NCBI GenBank assembly: GCA_902779395.1
Contig: CACZBK010000010.1
Coordinates: 22,371 to 86,370 of the forward strand
Origin: an uncultured Lachnospiraceae bacterium
GTDB taxonomy: Bacteria > Bacillota > Clostridia > Lachnospirales > Lachnospiraceae
Direction of reading: 5' to 3'
Length of the DNA: 64,000 bases
The position numbers and the translations under genes were made by a program. The first letter of the stretch is position 1, and each line of letters opens with the position of its first letter. The notes beneath the pieces were generated by a model that was given only the letters and a program-made list of their open reading frames with translations, made no database searches and had not been told where the DNA came from. Below, piece by piece: positions 1 through 64,000 of the stretch.

Positions 1-1
1 G

Positions 2-1534
2 CTGTTCGGTAATGCTATGGATAAGACCAGGCACAGGAGCTTTGTGCCCAAGATCCCTTTTGTCGGAAAGATAGATTATCTGACAAGGCATGCTGTGCCG
101 GTAATCTTCCTTATAGTAATGATAGGAGCTATGATCCTGTCCAATAAAACGCCATATGTGTATGGATATTCAAAGATAGAAACACCGGTAAAGAACGACA
201 CGCAGATTGCCAACGAGATGATGAGTGAGAGTTTCGGAGACAGCAATTTTGTTGCGTTGATAGTACCGGCAGGTGATTATGAAAAAGAAAAGAAGCTGCT
301 GACCGAGCTTGAAAAAAGACCTGAGGTGGATCATTGTCAGGGCTTATCAAACACAGAGGCCATGAACGGTTATATGCTTACGGATAAACTTACTGCCAGG
401 CAGCTGTCCGAAGTAATGGATCTGGATTATGAAGTGGCACAGCTTTTGTATATGGCCTATGCGGTTGATGATGAGAATTATGCGAAGCTGATAAACGGCC
501 GCAGTTCATATGCTGTACCGCTTATCGACATGATAATGTTTTTATATGATGAAGTGGAAGAGGGTTATGTAACGCTTGATGATGAGATGTATGATACTTT
601 AAGCGATGCACATGCAAAAATGCAGATGGCTAAGGACCAGCTGCAGGGAGAGGACTACAGCCGTGCGCTGGTATATCTTACACTTCCGCAGGAGGGTGAA
701 GAAACTTTTGCGTTTCTGGATGAGATGCATGAGATAGCGGCAAAATATTATGGTGACGATGTACTTGTTGCCGGGGAAGCAACCAGTCAGTACGATCTGA
801 AGAAGACCTTCGACCGTGACAATACGGTGGTCAGCGTAGTGAGTATTCTTGCCGTACTGGCAGTGCTTCTGTTTACTTTTATGAGTGCAGGTATGCCTGT
901 TCTGCTGATAGCTGTTATAGAGGGAGCCATATGGATGAATTTTGCATTCCCCGCTTTACAGGAAAAGAATATTTTCTTCCTTGGCTATCTGATAGTTTCT
1001 TCCATACAGATGGGTGCCAATATCGATTACGCCATAGTCATAGCAGGACGGTTTATGGAGATCAAGGATACGATGCCTAAGAAGCAGGCAATGATAGAGA
1101 CACTCAATTTTGCATTTCCTACCATAATAACAAGCGGTTCGATGATGGCGCTTGCAGGTTTCTTTATAGGACAGCTTTCATCCGACGGAGCCATATGCGG
1201 TATAGGACAGTGCTTAGCCAGAGGTACGCTGATATCGATATTCCTGGTAATGTTTGTACTTCCACAGATACTCCTTATAGGTGAAAAGGTTATTGAACGT
1301 ACCAGCTTTAAGGTATCCATTCCTCTTAAACTGGATCATGGTGTGGGACTTGTAAGAGTTGACGGATTGGTGCAGGGAGCTGTAAACGGTGTCGTGATCG
1401 GTGAGATGCATGCGCTGGTAAAGGGCGAGGTAAATGCGATAGTCCGTATGGGAAAGATAAGTCCTGCAGATGAAGCGGATATACCGCCGGAAGAACTGAT
1501 AGAGCAGAAAACGACCGAAGGGGGTGAGGACTGA
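2..1534 (+). CDS. MMPL/RND-family exporter, C-terminal half (partial at left edge)
   Basis: The reading frame is open to the left edge, and the first Met (position 17) has no ribosome binding site, so I treat this as the end of a longer gene. The visible part begins with a membrane segment (about residues 30-50 of the visible protein), then an extracytoplasmic domain of about 200 residues, then a block of at least four membrane helices. The motif GANIDYAIVIAGRF between helices is typical of the second half of MMPL/RND proteins. These proteins export lipids or hydrophobic compounds using ion gradients; the substrate here is unknown. The stop overlaps the start of the next gene (TGATG), so the two are probably translationally coupled and work together at the cell surface. 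Confidence 0.8.
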   Translation: MFGNAMDKTRHRSFVPKIPFVGKIDYLTRHAVPVIFLIVMIGAMILSNKTPYVYGYSKIETPVKNDTQIANEMMSESFGDSNFVALIVPAGDYEKEKKLLTELEKRPEVDHCQGLSNTEAMNGYMLTDKLTARQLSEVMDLDYEVAQLLYMAYAVDDENYAKLINGRSSYAVPLIDMIMFLYDEVEEGYVTLDDEMYDTLSDAHAKMQMAKDQLQGEDYSRALVYLTLPQEGEETFAFLDEMHEIAAKYYGDDVLVAGEATSQYDLKKTFDRDNTVVSVVSILAVLAVLLFTFMSAGMPVLLIAVIEGAIWMNFAFPALQEKNIFFLGYLIVSSIQMGANIDYAIVIAGRFMEIKDTMPKKQAMIETLNFAFPTIITSGSMMALAGFFIGQLSSDGAICGIGQCLARGTLISIFLVMFVLPQILLIGEKVIERTSFKVSIPLKLDHGVGLVRVDGLVQGAVNGVVIGEMHALVKGEVNAIVRMGKISPADEADIPPEELIEQKTTEGGED

Positions 1535-4500
1535 TGAAAAGATTAACAGCCTGTTTATTATGTATATGTCTTTTGTTTAGTGCCATCTCTCCGGTTACTG
1601 TCATTGCTGCCGACCCGGAAGATGAGATCGGCGAAGATGATGCCCCAGAGCGTGAACGTATAGAGATAAAAACAGCTGCAGATCTGTGCATGCTCGCAAA
1701 GAACTGTCATGAAGACACATATTCGACGGAAAAAGATGTTTATCTTATGGAAGATATATCTTTAGCGGGAAGTGATTTTACTTCCATACCTATCTTCGGA
1801 GGGAATTTTTTCGGACAGGGTCACGTGATAAGCGGATATACATACGGCGGAGACGGTTATGTGACGGGATTCTTCCGTTATCTCGAAGAAACAGCCATAG
1901 TCCGTGATCTGACTATAGCCGGAAATATAGAAGCCGCAGGACAGCAGCAGATAAGCGGAGGCTTAGTCGGTGTAAATGAAGGAAGTGTCGAAAACTGCAG
2001 ATTTACCGGGCATTTAAGCGGCCGCAGTGAATGCGGTGGTATTGCAGGTATAAATGATCCTGCAGGGAATATCCTGGATTGTGTAAATGAAGGAGAGATA
2101 TTCGGTTATTATTACACAGGCGGGATATGCGGAAAAAACTATGGTATGGTATACGGCTGTAAGAATATCGGCAATCTGAACAACAGCATTGAATGGGTTG
2201 AAGAAGATGATGCCATGAGCGGAGAATTCCTGACAAGCTTTACGCAAAGTGATGCTCCGGAAAGCAGGGTTCGTACTGGTGTTGATACGGGCGGTATAGC
2301 AGGCTTTTCAAGAGGAGCGCTGATCAACTGCTCGAATGAAGGAACAGTCGGATATGAACATACGGGATATAATATCGGAGGTATAGTCGGAAGACAGTCC
2401 GGAAGCATTACAGGATGCATAAACCGCGGGACCGTATTGGGACGAAAGGATATAGGCGGGATAGCCGGACAGATGGAGCCTTATATAGAGCTTACGGATG
2501 GCGAGACGGTTTCAAATGAAGTACACAAACTTCATGATATGGTGTCCGATTTATTGGACATGATGGATAGTGAGAACGATCAGGTGCATAATGATCTTGT
2601 GAATCTTCAGACCCAGGCAGAGAATGTGAGTGATAAAGGCAATGAAATGGCCGGACAGGCGAGCGATTATGTTAATGCCAATATTGAAGCGGTTAATGAT
2701 GCCGGCAGACGCCTTTCATATGTAATGGAGCAGATGCCTTCCGTTACGGGTAATGTAGATATAGCGGCTGATGATCTTAAGGAAATGGTAAGCAAGATAA
2801 GAAAAGCCAATGAGGATCTGTATATCTACGGTTATCTTACCGATGAGGAAAAGTCGAAGGCAGATGAGCTTTTAAACGAACTGGAGAATTATGCCGAAGA
2901 ACTGGAAAAACTGCAAAAACCGTCAAAACATGCAACTGCAGGTTTCTGGGTTCATTCTGTCATTACCGAAGTAGTGGAGGAAGAAGTCAGTGAAACGGTA
3001 AGTGATGATACGGTAAGCGATGACGAAGCCGGGGAAAGAGAGACCCGGCAGACGATTATAGAGACTCCGGTACCTTCCTATATAAAGAACGGGGATTCCT
3101 GGGAAGAGATCACCGCTATGCAGGATAACTGGTTCATGTTAACGGAAGGAGCAGAGTATAAGATCAATGGTGAATGTATAGTATCACCTGTTAATACAGG
3201 AGCATCTATCACGTTAAGCGGTAATTCCTACAGCGGTGTTAAGGTTAAGAAACTTACCGGGGACGGCAAGGCCGATAAAGACGGTTATTACCGTGTTACC
3301 ACTCAGAATGCCCGGGATGTTGCAAGACAGGCTCAGCTGATGGCAGGGATAGCTTCCGATATAGCGAAACTCATGGTACTGTATGCACCTTATATGGATG
3401 AAGCGGTAACGGCAAGCGATTCGGATATAAAGGAAGCAATGGATGCCCTGGAGGCTGCAGGCGAAGCAGCGGGTGTAGCCCAGAGTTCACTTGAAGCCAT
3501 AAATGCATATCTTAATGCGCAGTCCGATCTTCAGATGGTAAAAGTAGAACAGCAATGGAACGACAATATGGATGAGATCCATAAACAGTTAAATGCAATG
3601 AGCGGTACCATGGCTGATCTGGGAGATCACAGCATGGAGTATTCTACCGAGGTAAACGACCAGCTGAGAAAGATAAACGATCAGATAAACAAGATATACA
3701 ATATGATAGAACAGGATCTGAAAGATATCACCGGTGAAGACAGAGGATTTATCTATGCGGATATTTCCGACACGGACCTGAATGATATTACTATGGGTAA
3801 AGTGAGCGGAAGCAGTAATTACGGAAATATCAGGGGTGATATCAATATAGGCGGTATAGCCGGATCAATGGCTATTGATGAAGATGATCCTGAAGAAAAT
3901 GCTGCGGGAACAGCCAAGGTAAATATAAACGGACGTTATACCACACAGAATGTGATAAGTGCCTGTATCAACAGGGGTTATATAACTGCCAAAAATGACG
4001 GTGCCGGAGGAATGACCGGTTTTATGAAGAGCGGTGTGATATCCCATTGTAACGGATATGGTTTTGTGGAAAGCAGGGAAGGCAATTACGTAGGCGGTAT
4101 AGCAGGACAGTCTCTGGCTGTGATCAGGAATGCTTATGTGCTGTGTTCATTGTCGGGCGGAAGCTATGTGGGCGGTATAGCCGGAAGCGGAACAACGATA
4201 ACAGGCTGCTATGCAATGCCGATGGTTCAGAGATATGATAGCCGCTGCGGAGCGATAGCCGGAAAGATCGATATCGACGAGGAAACAGGAGCACTTAAAC
4301 TTGATAAGCTTTCCGATAATCATTATGTAAGTGACAGTCTATACGGTATAGACCAGATAAGCTACAGGGACAGTGCAGACAGAATGTCTTATGAGGAACT
4401 GCTTTCGGCAGACGGCGTACCTGCGGAGTTCAGAAATCTGACCGTGACATTCAGGGTGGGAGACCGGTATCTCAGTACACAAAAGGTTAAATACGGTGAT

Positions 4501-5085
4501 GATATATCGGTACTTACGTATCCGATAGTTCCTGAAAAGGAAGGGTATTTTGCCTCATGGCAGGAAGTGACCGGTGATAAGATACTTGGAAATCTGGTGA
4601 TAAGTGCAGAATATATAGACAGGGTAAAGCTGCTTGAGAGCGGTTCATCCGATGAAAGCAGCGGAAAGAAGCTTGCACTGATCGACAGGAGTTTTGATGA
4701 TAAAGCCACGCTTAATGTGACAGAAGTTACTGAGCCGGGATTCGTAAGACAGGGTTACAGAAGCAATGTGATCTATCAGGTAAAAATATCGGACAGTGAT
4801 ATAAGTGCGGATGAAGAAGTGTCATTAAGGCTTTATGATCCTTATGACAGCGATAAGATCGAAGTATGGACATATAAGGATAATACGTGGCAGAAGCAGG
4901 AAATCCTGATAAGAGGATCTTATGTGCAGGTTAATATGAAAGGAAGTGAAGGTATATACTGTATAGCACTTCCGGAGCAGAATACCGGACTGATCATAGC
5001 AGCTGCTGCCGGAACAGCGGCAGTGGTGATGATCCTGATAATAGTGATAACAGCTGTGAGAAAGAAGAAAAAGAGCCGTCATTAA
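1534..5085 (+). CDS. Large secreted, membrane-anchored GLUG-repeat protein
   Basis: The 1183-residue protein starts with a signal peptide (MKRLTACLLCICLLFSAIS, cleavage near ADPED) and ends with a membrane helix followed by RKKKKSRH, so it is exported and anchored at its C-terminus. Residues about 130-320 and 770-900 contain GLUG-type repeats (GGLVG, GGIAG plus N-C pairs), the kind seen in surface adhesins. Between them lie two long helical, probably coiled-coil regions (about 325-480 and 590-740) separated by an acidic linker. Near residues 970-1030 there is a strand-rich segment resembling InlB B-repeats (YGDDISVL, EGYFASWQ). The start overlaps the stop of the exporter gene. The combination of an MMPL exporter and a coiled-coil anchored partner suggests a joint envelope function. 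I do not know the ligand. Confidence 0.7.
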   Translation: MKRLTACLLCICLLFSAISPVTVIAADPEDEIGEDDAPERERIEIKTAADLCMLAKNCHEDTYSTEKDVYLMEDISLAGSDFTSIPIFGGNFFGQGHVISGYTYGGDGYVTGFFRYLEETAIVRDLTIAGNIEAAGQQQISGGLVGVNEGSVENCRFTGHLSGRSECGGIAGINDPAGNILDCVNEGEIFGYYYTGGICGKNYGMVYGCKNIGNLNNSIEWVEEDDAMSGEFLTSFTQSDAPESRVRTGVDTGGIAGFSRGALINCSNEGTVGYEHTGYNIGGIVGRQSGSITGCINRGTVLGRKDIGGIAGQMEPYIELTDGETVSNEVHKLHDMVSDLLDMMDSENDQVHNDLVNLQTQAENVSDKGNEMAGQASDYVNANIEAVNDAGRRLSYVMEQMPSVTGNVDIAADDLKEMVSKIRKANEDLYIYGYLTDEEKSKADELLNELENYAEELEKLQKPSKHATAGFWVHSVITEVVEEEVSETVSDDTVSDDEAGERETRQTIIETPVPSYIKNGDSWEEITAMQDNWFMLTEGAEYKINGECIVSPVNTGASITLSGNSYSGVKVKKLTGDGKADKDGYYRVTTQNARDVARQAQLMAGIASDIAKLMVLYAPYMDEAVTASDSDIKEAMDALEAAGEAAGVAQSSLEAINAYLNAQSDLQMVKVEQQWNDNMDEIHKQLNAMSGTMADLGDHSMEYSTEVNDQLRKINDQINKIYNMIEQDLKDITGEDRGFIYADISDTDLNDITMGKVSGSSNYGNIRGDINIGGIAGSMAIDEDDPEENAAGTAKVNINGRYTTQNVISACINRGYITAKNDGAGGMTGFMKSGVISHCNGYGFVESREGNYVGGIAGQSLAVIRNAYVLCSLSGGSYVGGIAGSGTTITGCYAMPMVQRYDSRCGAIAGKIDIDEETGALKLDKLSDNHYVSDSLYGIDQISYRDSADRMSYEELLSADGVPAEFRNLTVTFRVGDRYLSTQKVKYGDDISVLTYPIVPEKEGYFASWQEVTGDKILGNLVISAEYIDRVKLLESGSSDESSGKKLALIDRSFDDKATLNVTEVTEPGFVRQGYRSNVIYQVKISDSDISADEEVSLRLYDPYDSDKIEVWTYKDNTWQKQEILIRGSYVQVNMKGSEGIYCIALPEQNTGLIIAAAAGTAAVVMILIIVITAVRKKKKSRH

Positions 5086-5087
5086 AT

Positions 5088-5125
5088 AAAAACACCCGGG
5101 ATAACTGATAGTGTCATCCCGGGTG
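5088..5125 (-). terminator. Rho-independent terminator, mainly for the minus-strand operon
   Basis: A perfect 10-bp stem, CACCCGGGAT (5093-5102) with ATCCCGGGTG (5116-5125), has a 13-nt loop. Read on the minus strand it is followed by GTTTTTATTTAA, a good U-tract. On the plus strand the downstream tract is poor (AAGCAGAAGTACTTT), so termination of the 1534-5085 gene here is less certain. It separates two convergent genes. Confidence 0.85.
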
Positions 5126-5140
5126 AAGCAGAAGTACTTT

Positions 5141-7054
5141 CTAAGCCTCTGCCAGGCTGTCTACATTGGAACTGTCTACAACAGACAGCCTGCAGGGAAT
5201 GAATTCATCCAGTTTCTCTCCGCCTACAATATGATTATACAGCCATATAACGGGGTCGTGGCCCTGGCCGAAGGCATCCTGACCAATAGCGGCGCTGATC
5301 ACGCCGGATTTTATCTCTGAAAAGATCTCCTGGTTATGATCGAAGCAGATAAGTGAAGTCTTTCCTTTTCTTCCGCAGTCTTTGATCGCCTGTGCTACGG
5401 GAAGAGGGAAACCGTTGGTCAGAAATACGATATTTGCTTCCGGGTGAGCATTCAGTCCGTCTTTTGCTATCTTATATACACCGTCGGCATTATCGGGAAC
5501 TGTAAGTTCATCACACACTTTAAGACCTTTATAATTCTTGAGCTGTTTTTTAAACCCGTCGCTTCTTTCGACATTTACACCTACCGATCTGTCACCGGTG
5601 AGCATAAGTACACTTCCGTGTCCTTCGGTTTTCTTATCTGCCGCATTTGCACCTAATATACCCGGTTCCAGCGGATCGGGACGAAGGCATGCGATCCTGG
5701 GTATCTCTTTGCTGCAATCGCAGTTGTACGCCATTATCTTTATTCCTTTTGAAGCAGCTTCTTTAAAATATCTGTTTGCTCCGCCTAAAAAGCCGGGAAA
5801 TACTATTCCGTCAAAACCGCGGTCGATAGCTGATCTTATTGAATTGACAACTATTTCATCAAGCGATAATTCACCGGGTATCAGGGGAACATATTCCACT
5901 ACGGCCTTACAGTCTTCAAGTTCCTTCTGGGCATATAAAACGCCTTTTCTTACACCGTACCAGAAATCATTGTCCAGCATGCTCATCGAAAGAATTTTTA
6001 TCTGCTTTGAACTCTTTCTGTTTGTGGGGGTGATAGAGGTATTATACTGTTTCAAAAGATTACGGATACCGGTGAGCATATTATCCAGATTTTCCGTATT
6101 GGTCCCGATCTTGATCGATTCTGCGGCGACTTCTTCAGATACAGCGGCTATTTCATGAGTGTTTTCGCTTATGGCTTCAGCAGTATCGAACAGATTCTCC
6201 GCCTTTATTCTTGATTTATCGGAATTATCACTCATTACATCGAACAGTGAAGAAATATCATTTAACTTTTTTTGAATCTGATGTGAACTGCTGTTGATGG
6301 TTCCAAAGGAGTCACTGACAGATGAGAACGCAACGTTGCTTTTGTTGTATGTATCCGTACAGTTGCCGATGCTTTCATTTACCATACGGCTGGAATCGGT
6401 TATCTCCGTCAGTATCCCGCTGATGGTCTCCATACCTTCCCTTGTCTTGGTGGACATTGTGTTCATCTCATTAGCAACTACTGAGAAACCGCGGCCGGCT
6501 TCACCTGCGCGGGCAGCTTCTATGGAAGCGTTAAGGGCAAGCAGCTGTAACTGGTCTACGATCTCTATAATGAAATCGCCTACTTCGCTTATACGTTCGA
6601 TCTCTTTATTGAATTTGGACAGGATTTCATTAATACGGCTAAGGTCATTACTCATAGCCTTCATATCCCCGTCAAGTTCTTCTATCCTGCTTATCCCGTG
6701 ATTGCTTTCTTTAACGGTTTCATCAAGGATAAAATTGATATCCTTAAGCGCGGTATTGATATTAGACATGTTGCGGTTATTTTCTTCTATCAGGTTGAAA
6801 TTATCTTTTACAAGTTCAAGCTGTTCGGCTGTCTTCTCCGCAACATTTGTAGCGCTGTTGGCGATCTGCTCATTTCCTCTGGAGTTTGCGTCGACGCTTT
6901 GGGACAGAACATTGATGGCATCTGAAAGAGTGACCACATTAACTTTTGTAGCTTCAACGAAGGTCATCAGGTTTGCCTGGATGATCTCAGTTTCCCGGGA
7001 ATTGTTTTTCTTGAACAAAAGCTTACCCTCCTTTTTATTCGTTTTCTTCTTCAT
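5141..7054 (-). CDS. Cytosolic chemoreceptor fused to a periplasmic-binding-protein fold
   Basis: This 637-residue protein has no signal peptide and no membrane helix. Residues 1 to about 345 form a methyl-accepting chemotaxis signalling coiled coil with the hairpin-tip sequence [17 protein letters not shown]. Residues about 355-630 look like a sugar-binding type 1 (Peripla_BP_4) domain: KILSMSMLDNDFWYGVRKG, FDGIVFPGF, then GSVLMLTGDRS and SLICFDHN. The usual order (outside sensor, membrane, signalling) is lost: the binding domain follows the signalling domain and both should be in the cytoplasm. It would sense an intracellular sugar-like ligand and act on CheA/CheW arrays. The gene overlaps the kinase gene upstream by 20 nt and is the last gene of the mutS2 operon. 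Confidence 0.85.
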   Translation of the reverse strand: MKKKTNKKEGKLLFKKNNSRETEIIQANLMTFVEATKVNVVTLSDAINVLSQSVDANSRGNEQIANSATNVAEKTAEQLELVKDNFNLIEENNRNMSNINTALKDINFILDETVKESNHGISRIEELDGDMKAMSNDLSRINEILSKFNKEIERISEVGDFIIEIVDQLQLLALNASIEAARAGEAGRGFSVVANEMNTMSTKTREGMETISGILTEITDSSRMVNESIGNCTDTYNKSNVAFSSVSDSFGTINSSSHQIQKKLNDISSLFDVMSDNSDKSRIKAENLFDTAEAISENTHEIAAVSEEVAAESIKIGTNTENLDNMLTGIRNLLKQYNTSITPTNRKSSKQIKILSMSMLDNDFWYGVRKGVLYAQKELEDCKAVVEYVPLIPGELSLDEIVVNSIRSAIDRGFDGIVFPGFLGGANRYFKEAASKGIKIMAYNCDCSKEIPRIACLRPDPLEPGILGANAADKKTEGHGSVLMLTGDRSVGVNVERSDGFKKQLKNYKGLKVCDELTVPDNADGVYKIAKDGLNAHPEANIVFLTNGFPLPVAQAIKDCGRKGKTSLICFDHNQEIFSEIKSGVISAAIGQDAFGQGHDPVIWLYNHIVGGEKLDEFIPCRLSVVDSSNVDSLAEA

Positions 7055-8459
7055 CTGCGAGTTTTAGACTGAAAATAAATTCCGTCCCCACTCCCTCGGT
7101 ACTTATGACATTTATGTTTTCGCCATGGGCGCGGATTATCTCTTTGGTTATCGAAAGGCCAAGTCCGGTACCTTTCTTATCTTTACCGCGTGATATATCG
7201 GATTTGTAAAAACGGTTGAATACCAGCGGAACACTTTCTTTTGGTATTCCGATGCCGCTGTCTTTTACGGAAACAAAAACTTTATTATGCCGTTCTGTTG
7301 TCTCTACTTTTATAACGGAATTATGATGACTGAATTTGATCGCATTATCGATCAGGTTGTAGAGTACCTGCTGTATACGGGTCAGATCGGCATGTACGGG
7401 CAGAGTATCACCGGTAAGCGAAAGTTCCATTGCTATCTTCTTTTCACGGCAGCTTCCCTCGAAAGTAGAGATAGTCTTGCGGATCACGTCATTGATATCA
7501 AAATCGGTCTTGTCTAATATCATTCCCTCGGTATTTAGATTATTGAGGGTAAGCAGATTGTTTGTAAGCTTGATCAGACGCTCCGTTTCGTTAAGGACTA
7601 TACCTATATACTTCGGATACATCTCGGGAGGAATGGTACCGTCTTCCATAGCCTTAAGGTATCCGTTGATAGATGTCAGCGGTGAACGGAAATCGTGGGA
7701 AACATTTGCCACTATGTGTTTCTGGTTGTCTTCGCCTTTGGCAAGCTCCTGCGCCATATATGCAAGGGATGCGGCAAGATAACCTATCTCATCATCACTG
7801 TCTACACTGATGGGATAACGGAGGTTTCCGGCAGCGTATTCCTCCGTGGCGGCAATGATGCGCCTGAGAGGCATATAAACGAGTTCCGTAAAGAATATGA
7901 GTATTATCAAGGAAAGGACAAAAAGTATGAGCACCAGTATGTAGTCGATATCGATCAGGTGGTCCGCTGTCTTCTGTATAAGTTTGCAGTCATAATGAAT
8001 AAGTATATAACCGCGTACGGAATAACCTGTAGTGATAGGTGCCGCTACGGACAGATGATCCGATTTAAACTGATTGTAAAATCTTCCTATAGTATAGAAG
8101 GAACCGGAGAGGGTGGTCATGTCAAAGCCTTCCACGGTAGGAGGGTTATCCACATCTACCGGGAGGGCCGAATCGACTATGATAAGACCCGACGGGTTAA
8201 GTATCTGTATCCTCGCGTTAAGCATTTCTGCATATTGATCCGTTACGGTTTTTGTGCCGGCGATGGATGATTCGTTCTGGTAAAGCGAAAGTCCTTCGTT
8301 TTCGGACATGATGTTAGCGAAACGGTATAATTCCTCAGCCTTGTTCTGCTGCAGACGGCTTATGGTCATCTGCTGCATGAAGGTAGCCACAACTATCAGG
8401 CCGAATACGGCAAATATGAGATATGCTATCAGCAGTTTGACATAGAGGGTTTTTTTCAT
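7035..8459 (-). CDS. Sensor histidine kinase (HAMP-HisKA-HATPase)
   Basis: A 474-residue membrane kinase. Membrane helix 1 is at about residues 8-29, an extracytoplasmic sensor domain of about 135 residues follows, then helix 2 (172-192), HAMP (193-245), HisKA with phosphoacceptor His255 in NVSHDFRSP, and a complete HATPase domain (N-box NLIDNAIKFS, G1 DSGIGIP, G2 GTGLGLSI). It should phosphorylate the response regulator encoded immediately upstream, whose stop overlaps this start by 4 nt (ATGA). The signal is unknown. The downstream chemoreceptor overlaps its end, so kinase and receptor may share an input. Confidence 0.93.
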   Translation of the reverse strand: MKKTLYVKLLIAYLIFAVFGLIVVATFMQQMTISRLQQNKAEELYRFANIMSENEGLSLYQNESSIAGTKTVTDQYAEMLNARIQILNPSGLIIVDSALPVDVDNPPTVEGFDMTTLSGSFYTIGRFYNQFKSDHLSVAAPITTGYSVRGYILIHYDCKLIQKTADHLIDIDYILVLILFVLSLIILIFFTELVYMPLRRIIAATEEYAAGNLRYPISVDSDDEIGYLAASLAYMAQELAKGEDNQKHIVANVSHDFRSPLTSINGYLKAMEDGTIPPEMYPKYIGIVLNETERLIKLTNNLLTLNNLNTEGMILDKTDFDINDVIRKTISTFEGSCREKKIAMELSLTGDTLPVHADLTRIQQVLYNLIDNAIKFSHHNSVIKVETTERHNKVFVSVKDSGIGIPKESVPLVFNRFYKSDISRGKDKKGTGLGLSITKEIIRAHGENINVISTEGVGTEFIFSLKLADEEENE

Positions 8460-9157
8460 AGTACTTCAAAACGGTATCCGCGACCCCATATAGTGGAGAT
8501 CTTCCATGCATTATGATCGCCGATCTTTTCGCGTATACGTTTTATATGTACGTCTACGGTTCTGGTGTCACCTACATAATCATAACCCCAGATCTGATCA
8601 AGCAACTGCTCGCGGCTGTATACACGGTTGGGTGCGGATGCCAGAAAGTATAACAGTTCCAGCTCTTTTGGAGGCATATCAAGGCGCTGTCCCATACATG
8701 TAACACTGTAGTTTGTCTTATTGATGGTAAGATCCGGGAAATGAAGCTCTTCAGCACCTTCTTCATTTTCTTCTACCGGTGCGGTGTTCTTATATCTTCT
8801 GAGAACGGCTTTTACTCTCGCCACAAGCTCTTTTGAGTCAAAAGGCTTTTCCATATAGTCATCGGCACCAAGCTCGAGCCCCAGTACCTTATCAAATACT
8901 TCACCTTTAGCAGAGAGCATGATGATGGGTACCTGTGAGGTACTGCGTACTTCGCGGCATACCTGATATCCGTCTATGCCGGGGAGCATAAGATCCAGTA
9001 GTATAAGATGAGGATTGAACTCGCTTACCGCTACAAGAGCGGCTTCGCCGTCTCCCACTATACGGGTCTCAAAGCATTCCTTTGTAAGATAAAGACTTAT
9101 CAGTTCGGCGATGTGTTCATCATCATCAACGATCAGTACCTTCTGTTTTTCCGCCAT
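8456..9157 (-). CDS. OmpR/PhoB-family response regulator
   Basis: The 233-residue protein has a receiver domain (acidic pocket VDDDE at 10-14, phosphoacceptor Asp55 in LILLDLMLPG, Lys104 in MEKPFD) and a C-terminal winged helix (DMPPKELELL, RTVDVHIKRIREKIG, GRGYRFE). It binds DNA when phosphorylated, presumably by the adjoining kinase at 7035-8459. A good ribosome binding site (GAGGGGAT) precedes the start. It lies 21 nt downstream of mutS2, so both are probably cotranscribed, an unusual pairing for a two-component system. Confidence 0.95.
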   Translation of the reverse strand: MAEKQKVLIVDDDEHIAELISLYLTKECFETRIVGDGEAALVAVSEFNPHLILLDLMLPGIDGYQVCREVRSTSQVPIIMLSAKGEVFDKVLGLELGADDYMEKPFDSKELVARVKAVLRRYKNTAPVEENEEGAEELHFPDLTINKTNYSVTCMGQRLDMPPKELELLYFLASAPNRVYSREQLLDQIWGYDYVGDTRTVDVHIKRIREKIGDHNAWKISTIWGRGYRFEVL

Positions 9158-9178
9158 TTTTATCCCCTCATATCAGAA

Positions 9179-11575
9179 TTATTTAAATGAAACTATCGTA
9201 ACTCCGGCGTCGCCCTCACCATGAGCTGCCAGCTCATAATGGGCTACTATTGAATTAAAGCGCAGATAATCATGTATTCCCTTGCGTAAGGCACCGGTTC
9301 CTTTTCCGTGGACGATGCGAACCTTGTCGGTATGGGACATATATGCATCATCAAGGTATTTATCGATCCTGGCTATTGCTTCATCTACGGTGCATCCCAG
9401 GACATTTATTTCCGATGATATGTGTGATGCCTTTGAAAGATCGAGTTTAGGCTGGGTCTTTCTGGGTCTGTTCTGTTCTATCTGTTTGTCGCTCAGTTCG
9501 GTTTTCACGAGTTCGTCCAAAGGAACGCGGGTCGTGATTATCCCGCATCTTACCTGTACATTTCCGTCTTTATCGGGTGCGTTGACTATCTCCGCATCCA
9601 TATCCATGGAAAGAACGTGCACCGTAGTTCCCGGCAAAGCTTCGGAAGCTTTGAGTGCAGCACCCGTACTATCCTTCTTTTCGGCCTTATTTCTTTTTAA
9701 TGTATCTTTATACAGGGCTTCATCCTGTTTGCTCAGCCATTCACGCACATTGCTGCGCTTTTTTTCCATGGTCTGGATCTTCATCTGATTACCCTGATTG
9801 TTGAAAGCCCGGATAGTCTCGTCTGCCACTTCCTTTGCTTCCTGCAAAAGCTCTTTGGCTTCCTCACGGGCATTGTTCAATATTTTTTCTTTTTGGCTTT
9901 CGAGCCTGGATTCACGTTCGGTAAGTTCCCGTATGCGTGCTTCAAGGCTTTCTTTTTCTTTGGAAAACTCCGCCAGCTCGGCTTCGAGCTTAAGACGTTT
10001 TTCCTGAAGATCGCTTATTACGTTTTCAAAGCTTTCGGCTTCGTTGCTTAAGTATTGCGAAGCTGAATCAATTATCTCATCGGAAAGTCCCAGTTTTGAG
10101 GCTATGGCAAAAGCATTGCTTTTTCCGGGAATACCCGTGAGCAGGCGGTAGGTAGGGCTTAATGTTTCCACATTAAACTCACAGCCTGCGTTTTCCACAC
10201 CGTCCGTGGAAAGAGCATATATCTTTAGCTCACTGTAATGAGTGGTGGCCATGGTCCGTATATGCTGTTTATGAAGGCGGTCAAGTATGGCAGTTGCGAG
10301 CGCTGCTCCTTCTACGGGATCGGTACCTGCACCCAGCTCATCGAACAGTACCAGTGAATCGTGTTTTGCCTTTTTAAGGATCCAGACGATATTGCTCATA
10401 TGGGATGAGAAGGTGGACAGGCTCTGTTCTATACTCTGTTCATCACCTATATCCGCAAAAATATCGCCAAACAGTGACAGCTCGCTTCGGTCGGCGGCAG
10501 GTATATGAAGTCCTGCCTGGCCCATCAGGCATAAAAGGCCGACTGTTTTTAAGGAAACGGTCTTTCCTCCGGTATTGGGGCCTGTTACTATCAGAAGATC
10601 GTATTCATCTCCCAGACTTACATCTATCGGTACGGCTTTTGCCGGATCGAGAAGGGGATGTCTGGCCGATCTTAAGCGGATCCTTCCTTCCGTATTATAT
10701 ACGGGTTTCATCGCATTGAGCTTCAGTGCATATTTAGCTTTTGCAAAGATGAAGTCGAGCATGGTAATGCTGCGCTGGTCTTCATTAAATATGCCGGCGT
10801 CTTCGGCAAGCTTTGAGCTTAAGGCTGCAAGGATACGGCGGATCTCATCGTCCTCTTCGCGCTTTAAGCTGTTAAGCTGATTATTGAGTTCCACTATGGC
10901 AGCAGGTTCGATAAAAAAGGTAGAACCTGTTGAACTCTGGTCATGGACTATGCCGGGGACCTGGGATTTGTATTCGGATTTTACGGGGATGCAGTAGCGG
11001 TCGCCTCTTTTGGTGATGATAGCGTCTTGCAGATAACTCCTTAAGGACTGGTTCACCATGTGATTCAGCTGGCTGTGTATCCTGCCGCTGACTGTAGCAA
11101 ATGAATTCCGTATGCGCTTAAGGTCGGAAGATGCATCATCTGCCATTTCTTCTTCACTTTTTATGCAGCGGTTGATCTCATTTTTGAGGGGGCTTAAGGA
11201 TATAAGCCGTAAAAAGAGTTCCGACAGGGCATCTCCGGTTTCCCCGGCCGTATCGGAATCGTATTTTTTAAGGTCTTCAACGCATTGCAGGAGACGAGCG
11301 GTCTTTAAAAGTTCTTCCATGGACAGTACACGTCCTATGGAAGCGTCTTTTAACAGCTGCCTTGCGTCAAAATTGGCACCGAAAGAAATGCGGTCACTTT
11401 TTAAGAGTCTGTTAAATGCCGCTGCTGTCTGGTCCTGAGCCTGTTCTATCCATTCGGGATTTTGCGAAGGCCGCAGGGTGTCACACATGTTTCTGGCAGG
11501 CGTGCTGCCGCAGAATTCCGAAAGGATCTTAGTGATCTTGTCAAATTCAAGAGTATGCAAAACTTTTCCATTCAT
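9179..11575 (-). CDS. mutS2: MutS2 endonuclease/ribosome-rescue ATPase
   Basis: MutS2 family: MutS-like core and ABC ATPase with Walker A GPNTGGKT and Walker B LVLFDELGAGTDP, a long coiled coil rich in Glu/Lys, a KOW-like segment, and a C-terminal Smr domain with HGKGTGALR. Family members suppress homologous recombination or split collided ribosomes. The Smr LDLR motif is replaced here by INVL, so nuclease activity through that motif is doubtful. I chose ATG at 11575 (798 residues, MNGKVLHTLEFDKI) because it matches the family N-terminus. The frame continues 17 codons further to 11626, but a promoter sits in that interval. With the promoter at 11585-11613 the message would have almost no leader. 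Confidence 0.95.
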   Translation of the reverse strand: MNGKVLHTLEFDKITKILSEFCGSTPARNMCDTLRPSQNPEWIEQAQDQTAAAFNRLLKSDRISFGANFDARQLLKDASIGRVLSMEELLKTARLLQCVEDLKKYDSDTAGETGDALSELFLRLISLSPLKNEINRCIKSEEEMADDASSDLKRIRNSFATVSGRIHSQLNHMVNQSLRSYLQDAIITKRGDRYCIPVKSEYKSQVPGIVHDQSSTGSTFFIEPAAIVELNNQLNSLKREEDDEIRRILAALSSKLAEDAGIFNEDQRSITMLDFIFAKAKYALKLNAMKPVYNTEGRIRLRSARHPLLDPAKAVPIDVSLGDEYDLLIVTGPNTGGKTVSLKTVGLLCLMGQAGLHIPAADRSELSLFGDIFADIGDEQSIEQSLSTFSSHMSNIVWILKKAKHDSLVLFDELGAGTDPVEGAALATAILDRLHKQHIRTMATTHYSELKIYALSTDGVENAGCEFNVETLSPTYRLLTGIPGKSNAFAIASKLGLSDEIIDSASQYLSNEAESFENVISDLQEKRLKLEAELAEFSKEKESLEARIRELTERESRLESQKEKILNNAREEAKELLQEAKEVADETIRAFNNQGNQMKIQTMEKKRSNVREWLSKQDEALYKDTLKRNKAEKKDSTGAALKASEALPGTTVHVLSMDMDAEIVNAPDKDGNVQVRCGIITTRVPLDELVKTELSDKQIEQNRPRKTQPKLDLSKASHISSEINVLGCTVDEAIARIDKYLDDAYMSHTDKVRIVHGKGTGALRKGIHDYLRFNSIVAHYELAAHGEGDAGVTIVSFK

Positions 11576-11584
11576 AATAAGTAA

Positions 11585-11613
11585 AATATACCCTAAAAAA
11601 GGCGAAAAATCAA
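11585..11613 (-). promoter_or_regulatory. mutS2: Sigma-A type promoter for mutS2 operon
   Basis: On the minus strand TTGATT (11613-11608) and TATATT (11590-11585) are 17 nt apart. The expected start of transcription (about 11578) lies only 2-4 nt before the chosen ATG, which has no Shine-Dalgarno sequence. This predicts a leaderless or nearly leaderless transcript. Confidence 0.6.
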
Positions 11614-11637
11614 GGATATAGGGCATTAAGAATATTC

Positions 11638-11666
11638 TTGTAGCCCATCTTTGCTTATGTTATACT
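11638..11666 (+). promoter_or_regulatory. Promoter with extended -10 for the 11716 gene
   Basis: TTGTAG (11638-11643), 17-nt spacer, then TGT-TATACT (-10 at 11661-11666). The transcript would start near 11673, about 43 nt before the ATG, and carry a strong Shine-Dalgarno AGGGAGGG at 11701-11708. Confidence 0.7.
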
Positions 11667-11715
11667 ATCATGCGTAACTGTAGCCATTTCAGAATGGTAT
11701 AGGGAGGGATAAATC

Positions 11716-13647
11716 ATGAAATTGAAAACGCGGCTTTTTATCGTGCTGGCAACAGTTGGTATCATCATGACCTATCTTGGCGTGGGAGACTGGATGTGTC
11801 TGTCAAAAGAAGCAAAGGATATCACCGAATTATGGGATTATAATTACAGTAACATAAAAGTAGGTGATCATGTTTGCCTTGATGTCACTTTAGTATGGGA
11901 CCAGATCGGTTCACAGGTATCACAGTCAAAAACTTTCGGGGTGACTACATCAGAAAGGGAGACCGGCCGTTATTACCTGATACCTTTCTGCCAGGATACC
12001 GATGACGGTTATATATATCCTACACCATATCTTATGACAAAGATACCCAGCCAGTATAATACTCTTCTGGACAGTCAGATAGAGAAAACTGCGACCTGGT
12101 GGGAATCGGACGGGGAATTTTCGGAAGTACCCACATGTTCCCTTCACCTTGACGGCAGGATAAAGAAGTTACCCAATGATATCCGTAAACAGCTTGCCAA
12201 TAACCTTGATCCGGGGGAAAGTATTGAAGACTATATGCTCCCTTTATTATTTGAGCCGATAATGGCACCGGGGGCAGTTAAAGGTATGTCAATAGCGGGG
12301 ATCCTGTGCCTTATGGCCACTCTGGTCATCCTTGCTCTCAGATTAAAGAGCGTCGCAGGGCCTAAGCCTGCAGATTACGGAATGCCCCGTTCACAGGGGA
12401 CAGCATATACTCCCCAGAACGGGAATACAGGAAACTTCGGGTCCTCATTTGCAAACCAGCAGCCTGCACAGGGAGGAGCCGGAAATATGCAGTCCTCATT
12501 TGCGGGAGGGCAGCCGCAGAATACGGCGGGAAATAACTTCGGATCCTCATTCGCCGGAGGGCAGCCGCAGAATACGGCGGGAAATAACTTCGGATCGTCA
12601 TTTGCGGGAGGACAGCCGCAGAATACGGCAGGAAATAACTTCGGATCCTCATTCGTCGGAGGGCAGCCGCAGAATACGGCGGGAGGAAACTTCGGATCCT
12701 CATTTGCGGGAGGACAGCCGCAGAATACGGCGGGAAATAACTTCGGATCCTCGTTTGCCGGAGGACAGCCCGCGGCTTCACAGCCTGCTCCGGAGAAACC
12801 CATGGGAAGCCCCTATTCGACAGCTACCCTGGAGACAACGCCGCTTCCTTATATACCGGGGATCTCCTTAGGTCCTGCACCTTCACAACAGGGTACTACA
12901 GTATCAGGACCCTCGGCAATGCCGGGAAGTACTCCTTTAGGGCCGTCGTCTGTATCGGGACCGGCACCTTTAGGACCGTCTTCAGTATCCGGAAGCGGAC
13001 CACTCGGACCTTCGCCTATAAGGGAAACTGAACCGGCTTCATTATTCGGTGACGAATCCCCGGCACCGGCTTCAGAACCTGTATCGTTATTCGGAAGCTC
13101 ACCGGCTGAGCCTTCGGAAACTGTTATGAGTGAAGAGGAAAAGGCAGCAGCAGAGAAGGAGGCAGTTGAAAAGGCTAAAAAAGAGAAAGAGGAAGAAGAA
13201 GCAGCCGCGATGCTCAGAGCCATGGCTTTTGCATCATCCCAGCCGGCTGTCCTTCCGCTTGGCGGAGGCGGAGCCAATGTACAGGCTGCTTCGCAGCCAG
13301 CAACCCTGCCGCTGGGAGTATCTCCCACGACAGTAAGCAACCATAATTTTGATATGCCTGCGCCTCAGGGTGAGAGTGAAGAAAGCACAGCACCCACACA
13401 GTCACCGATGGGAGCGTCGCCTTTATATGGTACGGGCCCGGCACAGCAGCCGCAGAGCACAGTACCCACGCAGCCGCCGATGGGAGCGTCACCCTTATAT
13501 GGGACAGCGCCTGCAGCCCCCGCAGCTGCTAAGCCGGCTAAGCCTGCAGAAGATGACAATACTCCTCTGTATGCGGATAATACGGAAATGAAGAATGTAT
13601 TTAAGGGTGCATTTGCAAATTCCAACAATAACAACAATTATAATTAA
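11716..13647 (+). CDS. Two-helix membrane protein with a long Gly/Gln/Pro-rich repeat tail
   Basis: No family recognised. Of 643 residues, 6-27 form a membrane helix, 28-193 an outside domain with many Trp/Tyr/Asp, and 196-219 a second helix; the remaining 420 residues should be cytosolic. The tail starts with 17-residue repeats around FGSSFAGGQPQNTAGN (residues 241-352), then Pro/Ser repeats (PLGPSSVSG), a charged helix (EEEKAAAEKEAVEKAKKEKE) and two copies of PMGASPLYGT. It ends in an Asn run. Such tails suggest a flexible scaffold or binding arm. The response regulator at 13654 starts 6 nt after the stop, so the protein may be the membrane partner of that signalling module. Repeat number may vary between strains. 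Confidence 0.6.
   Translation: MKLKTRLFIVLATVGIIMTYLGVGDWMCLSKEAKDITELWDYNYSNIKVGDHVCLDVTLVWDQIGSQVSQSKTFGVTTSERETGRYYLIPFCQDTDDGYIYPTPYLMTKIPSQYNTLLDSQIEKTATWWESDGEFSEVPTCSLHLDGRIKKLPNDIRKQLANNLDPGESIEDYMLPLLFEPIMAPGAVKGMSIAGILCLMATLVILALRLKSVAGPKPADYGMPRSQGTAYTPQNGNTGNFGSSFANQQPAQGGAGNMQSSFAGGQPQNTAGNNFGSSFAGGQPQNTAGNNFGSSFAGGQPQNTAGNNFGSSFVGGQPQNTAGGNFGSSFAGGQPQNTAGNNFGSSFAGGQPAASQPAPEKPMGSPYSTATLETTPLPYIPGISLGPAPSQQGTTVSGPSAMPGSTPLGPSSVSGPAPLGPSSVSGSGPLGPSPIRETEPASLFGDESPAPASEPVSLFGSSPAEPSETVMSEEEKAAAEKEAVEKAKKEKEEEEAAAMLRAMAFASSQPAVLPLGGGGANVQAASQPATLPLGVSPTTVSNHNFDMPAPQGESEESTAPTQSPMGASPLYGTGPAQQPQSTVPTQPPMGASPLYGTAPAAPAAAKPAKPAEDDNTPLYADNTEMKNVFKGAFANSNNNNNYN
12436..12771 (+). repeat. 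51-bp in-frame tandem repeat, about 6.6 copies
   Basis: Units start at 12436, 12487, 12538, 12589, 12640, 12691 and 12742. The first two copies are divergent, the central ones nearly identical at DNA level (core CAGCCGCAGAATACGGC). Each encodes a 17-residue unit FGSSFAGGQPQNTAGNN. Near-identity including third positions indicates recent expansion by slippage or unequal recombination. Confidence 0.95.
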
Positions 13648-13653
13648 GAAAAA

Positions 13654-14319
13654 ATGATACTGGTTATAGAAGACGATCAGATGATAAACAAGCTTCTGTG
13701 CAAGGTCCTGTCCGACAGCGGATACGAAACCGACAGCGCAGCAGACGGAAATGAAGGCTTATCAAAGGCTATAGCCAACGAATACGAGCTGATCCTTTTA
13801 GATCTGATGCTGCCGGGCAGGACCGGCGAGGAGCTTTTGGCAGAATTGAGAAAAACAAAAAGTACACCGGCCATAGTCCTTTCCGCCAAGAACGAAGTGG
13901 TCAACAGGATAGAGCTGCTGCGCCTGGGCGCGGATGATTATATCAGCAAGCCCTTTGATGTGGACGAGGTGATACTGCGGATAGAGGCTGTATTAAGAAG
14001 GAGCGGCGGTGCAAAAACTCAGAGCGGATTGCAGTACAAGGATATGAAGCTTGATAAGGAATCCGCCAGAGTCTTTATCGCTGAGCAGGAGCTTAGCTGT
14101 ACCCAGATGGAATACAGCATACTGGAAACAATGCTGGCTAATCCCAATAAGGTTTTCTCAAAGCGCAATCTCTTTGAGAGCATAACCGGTGAAGAATATT
14201 TAAGCGAAGATAATACCATGAACGTGCATATGAGTAATCTCCGCAAGAAGATAGCAAAGATAACGGATGAACCGTATATCGATACAGTATACGGAATGGG
14301 ATACCGCCTTTCGAAGTAA
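13654..14319 (+). CDS. OmpR-family response regulator of an ABC-transporter module
   Basis: A 221-residue regulator with receiver (IEDDQ, phosphoacceptor Asp50 in LILLDLMLPG, Lys99 in ISKPFD) and winged-helix DNA-binding domain (TQMEYSILETM, NTMNVHMSNLRKKI, YGMGYRLSK). Its neighbours downstream are an ABC ATPase, a permease and a short-sensor kinase. This arrangement resembles Firmicutes modules that sense and remove peptide antibiotics (BceRS-AB or lantibiotic-immunity type). The start has a weak ribosome binding site and follows the previous gene by 6 nt. A terminator overlaps its stop codon, so the transporter genes downstream probably have their own promoter, likely its target. Confidence 0.93.
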   Translation: MILVIEDDQMINKLLCKVLSDSGYETDSAADGNEGLSKAIANEYELILLDLMLPGRTGEELLAELRKTKSTPAIVLSAKNEVVNRIELLRLGADDYISKPFDVDEVILRIEAVLRRSGGAKTQSGLQYKDMKLDKESARVFIAEQELSCTQMEYSILETMLANPNKVFSKRNLFESITGEEYLSEDNTMNVHMSNLRKKIAKITDEPYIDTVYGMGYRLSK

Positions 14320-14330
14320 AGGCGGTTTTT
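14303..14330 (+). terminator. Terminator overlapping the response-regulator stop codon
   Basis: Stem ACCGCCTT (14303-14310) with AAGGCGGT (14319-14326), an 8-nt loop and TTTTT to 14330. The 5' arm and loop are the last codons and stop of the gene, so the hairpin is embedded in the coding end. Confidence 0.85.
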
Positions 14331-14350
14331 CATCTTTAGTTTTTCTTTAG

Positions 14351-14388
14351 ATTCTGTGAATATCTTTTTTAAGCTCTTTTTTTATACT
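14351..14388 (+). promoter_or_regulatory. Regulated promoter of the ABC-transporter genes
   Basis: A -10 TATACT is at 14383-14388 but no good -35 hexamer stands 16-18 nt upstream. Instead the inverted repeat ATTC-TGT-GAAT lies at 14351-14361, where an activator would bind. A poor -35 plus an operator fits control by the response regulator encoded just upstream. The Shine-Dalgarno AAGGAG (14416-14421) is 8 nt from the ATG. Confidence 0.4.
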
Positions 14389-14429
14389 CACATCATCAAA
14401 TGAAAGCAACAAAGAAAGGAGTCACGTAA

Positions 14430-15353
14430 ATGAGTGATGTAATACTTGAAACAAGAAGCCTCACAAAGAAGTACGGAAACTTTTGCGCGCTTGATAATGT
14501 GAGCGTAAGCTTAAAGAAGAATCATATATACGGCTTTATCGGTGAGAACGGCGCCGGCAAGAGCACCTTCATGAAGATCATCAGCGGACTGGTATTTCCC
14601 ACTTCCGGAGATTATTCGCTGATGGGCGCAGATGATCCGAAAGAGATCGATAAGAAGCGAAAACAGGTGGGGACCATGATAGAAGAGCCGGCCCTGTATC
14701 CCAAATTCACGGTACATAAGAATGTGGAACTGCAGAGACTGATAGTCGGGAATCCGGATGCATCCTATACAGACAAGGTGCTGGAGCTGGTGGGACTCAG
14801 TGATGTAAAAAACAAAAAGGCAAAGGACCTGTCCATGGGAATGAAGCAGCGTCTGGGTATCGCAATAGCGATGGTAGGAAATCCCCAGCTCCTGATCCTG
14901 GATGAGCCGATAAACGGACTGGATCCTAAAAATATCGTGGCGCTCAGGAACATGCTTAAGAAGATCAATGAAGAGAGGGAATGTACGGTCTTTGTTTCGA
15001 GTCACATTTTAAGTGAGCTCTACCTGCTGGCAACGGATTTTATCTTTATCCACAAGGGAAGGATAATAGAAACGAATACGCATGAAGAGCTTGAAGAAAA
15101 GTGCAGTCAGTACATCCTGGTCAGGGACAGCAATATACCCGAGACGGTAACGATACTGGAAAAGCATTTCCCGGATACGCAGTATAAGGTGATCGCCGAC
15201 GATACCGTGAAGGTTTACGGCAGGGCGGAGATGAAAGCAGAGCTTTCAAAACATCTGATGGAAGCCGGGATAGTGATAACGGAGCTTTCGGAAAAAGAAC
15301 AGTCGCTTGAAGAATATTTTATGGCCCTTACAGGAGGTGAGACAAATGTATAA
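14430..15353 (+). CDS. ABC transporter ATP-binding protein (BcrA/lantibiotic-immunity type)
   Basis: A 307-residue ATPase with Walker A GENGAGKST, signature LSMGMKQRLGIA, Walker B LLILDEPINGLDP and switch His in SSHILSEL. The C-terminal 80 residues (IPETVTILEKHFP to SLEEYF) match the extension of BcrA-type exporters. It energises the permease encoded next, whose start lies inside this gene's end (8-nt overlap). Likely role: removal of a peptide antibiotic or similar amphipathic compound from the membrane. Substrate is inference from family and from the flanking two-component genes. Confidence 0.9.
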   Translation: MSDVILETRSLTKKYGNFCALDNVSVSLKKNHIYGFIGENGAGKSTFMKIISGLVFPTSGDYSLMGADDPKEIDKKRKQVGTMIEEPALYPKFTVHKNVELQRLIVGNPDASYTDKVLELVGLSDVKNKKAKDLSMGMKQRLGIAIAMVGNPQLLILDEPINGLDPKNIVALRNMLKKINEERECTVFVSSHILSELYLLATDFIFIHKGRIIETNTHEELEEKCSQYILVRDSNIPETVTILEKHFPDTQYKVIADDTVKVYGRAEMKAELSKHLMEAGIVITELSEKEQSLEEYFMALTGGETNV

Positions 15354-16062
15354 TCAGTTGAGAGTAGAAAGATATAAGATGTGGAGATTTACCCCTTTAT
15401 ACGGATGCATGTTGTTCTATCTGTTTTCGGTATTGTACGTTATCCTGGGAAGAGGGATGAATCCACAGGCTATCGCGGAATTCCACACGATGTATGACGG
15501 ATTTAAGGAAGGCGTTCAGGATTGCAGTTTTGCTTTTCTCTGGGGCATGCTCATCGCCTGGTATGTGGGAAGCGACTTTGCAAACAGAACGGTACACAGA
15601 TCGATAGTTACAGGAAGCAGGCGTTCGGACATCGTTATATCAAGACTGATCGCGACCAGCGTGTTAACGATAGTATTTCATTTTGTGACTGTCATAGGTG
15701 ATGTGATCATGTACGGAACGCAGTTCGGCTTCTCTTTTGAAGGCTTTAATGCAAGAGATATACTCTGGTTCTTGACGGTGTGCCTGCAGATGATCGCTTT
15801 CAATGCGTTCTTCATCCTGATAACCTATATCTGCGGAAACGTATATGCTGCATTTGTAGCATCGGTACTCATCGCGACCATAGGCGGAAATATCTTAAGG
15901 AATTTCCTGGGCGGAAATTACATATACGAGCACTCCTTCTTCTGCTTCGCAAAGAGCAGCAGTAATGCGGATTTGATACCCTGCGCCATATGTGCGATAA
16001 TAGCTACCGTGATACTGGTAACGATAACCCTGTTTATCTTCAGAAAAAAGGATGTAAATTAA
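15346..16062 (+). CDS. ABC transporter permease (ABC-2 type)
   Basis: I place the start at ATG 15346, preceded by AGGAGGTGA at 15332-15340, giving 238 residues; the frame is open 13 codons further but without a binding site. The protein has about six membrane helices (for example CMLFYLFSVLYVILG and a final IPCAICAIIATVILVTITLFIF, split here by topology), with the first cytosolic stretch YNQLRVERYKMWR typical of lantibiotic-immunity permeases. It pairs with the ATPase at 14430-15353. Sequence is weakly conserved in this family, so the substrate cannot be read from it. Confidence 0.85.
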   Translation: MYNQLRVERYKMWRFTPLYGCMLFYLFSVLYVILGRGMNPQAIAEFHTMYDGFKEGVQDCSFAFLWGMLIAWYVGSDFANRTVHRSIVTGSRRSDIVISRLIATSVLTIVFHFVTVIGDVIMYGTQFGFSFEGFNARDILWFLTVCLQMIAFNAFFILITYICGNVYAAFVASVLIATIGGNILRNFLGGNYIYEHSFFCFAKSSSNADLIPCAICAIIATVILVTITLFIFRKKDVN

Positions 16063-16065
16063 GCT

Positions 16066-16950
16066 TTGATATACGCAGTGATAATAATCCTGATAGTCCT
16101 GGTACTGATCCTGTCGCTTAAACTGGCAGTGATCAGGAGACAGATGCGCCGGATCACGGAAGAGATGCATTCTAACGAAGACGGCCGCGATATGAATGTC
16201 GACTTTGTGGATGCGGATCTTGAGAAACTGATCTGTGAAGTTAACAGGCTCTACGAATATGTGATGAGCATCAGGGCCGAAGGCAGGGAAAACGAAAAAA
16301 AGATCAAAGATTCCATATCGATGATCTCACATGATATGAGGACTCCCCTGACTTCTGTTATAGGCTATCTTCAGCTGGCGGAGAAAGCAACGGACCCCGA
16401 AGAGGCAAACGCCAATCTCCGCATAGCTTTGGAGAGGGCCAGATATCTTAACAGGCTGGTGAACGATCTGTTTGAGCTGTCGCTGATAGAATCCGGACAG
16501 ATGGATATCAGCGCCGAGCGCTTAAATATCTGTGAGATCATCTGTGAAGAGATACTGGCTGAGAGCCCGGAGATAGATAAAAAGGGCATGGAACCATCAT
16601 TTGAGCAGGCAGATGAGAACATTTATGTTACCGCCGATAAAAAGAAGCTCTCAAGGATAGTGCAGAACCTGATATCCAATGCGGTGAGGTATTCGCAGAA
16701 GACGCTGGTATTTAAGATAGAGACTGCCGCTTCGGATATGGTAAATATAAGGATTATCACCGATTCCGACAAGGCCGTGGATACCGAAAAGATATTCGAC
16801 CGCTTCGTAAAGGGGGACAGCTCCCGCACCAATGACGGGGCCGGACTGGGACTTTATATCTGCAAGAGCTTCGCCGCGGTAATGGGCGGCGACATAAGCG
16901 CGCAGCAGGATGAAGAGCGCTTTATCATAACGCTCAGCCTGCCGGCATAA
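16066..16950 (+). CDS. Sensor histidine kinase with a minimal sensor
   Basis: A 294-residue kinase with one membrane helix (residues 2-20) and no outside domain, a coiled linker, HisKA with His89 in MISHDMRTPLTS, and HATPase with N-box IVQNLISNAVRYS and G2 GAGLGLYI. The G1 box is degenerate (ITDSDKAVD instead of a DxGxG pattern). The start is TTG at 16066, 3 nt after the permease stop; no other start gives the membrane helix. With no sensor domain, it probably takes its signal from the ABC transporter, as in BceS-type systems. The partner regulator is encoded at 13654-14319. Confidence 0.88.
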   Translation: MIYAVIIILIVLVLILSLKLAVIRRQMRRITEEMHSNEDGRDMNVDFVDADLEKLICEVNRLYEYVMSIRAEGRENEKKIKDSISMISHDMRTPLTSVIGYLQLAEKATDPEEANANLRIALERARYLNRLVNDLFELSLIESGQMDISAERLNICEIICEEILAESPEIDKKGMEPSFEQADENIYVTADKKKLSRIVQNLISNAVRYSQKTLVFKIETAASDMVNIRIITDSDKAVDTEKIFDRFVKGDSSRTNDGAGLGLYICKSFAAVMGGDISAQQDEERFIITLSLPA

Positions 16951-16980
16951 AAACCATGGGGACGGACCTCGTGGTTTTCC
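16950..16980 (+). terminator. Terminator; copy 1 of a GGGACGGACCTCGTGG element
   Basis: Stem AAAACCATG (16950-16958) with CGTGGTTTT (16970-16978), one G-U pair, loop GGGACGGACCT region, ending in TTTT. It begins at the last base of the kinase stop codon. The core is shared with terminators at 23631 and 41006. Confidence 0.75.
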
Positions 16981-16988
16981 CTGTAAAT

Positions 16989-17017
16989 TTGCGGTTTGAC
17001 ATGACTTATGCTATAAT
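16989..17017 (+). promoter_or_regulatory. Promoter of the flavodiiron protein gene
   Basis: TTGCGG (16989-16994), 17-nt spacer, TGC-TATAAT (-10 at 17012-17017), an extended -10 promoter. The Shine-Dalgarno GGGGAGGTG (17037-17045) is 5 nt from the ATG. Confidence 0.7.
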
Positions 17018-17050
17018 GCCTTCTCGAGTTTATTTCGGGGAGGTGTTTTT

Positions 17051-18223
17051 ATGTACGAGGCAAATATTACCGAAGATATCATAAATATAGGTGTTGATGA
17101 TAAGAATATCAAAGTATTTGAAAACCAGTACGAACTGCCCGACGGTATGGCATACAATTCATATCTGATCCTTGATGAGAAGGTATGTGTCTTAGACAGC
17201 GTGGATGCGGATGTGACCGGTGAGTGGCTGTCTGATCTGGATAAATACCTTGGAGGCAGGGACATAGATTATATAGTGGTACAGCATATGGAGCCGGACC
17301 ATTCCGGGTCGCTTTTGGCGTTTCTGGATAAGTATCCAAATGCGAGGATAAAGACTTCCATGGCGGCCTCCAATATGATGAAGCAGTTTTTTGCTGCAGA
17401 TCTGAGTAGCCGCACGGATATCATAAAAGAAGGCGAAAGCCTTGAACTGGGCAAGCATACGCTCAGCTTCATCGCAGCGCCCATGGTGCACTGGCCCGAA
17501 GTGATGATGACTTATGACGCATCATCAAAGATACTCTTTTCCGCAGACGGATTCGGTAAATTCGGATACAAGGGCGCCGAGGCAGACGACTGGGCCTGCG
17601 AAGCGAGAAGATATTACTTTAATATAGTAGGAAAATACGGAGCGCAGGTGCAGGCAGTACTTAAAAAGCTTGCAGGTAAGGAGATAGAACACATCTGTCC
17701 TCTTCACGGACCGGTGCTTCCGGAAAACGAGCCCTTAAGCTTCTATATAGATAAGTATAAGACCTGGTCGGCATATGAGCCCGAGGATGAAGGCGTGGCG
17801 ATAATTTATGCGGGGATCCATGATACAGGCACTAAGCCTGCAGCGCTTAAACTTAAGGAAATACTGGAAGCAAAAGGCGTTAAGTGCGGCGTGACCAACT
17901 TAACCGAGGATGATCTGCACGAAGGAGTGGAGGATGCCTTCCGCTACAGTAAGATGGTACTGTGCGCATCTTCCTATGATGCCGATGTTTTCCCGCCTAT
18001 GCGCGCATTTCTTAATGTACTTAGCATAAAGGCATATCAGAAGCGAAAAGTTGCACTGGTGGAGAACGGCAGCTGGGCGCCCACCGCCGGCCGAGTGATG
18101 AAGCAGTATATCGAGGGCTTTAAGGATGTGGAACTTGTGGAGCCCATGGTAACCATTAAGTCTACGCTTAAGGAAGAAAACATAGAGCAGCTTAAGGCGC
18201 TGGCAGAGGAATTGGTGAAATAA
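17051..18223 (+). CDS. A-type flavodiiron protein (FprA family)
   Basis: A 390-residue cytosolic enzyme that reduces O2 to water and/or NO to N2O, protecting anaerobes. The N-terminal metallo-beta-lactamase-like domain keeps all diiron ligands: His79, Glu81, Asp83 and His84 in QHMEPDH, His147 in VHWPE, Asp166 in FSADGFG and His219 in PLHGP. Residues about 250-390 form a flavodoxin domain (IIYAGIHDTGTKPAAL, VENGSWAPTAGR). There is no C-terminal rubredoxin or flavin reductase domain, so it needs separate electron donors, none of which is in the window. It is monocistronic by signals: terminator before, own promoter, and a new promoter after. Confidence 0.95.
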   Translation: MYEANITEDIINIGVDDKNIKVFENQYELPDGMAYNSYLILDEKVCVLDSVDADVTGEWLSDLDKYLGGRDIDYIVVQHMEPDHSGSLLAFLDKYPNARIKTSMAASNMMKQFFAADLSSRTDIIKEGESLELGKHTLSFIAAPMVHWPEVMMTYDASSKILFSADGFGKFGYKGAEADDWACEARRYYFNIVGKYGAQVQAVLKKLAGKEIEHICPLHGPVLPENEPLSFYIDKYKTWSAYEPEDEGVAIIYAGIHDTGTKPAALKLKEILEAKGVKCGVTNLTEDDLHEGVEDAFRYSKMVLCASSYDADVFPPMRAFLNVLSIKAYQKRKVALVENGSWAPTAGRVMKQYIEGFKDVELVEPMVTIKSTLKEENIEQLKALAEELVK

Positions 18224-18247
18224 GAGAATCCTTCGGTGAGCGTGTCA

Positions 18248-18276
18248 TTGACAAAAGTTATAAAAACTTATAAAAG
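18248..18276 (+). promoter_or_regulatory. Promoter for the activase-type gene
   Basis: Perfect TTGACA (18248-18253), 17-nt spacer, TAAAAG (18271-18276). The leader would be about 100 nt. An inverted repeat AAGTT-ATAAA-AACTT overlaps the spacer and could be an operator. The Shine-Dalgarno AGAGG precedes ATG 18387. Confidence 0.55.
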
Positions 18277-18386
18277 GGTATTCCGGATACAGCAACTTAT
18301 GGACATTTATCATTTCTTCTGCCGCGTTTTGATGAATTTGTAAAGAATATGAGATAAGTGTAACGAATATATTAAAGAGGTAAGTT

Positions 18387-21300
18387 ATGGAAAAGATTTA
18401 TGTGGGTATCGATGTAGGATCCACGACCACAAAGATAGCGATAACAAAGGAAGGCGAGCTTACTTATCATAAATACATCAGGCATTTCGCAAGGCAGAGA
18501 GAAAGCATAATAAACCTTCTGGAAGAAGCAAAGGATGAACTGGCCGGAAAAGACATAATAATGTGCATGACCGGTTCGGGTGCGAGACACCTGGCAGAGG
18601 GACTGGGCGTTCCCTTCACCCAGGAGGTGGTGGCCAATTCACTTGCCTTAAAGCGCATATATCATCATATAGGCACGGCTATAGAGCTGGGCGGTCAGGA
18701 TGCAAAGATCATCTTCTTTAAGGATGATGATAACGGCGAGCCCCAGGTATTTGACATGCGAATGAACGGAAGCTGCGCAGGCGGTACCGGCGCATTCATC
18801 GATGAGGTGGCTACCGTACTTAATATTCCTGCTACGGAGCTTAATGCGGCAGCAGAGCGCGGCAGCAGCGTTTACGATATTTCCGGCCGCTGCGGCGTGT
18901 TCGCAAAGACAGATATACAGGCGCTCTTAAACCAGGGCGTAAAGAAGGAAGACATAGCGCTTTCTTCCTATCATGCGATAGCAAAGCAGACCATCGGCGG
19001 TCTTTCACAGGGACTGGAGATAAAAGCTCCCGTAGCTTTTGAAGGCGGCCCGCTTACCTTTCATCCCCGTCTGGGTAAGGTTTTCAAGGAAAGACTGGAA
19101 CTTACGGATGATGACGTGATCATCCCCGAGCATCCGGAGATGATGGTGGCCTACGGCGCTTCACTTTCTATAGAAGAGCTGCATCAAAATGCTGAAAGCC
19201 GCAGGGTCGAAGATCTGATCGAAGGCTTAAAGGGCCTTAAGAACCTTGATGAGAAGGCTTCCGAAAAGGGACAGAGATATTTTGACAGTGACAGCGAGAG
19301 AGAGGCATTTGCGAAAAGGCACAAAAAGCCCGATATGCCTTCATATCAGCCTAAAAAGGGTGAAAAGTTAAGGGTTTATCTGGGTATCGACTCCGGCTCC
19401 ACCACTACCAAGCTGGTACTGATGAACGAACAGGAGGAGCTGATAGATTCCTTTTATGCCTCCAATAAGGGCAATCCCCTGGATGTGGCAAAGAAGGCGC
19501 TCCTTGATATGTATGATAAATATGAAAAGGCCGGAGCAGAGCTTGAGATAATAGCGGCTGCATCTACCGGTTACGGAGAGTTCCTGTTCAATAAGGCTTT
19601 CCGCACCGAGACCCATCTGGTGGAGACCGTGGCGCATGCGCTGGCAGCCTCACATTATTTCGGTGAGGATACCAGTTTTATACTGGATATAGGCGGACAG
19701 GATATGAAGGCCATCTGGCTGGAGAAGGGCATCATCACAAACATAGTGGTGAACGAAGCCTGCTCCTCCGGCTGCGGATCCTTCCTCGAAAACTTTGCAC
19801 ATACATTGAATATAAAGACCGAAGAGATAGCAACTGCGGCCTTCCGTTCCGATGCGCCTGCCAAACTGGGCAGCCGCTGCACCGTATTCATGAACAGCTC
19901 GATAATCACCGAGCAGCGTAACGGCAGCCAGCCGGATGATATAATGGCGGGCCTCTGCCGTTCCATCATAGAGAACGTATTCACCAAGGTTATCCGTGTT
20001 TCCAATATAGATTCGCTTGGAAAGAAGATAGTGGTACAGGGCGGTACTTTCCAGAATGATGCGGTACTGCGCGCTATGGAGCAGTACGTGGGCCGCGAGG
20101 TAACACGTGCGCCTTACGCGGGACTGATGGGAGCTATAGGCTGTGCGCTCACCGCAAAGGAAACGGCAGCAGTAAAGGGCTTTAAGGGAACCTTCTTAAG
20201 TAAAAAAGAACTGCAGGAATTTTCCTATAAACAGCAGGCCAATTCTCCCTGTCCATACTGCACGAATCACTGTAACCGCACTATACTTACCTTCTCATCC
20301 GGCGAAAGCTGGGTGACCAACAACCGCTGCGAGAAGGGTGAGGTGCTGGGCGATCCCAAGGATAAGGCTACGCAGCAGCGCATCAAGGACATAGTTAATA
20401 AGTCCGATAAACCGGTCAATATGTACGAAACAAGGAAGAGACTGCAGAACATGGATTATCCCTTCGAGCAGCTCCTTCCTGATCAGAATATAACCATAGG
20501 TATACCCAGAGTGCTTAATTTTTGGGAGGGCATGCCTTTCTGGAGCACCTTCTGGAAATCGCTGGGCTTTGGCTTTAAGACCTCACCGGTAAGCACCCGC
20601 GCTATCTACGAAAACGGCATACATGCTGTGCCTTCCGATACGGAATGCTTCCCGGCCAAGCTGGTGCACGGGCATATACGCGAGTTGGTCAAGCTTAAGG
20701 TAGACCGCATCTTCATGCCCGAGATAGTGGTAATGCCTTCGGAAAATAAAGAGGAGACCAGCTTCTCACGCTGTGCATTGGTAAAGGGTTATCCCATCGT
20801 TATAAAGAATTCGGACAACCCTTATAAGAAATACGGCGTTAAATTTGATTCGCCCTACTTCTACTGGTATTCCGATGAAGACAGGGAAAAGCAGCTCTGC
20901 GATTACATGAAGGAGACCTATAATATCGAACCTTCGGTAACGGCCAGCGCTGTTGAGATGGCTGCGCGCGCGCAGAAGAATTACGATACGGAACTTAAGG
21001 CTGCAGGCAAGCTGGTACTTGAAGGCGTTGAGAAAAACGATGGCTTTGCCGTGGTGCTGGCCGGCAGGCCTTATCACAACGATCCGCTGGTAAACCACGA
21101 GCTGCCCGAACTTTTGGTAAGCATGGGCGTGCCGGTGCTGACTGCGGATTCACTGCCCGATCTGCCTGATGTGGAACTGCGCAAGTCGCGTATCGATATA
21201 GTAAATAACTTCCATGCGCGTATGCTGGGCAGCAGTATACTGGCTGCACAGAACGATCACCTGGAATATATACAGATAGTAAGCTTTGGCTGCGGACACG

Positions 21301-22760
21301 ATGCGGTGCTCTCCGATGAGATAGTGCGTATGATGAAGGAGATAAGCGGCAAGGCGCCTCTGATACTAAAGGTGGATGAGAGCGACGCCCAGGGACCTCT
21401 TCGCATACGTGTTAGAAGCTTTATCGAGACCATACGCCGCAAGCGCAAATTAAATATAAAGGAAGAGGTGAAGCCGCTTCCCGATCCCTATCCCGTTAAG
21501 TTTACGAAGAAGGAACGCAAGATGCATACCGTGCTGGTGCCCAATTCATCACATGCATTCAGCCGTATAATGTCATCTGCCTTTGCTTCGCAGAATATAA
21601 AGACCGTGCCATTAGGCGTAGGCCGTACTGAGGCTGTGCGCCTGGGCAAGCGTTTTACGCACAATGATATATGCTTCCCTGCGCAGATAGTAATAGGCGA
21701 GATACTGGAAGCATTAAACAGCGGCAAATACGATACGCACAATACATCGGTTGCGATGGCTAAATATCTGGGGTGCTGCCGTCTGCCGCACTATGCGACG
21801 ATACTTCGTAAATCACTGGACGATGCGGGCTATGATTATGTTCCCATCATGACAAATGATGATATCGATCTGCACGACATGCATCCCGGCTTTAAGATAA
21901 ACATGACTTCGCTGCTGCGCATATCGGTATGTCTGCCCATGATAGACACGCTGGAAGAAATGCTCAGAAAGATCCGCCCTTACGAAAAGGTAAAGGGCAG
22001 CGCGGATGCTGCATTTGAGATAGCGATGGACCAGCTCTGCGAAGGACTGGAAAAACACGGAACCTTTGGTGCGATGAGCGGCTTTAAGAAAGCGATGAAG
22101 ACCCTGAGCGCAGTGGAATATGACAGATCTCATCCCAAGCCTACGGTGCTCATAGTGGGTGAGTATCTGCTGAACTTCCATCCCGGCGCAAATGATGAGA
22201 TAGAGCGCTACCTGGAAGATAACGGTTTTGAGATCATCGAGGCAAAGATGACCGACGTTATACAGAAATCCTACTTCTGCCAGGGCAAGCAGATCACGGA
22301 GTTTAAGGTGCACCGTGACAAGGCGACCCGCTTCTGGAGCAATGTGGCAAACAAGTTCTTTAACTTTGCGCACTGGGTGACCGACAGACTGGCAAAGGAT
22401 CAGGAGCTGCACGAGAAGGCAGTGCTGATGGATGAGCTGGCTGTGGATTCGGACGATGTTATACATCATACCTTTGATACCGGTGAAGGCATACTGATAC
22501 CGGCGGAGATAATATACAATGCAAAGCACGGCTGCAAGAACTTCGTTATACTTCAGCCCTTCGGCTGCCTGCCTAACCACGTTATAGGCCGCGGCGTATG
22601 CAAGAAGCTTAAGGAAATGTTCCCGGATATAGAGCTGCTGCCGCTGGATTACGACCCCGACGTAAGCCGTGCCAACATCGAGAACCGTCTGCAGATGCTG
22701 ATCATGAACCAGAGGACGGAAGAGGTTTCATCGGAAGCGGAAAAAGAAGGGAGCAGATAG
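18387..22760 (+). CDS. Giant fused acyl-CoA dehydratase activase-type protein (two BadF/BadG domains plus DUF2229)
   Basis: This 1457-residue protein has two ASKHA ATPase domains of the BadF/BadG/BcrA/HgdC family: GIDVGSTTTK at residue 7 and GIDSGSTTTK near 333. Each carries the two cysteines that bind a shared [4Fe-4S] cluster in HgdC (SCAGGTGAF near 128 with GRCGVF near 168; CSSGCGSF near 457 with SRCTVF near 497). A CPYCTNHC cluster lies near 622. Then come DUF2229 (about 670-900) and a long C-terminal part resembling HgdB-type dehydratase subunits (VGRTEAVRLGKRF, CFPAQIVIGEIL). HgdC-type proteins use ATP to inject an electron into 2-hydroxyacyl-CoA dehydratases. The fused forms are common in Firmicutes and their true substrate is not established. 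The patatin gene follows after 3 nt. Confidence 0.85.
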   Translation: MEKIYVGIDVGSTTTKIAITKEGELTYHKYIRHFARQRESIINLLEEAKDELAGKDIIMCMTGSGARHLAEGLGVPFTQEVVANSLALKRIYHHIGTAIELGGQDAKIIFFKDDDNGEPQVFDMRMNGSCAGGTGAFIDEVATVLNIPATELNAAAERGSSVYDISGRCGVFAKTDIQALLNQGVKKEDIALSSYHAIAKQTIGGLSQGLEIKAPVAFEGGPLTFHPRLGKVFKERLELTDDDVIIPEHPEMMVAYGASLSIEELHQNAESRRVEDLIEGLKGLKNLDEKASEKGQRYFDSDSEREAFAKRHKKPDMPSYQPKKGEKLRVYLGIDSGSTTTKLVLMNEQEELIDSFYASNKGNPLDVAKKALLDMYDKYEKAGAELEIIAAASTGYGEFLFNKAFRTETHLVETVAHALAASHYFGEDTSFILDIGGQDMKAIWLEKGIITNIVVNEACSSGCGSFLENFAHTLNIKTEEIATAAFRSDAPAKLGSRCTVFMNSSIITEQRNGSQPDDIMAGLCRSIIENVFTKVIRVSNIDSLGKKIVVQGGTFQNDAVLRAMEQYVGREVTRAPYAGLMGAIGCALTAKETAAVKGFKGTFLSKKELQEFSYKQQANSPCPYCTNHCNRTILTFSSGESWVTNNRCEKGEVLGDPKDKATQQRIKDIVNKSDKPVNMYETRKRLQNMDYPFEQLLPDQNITIGIPRVLNFWEGMPFWSTFWKSLGFGFKTSPVSTRAIYENGIHAVPSDTECFPAKLVHGHIRELVKLKVDRIFMPEIVVMPSENKEETSFSRCALVKGYPIVIKNSDNPYKKYGVKFDSPYFYWYSDEDREKQLCDYMKETYNIEPSVTASAVEMAARAQKNYDTELKAAGKLVLEGVEKNDGFAVVLAGRPYHNDPLVNHELPELLVSMGVPVLTADSLPDLPDVELRKSRIDIVNNFHARMLGSSILAAQNDHLEYIQIVSFGCGHDAVLSDEIVRMMKEISGKAPLILKVDESDAQGPLRIRVRSFIETIRRKRKLNIKEEVKPLPDPYPVKFTKKERKMHTVLVPNSSHAFSRIMSSAFASQNIKTVPLGVGRTEAVRLGKRFTHNDICFPAQIVIGEILEALNSGKYDTHNTSVAMAKYLGCCRLPHYATILRKSLDDAGYDYVPIMTNDDIDLHDMHPGFKINMTSLLRISVCLPMIDTLEEMLRKIRPYEKVKGSADAAFEIAMDQLCEGLEKHGTFGAMSGFKKAMKTLSAVEYDRSHPKPTVLIVGEYLLNFHPGANDEIERYLEDNGFEIIEAKMTDVIQKSYFCQGKQITEFKVHRDKATRFWSNVANKFFNFAHWVTDRLAKDQELHEKAVLMDELAVDSDDVIHHTFDTGEGILIPAEIIYNAKHGCKNFVILQPFGCLPNHVIGRGVCKKLKEMFPDIELLPLDYDPDVSRANIENRLQMLIMNQRTEEVSSEAEKEGSR

Positions 22761-22763
22761 ATC

Positions 22764-23624
22764 ATGGAAATGATAAAAGCAGGCCTTATACTTGAAGGCG
22801 GCGGCATGCGCGGCGCATACACCGCCGGTGTACTGGACTTTTTTATGGAAAAGGAGCTGTGGTTCGATCACAGCTACGGCGTATCTGCCGGAGCCTGCCA
22901 TCTGTGCAGCTATATCTCAAAGCAGCCAGGCAGGGCTTTCAGGGTAGCGATAAACTATCTTGATGATGAAAACTACTGCAGCATGAAGAGCTTAAGAGAG
23001 ACAGGGGATCTTTTCAACGCGAAGATGTGTTATGATACCATCCCCAATGAGCTGGATCTGTATGATTATGAGACCGCGGATAAATGGCCCGGTAAGGCAT
23101 ATGCGGTGGCTACCGATCTGGAGACCGGAAAGGCAGAGTACCTGCAGCTTAAGAATATGCGTGAGGATATAACGGCAGTGCAGGCATCCGCATCACTCCC
23201 GCTGGTATCCCGTAACGTGGAATACAAAGGAAAGCTTTATCTTGACGGAGGTATGGCGGATTCCATTCCTTTAAGAAAGTCGCTTCGCGACGGTAATAAA
23301 AAGAATGTGGTGGTACTTACCAGACCGGTGGATTACAGGAAGAAGCCCCAGTCTATAGCTAACCGTGAGCTTATGGCCTTAAGGTATCCCAAATACCCGG
23401 GCTTAAGAAGAGCCATGATACGCAGGCATGAAGTATATAATAAAACGCTTGATCTGATCGAACGTCTTGAAGCTGAAGGGAGGGTGTTTGTATTCCGCCC
23501 CGAAAAGCTGGTCAAGATCGAGCGTATCGAAAAGGATCCCAAAAAACTTAAAGTATTGTATCTACAGGGATATCATGATGCAGCCATTAATTATGAACTG
23601 CTGATGGACTATCTGAAAAAATGA
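22764..23624 (+). CDS. Patatin-like phospholipase
   Basis: A 286-residue serine acylhydrolase of the YjjU/patatin type. It has the glycine-rich oxyanion motif LEGGGMRG (11-17), nucleophile Ser41 in GVSAGA, and the catalytic Asp161 in LDGGMADS, so the Ser-Asp dyad is intact. There is no signal peptide, so it acts in the cytoplasm, probably on membrane lipids or other acyl esters. It starts 3 nt after the activase gene and ends at a strong terminator, so the two form an operon. Whether they share a pathway in lipid or acyl-CoA metabolism is not clear. Confidence 0.9.
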   Translation: MEMIKAGLILEGGGMRGAYTAGVLDFFMEKELWFDHSYGVSAGACHLCSYISKQPGRAFRVAINYLDDENYCSMKSLRETGDLFNAKMCYDTIPNELDLYDYETADKWPGKAYAVATDLETGKAEYLQLKNMREDITAVQASASLPLVSRNVEYKGKLYLDGGMADSIPLRKSLRDGNKKNVVVLTRPVDYRKKPQSIANRELMALRYPKYPGLRRAMIRRHEVYNKTLDLIERLEAEGRVFVFRPEKLVKIERIEKDPKKLKVLYLQGYHDAAINYELLMDYLKK

Positions 23625-23630
23625 TTCCGA

Positions 23631-23658
23631 AAACCACGGGACGGATCCCGTGGTTTTT
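23631..23658 (+). terminator. Strong terminator; copy 2 of the GGGACGGA element
   Basis: Perfect 11-bp stem AAACCACGGGA (23631-23641) with TCCCGTGGTTT (23646-23656), CGGA loop and a T-run to 23658. Confidence 0.93.
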
Positions 23659-23686
23659 AATGATACGTTATATAAATACGGAAAAC

Positions 23687-23716
23687 TTGCCTGATATCCT
23701 GTAAATATGGTATACT
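23687..23716 (+). promoter_or_regulatory. Promoter of the HD-GYP/propeller-kinase operon
   Basis: TTGCCT (23687-23692), 18-nt spacer, TGG-TATACT (-10 at 23711-23716). The short leader contains a hairpin, GGAAAAA-GGA-TTTTTCC (23726-23742). No c-di-GMP riboswitch fits in the remaining 35 nt. Confidence 0.65.
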
Positions 23717-23776
23717 GTTCTTTTAGGAAAAAGGATTTTTCCGTAAAAATAGACATGTTTATGGGTGATCCGGCTG

Positions 23777-25999
23777 ATGGGTGAAAAAAAAGGAATTTAC
23801 AAGCGTATCAGGGAGTATGTCTATAATCCTGCCATAGATATAAAGGAAAGGACCTTTATATTATTCTCCATTTCTGTTCTTTTTGCATTATTTGCAGCTA
23901 TACCGACGGGTATCATCATGAAAGAGCCGTTATCGGCTACGATATCGACGATCGTCGGAGCAGTGCTTTTTACCGCATATGTGATATATTCCTTTAAAAA
24001 GAAACAGATAAGCAGGGCTAAGATATTTATATCGGTGGTCCTTATATTTGTTTTTCTTCCTGCCATGCTTTTTACAAACGGAGGTATAGAGGGAGGAACA
24101 CCCATATGGCTCCTGTTGGGGACTATCTATATCGCTCTGATCCTGGAAGGCAGGATCAAGGTGATAATGCTCATATGCGAAGCGCTGGTAATGTGCATAT
24201 GCTGGACAGTAGCTTATTATTATCCGGAACTGATAACCGGATATACCAGGGAAGGTAATTATTTTGATACTATAGTGGCCCTGTTCATCGTAAGTGCCAT
24301 TGTATATACGATGATAACTTTCCAGAATACCATATTCCACAGGGAAGAGGCTCATAAGAATTCCAAAAGGCTTTTTGAACAGACAGCTACGGCACTTGTT
24401 AATGCGATAGATGCAAAAGATGTGTATACCCATGGTCATTCGGCACGTGTTGCGGAGTATTCAAGGAAGATCGCGGAACTGGCCGGAAAAAGTCCTGCCG
24501 AATGTGAAGAGATCTATTATGTGGCTCTGCTTCACGATGTCGGAAAGATAGGTGTTCCCGAGGCCATAATTAATAAAGAAGGCAAGCTTACACAGGAGGA
24601 ATTCGAGAAGATAAAAGAGCATCCCGTAATGGGATCGCAGATACTCCAGAGTATCACGGAGTATCCTTATATAAGCATAGGCGCTCATTTCCATCATGAG
24701 CGTTATGACGGAAAAGGATATCCCCTTGGGCTTAAGGGAACGGATATCCCTGAGATAGCCCGTATAGTTTCTGTTGCCGATGCATATGATGCCATGACAT
24801 CAAAAAGAAGCTATCGTGACCCCATCCCTCAGGATAAGGTAAGGGAAGAATTCATAGAAGGTGCAGGCTCGCAGTTCGATCCGGAATTTGCCAATTATAT
24901 GCGTCACCTGATCGATTTGGATACCGAGTACGAGATGAAGGAGAGGGAGGAGATATCCGAGTATTCCGATAATGAAGAGCTGGTCATCGGAGAACATAAG
25001 GATCTTGTATCGGAAGGTATCGTCCTGACTGCAAATATGACGTACATAAGCCTTAAGGTCGATCCGGATATAAATACTCCCGGAAGCAGAGCGATCCCGT
25101 CGGTCTTACTCTTTGACTCGCTGGACGGTCGTTTCCATAATGATAAAAAGGATGTGGAGACTCTTTTGTATTTTGAATACTGCGAGACAGGATTTGACGG
25201 AGCATGCAGCGGATCCGGTATAAGAAAGAGCGAAACAGCAGAAAGCGACGGAGATGCGGGTCTTGCGGAAAACGAGTATAAGATCGAAGCTGTTAAGGTA
25301 AAGGACCATGCGCTTCTCAGGATAACAGGCAGGCATCATACACACGAGGTCATCATAGCTCTTCCCGACAGTTCCAGATTCGTATATGCGGGGCTTACCG
25401 GGGAACATTGTATAATAAGCAGGATACGGACGGAAAAAGCCGAAGAGCCTGTCGGACCAGGCTATATCAGACGTATTGCGGAGGAGATCTCCTATATAAA
25501 TGTACCGGAAGGAGATATTCCCAACGTGCAGGTGGACGGATACCGCAGTGAGTCCACAAAGGGTATTCCCATAGAGGACAGCATGACGATCATATTCCAT
25601 ACCATGAGCCTTCCTACGGCAAGGCTTGTGTGGCATTGTCCTTCCTATGTGATCTTTACTTCCGATGACGGTACGGTGAACGGTCCCGGATATAAGGAGT
25701 TTTCGCTTGTAAGGCTGGATGGAGAGAACTGGGAGGGTGAAAATCTTGCCGATAATGAGATCATAGTGAACAGGCAGGATTTTCGCGGCTGGGATTCCTG
25801 GAAGAAAATGAATAAAAAAGGTTATGACTGTACGGTTTCGTTTAACAGAAGAGGAAAGAAGATAGAATCGTATACCGAGAATGCCGGGATATTTATAAGG
25901 AATATCACGGAGATCAATGTTGAGGCGGAAGAGATATTCGTTGCGCTGTCAGGTGATCAGGTAGCGCTTACGAATATCAGGATTAAACATAAAGAGTAA
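23777..25999 (+). CDS. Membrane HD-GYP protein with an unknown C-terminal domain (paralogue 1)
   Basis: I choose ATG 23777 (740 residues) because GGTGATCC at 23764-23771 matches the distal part of the anti-Shine-Dalgarno target; a GTG at 23765 is the alternative. Residues about 25-195 form six membrane helices without a recognised sensor domain. The HD-GYP domain follows (HGHSARVAEYS, LLHDVGKIGVP with His253-Asp254, HHERYDGKGYP, VADAYDAMTS), with all expected metal ligands, so it should hydrolyse c-di-GMP. Residues about 405-740 are an unrecognised, strand-rich region (SVLLFDSLDGR, IPNVQVDGYR, FTSDDGTVNG, TENAGIFI) that is shared over its full length with the protein at 31817-34222. First gene of a four-gene operon. 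Confidence 0.87.
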   Translation: MGEKKGIYKRIREYVYNPAIDIKERTFILFSISVLFALFAAIPTGIIMKEPLSATISTIVGAVLFTAYVIYSFKKKQISRAKIFISVVLIFVFLPAMLFTNGGIEGGTPIWLLLGTIYIALILEGRIKVIMLICEALVMCICWTVAYYYPELITGYTREGNYFDTIVALFIVSAIVYTMITFQNTIFHREEAHKNSKRLFEQTATALVNAIDAKDVYTHGHSARVAEYSRKIAELAGKSPAECEEIYYVALLHDVGKIGVPEAIINKEGKLTQEEFEKIKEHPVMGSQILQSITEYPYISIGAHFHHERYDGKGYPLGLKGTDIPEIARIVSVADAYDAMTSKRSYRDPIPQDKVREEFIEGAGSQFDPEFANYMRHLIDLDTEYEMKEREEISEYSDNEELVIGEHKDLVSEGIVLTANMTYISLKVDPDINTPGSRAIPSVLLFDSLDGRFHNDKKDVETLLYFEYCETGFDGACSGSGIRKSETAESDGDAGLAENEYKIEAVKVKDHALLRITGRHHTHEVIIALPDSSRFVYAGLTGEHCIISRIRTEKAEEPVGPGYIRRIAEEISYINVPEGDIPNVQVDGYRSESTKGIPIEDSMTIIFHTMSLPTARLVWHCPSYVIFTSDDGTVNGPGYKEFSLVRLDGENWEGENLADNEIIVNRQDFRGWDSWKKMNKKGYDCTVSFNRRGKKIESYTENAGIFIRNITEINVEAEEIFVALSGDQVALTNIRIKHKE

Positions 26000-26014
26000 A
26001 ACCGGAGCGCTTGA

Positions 26015-28195
26015 ATGAAGCGTATGTTTGAAAGAAAGAAAAACAGTATCTTCCATCCTGCAGTATTAGCGCTTATGCTGATATCGATACTGCTTAATAT
26101 TTTTTTGTCCATGCTGATAAGGACAACGGATCTTCCCTTTTTTGTCGATACCGTAGGAACGATAACAGCTACGGCACTGGGAGGGATAGTTCCGGGTATA
26201 ATAACGGCATTTATAACAAATGCCGTCAATTTCCTTATGGACGGACAGTCAATATTCTATGCCAGTCTGAACATGCTGATCGCCATAGTCAGTGCGCTTT
26301 TCTTCGGGGACAATTCGCCATACAGCAAACATAAACGCAGCGGGAATAAAAAGATCTGTATCCCCGATGTGATCATTTATATACTTATACTTTCTTTTAT
26401 CGGCGGCGGTATCGGAGGAGAGATCACATGGTATATGAATGGTGTACCTTCGGATGCTCCCCTGAGTGTATCAATACAGAGATGGCTGTCAGACAATCTT
26501 TCCCTGAATATCTGGTTATGCCATGTTATACAGACATATATCACCGATACGATAGATAAGGCTGTTTCGGTAGGTATTGCGTTTATCATCATTACCATCC
26601 TGCCGGAAAAAGTAAAGGATTATGTCAGACTGTCATCCTGGATACAGAAACCTCTGACTTTTGAAGAACAGAACCTTGTGCACAAAAAGCATAAGGGACG
26701 CATGTCTATCGGTACCAGGATAAATCTGATAATAATACTTTCCACACTTCTGATCACGGTTGTGGCATTTGTGTTCAGCCTGATCAGTTTCCGTGAGAAG
26801 ACTATAGAAACTCTTTCCGAGTCTGCTGAACAGATAGCCTATCTTGCTTCGCGTGAGATAGATCCGGATATGATAGATGAATATATCAAAAAGGGAAATG
26901 CTGCTCAGGGATATGCAAGGGTAAAAGGCAGGCTTACCATCATAAAAAACAGTTCACCGGATATAGCTTTTCTTTATGTATATAAGATACAGAAGAACAG
27001 CTGCAGGGTAGTGTTTGACCTTGGAACGACTCTGAGCAACGGAAATTATGTGGAAGGTGAAGCGCCGGGTGTGGTGGTCCCTGTTGAAGAAGCCCTGCAG
27101 CCTTATATGAACGATCTTCTTGCGGGAAAGCGGATACCGCCTGTTCAGATAGTGGATGAATACGGAAGCTTTCTGGCTTCATACTGTCCGGTATATGATT
27201 CAAAAGGGAATTGTGTATGTTATGCCGTATCAAATATTGAATCGGAGAGGATAGGTTTTCTGCTCGGCAAATATTTCGGCAAAGTCATCCTTTTGTTTTC
27301 GGGATTTATGATGCTCATAGTGGCGGTAAGCATACTGACTACGAGATATCATATCGTTATGCCTATCATGAGTATGACACTGTATGCCAATGAGCTGGCA
27401 GACAGCAAAGGCGGAGCGGACGAAGAAAGTCTTGAAAAGATAGAAGAACTGGATATACATACCGACGATGAAGTGGAACAGCTGTATAAAGCGATCTGTA
27501 AACTTACGGGTGAAACGGTATTCCAGCTGAATGAAAACAGGAATAAGGCTGAAGCCATATCCAAAATGCAGAACGTTCTTATAATCACCATGGCGGATAT
27601 GGTGGAAAGCAGGGATTCCGATACCGGAGCGCATGTACTTAAGACAGCCGCTTACGTAAGGATCATTTTGCAGGGGCTCAGGCGAAACGGATATTATACG
27701 GAAAAGATAACGGATAAGTATATGAGGGACGTTGAAATGAGTGCGCCTCTTCATGATGTGGGAAAGATCAATATTCCCGATGCGATACTTAATAAACCCG
27801 GAAAGCTTACTGCTGAAGAATATGAGATAATGAAGACACACACTACGGCAGGAATGAATATCCTTGAGAAGGCCATAAGCTCGATGGAAGGTGATAACTA
27901 TCTTAAAGAAGCCAGAAACATGGCGGCCTATCATCATGAAAGATGGGACGGGAAAGGATATCCGGAAGGACTTCACGGAGAGGTAATACCTTTATCGGCC
28001 AGGATCATGGCAGTGGCGGATGTTTTTGATGCGCTTTCATCTCCGAGAGTATATAAACCCGCATTTCCTCTGGAAGAGGCGCTGAAGATGATACAGGAGG
28101 GGGCAGGTACGCAGTTCGATCCCAAATGTGTAGAGGTGTTTGTTGATTCGATAGTAGAAGTCAAGAAGATACATAAGAAATATCAGGAGACCTGA
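26015..28195 (+). CDS. Membrane HD-GYP protein with an S-component-like membrane domain and an outside sensor
   Basis: The 726-residue protein starts with 5-6 membrane helices (15-210) whose sequence VDTVGTITATALGGIVPG and FITNAVNF resembles ECF-transporter S components or related sensor domains. A further helix (about 235-257), an outside domain of about 160 residues (EQIAYLASREIDPDMIDEY, Cache-like in style), another helix (about 420-442) and a HAMP-like linker lead to HD-GYP at about 520-715 (LHDVGKINIP, HHERWDGKGYP, VADVFDALSS), with metal ligands intact. It should degrade c-di-GMP in response to an extracellular or membrane signal. It starts 15 nt after the previous gene (GGAG at 26004) and its stop overlaps the kinase start. 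Confidence 0.85.
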   Translation: MKRMFERKKNSIFHPAVLALMLISILLNIFLSMLIRTTDLPFFVDTVGTITATALGGIVPGIITAFITNAVNFLMDGQSIFYASLNMLIAIVSALFFGDNSPYSKHKRSGNKKICIPDVIIYILILSFIGGGIGGEITWYMNGVPSDAPLSVSIQRWLSDNLSLNIWLCHVIQTYITDTIDKAVSVGIAFIIITILPEKVKDYVRLSSWIQKPLTFEEQNLVHKKHKGRMSIGTRINLIIILSTLLITVVAFVFSLISFREKTIETLSESAEQIAYLASREIDPDMIDEYIKKGNAAQGYARVKGRLTIIKNSSPDIAFLYVYKIQKNSCRVVFDLGTTLSNGNYVEGEAPGVVVPVEEALQPYMNDLLAGKRIPPVQIVDEYGSFLASYCPVYDSKGNCVCYAVSNIESERIGFLLGKYFGKVILLFSGFMMLIVAVSILTTRYHIVMPIMSMTLYANELADSKGGADEESLEKIEELDIHTDDEVEQLYKAICKLTGETVFQLNENRNKAEAISKMQNVLIITMADMVESRDSDTGAHVLKTAAYVRIILQGLRRNGYYTEKITDKYMRDVEMSAPLHDVGKINIPDAILNKPGKLTAEEYEIMKTHTTAGMNILEKAISSMEGDNYLKEARNMAAYHHERWDGKGYPEGLHGEVIPLSARIMAVADVFDALSSPRVYKPAFPLEEALKMIQEGAGTQFDPKCVEVFVDSIVEVKKIHKKYQET

Positions 28196-31100
28196 TGAGA
28201 AAAAGAACAGTCTTAAGATCCATATTATGCATGTGTCTTGTCTTTATCCTGACAGGCAGTTTTTTCTGTGCTTTCGCATCGGATACGGATCCTGATGTGT
28301 GGAACGAGACAGACGGTGATCATTATGTGGGTGGCGGGTATGCCGCAACTTCACAGATCCCGGGCGTATATTATCTGCCTGTTGTATACGATCCATCAAA
28401 CGGACTGCCCGTGTCGGAGGTATACAGTATCCTGGCAGCACGCAACGGGTATATATGGATAGGAGGGCACAGCGGTATCGTCAGGTATGACGGAGTGAGT
28501 TTTGAAAAGATCCAGTCGACTGACGGTCTTACCAGCGGAAGGTTTTTGTTTGAAGATAAGAGCGGAAAGATATGGGTTGCTACCAATGACAGCGGAGTCG
28601 TGGTACTGGGTCAGAAAGAAAGATGGCATTATACCAAAGAGGACGGACTCAGATCCGATTCGATCAGAAGCTTTGCGCAGGATGCGAGAGGAAATGTGTT
28701 TATCAGTTCCACATCCGGAGTATCGTATGTGGATCCTTCAATGAATCTGCACAGAATTGATGATGAACGTATAAATAACGAGAGGATCTCAAGGCTTGTA
28801 ACGGATATAAACGGAGTTGTTTACGGGCATACAGGAAGCGGCGCTGTATTTACCGTTCTAACACAGGGTATCGGAGAGTACTATGAAAGTGCCGATATGA
28901 ATATGGAAAAAGTTACAACTATCCTTGCTGACCGCAGTTATCCGGGAAGGCTGTACTTCGGGACCGAAAGTAATCGTGTGTATTACGGCCGGTTTGGCGA
29001 TACGGCGGATAATATGATGAAGATCGATACAGGAGATGTTACCGGTATCAACTGGATGCATTACGCCTGCTCACGGCTGTGGATAGCTTCGACACGCAGC
29101 GCCGGATATGTGGATGTGAACAAAAAGTTTATTGCTTTTGAAAGTCTGCCCTTAAAAGATTCGATCGAAATGATGACATCCGATCATCAGGGAAATATCT
29201 GGTTTGCATCGTCAAGATACGGTGTAATGAAACTGGCAGCAGATAATTTTCTGGATATCAGCAGTGCATCGGGAATGGAACCGGAAGTGGTAAATGCAAC
29301 CTGTAAAAGGAGAAGAAACCTTTATGTGGGAACAGATAAAGGAGTAAAGATAATCAATGAGGATTATTATACAAAGAATAATTATATAACCGATTTTTTT
29401 GGGGAGGCCAGGGTACGATGCATCATGAATGACAAAAGAGGCAATACCTGGTTTTCCGTATACACAGATGACCTTGGCCTGGTATGCCTGAATCTGGGAG
29501 GTTCCCTGATACAGTATACGACCGAAGACGGGCTTCCTTCCAACGCCGTAAGGTGCACGGCAGAGATGAAAGACAGTACGATCATAGCAGGTACAGACAA
29601 GGGTATAGCCCTGATCAAAGACGGCAGAGTCACAGAGACTTACGGTGTGGCGGACGGAATGAAAAATCCCGTTATAGTCACGGTGTGTGAAGGCCGGAAC
29701 GGTGAGATATATGCCGGCAGTGACGGGGACGGTATCTATGTTATAAAAGACGGTATAGTCAAAAGGATAGGAAAAGAAGACGGCCTTGGAAGTGATGTGC
29801 TGATGCGCATCAAAAGAGATGATGAAAGAAATCTGATCTGGGTAATAACATCCAATTCCGCAGGATATATAAAAAACGGCAGGATAACAACGCTTACCAC
29901 TCTTCCGCATATGGATAATACCGATATCATACCGGCAAATGATAAACTGTGGTTTTTGTCTTCACAGGGGATCTATGTGGTCAATGCTTCTGATGCCGTA
30001 AATGACAGCGTGATCAGTTATAAACTTTTTGACAGTTCAAACGGTCTGACCAGTATGCCGATATCGTATTGCTACAGCAGCTACGATGAATACGGTAACC
30101 TGTATATTGCCGGACAGACAGGGGTATCGGTCATCAATGTGAACGAGCTTTATGATCTTTCCGGAAAGACCCTCGTGGGAGTAAGGTCTGTCTTTTATGA
30201 CGGAACGGAGATAGTAGCTGATGAAGACGGTACATATACGCTTCCGCCAAAGGGAGGCAGGATACAGATCAATGCAGCTGTATTTGATTATACTTTATCC
30301 AATCCTCTTATCAGACTGTATCTTGAAGGCATGGATGATGAAGGTATCACCGCCTATCAGAATGAATTGCCGCCGCTTGAATATACAGCCATAAAATACG
30401 GCGATCATCCGCTTCATATACAGATACTTGACAGTATGACAAAAAAAGTCATATCGGATCATATCATTCCCATGGTCAAAAAACCCGGGCTTTTTGAAAG
30501 AGTATCGGTAAGGGTAACGGTCATGGCGGTACTTTTGCTGGCTCTGGGAATAATCGTATGGCGTATAACCACGAGCACTATCATCAGAAAGCAGTATGTA
30601 CAGGTGCAGGAAGCAAAGGATGAGGCTGAAAGAGCCAATAAAGCCAAAACAAGATTCCTTGCAAATATGAGTCATGAGATACGTGTGCCCATCAATACCA
30701 TAATAGGAATGGATGAGATGATCTTAAGGGAGGAGAGCAAACATGTTCCCCGTGAATACCGCAGTGCGATCGCCGGATACGCAAAAAATATCAGATATGC
30801 ATCCGAAACCCTTCTTAATATCATCAATGACCTTTTCGACATATCCGGGATAGAAACCGGAAGGATACGTCTGGTAGAGGAGGAATATGACAGCCATGAG
30901 ATGCTGCGTAGCGCAATCTCCATAGCCCGTGGCCAGGCAGAAGAAAAGAAGCTGTATTTTAATATTATTGTTGATAAAAAGCTGCCCAGGAGGCTGTATG
31001 GTGACAGCGGAAAGATAAAACAGATACTTCTCATACTTCTGTCTAATGCTGTAAAGTATACGGATGAAGGCGGATTTGTATTAAGCGTAAGGGTTGTGAA

Positions 31101-31824
31101 TATAAATGAAGCCGGCGTAGAATTGGAGATTTCCGTAAAAGATACCGGAATAGGAATAAAGAGTGAGGAAACGGAAGGACTCTTCCATGCATATGAGAGA
31201 ATGGAGGAAGTGATAGATCCGGAGGCAAGAAAGACAGGACTTGGGCTTGATATATCACGTCAGCTTACGGAGCTGATGGGAGGAAAGATCCGCTGCGAGA
31301 GCGTTTACGGCGAAGGCAGTGAGTTTATATTGAACATCAAACAGAAGATAGTGGATCCCGATGTGACCGGAGAGTTTTCGGAAGACGGGGATGAAGCGGA
31401 GCTTGTTTCCTATAAGCCTATGTTTATGGCTCCGGATGCCGATATACTGGTGGTTGATGATAATCCGATGAACCTTAATATAATAAGGGGACTGCTCAGA
31501 CCTACCAGGGTATTCGTCAGTACCGCGCTCAGCGGGGAGGAGTGTCTCAATAAGATCGCAGACAATGATTTTAACGTGGTATTTCTCGATCATATGATGC
31601 CAGGAATGGACGGGGAGCAGACTATAAGAAAGATCAGGGAGCAGCATCCGGATCTTCCGGTATATGCGCTGTCTTCGGGTACGGAAGAAGGACGTGAAGA
31701 GTATTTCAGATCTTTAGGCTTTACGGGATTTCTGAATAAGCCCGTGGATGTCAGGGCGCTTGAAAAGGCGATATTAAAACATCTTCCGAGTAAAATGGTT
31801 TCCGAGGTGATCAGGCATGTTTGA
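28195..31824 (+). CDS. Propeller-sensor hybrid histidine kinase
   Basis: A 1209-residue sensor. A signal peptide or N-terminal helix precedes a large outside domain of two-component propeller (Reg_prop) repeats at about 60-640 (DGLTSGRF, IWVATNDSG, DGLPSNAV), then a Y_Y_Y-like segment, a membrane helix (about 770-790), HisKA with His827 in NMSHEIRVPIN, HATPase (N-box LLSNAVKY, G1 DTGIGIK, G2 KTGLGLDI) and a receiver with Asp1132 in FLDHMMPGMDG and Lys in NKPVD. In Bacteroides such kinases sense polysaccharides; there is no DNA-binding output here. The usual Thr of the H-box (HEIRTP) is Val, which would weaken phosphatase activity. The start overlaps the upstream stop (TGATG) and the end overlaps the next gene by 8 nt. 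Confidence 0.9.
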   Translation: MRKRTVLRSILCMCLVFILTGSFFCAFASDTDPDVWNETDGDHYVGGGYAATSQIPGVYYLPVVYDPSNGLPVSEVYSILAARNGYIWIGGHSGIVRYDGVSFEKIQSTDGLTSGRFLFEDKSGKIWVATNDSGVVVLGQKERWHYTKEDGLRSDSIRSFAQDARGNVFISSTSGVSYVDPSMNLHRIDDERINNERISRLVTDINGVVYGHTGSGAVFTVLTQGIGEYYESADMNMEKVTTILADRSYPGRLYFGTESNRVYYGRFGDTADNMMKIDTGDVTGINWMHYACSRLWIASTRSAGYVDVNKKFIAFESLPLKDSIEMMTSDHQGNIWFASSRYGVMKLAADNFLDISSASGMEPEVVNATCKRRRNLYVGTDKGVKIINEDYYTKNNYITDFFGEARVRCIMNDKRGNTWFSVYTDDLGLVCLNLGGSLIQYTTEDGLPSNAVRCTAEMKDSTIIAGTDKGIALIKDGRVTETYGVADGMKNPVIVTVCEGRNGEIYAGSDGDGIYVIKDGIVKRIGKEDGLGSDVLMRIKRDDERNLIWVITSNSAGYIKNGRITTLTTLPHMDNTDIIPANDKLWFLSSQGIYVVNASDAVNDSVISYKLFDSSNGLTSMPISYCYSSYDEYGNLYIAGQTGVSVINVNELYDLSGKTLVGVRSVFYDGTEIVADEDGTYTLPPKGGRIQINAAVFDYTLSNPLIRLYLEGMDDEGITAYQNELPPLEYTAIKYGDHPLHIQILDSMTKKVISDHIIPMVKKPGLFERVSVRVTVMAVLLLALGIIVWRITTSTIIRKQYVQVQEAKDEAERANKAKTRFLANMSHEIRVPINTIIGMDEMILREESKHVPREYRSAIAGYAKNIRYASETLLNIINDLFDISGIETGRIRLVEEEYDSHEMLRSAISIARGQAEEKKLYFNIIVDKKLPRRLYGDSGKIKQILLILLSNAVKYTDEGGFVLSVRVVNINEAGVELEISVKDTGIGIKSEETEGLFHAYERMEEVIDPEARKTGLGLDISRQLTELMGGKIRCESVYGEGSEFILNIKQKIVDPDVTGEFSEDGDEAELVSYKPMFMAPDADILVVDDNPMNLNIIRGLLRPTRVFVSTALSGEECLNKIADNDFNVVFLDHMMPGMDGEQTIRKIREQHPDLPVYALSSGTEEGREEYFRSLGFTGFLNKPVDVRALEKAILKHLPSKMVSEVIRHV

Positions 31825-34222
31825 GCTGATACAGAAATACCAATTGAATATCATGCTTTGTCTTTCCAGTATGTGTCTTATCGTAGGCTTTTTTTCCATA
31901 CTCACAAATACTCTTCCCAAAAAAAGAAAGCGCTCGATAGCCAATCTGGAATTTTCGGCAAGTATCCTTCTGTATTCCGACAGGCTGGCATATATCTATC
32001 ACGGTGTTCCGGGAGACAGTGCATACTGGATGGTCAGGATAACCAATTTCCTGGTGTTTTTTATGACCATATCGGTGGTACAGTCGTTTAATATCTACCT
32101 TACGGATGTATGCAGAAATGAGATAGGTCTTGAAAAGACACCAAAGCGTCTTGTGGCTGTGGAAGCGATATCTTTCTTCGGCTGGATAATGGTCGTGATC
32201 TCCCAGTTTACCGGGCTGTATTATTATTTTGATGAGAATAATGCATATCAGAGAGGGCAGGGTTTTATAATCGCTTATATAATCCCTTTTATTGCCCTGC
32301 TCATCCAGCTGTCAGTGATATTACAGTATGTCAGACGTATGAGCCGGAAGATAAGCATACCCCTTGTGCTCTTTACCCTGATACCCATGCTCGCATCTCT
32401 GGTGCAGGCTAAGTTTTACGGCGTATCGCTTACTAATATGTCGATCGTGGGAATGGGCGTGGTGCTGTATGTTTTCGCGATAATGGAAATGAACGACATT
32501 TTGGAAAAAGTGCAGAAACGGCGTCTGGATGAGGCAAACAATAAAAGCCTGTCGATAAGGAGATCCTTTGAGCAGACTGTAAAAGCGGTAGCGGGTGCTT
32601 TTGATTCAAGAGACAGATATACGAGAGGCCATTCATTAAGAGTTGCCGAATATTCGAGCAGGATCGCGCAGGCATACGGTATGGATGACAGGGACTGTTT
32701 CAGGGTATATAATTCCGCAATGCTTCATGACATAGGAAAAGTAATGATCTCTGAGGACATCATCAAAAGAGCGGGACACCTTACGGAAGCTGAAGAAGCG
32801 GAACTGAGAAAACACCCGTTACTGGGCGGAGAGATACTGTCGGAAATCGAAGAGATACCGTATTTAAGAACGGCAGCTCTTTATCATCATGAGAGATATG
32901 ACGGGAAAGGCTATCCTGAAGGGAAAAAGGGAGAGGAGATACCTATCATCGCACGTATCGTTGCTGTTGCCAATGCATATGATGAGATGACGTCACATAA
33001 ATCATCGCGTGAACCCTATGCACAGGGAAGGGTACGCGAAACGCTGTTGAGCGCTTCGGGAAGGGAATTCGATCCCGAGATAGTGAAGATCATGGTAGAT
33101 ATGATCGACAAGGATACGGATTACGTCATGCGGGAAGCTGATGATGAGGTAGTTGAAGCGGCAGATCGTAACGACCTGACACTTGTTAGCAAAATGCACT
33201 TTGAGGTATACAAAGAACAGGTTTCCGACGGTATTCGTCTCGAAAGGGAATTTCTGAAGATAAGGTTTGAGACCTGTCCCGATGGCGGATACGAAAGAAA
33301 AAAGTCCCTGCCTGCCATTATTCTTTTTGATTCTTTTGACAGGTGTGTGCACAGGGATGAAAGAAGCATCAGGGACCAGCGGTATTTCGAGTACGGTGAG
33401 ATATGGATGGACGGCCGTACTATCTGTACCGCAGCAAGGGAGATAAAGACAGATATAAGAAAGAAGAAATCGGAAGAAGGTATAGCGTATAATGACTGGA
33501 TCCCTTATGAGATAGAGGCGGTATGTATAAAGGATCATGTGAAGCTGAAGATAAGCAGCCCTTATATATTTGCGGATGTTACTGTAGCTCTTCCGGATGC
33601 CACGAGATTTGTTTTTCTTGGATTAAGCGGTGAAAACTGCAGTATAAGAAATGCATCGGTTAAAAAGGTATCGCTGCAGGCCGGCGATTATCATATTCCA
33701 AGGATAGCGCCTGAGGTAAATTATTTTACCCGCAGGGACGGAGATATCCCGAATGTTGAAGTCAACGGATACAGGGAGGAATATACCAAAGGCATTTCCG
33801 TAGAAGACGGAATGCGCATACTTTTCCGCACGCAGAGCCTTCCCGTAGCGGATCTTGTGCATCACTGCGCGTACATCCTTCTGTATTCATCCGATGACGG
33901 CGAGGTGAACGGTAAGAATTATGCCGAATACGCATGTATCCGTCTTGACGGAGATGATGCAACGGATATGGGTAAGTCCGAGAATAAGCTTACCATACAC
34001 AGAAGTGAGGATTTTGAAGGCTGGGACGCATTCAAGGCTCTTAACAGAAAAGGGCTTGATTATGAGATAAGATTCTCACGAAAGCGCAACAGGATCACCT
34101 TCAGTACTGAGAACGCCGGTATCTTTATCGAATGCGAGAGTATTGTTCCTAAAGAAAATGAAAATGTATACGCAGCACTTACCGGTAATCTTTGCGTGAT
34201 AATGGATATAAGGATACGCTGA
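31817..34222 (+). CDS. Membrane HD-GYP protein with an unknown C-terminal domain (paralogue 2, altered metal ligand)
   Basis: An 801-residue protein with seven membrane helices (about 8-225), then HD-GYP (RGHSLRVAEYS, MLHDIGKV with His304-Asp305, HHERYDGKGYP). The metal-binding Asp of the usual VADAYDA motif is Asn386 (VANAYDEM), so catalysis may be lost or changed. Residues about 460-801 match the C-terminal domain of the 23777 protein (FDSFDR, IPNVEVNGYREE, TKGI, SSDDGEVNG, TENAGIFI). The membrane domains of the two paralogues are not obviously related, so the C-terminal region is the shared element. It starts inside the kinase gene (8-nt overlap), and is the last gene of the operon. Confidence 0.85.
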   Translation: MFELIQKYQLNIMLCLSSMCLIVGFFSILTNTLPKKRKRSIANLEFSASILLYSDRLAYIYHGVPGDSAYWMVRITNFLVFFMTISVVQSFNIYLTDVCRNEIGLEKTPKRLVAVEAISFFGWIMVVISQFTGLYYYFDENNAYQRGQGFIIAYIIPFIALLIQLSVILQYVRRMSRKISIPLVLFTLIPMLASLVQAKFYGVSLTNMSIVGMGVVLYVFAIMEMNDILEKVQKRRLDEANNKSLSIRRSFEQTVKAVAGAFDSRDRYTRGHSLRVAEYSSRIAQAYGMDDRDCFRVYNSAMLHDIGKVMISEDIIKRAGHLTEAEEAELRKHPLLGGEILSEIEEIPYLRTAALYHHERYDGKGYPEGKKGEEIPIIARIVAVANAYDEMTSHKSSREPYAQGRVRETLLSASGREFDPEIVKIMVDMIDKDTDYVMREADDEVVEAADRNDLTLVSKMHFEVYKEQVSDGIRLEREFLKIRFETCPDGGYERKKSLPAIILFDSFDRCVHRDERSIRDQRYFEYGEIWMDGRTICTAAREIKTDIRKKKSEEGIAYNDWIPYEIEAVCIKDHVKLKISSPYIFADVTVALPDATRFVFLGLSGENCSIRNASVKKVSLQAGDYHIPRIAPEVNYFTRRDGDIPNVEVNGYREEYTKGISVEDGMRILFRTQSLPVADLVHHCAYILLYSSDDGEVNGKNYAEYACIRLDGDDATDMGKSENKLTIHRSEDFEGWDAFKALNRKGLDYEIRFSRKRNRITFSTENAGIFIECESIVPKENENVYAALTGNLCVIMDIRIR

Positions 34223-34223
34223 T

Positions 34224-34251
34224 TTGCATTTTTGCAAACAGCGAGTATACT
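34224..34251 (+). promoter_or_regulatory. Promoter of the ABC importer operon
   Basis: TTGCAT (34224-34229), 16-nt spacer, TATACT (34246-34251). The inverted repeat TTTGCA-TTTT-TGCAAA (34223-34238) covers the -35 and could be an operator or a weak end signal for the upstream operon. Confidence 0.55.
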
Positions 34252-34278
34252 GTTATAAAAAATAACCTGACAACAAAG

Positions 34279-34290
34279 CTTAGTGCTAAG
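34279..34290 (+). promoter_or_regulatory. Palindrome in the leader of the importer operon
   Basis: CTTAG-TG-CTAAG lies between the predicted transcription start (about 34258) and the Shine-Dalgarno AAAGGAG (34295-34301). Position and symmetry fit a repressor operator. The regulator is unknown. Confidence 0.35.
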
Positions 34291-34305
34291 TAGAAAGGAG
34301 TCATA

Positions 34306-35307
34306 ATGAGGAAGTTTTTTGTTTTACTTATTGCCGCTATGGCAATGCTTTTTGTGTTGGGAGGATGTGCATCTGCCGCATCCCAAAACACACAGACCGC
34401 ACCGGATGATACGGAAGCTGTATCGGAAGATACGCAGATACGTATCGGTGCTCTTAAAGGCCCCACATCAATAGGGCTTGTCAGGCTCATCCATGAGCAG
34501 GAAGAATACCCCTACAGCTTTACTATGGAGACCCAGGCTGATGTACTGATCTCCGGCATCGCATCGTCTGATCTTGATATCGCGCTGATCCCCGCAAATG
34601 TTGCGAGCGTCCTTTATAAAAAGACCGGCGGCGGCATAGCCGTGATCGATATCAATACACTTGGTGTTCTTTATATGGTCAGCGGAAATAAGGATATCAC
34701 CTCACTTGAAGATCTGGCAGGAACAACGGTATATACCACGGGTGCGGGAACCACGCCCGAATATGTACTAAGGTACCTGCTTTCGGCAAAAGGGCTCAGT
34801 GACAGCGTAAAGATCGAGTTTAAGTCGGAAGCCGCCGAAGTGGCTGCACAGCTGGCAGCGGATCCTTCCTGTGTGGGTATGCTCCCGCAGCCTTTCGTAA
34901 CGGCTGCACTGGCTCAGAACGATCAGCTTTCGATAGTGCTGGATATGACAAAGGAATGGGATGCCTTAAACAACGGATCACGCCTTGTTACGGGTGTTAC
35001 GGTTGTGAGAAAAGCATTCCTGGAAGAGCATAAGGAAGCAGTTTTAAAATTCCTGGCTGATCATGCGCAGAGCGTGGACTTTGTAAACTCCGATACAGAA
35101 ACGGCAGCAGAATATACCGTGGAAGCAGGGATAATAGAAAAGGCACCGGTGGCCATGAAGGCTATTCCTTTCTGTAATATAGTATGTATAAAAGGAAGTG
35201 AGATGAAGGATGCATTATCCGGTTACCTTAAGATATTATTCGACCAGGATCCTGCCTCCGTAGGCGGGGAGCTGCCTTCGGATGATTTCTACGGTATCGG
35301 AGAGTGA
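34306..35307 (+). CDS. ABC importer substrate-binding lipoprotein (NitT/TauT or NMT1/THI5-like)
   Basis: A 333-residue lipoprotein: signal sequence with lipobox VLGGC, lipidated Cys21. The mature part resembles periplasmic-binding type 2 proteins of the NitT/TauT group (IRIGALKGPTSIGLVRL, DIALIPANVASVLYKK, VYTTGAGTTPEYVLRY, AAQLAADPSCVGMLPQPF). These bind small organic sulfonates, nitrate, thiamine precursors or similar compounds; the substrate here is not readable. The membrane and ATPase parts are encoded in a single fused gene starting at 35304, with a 4-nt overlap. The third gene of the operon is TM1266-like, a family tied to [FeFe]-hydrogenase systems. Confidence 0.88.
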   Translation: MRKFFVLLIAAMAMLFVLGGCASAASQNTQTAPDDTEAVSEDTQIRIGALKGPTSIGLVRLIHEQEEYPYSFTMETQADVLISGIASSDLDIALIPANVASVLYKKTGGGIAVIDINTLGVLYMVSGNKDITSLEDLAGTTVYTTGAGTTPEYVLRYLLSAKGLSDSVKIEFKSEAAEVAAQLAADPSCVGMLPQPFVTAALAQNDQLSIVLDMTKEWDALNNGSRLVTGVTVVRKAFLEEHKEAVLKFLADHAQSVDFVNSDTETAAEYTVEAGIIEKAPVAMKAIPFCNIVCIKGSEMKDALSGYLKILFDQDPASVGGELPSDDFYGIGE

Positions 35308-36671
35308 GAAATAAGTGGGTAAAAAAAATACTGATCCTTTTATTCTGGTTCCTGCTCTGGCAGCTTACAGCTCTGTTTGTCAATAATCCGGTGTACTTCG
35401 CATCTCCTGCGGAAACACTTAAAGAGCTGGCGGTACAGGGCAGGACCGCAGTTTTTTGGCAGTCGGTTACAGGATCGCTCATAAGGATCACGGGAGGTTT
35501 TTTCATTGCCTCTTTCTTTGCATTTGCCCTGGCATTTCTTTCGTACTTTGTTCCCTTAAGCGGCGCGGTCCTGAGCCCTTTCATAAACTTTTTAAAATCC
35601 GTTCCGGTCGCAGCGGTGGTAGTGATATTACTGATATGGTGGGGTTCGGAACATCTGGTACTGTGTATCAGCTTTATGGTAGTTTTTCCGAATGTTTATG
35701 AAAACATGCTTACAGGGCTTAAAAAAACCGATACTAAACTTCTTGAAATGGCAGAGGTTTTCGGTATGGGGTTCGTATCGCGGTTTTTATGGATCTACAG
35801 GGGCGCGTACCGTCCATATCTTTTTTCGGCGGTGAGCGTATCTCTGGGAATGGCTTTCAAGTCGGGTATAGCGGCAGAGATAATCGGCCTTCCGGCACTC
35901 AGCATAGGAGAGAGACTCTACCGTGACAAGATCTATCTGAACACAGCCGGAGTATTTGCATGGATAATAGTGATCCTCCTGATCAGCTTTGCAGCAGAAA
36001 AACTTATACTGTTTATTTTGAAGATCATTTCGGGGATCCCCGCAGCCTGTCCGAAAGAACCGTCCGGGAACACACACAGCACCGATGCGGCAAATGGCAT
36101 GGGCAGTGCGGATATAAAAGCAGAGGGCATTAAGAAAGCTTATAATGAGCGCCTGATGATAGACTGCAGCTTAGATCTTAAAGCCGGAGGCGTATATTAT
36201 CTGAATGCTCCTTCGGGAAAGGGCAAGACCACACTTCTCCATCTGCTTGCCGGAATAGAAAAAAGTGATGAAGGAACCGTAAGCTGCGGAAGGATAAGCA
36301 TGGTATTTCAGGATGACAGGCTTATCGGAAATGCAAATGCCCTGCGCAATCTGGAGCTTGCGGGCTGCAGGGGGGATCTGACAGCGGAGATAAAAGAAGT
36401 ACTTCCGGGACGGGTCTTTGAAACACCGGCGGCAAGATTGAGCGGAGGTGAGAAGAGACGTCTGTCCGTTTTGCGGGCTCTTCTGCATCCTTCGGATATA
36501 CTGCTTATGGATGAACCCTTTGCAGGACTTGATGAGACTGCGAAGCTTAAGATGATAGAATATATCAAACGCCACCGTAACGGGAGGACACTGCTCATAG
36601 CAGGGCATGATGTACTGAGCGGATCGGAGGATATCGTTAGTATAGGGGGATTGGTATGGAAACAAGAATAG
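35304..36671 (+). CDS. Fused ABC importer permease-ATPase
   Basis: The 455-residue protein joins two normally separate subunits. Residues 1 to about 245 are a SsuC/TauC-type permease with the EAA-type loop LLEMAEVFGMGFVSRF; residues about 265-455 are an ABC ATPase with Walker A APSGKGKTT (302-310), Q-loop VFQDDRL, signature LSGGEKRR, Walker B ILLMDEPFAGLD and His-switch AGHD. The linker PKEPSGNTHSTDAANGMGS is low-complexity. The start is GTG at 35304, overlapping the lipoprotein stop (GTGA). A working importer would be a homodimer, each half supplying one permease and one ATPase. The ATPase part is short (about 190 residues), lacking the regulatory extension. Confidence 0.9.
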   Translation: MRNKWVKKILILLFWFLLWQLTALFVNNPVYFASPAETLKELAVQGRTAVFWQSVTGSLIRITGGFFIASFFAFALAFLSYFVPLSGAVLSPFINFLKSVPVAAVVVILLIWWGSEHLVLCISFMVVFPNVYENMLTGLKKTDTKLLEMAEVFGMGFVSRFLWIYRGAYRPYLFSAVSVSLGMAFKSGIAAEIIGLPALSIGERLYRDKIYLNTAGVFAWIIVILLISFAAEKLILFILKIISGIPAACPKEPSGNTHSTDAANGMGSADIKAEGIKKAYNERLMIDCSLDLKAGGVYYLNAPSGKGKTTLLHLLAGIEKSDEGTVSCGRISMVFQDDRLIGNANALRNLELAGCRGDLTAEIKEVLPGRVFETPAARLSGGEKRRLSVLRALLHPSDILLMDEPFAGLDETAKLKMIEYIKRHRNGRTLLIAGHDVLSGSEDIVSIGGLVWKQE

Positions 36672-36910
36672 CACTGATAGGCGTGATAGTTTCGGATATC
36701 TCGCAGGGGGCGAAGATCAACGCCCTGCTCTCGGAGTATCAGGAGTATATCCTTGGACGGATGGGACTGCCTCATCAGCATTATAAGGACGGAGAGATAG
36801 CCATCATCAGTGTGGCGATCGAGGCGCCTGCCAATGCTATAAGCGCCCTTTCCGGGAAACTCGGGATGATCGAGGGGATAAGCTCGAAAGTAATATACCA
36901 CAGTGCGTGA
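36656..36910 (+). CDS. TM1266-family iron-only hydrogenase system putative regulator
   Basis: An 84-residue ACT-like protein: METRIALIGVIVSD, then YILGRMGLPH, ISVAIEAP and NAISALSGKLGMIEGISSK, which match the TM1266 family. Members lie near [FeFe]-hydrogenase maturation genes and are proposed, not proven, regulators. The gene overlaps the importer gene by 16 nt, so it is cotranscribed with the ABC importer. No hydrogenase or hydE/F/G gene is in the window. The pairing hints that the importer serves hydrogenase or a related metal-cofactor pathway, which is inference. Confidence 0.85.
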   Translation: METRIALIGVIVSDISQGAKINALLSEYQEYILGRMGLPHQHYKDGEIAIISVAIEAPANAISALSGKLGMIEGISSKVIYHSA

Positions 36911-36941
36911 TACGATGCTTCCCGGTACCGGCCGAGATAAG

Positions 36942-36999
36942 CGCATTTATGTTGCATTTATGGTGTATTTTTAGTATGATGAAATTTAAGATAAATGCG
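36942..36999 (+). promoter_or_regulatory. Promoter enclosed by a 9-bp inverted repeat
   Basis: TTGCAT (36952-36957), 17-nt spacer, TATGAT (36975-36980). The promoter is flanked by CGCATTTAT (36942-36950) and ATAAATGCG (36991-36999), an exact inverted repeat 40 nt apart, which could bind a regulator at both ends. The Shine-Dalgarno GAGGTGG follows directly. Confidence 0.5.
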
Positions 37000-37014
37000 A
37001 AATGAGGTGGGGTT

Positions 37015-37401
37015 ATGCCAAGCTGGATCGCTGTTATAGATGATGATAAAACAAATCTTAAGACTGCAGGTATGATCTTGAGCCGCAGTAATATGAAGGT
37101 ATCTGCATTTAAGTCTGCTCAGGTCTTTCTGGATAATATGAGTGGGGACAGTTCTCCCGATCTGATCCTTTTGGATATCCTGATGCCCGATTGTGACGGA
37201 TTTGAAGCATTTACCCGCATAAGGGACAGGGAAAAGGAACTTGGCAAAAGTCCGGTACCTATAGTTTTCCTTACGGCTAATGATGATCCCGAAGCCAGAA
37301 AGCGCGGACTTGAGATGGGGGCCGTGGATTTTATGGAGAAGCCTTTTGTTCCGGACATATTGGTAAGTCGTGTTAAGAGTATAATCGGATCTAAGGAATA
37401 A
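37015..37401 (+). CDS. Stand-alone receiver (CheY-like) protein
   Basis: A 128-residue single receiver domain: acidic pocket VIDDDKTN, phosphoacceptor Asp in LILLDILMPDCDG (about residue 54), Thr in FLTAND, Lys in MEKPFVP. It has no output domain, so it acts by protein contact or as a phosphorelay shuttle. The hybrid kinase gene starts 5 nt downstream, making it the likely phosphodonor or phosphate sink partner. Confidence 0.92.
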   Translation: MPSWIAVIDDDKTNLKTAGMILSRSNMKVSAFKSAQVFLDNMSGDSSPDLILLDILMPDCDGFEAFTRIRDREKELGKSPVPIVFLTANDDPEARKRGLEMGAVDFMEKPFVPDILVSRVKSIIGSKE

Positions 37402-37406
37402 ACGGA

Positions 37407-40400
37407 ATGGATATAGATTCTATTGATAATGCCCTGATGCTGACATCAGCCGTTATCGGACTGCTCATAAGTCTTTTTAAGTATATCGAGCGTCCGCGCC
37501 GCGGCTGGTTATACATGTCTGTTTTTTTTCTCGCTTCTTTTCTGAGTGATTATTACTGGACTACCTATACGCTGGTCATGGGAGATTCTCCGGATGTATC
37601 TGCGCTGATCGCGTATTTCGGATGGAACGCCGCATTTCTCGTGCTGTTTATAGCTGCCATAAAGATGCGTGTACCCGGGAGCAGGAAGTTTTTCCATCCT
37701 CTTATGCTCCTTCCCATACCGCTTAATATATATCAGTTTTCATTATATATAACTTTCGGCGGCCTTTTTAATAATATCTGGCAGGTGGGGGTCACCACGG
37801 TCACAGCCGTCTTCTGTTTACAGTCGATAATATATCATCTTAAAAACAAAAAAAACGGAATGCCTTTTCCGCATGTGCATGTTTTTATACTCGTATATGT
37901 GGCATTGCAATATGCGATGTGGACAGCATCCTGCTTTGACTGGGAGAATGAGATCGCGGATCCCTTTTACTGGTTTGCTTTTATCAGCTATGCCGTGGTC
38001 GTGATAATGGCCTTTTCAATAAGCAGAGGCTATGGTGAAAAAAAGGATGAAGCAGCAAAAACCACCTCCGATCTGAGGCTGCAGATAATACTTCAGTTTC
38101 TGATGGCGCTTATAATCGTCGGGTCATGTGTGGGAGGTTTTTTCCTGACTGACTGGATGAAAAATGCACTTCCTTCAGGTGCGGAGAACAGTACGGTAAA
38201 TAACGTTATAACAGTGATGCTGTTTATTATCTCCGTATTTCTGGTTGCGATGATCCTTGCCGTTATGTATCTGATGGCTTCCAAACAAAAGACGCTGAGC
38301 AATGCAGGGACAGAACACGAGAATTCAAAGCGCAGCAGGTTTAATCTGATCTTTACGATAGTAGTGACATTTGTTCTTATGGTTTTTGCGGTGGTGTACA
38401 ATTCCGTTATCTTCTACAGGGCATCGGTCACGAGCATATATGATGCAGGAGACGATAAGGCACAATCCACATCAACGGAGCTTGAGAATTATCTGACAAA
38501 GGCGATGTCTACGCTTAAAGTGGCGGCAGATTCCATTGAGCTGATGATAGAGAGTGGTGACAGCCAGGAACAGATAGTCAGTTATATACTCGATCAGACT
38601 TCCCTGCAGGCTAATGAACTGGATGAAAATTTTACGGGACTTTATGCTTATGTAAGAGGAGAATACATGGACGGGCTGGGCTGGGAACCGCCTGAGGGAT
38701 ATGATGCGAAGAGCAGGGTATGGTACACCGCAGCTGTAGAAGCAAATGGTAAAACGACGATAGTATCTCCTTATGTGGATGCCCAGACACAATCCGTGGT
38801 CATCACCATAACCAAGATGCTGGGATGTGAAGGGGATGAAAACGGCAAATATGTTGCTGCTCTCGATGTTATCGTTAATCATATCCAGGAAACGACAGAG
38901 GCTGTGGATATGGGCGGCAAAGGATATGCGATGATACTTAATAAAGACGGATTTGTCGTCGCACATAAGGATAAGGCTTATAACGGACAGAATATCAATG
39001 ATATATACGGCGATGATCTCATGAGAAAGATCGAAGCTGCCGGAAGCGGCAGCCTGGCGGTAGAAATGGCGGACGAAGAGTGTACGCTTTTTGTTAACAG
39101 GGTCATGGAACAGTGGTATGCAGTGGTGGTTGTAAACAGTTCGGAGCTTCTGGCCGGCGTACATTCACAGCTTTTTGTCAATATCATTGTTTCGGTGATC
39201 ATCTTTGCACTCATAACATTATTCTATCTGATAGGTTATGCAAATGAGCAGGCATACAGTAAAAAGGTGGAAGAGATGAGTGCCGGCAGGCAGAAGCAGG
39301 AGTATGAGGCAGAGGTGCTCAGGCTTGAGAAGCTGGCTGCGGATGAGGCCAATAAGGCAAAATCCAAATTCCTTGCAGACATGTCTCATGAGATACGTAC
39401 ACCTATCAATGCTATCCTGGGTATGAATGAGATGGTCCTGCGGGAGGCCGAAGATAAAAGCCTGCTTGAATATTCAAGAAATATAGAGATCTCCGGAAGA
39501 AATCTTTTACAGCTGATAAACAGTATACTTGATTTTTCGAAGATAGAAGACGGGAAGATGGAGATAATACCCGTCAGATACAGTATGAGTGCACTGATCA
39601 CCTATCTTCTGAATTCGGTGCATGAAAAAGTGGAAGCGAAGGGCCTGGAATTAAAGGTGGAGATAGATCCCGAGATCCCATCCGAGCTTTACGGTGATGA
39701 CACCAGGATCAACCAGGTGATCTTAAATCTGCTTACCAATGCCGTTAAATACACTCCGGAAGGAAGCGTGACCCTGGGAATAAAACTTAGAAAAACAGAA
39801 GGTGACAGAGCGCTTCTTTATGTGGAAGTAAAAGATACCGGCATAGGTATCAGGGAAAGCGATATGGAACGTCTCTTTGAATCCTTTGAGAGGCTTGATG
39901 AGATCCGGAACAGAAATATCGAGGGAACGGGACTGGGGATATCGATAACCACCAGCCTGCTGAAGTTGATGAACAGTGAGCTTAAGGTGGAAAGTACGTA
40001 TGGAAAAGGATCTGTTTTTTCATTTGAACTCTGGCAGAAGATAGAAAATAAGGAGCCTCTGGGAGACTACACCACGCCTTCCGTGGAGGCCCATGAAAGG
40101 TATCATGAGTCATTCCATGCGCCATCCGCTAATATACTGATAGTTGATGATACGAAGATGAATCTTACCGTTGCGGTAAACCTGCTTAAAAAGACAGGCA
40201 TAAAGATAGATACTGCCATAAGCGGTGAGGAGGCAATAGGCCTGGCCGGCAGGAATAAGTATGATCTTATCTTTATGGATCAGCGTATGCCGCGTATGAA
40301 CGGTACCCAGGCTCTGGAAAAGATAAGAGCGCTCCCGGCGAAACTGAATCTTAATACGCCTGTCATCTGTCTTACGGCTGATGCCATAAGGGGCGCAAAG

Positions 40401-40994
40401 GAACGTTATCTTAAGGAAGGCTTTAATGATTATCTGACAAAGCCCATAGACGGACGTTCATTCGAGGAAGCGCTGCTCACCTATCTGCCTGCGGAAAAGA
40501 TAGAAAAAGGTGCAGTACAAAGTCCTGATGAAAAGGAAGGGGGAATATCGGAAGGTAAGGAGAAACTCTTTAAAGAGCTTAAGGCAGCCGGCATTGATAC
40601 CTCGGCGGGACTGGGCTTTTCGATGAATGAAGAGAGTGTATATCTTGATATACTGAAGGAATATGCTACAGAATATGAAGACCGCAGCAGGAGCATAGAA
40701 GAATATTATGCAAAGAAGGACTGGGAGAATTATTCGGTTTATATCCATTCCTTAAAGAGCACATCAAAGACCATAGGTGCTTCGGAGCTTTCCGCTCTGG
40801 CAGCAGAGCTTGAAAAGGCATCTTCCGATAAAGATGAAGCTGCTGTTAACGCTTCTCACAAAAAAGCGATGAAACTTTATTCGGAGCTGGCAGAGATAAT
40901 CAGGAATAACTCTGATATGACACAGGGCGATACTTCTGATGATGATGACGATGATGACATAATGGTATTTGAGCCGGTTGACGGCGATGAATGA
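37407..40994 (+). CDS. Hybrid histidine kinase: 7TM, Cache, HisKA, HATPase, receiver, HPt
   Basis: A 1195-residue kinase. It begins with about seven membrane helices (10-210), then helices at about 225 and 270, a double-Cache-like outside domain (about 340-590: SRVWYTAA, TIVSPYVDAQTQSVVITI, GYAMILNKDGFVVAHKD), a membrane helix (590-612), HisKA with His661 in DMSHEIRTPIN, HATPase (NLLTNAVKY, DTGIGIR, GTGLGIS), receiver with Asp958 in FMDQRMPRMNG, and HPt with His1114 in YIHSLKSTSKTIG. The tail is very acidic (DDDDDDD). It carries a full internal phosphorelay and can pass phosphate to the single receiver at 37015. Cache domains of this type often bind amino acids or organic acids. Confidence 0.93.
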   Translation: MDIDSIDNALMLTSAVIGLLISLFKYIERPRRGWLYMSVFFLASFLSDYYWTTYTLVMGDSPDVSALIAYFGWNAAFLVLFIAAIKMRVPGSRKFFHPLMLLPIPLNIYQFSLYITFGGLFNNIWQVGVTTVTAVFCLQSIIYHLKNKKNGMPFPHVHVFILVYVALQYAMWTASCFDWENEIADPFYWFAFISYAVVVIMAFSISRGYGEKKDEAAKTTSDLRLQIILQFLMALIIVGSCVGGFFLTDWMKNALPSGAENSTVNNVITVMLFIISVFLVAMILAVMYLMASKQKTLSNAGTEHENSKRSRFNLIFTIVVTFVLMVFAVVYNSVIFYRASVTSIYDAGDDKAQSTSTELENYLTKAMSTLKVAADSIELMIESGDSQEQIVSYILDQTSLQANELDENFTGLYAYVRGEYMDGLGWEPPEGYDAKSRVWYTAAVEANGKTTIVSPYVDAQTQSVVITITKMLGCEGDENGKYVAALDVIVNHIQETTEAVDMGGKGYAMILNKDGFVVAHKDKAYNGQNINDIYGDDLMRKIEAAGSGSLAVEMADEECTLFVNRVMEQWYAVVVVNSSELLAGVHSQLFVNIIVSVIIFALITLFYLIGYANEQAYSKKVEEMSAGRQKQEYEAEVLRLEKLAADEANKAKSKFLADMSHEIRTPINAILGMNEMVLREAEDKSLLEYSRNIEISGRNLLQLINSILDFSKIEDGKMEIIPVRYSMSALITYLLNSVHEKVEAKGLELKVEIDPEIPSELYGDDTRINQVILNLLTNAVKYTPEGSVTLGIKLRKTEGDRALLYVEVKDTGIGIRESDMERLFESFERLDEIRNRNIEGTGLGISITTSLLKLMNSELKVESTYGKGSVFSFELWQKIENKEPLGDYTTPSVEAHERYHESFHAPSANILIVDDTKMNLTVAVNLLKKTGIKIDTAISGEEAIGLAGRNKYDLIFMDQRMPRMNGTQALEKIRALPAKLNLNTPVICLTADAIRGAKERYLKEGFNDYLTKPIDGRSFEEALLTYLPAEKIEKGAVQSPDEKEGGISEGKEKLFKELKAAGIDTSAGLGFSMNEESVYLDILKEYATEYEDRSRSIEEYYAKKDWENYSVYIHSLKSTSKTIGASELSALAAELEKASSDKDEAAVNASHKKAMKLYSELAEIIRNNSDMTQGDTSDDDDDDDIMVFEPVDGDE

Positions 40995-41005
40995 TCCGGA
41001 AACAG

Positions 41006-41068
41006 AAAAACCGGGGGGACGGACCTCGTGGTTCTTTGATACCACGAGGTCCGTCCCCCCGGTTTTTT
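41006..41068. terminator. Bidirectional terminator with a perfect 27-bp stem; copy 3 of the GGGACGGA element
   Basis: Arms 41006-41032 and 41041-41067 are exact reverse complements (core GGGGGGACGGACCTCGTGGT) around the 8-nt loop TCTTTGAT. T-runs follow on both strands, so it ends both the kinase gene and the convergent chemoreceptor gene. The stem is far longer than termination needs. Confidence 0.95.
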
Positions 41069-41081
41069 GCTTGAATATATC

Positions 41082-42755
41082 TTATTTAAAGTACGCCACG
41101 GCGTCTCTCAGTTCATCCGACAGGCTGTTCATGGTCTCCGTGTTATCCGATACACTGCTTACGTTGCCGGCGATATTGTCGATGGAAGCTGCCACCTCTT
41201 CGTTTGTAGCAGTGGTTTCTTCCGATATGGCAGAAAGGTCGCTTACTGCTCCAAGTATGGTATCTTTTACGACTTCAAGCTGTTCGGTGATACCGGAAAC
41301 GGATGCGATCTCTTTGACAGAGTTTTGTATGTTGTTATCCAGGTTAGCGAATTTATCCTGAGTTACATTTAAAAGTTCTTTTTCTTCGCTGATTATCTCT
41401 GTTACCTTCTGTGCCTGTTCAACACACTTGTTGGAGGATTCGCCTATCTCAGCTACGATATCCTTTATCTGGTTAGCCGAGATATTGGACTGCTCGGCTA
41501 AAGCCTTGATCTCTTCGGCAACCACTGCGAAGCCTCTGCCGGCTTCTCCTGCTCTTGCTGCCTCTATGGAAGCGTTCAGCGAAAGAAGATTGGTCTGTGA
41601 AGCGATACCCGTAATGAGGGCTACCATCTCGTTGATCTGTATTATGGAAGCATTGGTGGTATTGATCCTGTTTGCTATATCCTCTACTGCTTCGGATGAA
41701 CGTGCCGATGAAGCTATCATCCTGTTTATGCAATCGGCAGCTTCTTTGTTGGCGTCGGACATAGCGCTCGAATTGTTGTTCAGATTGTTTACATTATCAA
41801 CAGCCTGTTCTATCATCTGGCCCATGTTGATGATATTATCGTTGATATCCTGTACGCTTTCTGCCATGGTCATGGTGGTCTGTGTAAGAGCCTGCATGGA
41901 CTGTGCTATCTGGTCGGTGGCATCTGCAGATCTGGATGCCATGTCTGATGTGTTTTTAACTGTCTGTGTCAGATTATCGGAAGAGCTGCGGATCCTTCCT
42001 ATGGAAGAACGAAGCATCTCGCTGAGCTTGCCTGTGGCTTCGATGATCTGTGAGGTTTCACGGATCTTGCTCTTCTCATTGATCATCACATCGGTGTCAC
42101 CATCGGAAAGCTTTTCGATACCGTCGGATACAGCCACTAAAGGACGCATCACTTTAACGGAGATGAGTACTGCGATGACGGAAAAGACGATCAAAGCTAT
42201 GAAACCGACTATGCCTACAGCCATGATGACATTCGACTCTGCCGTTTTTATGTCATGAGCGGGTTTGCCTGAGAAAGCCATTCCGCGTACACCGTTTGCA
42301 TCTCTTAAGGGCATGTAATATACGAAATAATCTATGCCGTTGATCTTTACATCATCTGAATAATAATCGTTTCCGGCTTTAACCGCAGCCCAGACCGCAT
42401 CGGATGCGGCAGTGCCTTCGATACGCTTACCGCTGTCGTCAAGTATGGTGGTGGCAAAACGTATATTGTCTTTAAATATGGTGAAATCAACACCGGTCTG
42501 CCCCATGGAATCGATATAGCTTGTATCGTATTCAAGGAAGCCGTCGACCAGATCATTGTCATTGATCAGATCATATTCATAATATTCCCTAAGTGATTTT
42601 GTGGCTACCATAAGCTCCTCTTTGATATTATCTTCGAGGTGCTTTATTACGACTGTTGAAGAAGCGATGTAGAGAGCGATTACGACAACTGCCAGAGGAA
42701 TTAGTGCGAACATGAGAAGCATGGCCCGCATACTGAGTTTTTTCTTTTTTTTCAT
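41082..42755 (-). CDS. Membrane chemoreceptor with a single-Cache sensor
   Basis: A 557-residue methyl-accepting chemotaxis protein. Membrane helix 1 is at 9-31, the outside domain (about 32-172) looks like sCache ([52 protein letters not shown]), helix 2 is at 175-200, HAMP follows, then the signalling domain with tip [21 protein letters not shown] region. It should bind small organic acids or similar ligands and control CheA. Ribosome binding site AGGAGG lies 10 nt before the start. No che genes are nearby, so it is an orphan receptor. Confidence 0.93.
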
Positions 42756-42825
42756 GATGTGTAAGCCTCCTGAGTAAGAATGATCTGTCCTGTATACAAA
42801 AAAAGATATACAATTAGTGTTATTT

Positions 42826-42854
42826 TATATAATTTTCTCGAAAAATGCAATCAA
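42826..42854 (-). promoter_or_regulatory. Promoter of the chemoreceptor gene
   Basis: On the minus strand TTGATT (42854-42849), 17-nt spacer, TATATA (42831-42826). Leader of about 65 nt with the short inverted repeat TGTATA/TATACA. Confidence 0.5.
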
Positions 42855-42907
42855 CTTAACAAGTTTTTCGGATGATTAGACTGTGTTTTTTAAGACGGAT
42901 ACGCCTC

Positions 42908-42936
42908 TTGTTATTGAATTTCAGCTATGTTATACT
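42908..42936 (+). promoter_or_regulatory. Promoter of the LacI-sensor/GGDEF gene
   Basis: TTGTTA (42908-42913), 17-nt spacer, TGT-TATACT (42931-42936). CCTCTTG at 42904-42910 and CAAGAGG at 42944-42950 form an inverted repeat around the promoter; the second arm is also the ribosome binding site. Confidence 0.65.
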
Positions 42937-42960
42937 AATACACCAAGAGGAGTTCTTTGC

Positions 42961-44844
42961 ATGAAGAAAAAAATAGCGGTGTGTGCCAACGGATGGAGCC
43001 TGGATGCGCTGTCTGATGCCATAAAAGGCTTCAAGGCCTGTGCGAAAGAAAAGGATTTCGATATTTTCGTGTTTATGAGCTTTGCTTCGTACAGTACACA
43101 TCAGTCGCTTATGTCCGGAGAACTGAATATCTACAAGCTGATGGATCCGTCGGATTATGACGGTGTTGTTGTATTTTCAAATATGCTCAATTCTGATGAG
43201 ACAGCTGTTTCCATATGCAAAAAAGCAAAAGAAATGAAAGTTCCCGTGGTAAGCATAGGAATGGAAATGGAAGGTATACCTTCCGTATGTGTGGATAATG
43301 CAGCCGGAATGAGGGATATCGTAACGCATCTCATCGAGAAACATAATGTAAAAAAGGTTTTTTATATAGGCGGTACCGAAGATCATGTGGACAGCCGTGA
43401 AAGATTAAGGATCACAAGGGAAGTGATGGAGGCTCACGGGCTTAAGCTTTCCGATAAGGATGTAGGCTATGGTAAATGGTCAAACAGGCGCGCGATAGAT
43501 GCTCTTGATGACTTGCTTAAAGTTCATAAAAAACTGCCGGATGCCATAATATGTGCAAATGACATAATGGCCCTTTCCATATGTACAGAGCTTGAAAAAA
43601 GGGGTGTAGATGTACCCGGTGAAGTTAAGGTGACGGGGTTTGACAATATAGAGACGAGCAGTATATTTTTTCCTGCCGTAACGACGGTGCAGCAGGATTA
43701 TGCCGGCATCGCAAAAAGAGCCTGCGATATCATCTTTGATGAGAAAAAAAGACGCAGAGCCGCTGTCAGGAGCGTGGTGCCCACGATCCCGGTCATAGCC
43801 GAAAGCTGCGGCTGCACGGATAATCCCCATTATATACAGCTGCGTAAGCTGTACTGCAAACATTCTTTCCAGCGTGATATAGATTCAAAGCTCTTAGAGC
43901 AGAACGAAAGAGTGATGAGGGAGCGCATCTCCGATGTATCGGATTACAGGGATATGAAAGAGAAGCTTAAGCAGCATTATCTCCGTAATCACCAGTATGA
44001 AGGTTCGGCTTTTTATATGGTTCTCAATAATGACTATTTTGAGAATGTTATGGCTACCGAAGAAGAGATCTGCGCTGAAGGCTTAAAGGGAGTGTTTGAT
44101 GTAGTGGTGGCCGTAAAGAATGATGAGCTCATTGAGGTGGATAAAGTAAAGGCGGAACGCCTGATACCGGCTTATCGTAAAAAGAAAAACGAGCAGCATG
44201 TATTCTATCTCTGTCCGCTGCATTATTTTGATAACAATTACGGATATACGGTTTTTACCGATGATCCGTATATCCTGAACGAAAGCATGATGTATCCTTA
44301 TCTTGAAAAGATGCAGCAGTCGCTGCGCCTTCTTCGCGTGAATCTAAGGCTTAAGCTCCTTTACGATAAGGATCCTATGACAGGCCTTTATAACAGGCTC
44401 GGATATGAAAACAAGGCGGTTCCGCTTTATCAGGAAAGCCTTAAGAACAAGTCGAAACTGACCGTTCTGTTCGTTGATATCAACTCCATGAAGGTGATCA
44501 ATGATAATTACGGCCATGAACAGGGTGATGTGGCGATAAAGACTGTTGCATCTTCCATAGCAGACTGCCTGCAGAAGGACTGGGTAGCTGTACGTTACGG
44601 CGGTGATGAATTTCTGCTCATCGCATCGGACTGTGCAAAACAGAAGGCAGCTGCCATAAAGCGCCGTATAGAAGAGCGCCTTGAACAAAGAAAAGCCGAA
44701 GCAGGCCTGCCTTATCAGCTTACCGCGAGCATAGGCTACGTTACTTCCGATCCGGAAAAGCGGCCGGATGCGGATCTTAAGGATTATGTAAAGGAAGCCG
44801 ACAGCTTAATGTATGAGATCAAAAAGATCGTTCACGGGGAATGA
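42961..44844 (+). CDS. Cytosolic LacI-type ligand-binding domain fused to a GGDEF diguanylate cyclase
   Basis: I start at ATG 42961 (627 residues), 8 nt after AAGAGGAG; an ATG at 42883 lies upstream of the promoter. Residues 1 to about 285 resemble the sugar-binding domain of LacI-family regulators (KIAVCANGW, YDGVVVFSN, VDNAAGMRDIVTHLI, PDAIICANDIMALSI, VKVTGFDNIE) but without the helix-turn-helix and without a signal peptide. A middle region of about 170 residues follows, then GGDEF (about 460-625) with the active motif RYGGDEF near 545-551. The product-inhibition RxxD motif is absent (LQKD in its place). It probably makes c-di-GMP in response to an intracellular sugar-like ligand and opposes the HD-GYP proteins. 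Confidence 0.88.
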   Translation: MKKKIAVCANGWSLDALSDAIKGFKACAKEKDFDIFVFMSFASYSTHQSLMSGELNIYKLMDPSDYDGVVVFSNMLNSDETAVSICKKAKEMKVPVVSIGMEMEGIPSVCVDNAAGMRDIVTHLIEKHNVKKVFYIGGTEDHVDSRERLRITREVMEAHGLKLSDKDVGYGKWSNRRAIDALDDLLKVHKKLPDAIICANDIMALSICTELEKRGVDVPGEVKVTGFDNIETSSIFFPAVTTVQQDYAGIAKRACDIIFDEKKRRRAAVRSVVPTIPVIAESCGCTDNPHYIQLRKLYCKHSFQRDIDSKLLEQNERVMRERISDVSDYRDMKEKLKQHYLRNHQYEGSAFYMVLNNDYFENVMATEEEICAEGLKGVFDVVVAVKNDELIEVDKVKAERLIPAYRKKKNEQHVFYLCPLHYFDNNYGYTVFTDDPYILNESMMYPYLEKMQQSLRLLRVNLRLKLLYDKDPMTGLYNRLGYENKAVPLYQESLKNKSKLTVLFVDINSMKVINDNYGHEQGDVAIKTVASSIADCLQKDWVAVRYGGDEFLLIASDCAKQKAAAIKRRIEERLEQRKAEAGLPYQLTASIGYVTSDPEKRPDADLKDYVKEADSLMYEIKKIVHGE

Positions 44845-44845
44845 T

Positions 44846-44859
44846 GAGCGTATACGCTC
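44846..44859. terminator. 14-bp palindrome between convergent stop codons
   Basis: GAGCGTATACGCTC is perfectly palindromic and fills the 14-nt gap between two convergent genes, overlapping the tex stop by one base. There is no U-tract, so termination is uncertain; on both transcripts it could form a small hairpin that protects or ends the message. Confidence 0.4.
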
Positions 44860-47000
44860 TATATTCCTTTCATTGTGAGTGAGATCCTTTTCTTCGCTAT
44901 ATCCACGGAAAGAACTTTTACTTCTACTACATCCCCCACAGAGACAACTTCCAGAGGATGTTTTATGAATCTGTCGCTCATCTGCGAGATATGCACCAGA
45001 CCGTCCTGATGTACACCTATATCCACAAAGGCTCCGAAATCTATAACGTTTCTTACGGTCCCTTTTAATACCATGCCTTCGCTCAGATCTTCCATTGCAA
45101 GGACATCACTTCTTAAGATGGGAAGAGGCATATCGGCTCTGGGATCCCTTCCGGGTTTCTCAAGTTCTTTAAGTATATCTTTAAGTGTCATCTCGCCGAT
45201 GTTAAGTTCCGCAGCCAGTGCTTTTGTATCCTTGACACTCTTTGTAATCCCGCTCATTCCGCCGGAAAGCTCGTTAATGGAGTGCCCAAGTTTTTCGATA
45301 AGTTTTACGGCTGCATCGTAGGATTCGGGATGGACCGAGGTGCCGTCCAGGGGATTCTTTGCGTTCATGATACGAAGAAAGCCCGCACACTGCTCAAAGG
45401 CCTTGGGTCCAAGCTTCGGAACTTTCATAAGTTCCTTTCTGCTTTTGAATACACCGTTTTCCTCACGGTAAGTCACGATATTTTTGGCCAGGGTTTTACT
45501 GATACCGGAAACATATTCCAGGAGGGAGGCGGATGCGGTATTCAGGTCCACACCTACACGGTTTACGCAGTCTTCCACCACGGCGCCTAAAGCATCTCCC
45601 AGCTTCTTCTGGTTCATATCGTGCTGATACTGTCCCACGCCTATGGATCTCGGATCTATCTTTACCAGCTCGGCAAGGGGATCCTGTACACGTCTTGCGA
45701 TGGATGCGGCGCTCCTCTGTCCCACGTCGAAATTCGGAAATTCTTCCGTGGCTAATTTGCTCGCGGAATATACGGAAGCGCCTGCTTCATTTGTTATAAC
45801 ATACTGTACCGGTTCCTTTATCTCGCGGATCATCTCGGTTATTATCTGCTCGGATTCCCTGGAAGCCGTACCGTTGCCCACGGATATCAGGCTGATGCCG
45901 TATTTTTTTATCAGGGCTTCAACATCCTGCTTTGCTTCCTTTACCTTATTCTGGGGTGCGGTGGGATATATGACCTTTGTATCCAGGACTTTACCGGTCT
46001 CATCCACCACCGCCAGTTTGCAGCCCGTGCGGAAGGCGGGATCCCAGCCGAGGACAACTTTTCCTGCTATGGGAGGCTGCATAAGGAGCTGGTTTAAGTT
46101 CTTGCCGAATACATCTATGGCACCGTCTTCAGCGGTTTCGGTGAGCTCGTTTCTTATGTCTCTTTCCACGGAATCCTTTATAAGGCGGCGGTAAGCATCT
46201 TCGCAGGTTTCTTTAAGGTAAGGGGTGGTGTATCTGTTGTCTTCGGTGATAATGTTTTTTTCAAGATAGGAGAGTATCTTATCTTCCGGAGTTTCTATCT
46301 TTATGCTTAAGATCTTTTCCTTTTCGCCGCGGTTTATGGCAAGAGTCCTGTAGCCGCTCATCTTCGAAACATTTTCGCGGAATTCATAATACATTTCATA
46401 GACGGATTCCGCTTCCTTGTCTTTTGCCTCTGATGTGAGCACGCCTTCCTTGAAGCTTATGTTTCGTATGTAGGTGCGGTACTGTGCGTTATCGGATATC
46501 TCCTCGGCGATTATATCCTTTGCGCCTGCAATGGCATCTTCAGCCGTGGCTATCTCTTTTTCGGCATCGATATATTTAGCGGCTTCCTCTTCCAGGGGAT
46601 GATCCGCACGCTGGAGCATAAGATAAGCGGCCAGCGGCTCAAGCCCTTTTTCCCTGGCGATCATTGCTCTTGTACGGCGCTTCTGTTTATAAGGGCGGTA
46701 AAGGTCTTCTACAGCCACTAAGGTCTGTGCCTCATCGATCGCTTTTTTCAGTTCTTCGGTAAGCTTGCCCTGTTCCTCGATGCTGCTTAATACAGTGTCT
46801 TTTCTTTCCTGAAGGTTTTTAAGGTAAGTAAGTCTCTCGTCAAGATCGCGCAGCACCTCGTCGCTCAGTCCGCCGTGCATTTCCTTGCGGTAGCGGGCTA
46901 TAAAGGGTATGGTATTGCCTTCATCTATGAGTTTTATCACAGTCTCGACCTGTGTGGTCCTGATGTTAAGTTCCGATGCTATTATCTTTGCTATATCCAT
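44859..47000 (-). CDS. tex: Tex family RNA-binding transcription accessory protein
   Basis: I start at ATG 47000 (713 residues, MDIAKIIASELNI) with AAGGA upstream; the frame is open 52 codons further but across the promoter. Domain order is typical: N-terminal Tex helices (FIARYRKE, RPYKQKRRTRA), YqgF/RuvC-like domain (LGWDPAFRTGCKLAVVD), helix-hairpin-helix (NTASASLLEYVSGI, LMKVPKLGPKAFEQCAGFLRI) and a C-terminal S1 domain (VLKGTVRNVIDFGAFVDIG, DGLVHISQMS). Tex binds nucleic acids and influences transcription and stress responses. It is monocistronic and divergent from a chemoreceptor gene. Confidence 0.95.
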   Translation of the reverse strand: MDIAKIIASELNIRTTQVETVIKLIDEGNTIPFIARYRKEMHGGLSDEVLRDLDERLTYLKNLQERKDTVLSSIEEQGKLTEELKKAIDEAQTLVAVEDLYRPYKQKRRTRAMIAREKGLEPLAAYLMLQRADHPLEEEAAKYIDAEKEIATAEDAIAGAKDIIAEEISDNAQYRTYIRNISFKEGVLTSEAKDKEAESVYEMYYEFRENVSKMSGYRTLAINRGEKEKILSIKIETPEDKILSYLEKNIITEDNRYTTPYLKETCEDAYRRLIKDSVERDIRNELTETAEDGAIDVFGKNLNQLLMQPPIAGKVVLGWDPAFRTGCKLAVVDETGKVLDTKVIYPTAPQNKVKEAKQDVEALIKKYGISLISVGNGTASRESEQIITEMIREIKEPVQYVITNEAGASVYSASKLATEEFPNFDVGQRSAASIARRVQDPLAELVKIDPRSIGVGQYQHDMNQKKLGDALGAVVEDCVNRVGVDLNTASASLLEYVSGISKTLAKNIVTYREENGVFKSRKELMKVPKLGPKAFEQCAGFLRIMNAKNPLDGTSVHPESYDAAVKLIEKLGHSINELSGGMSGITKSVKDTKALAAELNIGEMTLKDILKELEKPGRDPRADMPLPILRSDVLAMEDLSEGMVLKGTVRNVIDFGAFVDIGVHQDGLVHISQMSDRFIKHPLEVVSVGDVVEVKVLSVDIAKKRISLTMKGI

Positions 47001-47054
47001 TGTTTTTTCCTTTTCATTACGATATTTGTCTGTTAAGCGGTAAACGCAACCCGT

Positions 47055-47083
47055 ATGATACAAAATTTCGGCGACAAATGCAA
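47055..47083 (-). promoter_or_regulatory. tex: Promoter of tex
   Basis: On the minus strand TTGCAT (47083-47078), 17-nt spacer, TATCAT (47060-47055). Leader of about 50 nt. It is back to back with the chemoreceptor promoter at 47112-47140. Confidence 0.5.
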
Positions 47084-47111
47084 ATATTTGGGCAAAGTAT
47101 ACATAAAATCG

Positions 47112-47140
47112 TTGTATAACATGCGTTTTTGTGTTATAAT
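47112..47140 (+). promoter_or_regulatory. Promoter of the second chemoreceptor gene
   Basis: TTGTAT (47112-47117), 17-nt spacer, TGT-TATAAT (47135-47140): a strong extended -10 promoter of the vegetative type. No flagellar-sigma sequence is seen. Confidence 0.75.
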
Positions 47141-47183
47141 TTACAAATCGTGTCACAGTAAACGAAGGACGAAAGGAGTGCGT

Positions 47184-48944
47184 ATGAAGTGGTTGAATAA
47201 TGTCGGAGTAAGAGCCAAGCTTATGATAGTGACTGTTCCTCTTGCCATTGCTTTGATATTTTCGCTTGTTTTCATGACGGCAGAGATACGGAGTACCCAG
47301 AAAGAGATAACAACTGTATATTATGATGTTTTATATACTGTCAATAATAATCTGGTAAATGCCGACAGGGATTTTTACCAGTCCCTTAAAGGAGCCATGC
47401 AGCATTATGATTTTTCAAACGGATATACGGGGGCTCCTGCGGATTTTGTTCAGAACCTCCTTCCCGGAGTGCTTGATGATTATAATACCAATAAGCAGCA
47501 GGTTTATGATAAGGTCGGGGCTGCCGATGAATGCGCGAAACAGAATGATTCGCTTTATAATGAGATAAAGTCGGAAGACGGTTTAACCTTCAGTGAATGC
47601 ATGAAAAATTTTAAAGAAAACATGGCCGCCTGGGAGGCGTCATTTAATGTGGCCACGAATGACGGTGACTGGGAAGCTTTTCATAATACCTTTGATGCAG
47701 CAAGAGGAACTCTTGACGGTATGCAGCAGGTAACCGAAAAGTGGGCGGAGGAAGAGAATGCGCTTCTGACAAGGTCCATACAGTCAAAGGTTCTGACTAT
47801 AATCATCCTGTATCTTATCCTTATGGCAGTGCTCACTGTCCTTGTTGTCATGGTAGTCCGCGGCATCCGCGTGGGCATAACGAAAGTTACCAGAGATCTT
47901 GACGAACTTGCAAAGGGTGATCTGACCATTTCCTATCCCGACGATTCCGAGATAGGAAGGGATGAGATAGGAGCCATCACAAAGAGCGCAAAGATGCTCA
48001 CGGCAAAGTTAAGGGATGTTATGTCGCAGAGCCGTGAGATGTCGGAGGATCTTAATAAGACGAGCTCCGAAATGGCGGATAGCGCAAACCAGGCCACATT
48101 GGCATCCGAGCAGGTTACCGAGGCGGTCACCGAGATATCAAAGGGTGCAGTCGCACAGGCCGAGAGCGTTGAACATGCAGCAAATGAAACCGATGAGATA
48201 GGTAAGGATATCGAAAACATATCGGGCGCCGTAGCGGACATGGACCATTATGCGGAAGAGATGAAAGAAGCCTGTGATAAGGCTATGGAAGCTCTTGATA
48301 AACTGATTCGTCAGAGCGAAGAAGTTACCGTTTCCGTAAAGGATATAGGCGATACCATCAATTCAACGAACGAATCGGCAAAATCCATTTCCGAATTCAC
48401 ACAGGCTATTACCGATATCGCCACCCAGACCAATCTGCTTTCGCTGAATGCTTCAATAGAGGCAGCGCGTGCAGGTGATGCAGGCCGCGGCTTTGCGGTG
48501 GTCGCGGATGAGATAAGACAGCTGGCAGACCAGTCCAGCAGCAGCGCAGATAAGATCAAATCGATAGTTGAGAAGCTGCTGGCGGATTCCGCTTCATCGG
48601 TGAGTGTGCTCGAAAAGCTTAACGAGAGCTTCGGGGTACAGGCACAGCAGCTGGATTCGACCAGAAGCAATATGGAGACCATGTCGGCAAATGTGGTTAA
48701 TGTAAAAGACACTTCTTCCAATATATCGAAGCAGACCGGAATGCTCAATGATGCGAAGAACGTACTGCTTGAGATAATTTCCGACCTTTCTGCGATATCC
48801 GAAGAAAATGCGGCATCTACCGAGGAGACAAATGCTTCCATGGAAGAGCTGAATGCTACCTTTACCATAATAAGTGAATCAGCTAACAGGCTTCAGGGTC
48901 TGGCGGCAGACCTGAATAAGAATATAAGTTACTTTACGGTATAA
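47184..48944 (+). CDS. Membrane chemoreceptor with a helical outside domain
   Basis: I start at ATG 47184 (586 residues, [13 protein letters not shown]), preceded by AAAGGAGTG at 47172-47180; the frame extends 43 codons upstream across the promoter. Helix 1 is at about 11-33. The outside domain (34 to about 190) is helical, of the four-helix-bundle type ([21 protein letters not shown]). Helix 2 is at about 198-220, then HAMP ([10 protein letters not shown]) and the signalling domain with tip [17 protein letters not shown] and predicted methylation segments. Its ligand is unknown. It lies just ahead of the ATP synthase operon, which has its own promoter. Confidence 0.93.
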
Positions 48945-48954
48945 CAGAATTTAC

Positions 48955-48983
48955 TGGACAATTGGTAAACTTATACATATAAT
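48955..48983 (+). promoter_or_regulatory. Promoter of the ATP synthase operon
   Basis: TGGACA (48955-48960), 17-nt spacer, TATAAT (48978-48983). Transcription would start near 48990, only about 2 nt before the first possible start codon of the operon, with no Shine-Dalgarno sequence, so the first cistron looks leaderless. Confidence 0.7.
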
Positions 48984-48991
48984 ATTATGGT

Positions 48992-49327
48992 ATGCGAGTA
49001 AGCGGAGAGAAAAAGGCAAAAGACAGACGCAAGGCTGTTTCTCTGCTGGGGATGTTAAGCCAGTTCGGCATTACCATGCTGGTCCCCATCTTCCTGTGCT
49101 TTTTCGCAGGCAGGCTTTTGGATAAGCATTTCGGTACGGTGTGGTGGACGATAGTACTGTTTTTTATCGGGGCACTGGCCGGATTCAGGAATATTTACGT
49201 ATTATCAAAGAAATTTTTTAAGAATGATGAAGCAGAAGTGGATAGACCACAGCGCTCTGGTGGAGTTATGGATAGGGATAGTGCTCTGGGGAGTTCTGAT
49301 CCAGATACCCATACTGATATTCACTGA
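48992..49327 (+). CDS. atpZ: AtpZ-like ATP synthase accessory membrane protein
   Basis: A 111-residue protein with two membrane helices (about 19-41 and 49-70) and the motif GRLLDKHFGT between them, followed by AGFRNIYVLSKK: the AtpZ/AtpI family found ahead of Firmicutes atp operons, linked to Mg2+ supply or Fo assembly. After residue 78 the sequence is unlike the family, and that part is encoded by DNA that also encodes the start of the next gene in another frame (104-nt overlap). The start at 48992 has no ribosome binding site and sits almost at the predicted transcript 5' end. Met21 is a less likely alternative start, as it removes the basic N-terminus. Confidence 0.75.
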   Translation: MRVSGEKKAKDRRKAVSLLGMLSQFGITMLVPIFLCFFAGRLLDKHFGTVWWTIVLFFIGALAGFRNIYVLSKKFFKNDEAEVDRPQRSGGVMDRDSALGSSDPDTHTDIH

Positions 49328-49688
49328 AAGAAAAGGGCACTGCAGTTTAGGCCTGTGGCTGGGGATCATCGGCGCGTTTCTAGTAGCAAAACATATGGAA
49401 TATACCATAGGCAAAGCGCTGGATGCCGGTGAAGCCGGAGCCAATAAGCAGATGTGGCTGGGATATTTAATAAGATATTTCGGAATGGCCATATTTCTGG
49501 CGGTGCTGGGTATCACGGGTTTTGCGGATGTGATAGCGGCGTTTGCGGGGCTTATCACACTTAAGCTTTCAGCTTACATACAGCCTCTGACCCATAGGAT
49601 ATCTGTTGCGGTCTGCGGTGAAGAAGCTTTCTTCAGGGAGATGGTCTCACCGGAAGAGCAGGATGAGTTGTACGGCGCAAAGCCGTAA
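49224..49688 (+). CDS. atpI: AtpI-like subunit I of ATP synthase
   Basis: A 154-residue protein with four membrane helices (about 14-33, 41-58, 76-98 and 100-120), found where atpI stands in the atp operon. AtpI proteins help assemble the c-ring. The sequence is poorly conserved, so the name rests on position and topology. The start, ATG ATG at 49224, lies 104 nt inside the preceding gene in another frame; later Met codons would remove the first helix. No clear Shine-Dalgarno precedes it, so translation is probably coupled to the upstream gene. Confidence 0.7.
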   Translation: MMKQKWIDHSALVELWIGIVLWGVLIQIPILIFTERKGHCSLGLWLGIIGAFLVAKHMEYTIGKALDAGEAGANKQMWLGYLIRYFGMAIFLAVLGITGFADVIAAFAGLITLKLSAYIQPLTHRISVAVCGEEAFFREMVSPEEQDELYGAKP

Positions 49689-49712
49689 AGGATAACGGAA
49701 AGGTAACTGTTT

Positions 49713-50429
49713 ATGGGAGCAAATATGCTATTATCCTCTGATGATCTGGGGTTCATGATAGAAGGTGTGTTTTCCTTCAAGCTTGGAGGACATACCCTCT
49801 GGATCACTACCTCTCATATATGTTTATTGATCGTATTTCTCACACTGGTAATATTCTCTTTCTTTGCGAGAGCGGCACTCAGCAAGGGCGGTGAAGTCCC
49901 TTCGGGTTTCCGCAATATCGTGGAGATGATAGTCGAGCTTTTAGACGGTATCGTAGACGGGACCATGGGCAGGTTCGCTCCCGGTTTCCGCAATTATATC
50001 GGAACCATCTTTATATTTATCCTTTTTTCAAACATATCCGGTCTTCTCGGACTGAGGCCTCCCACGGCGGATTACGGTGTTACCTTCCCCCTGGGTATCC
50101 TTACTTTTACGATAGTAACGGTTCAGAAGTTCCGTTATCAGAAGGTGAGCGGCGTGATCAAAGGTTTATGCGATCCCTGGCCCTTCTGGCTGCCCATCAA
50201 CCTTATCGGTGATTTCGCGGTACCCATCTCATTGAGCCTGCGTCTTTTCGCAAACGTGCTCTCAGGTACCGTTATGATGGCGCTTGTATACGGACTGCTC
50301 AAGGTTATTGCTTACGCATGGCCCGCAGTGCTGCATGTTTACTTTGATATGTTCTCGGGTGCCATACAGACCTACGTGTTCTGTATGCTCACCATGACAT
50401 ATATATCCAGTGCGATGGAAACGGAATAA
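49713..50429 (+). CDS. atpB: F1Fo ATP synthase subunit a
   Basis: A 238-residue membrane protein with about five to six helices. The essential arginine is in SLSLRLFANVLSG, followed by the typical C-terminal helix with an acidic end (YVFCMLTMTYISSAMETE). It forms the two half-channels that carry ions to the c-ring. Given the Na+-type residues of the c subunit encoded next, these channels probably carry Na+. It follows atpI by 24 nt. Confidence 0.96.
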   Translation: MGANMLLSSDDLGFMIEGVFSFKLGGHTLWITTSHICLLIVFLTLVIFSFFARAALSKGGEVPSGFRNIVEMIVELLDGIVDGTMGRFAPGFRNYIGTIFIFILFSNISGLLGLRPPTADYGVTFPLGILTFTIVTVQKFRYQKVSGVIKGLCDPWPFWLPINLIGDFAVPISLSLRLFANVLSGTVMMALVYGLLKVIAYAWPAVLHVYFDMFSGAIQTYVFCMLTMTYISSAMETE

Positions 50430-50729
<300 letters not shown>

Positions 50730-50775
50730 GAGAAGGATCCGAAAGTATAAAGAAAGGAGGCTTACGGGCTGACCA

Positions 50776-51330
50776 ATGGAAATGTATATGTTATTGGAAG
50801 CCGGCGAACAGATGGCGCCGCGTATGTTCGGCCTGGACTTGCAGCTTTTGTTTGATTCAGGGCTGACTCTGCTGGCTGTCTTTGTACTGTTCCTTATCCT
50901 TTCATACAATCTGTTCAATCCCGCCAGGAAGATCTTAAAGGATCGTCGTGACAGGATCCAGAATGATATAGCCGTAGCCCAGAATGACAAGGACGAGGCA
51001 CTTAAGCTTAAAGAGGAATATGAGAACAAGCTTAAGGAAGTGGATAAAGAAGTGGAGCAGATCTTAAGCGATGCGCGTAAGCGTGCTCTTGCAAGCGAGA
51101 ACAAGATCGTTGACGAAGCCAGAAAAGAGGCTGCAGCGATCATCGAGCGTGCCAATAAGGAAGCGGAGCAGGAGAAACTCCGTGTTGCCGATGAGGTAAA
51201 GCAGGAGATGGTGAACATTGCATCACTTATGGCATCCAAAGTGGTGGCAGGAAGGATCGATACCGGTGTGCAGGATTCGCTGGTTGATGAGACATTAAAG
51301 GAAATAGGTAACGATACATGGCTAAGCTAG
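50776..51330 (+). CDS. atpF: F1Fo ATP synthase subunit b
   Basis: A 184-residue peripheral-stalk protein with one membrane helix (about 26-47), then a long charged helix (DRRDRIQNDIAVAQNDKDEALKL region) that dimerises and reaches to F1. Only one b gene is present, so a homodimer is expected. Preceded by AAAGGAGG at 50753-50760. It overlaps atpH by 13 nt. Confidence 0.95.
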   Translation: MEMYMLLEAGEQMAPRMFGLDLQLLFDSGLTLLAVFVLFLILSYNLFNPARKILKDRRDRIQNDIAVAQNDKDEALKLKEEYENKLKEVDKEVEQILSDARKRALASENKIVDEARKEAAAIIERANKEAEQEKLRVADEVKQEMVNIASLMASKVVAGRIDTGVQDSLVDETLKEIGNDTWLS

Positions 51331-51854
51331 TTGCAGGCACATACGGAGAAGCTCTTTTTTCTCTTGCAGAAGAGGAGAAAAAGATAGACTCCATGTATGA
51401 AGAGGTACAGGCTTTAGAGGAGATCCTTAAGCAGGATCCCGAGCTTACCGTCCTTATGAACCATCCCAAGGTGACTAAGGAAGAAAAGCAGAAAGTGATA
51501 CAGGAAGTCTTCGGCGGACGCGCCAGCGCAGAGCTGACGGGTTTCCTTAATCTGCTGCTGCAAAAGGACCGCTATGCAGAGCTGCCGGCCATCCTTAAAT
51601 ATTTCGAAGCAAGGGTTAAGGAATACAAAGGCATAGGTGTGGCTTATATCACCACTCCCATGGAGCTTTCCGATGCCCGCAAGAAAGAGATAGAAGCAAA
51701 ACTTATAAGTACTACCGCTTACAGATCCATGGAGATGAATTATACCGTGGATAAGAGCCTGATCGGAGGCATAGTGATCCGCATAGGCGATAAAGTGGTA
51801 GATTCGAGTATAAAGACCAGGCTTGAAAACCTGAAGAGAGAGTTGATCGCATAA
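51318..51854 (+). CDS. atpH: F1Fo ATP synthase subunit delta
   Basis: A 178-residue OSCP/delta protein that joins the peripheral stalk to the top of F1. It has an N-terminal six-helix domain ([31 protein letters not shown]) and the conserved C-terminal strand-helix part with [19 protein letters not shown]. It overlaps atpF by 13 nt, which suggests translational coupling of the two stalk subunits. Confidence 0.96.
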
Positions 51855-51885
51855 AGTTTCACATAGTTTTAAGGAGATAAGATCC

Positions 51886-53388
51886 ATGAATCTGAGACCA
51901 GAAGAGATAAGTTCGGTGATCAAAGAGCAGATCAAACGCTATGCCGACAAGCTGGAGGTTTCCGAAGTAGGTACCGTTATCCAGGTGGCCGACGGGATCG
52001 CCCGTGTACACGGTCTTGAAAAGGCAATGCAGGGTGAGCTGCTTGAGTTTCCCGGCGAAGTATACGGCATGGTCATGAACCTGGAAGAAGATAACGTGGG
52101 TGCCGTGCTTTTGGGCAGCAGCCGCAATATCAATGAAGGTGATACCGTAAAGACCACCGGACGTGTGGTTGAGGTTCCCGTAGGCGATGAGATGCTGGGC
52201 CGCGTTGTGAATGCACTGGGCCAGCCCATAGACGGCAAGGGACCCATAGCTACCACAAAGTTCCGTCAGATAGAGCGTGTGGCAAGCGGCGTTATCACCC
52301 GTCAGTCAGTGGATACCCCGCTGCAGACAGGTATCAAGGCTATCGACTCCATGGTTCCCATCGGAAGGGGCCAGAGAGAGCTGATCATCGGTGACCGTCA
52401 GACAGGTAAAACGGCCATCGCAATAGATACGATAATCAACCAGAAGGGTCAGGATGTTAAGTGTATTTATGTAGCTATCGGTCAGAAGGCTTCCACCGTA
52501 GCATCCATAGTAAAGACACTTGAGGAATACGGCGCAATGGCATACACCACAGTGGTTGCCGCTACCGCTTCCGAGCTGGCTCCTCTGCAGTATATAGCAC
52601 CTTATTCGGGATGCGCTATAGGTGAGGAATGGATGGAGGCAGGCCAGGACGTGCTGGTCATCTATGATGACTTGAGCAAGCATGCAACTGCATACCGTAC
52701 ACTTTCATTGCTCCTGAGACGTCCGCCCGGACGTGAGGCATATCCCGGCGACGTATTCTATCTGCACAGCCGTCTTCTTGAGCGTGCAGCCAGAATGAAC
52801 AAGGATTACGGCGGCGGTTCACTTACCGCACTGCCTATAATAGAGACCCAGGCAGGTGACGTTTCGGCATATATACCTACTAACGTTATCTCCATTACCG
52901 ACGGTCAGATCTATCTGGAGACCGAAATGTTCAACTCCGGTTTCCGTCCTGCTATCAATGCAGGTCTGTCTGTATCCCGTGTGGGTGGTTCTGCACAGAT
53001 AAAGGCCATGAAGAAGATAGCCGGTCCCATACGTCTGGAGCTGGCACAGTACAGAGAGCTTGCAGCTTTCTCACAGTTCGGATCCGAGCTTGATGCCGAT
53101 ACAAAAGAGCGTCTGGCACAGGGTGAGCGTATCCGTGAGATGCTCAAGCAGCCCCAGTACAAGCCCATGGCTGTTGAATATCAGATAATAATAATCTATG
53201 CAGCTACAAAGAAGTACCTGCTCGACATTTCTGTTGACGAAGTACTTCGTTTTGAGAGAGAGCTGTTTGAGTTTATTGATACCAAGTATCCCGAGATCCC
53301 CGAGAGCATCCGCAAGGATAAGGAAATGAAGCCGGAGATAGAGGAGAAGCTTGTAAAAGCTATCGAAGAATTTAAGAAGAGTTTTTAA
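51886..53388 (+). CDS. atpA: F1Fo ATP synthase subunit alpha
   Basis: A 500-residue subunit with the beta-barrel domain, non-catalytic nucleotide fold with Walker [10 protein letters not shown], the family signature region [17 protein letters not shown] and the helical C-terminal domain. Alternates with beta in the F1 hexamer. It starts 31 nt after atpH, with AAGGAG upstream, and is the typical length for the family. Confidence 0.98.
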
Positions 53389-53400
53389 GGGTGAAGCTAT

Positions 53401-54288
53401 ATGGCATCCATGAGAGATATCAAAAGGCGCAAGAGCAGTGTTGAGAGCACACAGCAGATAACCAAGGCTATGAAGCTGGTTTCTACCGTGAAGCTGCAGC
53501 GTGCAAAGGCAAGAGCCGAGCAGAGCAGATTCTACTTCCGCGCCGTATATGAGACTGTCACGTCCATACTTGCGAAAGCAGGTGAGGTGGATCATCCGTA
53601 CTTAAAGGGCGGCGGTGATGGAAAGAAAGCCATCGTTCTGATCACTTCCAATAAAGGTCTGGCAGGCGGTTATAACTCCAATGTTATCAAACTCATCACA
53701 AGAAACGATGAGTTTAACAAGGATAATACAACCATCTATGCTATAGGAAAGAAGGGTAAGGATGCTTTCCTTCGTGAAGGCTATCCGATATTTAAGGATT
53801 TTTCCGAAGCTATAGAAGAGCCTGTGTATAAGGACGGCATGATAGTTACCGAAGAGCTGCTCAAAGCTTTTGAAAAGGGAGAGATAAGCGAGATATATCT
53901 GGCTTATACATATTTTAAGAATACCGTGAGCCATGTGCCCACGCTCCTTAAACTCCTTCCGGTGGATATGGATGCAGTGGATCAGGATATCGACGGTGAC
54001 GGGATCCCTGATGAAAAGCCCGCACCTACGGCACCTATGAATTTTGAACCCGAGGATGAAGAAGCGCTTAAGCTGATCATTCCCAAATATATCTCAAGCC
54101 TTATTTACGGCGCATTGATATCCGCTCAGGCTGCTGAGAACGGCGCACGTATGCAGGCAATGGACAATGCTACAAATAATGCAGCAGAGATGATCGATCA
54201 TCTGTCGCTGCTCTACAACAGGGCACGTCAGGGCAAGATCACCACAGAGCTTACGGAGATCATCGCAGGAGCAGACGCGATCAGTTAA
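53401..54288 (+). CDS. atpG: F1Fo ATP synthase subunit gamma with a Ca-loop-like insertion
   Basis: A 295-residue rotor subunit with the N-terminal coiled-coil helix (MRDIKRRKSSVESTQQITKAM), central Rossmann-like domain (LITSNKGLAGGYN) and C-terminal helix (NNAAEMIDHLSLLYNRARQ). Between LKLLPVD and FEPEDEEAL there is an insertion with DQDIDGDGIPDE (194-205), which has the D-x-D-x-D-G pattern of calcium-binding loops in EF-hand-like and thrombospondin-3 repeats. Usual gamma subunits have no such loop here. Its role is unknown. Confidence 0.96.
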   Translation: MASMRDIKRRKSSVESTQQITKAMKLVSTVKLQRAKARAEQSRFYFRAVYETVTSILAKAGEVDHPYLKGGGDGKKAIVLITSNKGLAGGYNSNVIKLITRNDEFNKDNTTIYAIGKKGKDAFLREGYPIFKDFSEAIEEPVYKDGMIVTEELLKAFEKGEISEIYLAYTYFKNTVSHVPTLLKLLPVDMDAVDQDIDGDGIPDEKPAPTAPMNFEPEDEEALKLIIPKYISSLIYGALISAQAAENGARMQAMDNATNNAAEMIDHLSLLYNRARQGKITTELTEIIAGADAIS

Positions 54289-55799
<1,511 letters not shown>

Positions 55800-55813
55800 A
55801 GCAGGTATAGTGA

Positions 55814-56209
55814 ATGGAAACATTTAAACTTAGCGTCGTAACCCCGGAGCGTGTTTTCTTTGAGGGTGAGGCCGAGATGGTAGAATTCAATACGACTGAA
55901 GGCGAGATCGGTATCTATAAGAACCACGTGCCTATGACAGTTATCATAAGCCCCGGAGTATTGTACATGCAGCTGCCTGAAGGTGAGAAGAAGGCAGCGC
56001 TGCACGCCGGATTTGTCGAGATACTCCAGGATAGTGTGACGATACTGGCAGAGCTTATAGAATGGCCTGATGAGATCGATGAGCAGAGAGCCGAGAGTGC
56101 AGGGCAGAGAGCGCGCGAGCGTATAGCTGCCAGAGGCGATGATCTGGATATGGACCGGGCCGAAGCTGCACTTAAGAGAGCCATTGCCAGAATAAATTCG
56201 CTGAAATGA
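55814..56209 (+). CDS. atpC: F1Fo ATP synthase subunit epsilon
   Basis: A 131-residue subunit with the N-terminal beta-sandwich (FKLSVVTPERVFFEGEAEMV, GEIGIYKNHVPM) and a C-terminal two-helix domain rich in Ala/Arg/Glu (AEAALKRAIARINSLK). It couples rotation and can inhibit ATP hydrolysis. No terminator follows; the next gene starts after 7 nt. Confidence 0.96.
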   Translation: METFKLSVVTPERVFFEGEAEMVEFNTTEGEIGIYKNHVPMTVIISPGVLYMQLPEGEKKAALHAGFVEILQDSVTILAELIEWPDEIDEQRAESAGQRARERIAARGDDLDMDRAEAALKRAIARINSLK

Positions 56210-56216
56210 TCTTGTA

Positions 56217-58733
56217 GTGAAAGTTAAGCATTTTTCTAAAGGAATATTAATGATCATCTATTGCGGGAGCATTTTTATGCTCTCGCTTATTTTGCTGGGA
56301 AGATTAATGAACAGGGGCAATACGGATATGACCCTGGAGATGCCTTCCGCAAGCCTGCCGCTCATGTGCCTGGTATGCGGGAACATGGAATATAATGAGA
56401 TGCAGGCATATACGCAGGATATGGATATCCTTCGTATGAACGATCACATCACACCGCTCGGAAGTGACCGGAGCCTGGATTTTGTGATAGATATGTACGG
56501 AAACGGTATAGAGCGGCTTTCGTTTCAGCTGCGTTCCCTCCAGGACGGCCGTCTGATAGAGGAAGATCAGATATTCGATTACGTAAGGTCTTCGGAGAGG
56601 GTCAGCGGGAGCATGGTGTTAAAGGACCTTATGAAGCCCGATACGGAATACTCCCTTTGCTTTTTCCTTGAAACGGACAGCGGAAAAGTACTGAGGTATT
56701 ATACCCGTGTGATCCCCATGAGTGAAAACGGTCTGTGGAGCAAGCTGGATTATGCTTATTATTTTCATGAGGCCAGCTTTGATAAGGCCAAGACTAAAAC
56801 GGAGCTGACAACTTATCTTGAGAGTAACAAGCAGGGCGATAATTCGAGCTTTACCTATGTTGATATCCATTCAAGCGCCGAGCAGGTAAGCTGGGGAACT
56901 CTGGATGTGGAGCGTGTGATAAGTGCCAGGGCAAAGGTCAGGGAGATAGACAGGGATTCCGCACAGATCGTACTTGATTATACCGTAAATATAAAAGAAG
57001 GCGAACGTGATGCATATTGCTTCGTGGAAGAGTTTTACCGCATGCGGCTTGGCAAGGAGCGTATCTATCTTCTTGAGTATAACCGCAGGATGGAGGAAGC
57101 ATTCGATCCTTATGATCATGTGATCAACGCAGATAAGATACAGCTGGGTATGATCCCGGAAGGCATTGAAAAAAACGAGAGCAGCGGAGGACACATTGTT
57201 GCATTTGCAAGCTGCGGAAGACTGATCTCTTATGATATGACATCCAATAAACTCGCTTATGTTTTCGGCTTTTACGGAGATGATCTGAAAGACAGACGTG
57301 AAACCTGCAGGATGAACGATATAAGGATCTTTCAGGTAAGCGACACCGGTGACGTGATATTCGGTGTGTGGGGTTATATGAGCTGCGGAAGTCATGAAGG
57401 AAGCATGGGACTAGCGGTATATCGTTATGATTGCATGATAAATACCGTTGAGGAACTGCTTTATGTTCCGTACAACGGCGGATACGGAGTGATGAAGGCA
57501 GAGATAGACAGCCTGTGTTATGCTAATGAAAGCAAGCTGTACATTTTAAAGGACAGTGATCTTCTCGAGATAGGATTAGAGAACAGGGAAGTGAACGTAA
57601 TGGCAAAAGACCTACCACAGGATGGTCTGATCACTTCGGACGATCAGAAGATGATAGCCTGGGGTGACGGAAGAAAAGTATATGATTCGCAGACCATAAG
57701 TGTTAAGAACCTTCTAAACGGTATGTTCAGCGAGATAAAGGCGGAGGCCGGAGACAGAGCGGTTCCCATTACATTTTTCGGAACGGATCTTGTATACGGG
57801 GTGGTGAAAAAAAGAGATATCACTCTGGATGAGAACGGACATACACTTGTCCCGATGTATAAAGTCAGCATACGCAACGAAGCCGGAAGAGTATTAAAGG
57901 AGTACTGTCAGGAAGGCGTATATATAACAGGGACCATACAAAAAGGAGATATGATAAGCCTGATCCGGCAGGTGCGTGATGAGAACGGGCTGCTGGTTTC
58001 CACGACAGAGGATCAGATATTAAACAATAACAGCAGATCCGGTGAAAAGAATTATATAGAAAGCGTGGTCACGGAAAATTTCGAGACCATAAGACAGCTG
58101 GTGTTAAAGTCCGAAGCGGATCTTAATACGCTTAAGCTCATGGAACCTAAGCTGGTGATATTCGAAGGAGACAGAAAAGTAATTCAGGACGGTGATGCAG
58201 TAAATGAAGGGTATGACCTTTTTGCCGGAGGTACTCTGGTAAAGCGTTATATGTACTGTTATGATGCTGTGGAGCCGGCATGGCAGCTGGGAGGTTCCGT
58301 GCGTGATGAGTGCGGCCGTCTTATATACATACGAACAACGCTGCCGGCGAAAAATCAGATAATGGCTATCAGCGGATCGGTTGCAGAGGCAGGGGGAGAG
58401 CCGGAGGATTTAAAGAAAGCCTGTCTTGAAACCTGGTTCGCATATGAAGGAGCAGAGTACAAGGGTGTTATGGAGATGCCGGGACGTAAGATACTTGATC
58501 TTTCCGGCGTGTCACTTGATGCGGTGCTTTATTACGTAGCAAATGAGGAGCCGGTATTTGCGGAACTGAGTGACGGATCGGCTATGCTGATAGTGGGTTA
58601 TAATGATCATAATGTTGTGGTGATGAATCCTGCAAGGACAGAACAGGTATATAAGATAGGCAAGGGAGACGCCGCAAAAATGTTTTTACAGGGCGGTAAC
58701 CGCTTTATGAGCAGCGTGGCTGTTGGTGATTAG
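56217..58733 (+). CDS. Membrane-anchored outside protein, unknown; weak C39-like fold at the C-terminus
   Basis: I do not recognise a family for this 838-residue protein. It starts with GTG at 56217 (no clear binding site), 7 nt after atpC, and has one N-terminal membrane helix (about 10-28, GILMIIYCGSIFMLSLILLG), so the rest is probably outside. Residues about 30-290 are strand-rich; about 310-600 look like a beta-propeller (HIVAFASCGRLISYDM, IFGVWGYMSCGS, YANESKLYILKDSDLLEIG). The end (about 750-835: VSLDAVLYYVANEEPVFAEL, LIVGYNDHNVVVMNP) resembles the second half of C39-like peptidase domains but I see no catalytic Cys, so it is probably a binding domain. It is likely cotranscribed with atp genes and with the decarboxylase-family gene 3 nt downstream. 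Confidence 0.6.
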   Translation: MKVKHFSKGILMIIYCGSIFMLSLILLGRLMNRGNTDMTLEMPSASLPLMCLVCGNMEYNEMQAYTQDMDILRMNDHITPLGSDRSLDFVIDMYGNGIERLSFQLRSLQDGRLIEEDQIFDYVRSSERVSGSMVLKDLMKPDTEYSLCFFLETDSGKVLRYYTRVIPMSENGLWSKLDYAYYFHEASFDKAKTKTELTTYLESNKQGDNSSFTYVDIHSSAEQVSWGTLDVERVISARAKVREIDRDSAQIVLDYTVNIKEGERDAYCFVEEFYRMRLGKERIYLLEYNRRMEEAFDPYDHVINADKIQLGMIPEGIEKNESSGGHIVAFASCGRLISYDMTSNKLAYVFGFYGDDLKDRRETCRMNDIRIFQVSDTGDVIFGVWGYMSCGSHEGSMGLAVYRYDCMINTVEELLYVPYNGGYGVMKAEIDSLCYANESKLYILKDSDLLEIGLENREVNVMAKDLPQDGLITSDDQKMIAWGDGRKVYDSQTISVKNLLNGMFSEIKAEAGDRAVPITFFGTDLVYGVVKKRDITLDENGHTLVPMYKVSIRNEAGRVLKEYCQEGVYITGTIQKGDMISLIRQVRDENGLLVSTTEDQILNNNSRSGEKNYIESVVTENFETIRQLVLKSEADLNTLKLMEPKLVIFEGDRKVIQDGDAVNEGYDLFAGGTLVKRYMYCYDAVEPAWQLGGSVRDECGRLIYIRTTLPAKNQIMAISGSVAEAGGEPEDLKKACLETWFAYEGAEYKGVMEMPGRKILDLSGVSLDAVLYYVANEEPVFAELSDGSAMLIVGYNDHNVVVMNPARTEQVYKIGKGDAAKMFLQGGNRFMSSVAVGD

Positions 58734-58736
58734 TTT

Positions 58737-60140
58737 ATGAGTCTGCGAAAAGAGCTTGAAAGATATGCGGATAAAGGAATGGTATCTTTTCATATGCCGG
58801 GGCATAAGGGAAGGCTTGATCCCATAGATCTTACGGAGCTCCCGGATCTTGATGATCTGTACGATCCGGAGGGAATGATAAAGGATGCCTTGATGAGAGC
58901 GGCAGCCGTTTACGGATCGGAGCACTGTTTTTATCTTGTGAACGGAAGTACAGTGGGTGTGCTTACTGCCGTCAGTGCCGGAGTTACAAAAGGCGGACAC
59001 ATGATAATGCAGAGAGAGTCCCATAAAAGCGCTTATCATGCCGCGATACTGAGGGACATAAAACTCTCTTATATTATTGAAGAATGTGATGAAGTAAGCG
59101 GAGCCGGTCTGGGCGTGAGCCTTTCTTCGGTAAAGGAAGCTGTTTCAAAGGATCCGGAGGCGGAAGCGGTATTTCTGACATCTCCTTCTTATGAAGGATT
59201 CTGTGCGGAGCTGGAAGAGATTGCCGCATATCTTCATTCTGCTGATAAAAAGCTGATAGTGGATGCAGCGCACGGAGCACACTTTGCTCTGTGCAGTGAG
59301 TTTCCGCAGTGTGCAGTCGCTGCCGGTGCGGATTATGTGGTGATGAGCCTTCATAAGACTCTGCCCTGTCCTAATCAGGCAGCACTTTTACATGTAAAGG
59401 GAGACCCTTCGAAGGCAGCAGCTTTTTTAAGCATATATCAGACCACCTCTCCGTCTTATCCTTTAATGGCAGCGATGGATGACTGCATAAATGCCCGGTA
59501 TGACTGGGAGGGATTTATCCTCCGCCGCAGGAAGCTGAGCGAACAGCTAAAGGGTCTTAAGAATATACGTGTGCGTGATGCGTACGATGGGCATCCGGAT
59601 AGATCGCCTGAAATATGCAAGATGATGCTCTGCCCTGCGGATGGCGTGAGCGGCATACGCCTTCATGAGGAATTGCGCCTGCGCGGGATCGAACCTGAGA
59701 TGTCTTTACCGGCTTATGTGCTTCTGATATGTTCCGTGGCGGATACGGATGAGGATCATAAGAAGCTGGCAGAGGCTGTGAAGGATATTGACAGCTCGTG
59801 GCAGACAGGGGAAAGATCCGCTGCCCGGGATGAAGGACATAAAGTGAATGAAGCCGGAGATCACGCCGGTGTCTTTGGTGATAAATACAGTATCCGCTGT
59901 ATTAAGAATGCTTCGACAGCCATGAGTTTAAGTGATGCCTGGGAAGCAGAGGCTGAGGATGCATTACTGGCGGAAGCCGCAGGCCGGATCAGTGCCGGTA
60001 CTGTCATGGCTTATCCCCCCGGCCGGCCCATTCTGCTGCCGGGAGAGCAGATCACGGCCGGCTGTATCGAAGAGATCTTTAGACTGCTCAGATCCGGCTG
60101 CAGCATTAAGGGTATAAGTATGCGGACGAAAAGAATGTGA
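58737..60140 (+). CDS. Orn/Lys/Arg decarboxylase-family PLP enzyme (short Firmicutes type)
   Basis: A 467-residue fold-type I PLP enzyme: FHMPGHKG near the start, YLVNGSTVGVLTA, and the PLP lysine in MSLHKTLPCPNQ. The C-terminal domain has YPPGRPILLPGE, as in SpeA/YaaO-type arginine or lysine decarboxylases. It would make agmatine or cadaverine from the amino acid; which one cannot be told. It lacks the N-terminal wing domain of the inducible proteobacterial enzymes. It starts 3 nt after the preceding unknown gene. Confidence 0.88.
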   Translation: MSLRKELERYADKGMVSFHMPGHKGRLDPIDLTELPDLDDLYDPEGMIKDALMRAAAVYGSEHCFYLVNGSTVGVLTAVSAGVTKGGHMIMQRESHKSAYHAAILRDIKLSYIIEECDEVSGAGLGVSLSSVKEAVSKDPEAEAVFLTSPSYEGFCAELEEIAAYLHSADKKLIVDAAHGAHFALCSEFPQCAVAAGADYVVMSLHKTLPCPNQAALLHVKGDPSKAAAFLSIYQTTSPSYPLMAAMDDCINARYDWEGFILRRRKLSEQLKGLKNIRVRDAYDGHPDRSPEICKMMLCPADGVSGIRLHEELRLRGIEPEMSLPAYVLLICSVADTDEDHKKLAEAVKDIDSSWQTGERSAARDEGHKVNEAGDHAGVFGDKYSIRCIKNASTAMSLSDAWEAEAEDALLAEAAGRISAGTVMAYPPGRPILLPGEQITAGCIEEIFRLLRSGCSIKGISMRTKRM

Positions 60141-60167
60141 CACGGACCTTATGTATAAGGTGTTGTC
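60139..60167 (+). other. Inverted repeat after the decarboxylase gene
   Basis: ACCTTAT-GT-ATAAGGT (7-bp arms) extended by outer GACA/TGTC pairing. No U-tract follows, so it is at best a weak terminator. It lies upstream of the ackA promoter. Confidence 0.35.
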
Positions 60168-60170
60168 GGC

Positions 60171-60199
60171 TTGTAGAGTCGCTGCATTTGTGCTATTGT
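60171..60199 (+). promoter_or_regulatory. ackA: Promoter of ackA
   Basis: TTGTAG (60171-60176), 17-nt spacer, TGC-TATTGT (60194-60199), the same layout as the promoter at 11638. Leader of about 55 nt, with AAGGAGG before the start. Confidence 0.6.
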
Positions 60200-60261
60200 A
60201 GGGATGGTTATAAAGATGTTTAAAAGATGGTTTAGTCTAACAATAAGGAGGAACAACTAAA

Positions 60262-61455
60262 ATGAACATTCTTGTTATCAACTGCGGAAGCTCATCACTT
60301 AAGTACCAGCTTATTGATTCCGAGAGCGAAAAAGTCCTTGCAAAAGGTCTTGTGGAACGTATAGGGATCGACGGGAGTGAGCTTACCCATACACCTGCCG
60401 GGAAGGATAAGGTAGAGATAAAAACAGATATTCCCGATCATTCGGTAGCGGTAAAGATGGTGATAGAAGCACTTACCGATCCCGTACACGGTGTGATCAA
60501 ATCCCTTTCGGAGATAGGTGCAGTGGGACACCGCGTGGTACACGGCGGTGAGAAGTTCAACAAGGCAGTGATCATAGATGAGAGTGTGATCAAGGATATC
60601 GAGGAACTCAGCAGCCTGGCACCTCTTCACAATCCCGCAAACCTTACCGGTATACATGCCTGCGAAAAGAATATGCCCGGGGTTCCCCAGGTAGCAGTGT
60701 TTGATACCGCATTTCATCAGACTATGCCCAGAAAGGCTTATATGTACGGCCTTCCTTATGAGTATTATGAGAAGTACAAGATACGCCGCTATGGATTCCA
60801 TGGTACCAGTCATGATTATGTTTCAAAGCGTGCTGCCGAGATACTCGGAAAAGACCGCAAGGATCTGAAGATCATCGTCTGCCATCTGGGCAACGGTGCA
60901 TCGATCTCCGCAGTAAAGAACGGCGAATGCATCGATACTTCTATGGGACTTACTCCTCTTGAGGGTCTGTTCATGGGTACCAGAAGCGGAGATATGGATC
61001 CCGCTATTTTCGATTTCATCTGCGAGAAGGAAGGGCTTACCCCCGCAGAGATGAATACCATCCTGAATAAAAAGAGCGGTGTGCTGGGCTTATCCAACGG
61101 ACTCTCCAGTGATTTCCGTGATCTGTGCGATGCAGCCGATAACGGTAATGATATCGCCGCAATGACACTGGATGCATACAGCTACCGTGTGGCTAAGTAC
61201 ATAGGTTCCTATGCAATGGCTATGCAGGGCGTGGATATCATAGCTTTCACTGCCGGAATAGGCGAGAACAGTTACGGCGTAAAAACCCGTGTATGCAAAT
61301 ATCTGGGATATCTTGGTGCGATAATAGATGATGAAAAGCTTAAAGTGCGCGGAGAAGAGCTCATAGTTACCGAGCCCGGCAGCAAGGTTACCGTAATGGT
61401 AGTGCCCACCAATGAAGAGCTTGCGATCGCAAGACAGACCCTGGCGCTGCTGTAA
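60262..61455 (+). CDS. ackA: Acetate kinase
   Basis: A 397-residue ASKHA-fold kinase converting acetyl phosphate and ADP to acetate and ATP, the substrate-level phosphorylation step of fermentation. It keeps [10 protein letters not shown] at the N-terminus, RVVHGG, the active-site His in [19 protein letters not shown] and the Arg in GTRSGDMDP. Phosphotransacetylase, often adjacent in Clostridia, is not next to it. It has its own promoter and terminator, so it is a single-gene unit. Confidence 0.98.
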
Positions 61456-61483
61456 TAGTCTGCTGAAATTGAATATTATCTTT

Positions 61484-61510
61484 AAAGGCGTGGCTCCGGC
61501 CACGCCTTTT
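61484..61510 (+). terminator. Terminator of ackA
   Basis: Perfect 11-bp stem AAAGGCGTGGC (61484-61494) with GCCACGCCTTT (61499-61509), TCCG loop, followed by TTTTCTTATT. It may also stop the convergent minus-strand cassette, though the T content on that side is lower. Confidence 0.93.
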
Positions 61511-61595
61511 CTTATTCGTTGTGTATTGCCTTTAGTCTGGCAAGTTCTTTTCTTCCCAAGTATCAGACTTAAAAAGCATGGCCCATTTGTCGATA

Positions 61596-62324
61596 TTAAA
61601 GGTCATTGTGAGAATAGATGATTACTCTTATTCTTTTTTGTCCAAAATCCTTTTCTTCGTATGTTTTTATGAAGCTTGAAGTATTGTGTATAACGTTGGC
61701 CTTATCGTAAATATAAAAGAATAATTCGGAGGCCTCATAATGCACCATATCTGAAGCAATCTCTTCGCTCAGTTGCCTCTCTGTTGTTCCCAAGTGGGTA
61801 CACTTGAGCTCAATAACAGAGTTTATGGAGTTAATGACGATATCCTTCCTGATGGTATGATGGCCGGAATCCTGAACACTTTCTGTACGAGTATCAGGAA
61901 ATATGGCTGTCAATAAAGGTAACATCAACTTTTGAAGGTCATATTCGTTTTCTATATGAAATTCAACCAAATGATCTTTGATGCCTGGACTGCACTTATC
62001 ATGTATTTTTGTTTTATACAATTTACGGCAATATTCCGGAAAATTATTGAGAATGGTAGATATAATGTTTTCCGTATCTTTCCTGTTTTCTATATCTAAC
62101 AGGGTTTTAATGAAGGATCTGACATCCTCTTTTTTTTCGGAAAGATCTTCCGCTACAGAACGATTTGAAAATCGGTTCTTTCTAAGCACTGCAACATCTC
62201 TGAGCTTTGCAGCCTCAGAAGTCTTTCCTTGTGTAATTAAGTAATCTATTAGCTTTTCAATAGCTGACTCGTAGTCAGGTACAGAGGTTGCATATAGTAT
62301 TTCATCCATATATTCATTTATCAT
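61596..62324 (-). CDS. PD-(D/E)XK nuclease-like protein of an ATPase-nuclease cassette
   Basis: A 242-residue protein. The N-terminal half is helical (DYESAIEKLIDYLITQGKTSEAAKL). The C-terminal half has the PD-(D/E)XK core: Glu127 in ENEYDLQ, RKD with Asp161, then Glu172 and Lys174 in VIELKCTHLG, a helix with EEIASDMVHY, and strands LFFYIYD and RIRVIIYS. The D-x10-E-x-K spacing fits an active nuclease. Its start overlaps the ATPase stop by 11 nt, so the two products are made together. Likely role: the effector of an ATP-controlled DNA-targeting system. The family name is my reading of the motif and needs a profile search. Confidence 0.75.
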   Translation of the reverse strand: MINEYMDEILYATSVPDYESAIEKLIDYLITQGKTSEAAKLRDVAVLRKNRFSNRSVAEDLSEKKEDVRSFIKTLLDIENRKDTENIISTILNNFPEYCRKLYKTKIHDKCSPGIKDHLVEFHIENEYDLQKLMLPLLTAIFPDTRTESVQDSGHHTIRKDIVINSINSVIELKCTHLGTTERQLSEEIASDMVHYEASELFFYIYDKANVIHNTSSFIKTYEEKDFGQKRIRVIIYSHNDL

Positions 62325-63474
62325 TTGTGGTTCCCCTCCCCCATCTTAGATAGAATAAAAACAGTGATTCAATGATATAGATGATATTATCTTTCCATTC
62401 TATCACTTCATATGAACGATCATTTGCATTTAGGACATCCTGAATATTTTTGAGATAGTTTTTAACGGAAATTATGGATGGCATATTTTTACCTTTTATT
62501 AGTTTCAAAATACGGTTATATAAGTCATCAAAAGAGATATCAGTAAAAGGTGGATCAAGTGCAAGTGCCTCTAAAATAAGTCCATATAAATCAATCGTAC
62601 CTAAAGTATTTGTCTGATAAATAGTTCTTTTTTGTCCTCGTGAATTCTTTCCATTTTGAATTATTTTAACCACCTTATCATAATCCAGATTTAGCGTTGA
62701 GAAACGAAATGCTCGTTTTACCAATGTTTCATCTATAGAGAAGTCATTTCCTTCGGCTAATACGCATATATTGAGACATATTAATTGCATTAGTTGCGGT
62801 GAAGCAATACTTTCCATTGTGAGAAGGTCAATTATTTTCTTGGGAATCTTTTTCTTAAGCTCTACAAATCCTTTTTCAGGAATCTGCTTCAGCTCATCCC
62901 TGTTCCATGTCTGCATATCAATTATGCTGATCCTTCCCTGAAGATCCGGATTGGTGCGAATCGTATCATCAACCCTGTGCGGGAGCGATGCTATTACAAC
63001 ACGTAATCCCTTACGGATGGCATCTTTAAATTGCTGCGCCATGAATATCTGCATTTCATGAGATGCGTAGTGGAAGTCATCCATTAACAGCACAAGGTCA
63101 TGTTCCTTAAAGTATGCCAGGACGCTTTCTTTGGTTAGTGAAAAGGTTTCCTCCATGTAATCAGCTTTGTATCTGCCTGATTTTGTTGTGCCTGTATGGG
63201 GCATTCCGGCTTTAGTACCAATCTGGATCCACAGCTCCTGAGGATTTATCATATCTGATCCTGAAATTTCGACAATGCGGTCAATTCCGATCACTTTTTC
63301 ACAAAGTACAGTTTTTCCGATTTTAGACGGACCGGAAATAAGAGTAAGGTAGCCACTTACACTTAAAGCCTGCATCAAACGTTCTTCATAGGTAAAGCCC
63401 GAACTCATGGTGCGTGTTATATAGGTGCTCTCAGGAAGAGAACCTGGAATGAATACTTCATAGTATTTCGTCAT
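62314..63474 (-). CDS. AAA/STAND-like ATPase of an ATPase-nuclease cassette
   Basis: A 386-residue cytosolic ATPase. A short N-terminal part (FIPGSLPESTYITR) precedes Walker A GPSKIGKT (48-55), Walker B LVLLMDDF (127-134), a sensor-1-like strand RVVIASLPHR (158-167), and a helical lid (about 195-260). The last 100 residues (DISFDDLYNRILKLIKG, SIISVKNYLKNIQDVL) look like a winged helix. AAA proteins of this outline act as switches that gate an effector. The partner is the nuclease encoded next. Ribosome binding site AAGGGAGC is about 8 nt before the ATG. The cassette differs from its neighbours in higher AT and lacks housekeeping links, which suggests acquisition. Confidence 0.75.
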   Translation of the reverse strand: MTKYYEVFIPGSLPESTYITRTMSSGFTYEERLMQALSVSGYLTLISGPSKIGKTVLCEKVIGIDRIVEISGSDMINPQELWIQIGTKAGMPHTGTTKSGRYKADYMEETFSLTKESVLAYFKEHDLVLLMDDFHYASHEMQIFMAQQFKDAIRKGLRVVIASLPHRVDDTIRTNPDLQGRISIIDMQTWNRDELKQIPEKGFVELKKKIPKKIIDLLTMESIASPQLMQLICLNICVLAEGNDFSIDETLVKRAFRFSTLNLDYDKVVKIIQNGKNSRGQKRTIYQTNTLGTIDLYGLILEALALDPPFTDISFDDLYNRILKLIKGKNMPSIISVKNYLKNIQDVLNANDRSYEVIEWKDNIIYIIESLFLFYLRWGRGTTNDK

Positions 63475-63505
63475 GGTATAAGCTCCCTTCTATCAGGATA
63501 AGATA

Positions 63506-63534
63506 ATTATAGAGTTTTAATGTGATTTTGTAAA
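63506..63534 (-). promoter_or_regulatory. Promoter of the ATPase-nuclease cassette
   Basis: On the minus strand TTTACA (63534-63529), 17-nt spacer, TATAAT (63511-63506). Transcription would start near 63499, giving a 25-nt leader. The repeat array begins 6 bp upstream of the -35. Confidence 0.7.
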
Positions 63535-63540
63535 GCTAAA

Positions 63541-63708
63541 AGATATATTTAGAGAATAATAGCGTTATTTATTGCGAATTAGATATTTACAGACGGTTTT
63601 AGATATTTATAGGCAGATTTAGACGATATTAGATATTTTTAGAAAATTAAGATGATTTATAGGGATTATAGATATTTTTAGAGAATTTAGATGATTTTAG
63701 AGTTTATT
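63541..63708. repeat. AT-rich array of about 20-bp degenerate repeats upstream of the cassette promoter
   Basis: Units with the core AGATATTTWTAG start at 63541, 63581, 63601, 63631, 63651 (as GATGATTTATAGG), 63670 and 63689, with a half-unit at 63621. Spacing is mostly 19-20 bp, about two helical turns. No spacers are present, so this is not a CRISPR array. Likely a multi-site regulator binding region or an intrinsically curved upstream activating region. Confidence 0.75.
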
Positions 63709-63720
63709 GATGGTTAATCG

Positions 63721-64000
63721 TTTGTTTTCCCAAAATACTCTGCAAGTATGCGTTAAATATACCGTTTCACGAAACGAAGTCCCTGAAAATCAATGGACGC
63801 CGGCTTTGCGGACGATCGCAGTGATTACGGGATAATTCCACGAAAAGCTGTAAACCGGAAGCCAGACGCAGCGGATGCCGGAAAATACGCAGCACAAGGT
63901 GCTAAGGCTGTTTGAAAACTTTCCGAAAAATAGTCGCCAACGCAGGCCCGAGATCAGAAAAGGCCTAAACGAGGCAAAGCCCGGTGAAGGTCTATACGCT
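63721..64000. other. Unassigned GC-richer sequence at the right edge
   Basis: Between the cassette (start 63474) and the window end there is no gene I can support. After the repeats, composition changes abruptly to GC-richer DNA. The plus strand has a 40-codon frame at 63793 (MDAGFADDRSDYGIIPRKAV...) that ends in a stop. The minus strand is open from the edge to a stop at 63790 (about 69 codons, unusually rich in Cys, Trp and Phe). Small hairpins such as AGCAC-AAG-GTGCT (63891-63903) occur. It could be part of a structured RNA, a repeat element or the end of a gene beyond the window. Confidence 0.3.

Follow-up and report, generated by a model that had tools for sequence, protein, structure and literature searches.

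A jointly inherited ORC/Cdc6-like ATPase and DpnII/MboI-type nuclease pair with a phased promoter array, a probable mobile defence module of Lachnospiraceae

Organization of the operon

The window, by which we mean the whole 64,000-nucleotide stretch of Lachnospiraceae DNA that was analysed, carries near its end a two-gene operon encoding a putative ATPase followed by a putative nuclease (Table 1). The first-pass annotation of this DNA had described two overlapping reading frames, the Walker motifs of the ATPase, three catalytic residues of the nuclease, a promoter belonging to the pair and an AT-richer composition, and all of these were recovered. The G+C content is 0.343 over positions 62001-63000, compared with 0.414-0.531 in the preceding 1-kb steps of the window (before 62000). 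An unusually regular phased array upstream of the promoter had been missed.

Table 1. Positions of the operon and its regulatory features in the window.
Feature	Positions	Strand	Remarks
ATPase ORF, 386 aa	62314..63474	-	open frame, ATG start; looks like ORC/Cdc6-clade AAA+; proposed sensor/regulator
Nuclease ORF, 242 aa	61596..62324	-	open frame, ATG start; PD-(D/E)XK, DpnII-MboI family; proposed effector
Reading-frame overlap, 11 nt	62314..62324	-	from ORF coordinates
Walker A, codons 48-55 (GPSKIGKT)	63310..63333	-	residues 48, 53, 54 and 55 invariant in 18/18
Walker B, codons 128-133 (VLLMDD)	63076..63093	-	D132 and D133 invariant in 18/18
Stretch with nuclease active-site codons D161, E172, K174	61803..61844	-	invariant in 18/18
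Promoter-like TTTACA-17-TATAAT	63506..63534	-	11/12 consensus
Phased array, ~15 ten-base units	63544..63701	-	TCTAAANNNN-like, head to tail, on the operon sense strand

The TATAAT of the promoter-like site begins 37 nt before the ATPase start. Because such sites were not more frequent in the region than in shuffled sequence (7 versus 9.7 expected), what speaks for this promoter is the quality of its match and its position. A TATAAT-like box (at least 5/6 matches) begins 28-59 nt before the start at all 23 loci inspected, a count made with no control set. The box is preceded by TG in 14/23 loci, and TTTAAA occupies the -35 place in 8/23.

The contig ends with window base 64000, which limits the sequence upstream of the ATPase to 526 bases. 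Its last 241 bases (63760-64000) are visibly richer in G+C than the array; they had no second match in the window's genome, and no known gene was recognised in them. On the other side of the operon, a terminator-like hairpin at 61484-61509 follows ackA (region 60262-61509). In both congeners examined, which are free of the cassette, a mecA-like gene (named by eye) lies next to ackA, which is not the arrangement in the window. Insertion of the cassette between these two genes was considered, but a clean empty site cannot be claimed; in the window's genome the best counterpart of the mecA-like gene is just 39% identical and sits on a different contig.

Identification of the nuclease and the ATPase

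The nuclease belongs to the Pfam family PF18742 (DpnII-MboI; E 5.3e-29), and in PADLOC it matched three Aga_Helical-REase profiles (best E 1.7e-15). When a 12-row nuclease profile was compared with the PDB, one convincing solved relative was found, EcbAgaN (23wq, E 3.4e-14). The sole other match at 0.1, a TCTP homologue (E 0.0023), was taken as chance. EcbAgaN serves as the DNase in an Argonaute system that defends by abortive infection, in the course of which it degrades genomic DNA (PMC10620215). Residues D161, E172 and K174 were invariant in 12/12 homologues and again in a later set of 18/18, and their spacing (11+2) is identical to that of D298, E309 and K311 of EcbAgaN. A structure model of the nuclease, built from a two-row alignment, had a mean pLDDT of 56 and was set aside.

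The ATPase fell under the Pfam cut-offs (AAA_22, E 1.1e-4) and matched the PADLOC candidate profile PDC-S59 (E 3.2e-15, profile positions 149-399 of 428). An AF2 model from a 16-row alignment reached a pLDDT of 87.4 and a pTM of 0.81. The first Foldseek match of this model was Cdc6 (1fnn, E 8.6e-10). An archaeal ATPase (2qen, 5.4e-9) was also found, and further matches included an ORC-Cdc6 complex (7jgr), a second archaeal ATPase (2fna), a MuB filament and, amid many RuvBL chains, ORC2 (1w5t). TM-scores by query were modest (0.38-0.52), with RuvBL/RuvB chains close behind. Because the best matches are Cdc6, archaeal ATPases and ORC proteins, the modelled protein looks like an ORC/Cdc6-clade AAA+ ATPase, a label to be read in the light of those modest scores. 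The first-pass annotation had called the protein AAA/STAND-like; the AAA+ part stands, and we prefer the ORC/Cdc6 clade over STAND. In the whole-protein model the C-terminus runs strand 312-314, helices 315-325 and 334-350, strands 358-361 and 364-367, and helix 370-378, a succession compatible with a winged helix.

Matches of the ATPase profile to RecA spanned just 26 profile positions at the P-loop and were rejected. Weak matches to LAGLIDADG_2, LMBR1, CTXphi_pIII-N1 and Sig70_bacteroi1 in Pfam/NCBIfam were below cut-offs and were treated as chance.

Pairing and joint inheritance

Genomes of the same family, order and class were scanned for the ATPase, which proved patchy: matches were found in 12/397, 8/392 and 3/391 genomes respectively, counts that each include the window's own genome and also fragments. 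The 12 family genomes held matches at 16 places. Eleven of these were full-length ATPases; the other five comprised a broken copy (L035, two places), two fragments and one weak partial match. An intact nuclease adjoined 10/11 full-length ATPases, and in the eleventh (L029) the nuclease is cut by a TAG codon. The order and class scans added eight further genomes with a full-length ATPase, a fragment in G695 having been dropped, and the nuclease lay immediately downstream in 8/8. Two of these nucleases are shorter (227 aa at L094; 223 aa at L096, where homology continues beyond the stop), and both retain the D, E and K residues. Every full-length ATPase found at ~40% identity or more was accompanied by at least a remnant of the nuclease. 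A phage of Clostridioides and a replicon of Paenibacillus carry the pair as well. Preliminary scans with the single sequence, a narrow query, had found one relative in genome contigs and none in viral contigs.

The distance matrices of ATPase and nuclease were correlated across 18 pairs (r = 0.88, against a best of 0.37 in 2000 permutations). Incomplete, broken or short nucleases kept L002, L029, L094 and L096 out of this set. The correlation shows joint inheritance of the pair and does not speak to joint function. The gene junctions of the 18 homologous pairs range from -23 to +51 nt. Together, comparative sequence data strongly support the two genes as a genuine, jointly inherited unit.

A 91%-identical relative (L002) comes from a Lachnospiraceae genome of the buffalo rumen, and its contig stops inside the nuclease. 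In this locus an IS21-like pair (a transposase-like gene and an IstB-like ATPase, named by eye) separates ATPase from nuclease (L002:1719-4182). Two divergent copies of the pair per genome were seen in G111 (L027, L034) and G131 (L025, L033).

Occurrence of either gene alone

The first-pass annotation held that the cassette would be called into question by ATPase homologues occurring regularly without the nuclease. Such homologues exist among distant relatives on viral contigs and plasmids (~23-35% identity), and not among the full-length ATPases at ~40% identity or more. In the flanking DNA fetched, no nuclease match was found beside 17 viral-contig homologues (~28-35% identity, several of them being almost the same sequence) or beside the plasmid ATPases L020-L024 and L102. 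The plasmids with a lone ATPase come from Selenomonas, Niallia, Arthrobacter and Pseudarthrobacter, and a Paenibacillus plasmid (L022) carries a truncated copy, 46% identical, also without nuclease. A nuclease was likewise missing at L035, where the ATPase is broken, and beside the ATPase fragments L036 and L037. Lone ATPase relatives that were scanned also matched PDC-S59. A scan of the phylum gave matches in 4/398 genomes (G000, which is the window's own, G753, G1114, and G1433 with a weak partial match); the ATPase of G1114 is identical to that of the Selenomonas plasmid and has no nuclease.

Two further features of the lone ATPases were observed. L020 (Selenomonas plasmid pSRC6) and L102 share an identical ATPase and same-looking neighbours, with a Fic gene and a set of type I restriction-modification genes in the vicinity. 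At L051, L052 and L057 the genes around the ATPase (~30% identity) resemble, by eye, the baseplate and tail genes of P2-like phages, so that the ATPase looks like cargo carried by a phage.

The nuclease profile matched 16/397 family genomes, 9 with an ATPase and 7 without a match to it. Matches without the ATPase were strong in G108 (E 4.2e-77) and G029 (5.5e-72) and weak in five others. The gene before the lone nuclease is YhcG/DUF1016-like in G108 (L098:5200-7200) and a ResIII-type helicase in G029 (L099:2883-5558). The nuclease thus looks like a swappable effector. Given the distant ATPases without nuclease and the 7/16 nuclease genomes without ATPase, neither protein strictly needs the other; since each also occurs without its partner, the two are modules firmly paired in this clade only.

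Genomic neighbours

Flanking genes, compared by eye, differ from locus to locus. Ten neighbours picked by eye were searched against PADLOC (1e-5), of which six matched and four did not. AbiLi (L094) and HEC-01A (L096) lie beside pairs, while the decayed, nuclease-less ATPase L035 is flanked by Wadjet JetC and JetD and an OLD-like protein; a neighbour at L034 gave a weak REase_II match. The 135 neighbours taken without selection (all ORFs of 110-1150 aa no further than 4.5 kb away; 20/21 loci contributed, L025 being the exception) hit 107 PADLOC families at 1e-10, a number that counts families rather than proteins and has no background rate for comparison. Argonaute was absent among the 25 families listed of these 107, and neither protein of the pair matched an Ago profile. 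A recurring methyltransferase beside the pair, as expected of a DpnII/MboI type II restriction-modification system, was not recognised in the ORF lists (by eye), and on this reading by eye such a system is less favoured.

A phased array precedes the promoter

The array consists of TCTAAANNNN-like units, 7/15 of which begin exactly with TCTAAA, spaced at steps of 9-11 nt with one step of 21. The chain runs to 15 units, and none of 1000 dinucleotide shuffles went beyond 7. Simpler cores gave chains of 11 (TCT; shuffles at most 7), 13 (CTA; at most 8) and 7 (TAA; p 0.029). These cores were picked from the window sequence itself, and the motifs used below were chosen after the first loci had been viewed.

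For comparison between loci, a phasing statistic was fixed on the first loci, namely the power of TAAA/AAAA at a period of 9.5-11 within the 150 nt that precede the start. On eight later loci it gave p < 0.05 against shuffles in 6/8 (L090,.018; L092-L094 and L096, <.002; L097,.04), with.156 at L091 and no value at L095; L092-L094 represent one genus. Controls were 75 AT-rich upstream regions (0.65 or more) from the window and the fetched loci. Phasing exceeded the 95th percentile of these AT-matched controls at 14/21 loci, where ~1 is expected, and did not at L018, L019, L032, L034, L091, L095 and L097. At 15/23 loci, chains of TAAA at 9-11 nt exceeded in length those of mononucleotide shuffles (p < 0.05); the loci without this excess were L002, L019, L026, L033, L034, L035, L095 and L097. 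Clean arrays of 12 units (consensus CCATTAAAAA) and 13 units were found at L092 and L025, respectively.

The units are oriented. Phasing of TAAA/AAAA on the sense strand exceeded that of TTTA/TTTT at 18/21 loci, the exceptions being L018, where the order is reversed, and the loci L019 and L095, where both scores are zero; the TTTA/TTTT score is zero at 16/21 loci, meaning fewer than five such motifs. The exact patterns are also confined to the operon in the genomes searched. Four TTAAA at 10 bp occurred in 3/10 genomes, always solely before this operon. None of five congeners of these three genomes had the pattern, and neither did G000 or G131, where the array is built of different units. In the window's 3.58 Mb genome the sole occurrence of three TCTAA at 10 bp is the one before this operon; two congeners lacked it. 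By eye, the unit sequence seems to track ATPase relatedness between loci. No array was seen before the lone ATPases (of 18 that were scored, 15 had zero power and the maximum was 5.0), which says little because most of these loci are 49-66% G+C.

Since the exact arrays tested were found at the operon alone and the units seem to change in step with ATPase relatedness, we propose the array as a candidate operator for a protein that would contact each helical turn once and in a single orientation, the simplest candidate being the ATPase encoded by the operon. The main alternative sees no operator here: the array would simply set promoter strength, whether as intrinsically curved DNA, as a kind of UP element or as the silencing target of one of the host's nucleoid proteins. 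A/T-tracts phased at ~10 bp can bend DNA, and the array abuts the -35/-10 elements, with the TTTAAA at the -35 place noted above. Pure A-tract bending needs no single orientation, so the strand bias of the units argues against this explanation, as do the confinement of the exact patterns in the 10 and 3 genomes searched and the apparent tracking of the ATPase. We regard it as possible and somewhat doubtful.

Discussion

The module at this locus is real, mobile and jointly inherited, and judging from its sequence it is probably defensive. The first-pass annotation had suggested a defence cassette. Its cassette part is upheld by the pairing, the distance correlation and the patchy distribution, and by the neighbourhood survey it had called for, in which the pair is conserved among close relatives amid variable neighbours; the PADLOC search it had also called for linked each protein to a profile. 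Its defence part is the best reading of the domains and genomic company, and from these a defence role appears likely. We put the probability of the reading as a whole, a horizontally mobile two-gene anti-invader module with an ATPase-bound array and a recruited nuclease, at roughly 55%.

In such a module the ATPase would assemble on AT-rich duplex DNA, cooperatively and dependent on ATP, with one contact per helical turn. Assembly on its own promoter array would limit expression. When the ATPase meets invading or replicating foreign DNA, or is titrated off the array by such DNA, the nuclease might be recruited or clustered. It could then degrade DNA, either that of the invader or, as with EcbAgaN, that of the host too (abortive infection). 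A more specific version makes the array a built-in sensor: a head-to-tail ATPase polymer, one subunit per turn, would silence the operon until invading AT-rich or replicating DNA titrates the ATPase away and derepresses it, and polymer on the foreign DNA would activate a suicidal nuclease. We consider this version unlikely as it stands; if true, it would be an immune system that measures foreign DNA against its own promoter as a self-reference.

A selfish stabilisation (addiction) unit, in which the nuclease is a toxin held in check by the ATPase and phage is not specifically sensed, would also have overlapping or closely spaced genes, a patchy and mobile distribution, and decayed copies such as the broken nuclease of L029, the broken ATPase of L035 and the L002 locus with its IS21-like element between the genes. 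Relatives of the nuclease persist without the ATPase, and relatives of the ATPase persist alone, which is unusual for an antitoxin; conservation of the ATPase active site throughout also argues against addiction, and we judge it quite improbable.

Very improbable is a transposition module or its remnant, with a TnsC/TnsA-like target selector and end-cutting nuclease and the array as the element end. The weak TniB match of one relative's ATPase (E 2.5e-4, below cut-off), the MuB filament among the Foldseek matches and the known links of NTPase and REase pairs to transposable elements (PMC5289972) point that way, but transposase- or integrase-like ORFs occur at single loci (such as L033, L093 and L095) with none recurring (by eye), and the array of the window abuts the operon promoter. 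A housekeeping DNA-maintenance pair would keep its active sites intact, as here, yet the occurrence in few family genomes, the absence of an ATPase match in two congeners among the 397 family genomes and the differing neighbours (by eye) contradict the fixed housekeeping locus that the first-pass annotation had named as the contrary case, and this explanation can be dismissed as hardly credible.

If the anti-invader reading is true, a compact two-gene unit of ORC/Cdc6-type ATPase and DNase, found here mainly in Clostridia, joins the defence systems with an ATPase known only as a candidate profile. It would also suggest how a dangerous DNase is restrained, by a helically phased operator of fixed orientation and up to ~15 units. 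The array makes the DNA target of an ORC/Cdc6-type defence ATPase directly testable.

Comparison with known systems

The ATPase matches PADLOC PDC-S59, in whose name we take the S to mark a single-gene candidate; unlike such a candidate, it has a nuclease partner adjoining it here.

Systems that combine an ATPase and a nuclease in two genes were compared next to it. PARIS and Gabija share this logic (PARIS: PMC9122126), but they have an AAA_15/AAA_21-type ATPase and a DUF4435 or TOPRIM nuclease, unlike the pair described here. Membership in either was rejected, as neither protein matches them in Pfam or PADLOC at E <= 1. In the literature, where subscription journals were mostly outside the scope of the search, no description was found of a defence pair of ATPase and DpnII-MboI nuclease, including in the available portions of PMC10853773, PMC12839542 and PMC9122126, or of a phased or tandem-repeat promoter array for such operons.

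The long-B Argonaute-nuclease system BPAN has a homologous nuclease domain in EcbAgaN, with identical D-X10-E-X-K spacing (PMC10620215), and pairs it with an Argonaute, whereas the nuclease here is paired with an ATPase. In SPARDA, filament formation activates a PD-(D/E)XK effector, the DREN nuclease (PMC12205087). By analogy this could serve as a model for an ATPase assembly that switches on the nuclease, although no Argonaute or APAZ was recognised in our pair.

Members of the ORC/CDC6 family are described as a mainstay of conflict systems, some combined with REase domains (PMC10853773), so the logic of ORC/Cdc6 plus REase is already known. The prokaryotic relatives of CR effectors, the ORC/Cdc6-clade NTPase-REase conflict systems, likewise couple an ORC/Cdc6-type AAA+ protein to a REase-fold nuclease and are mobile and linked to conflict (PMC10853773, PMC5289972). 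The available portions of these two sources make no mention of a phased promoter array, and the pair described here is without HerA/FtsK or an inactive REase. As in those systems, a REase-fold nuclease (PF18742) lies in the same operon; here it is of the DpnII/MboI type, and ATPase and nuclease are two separate genes.
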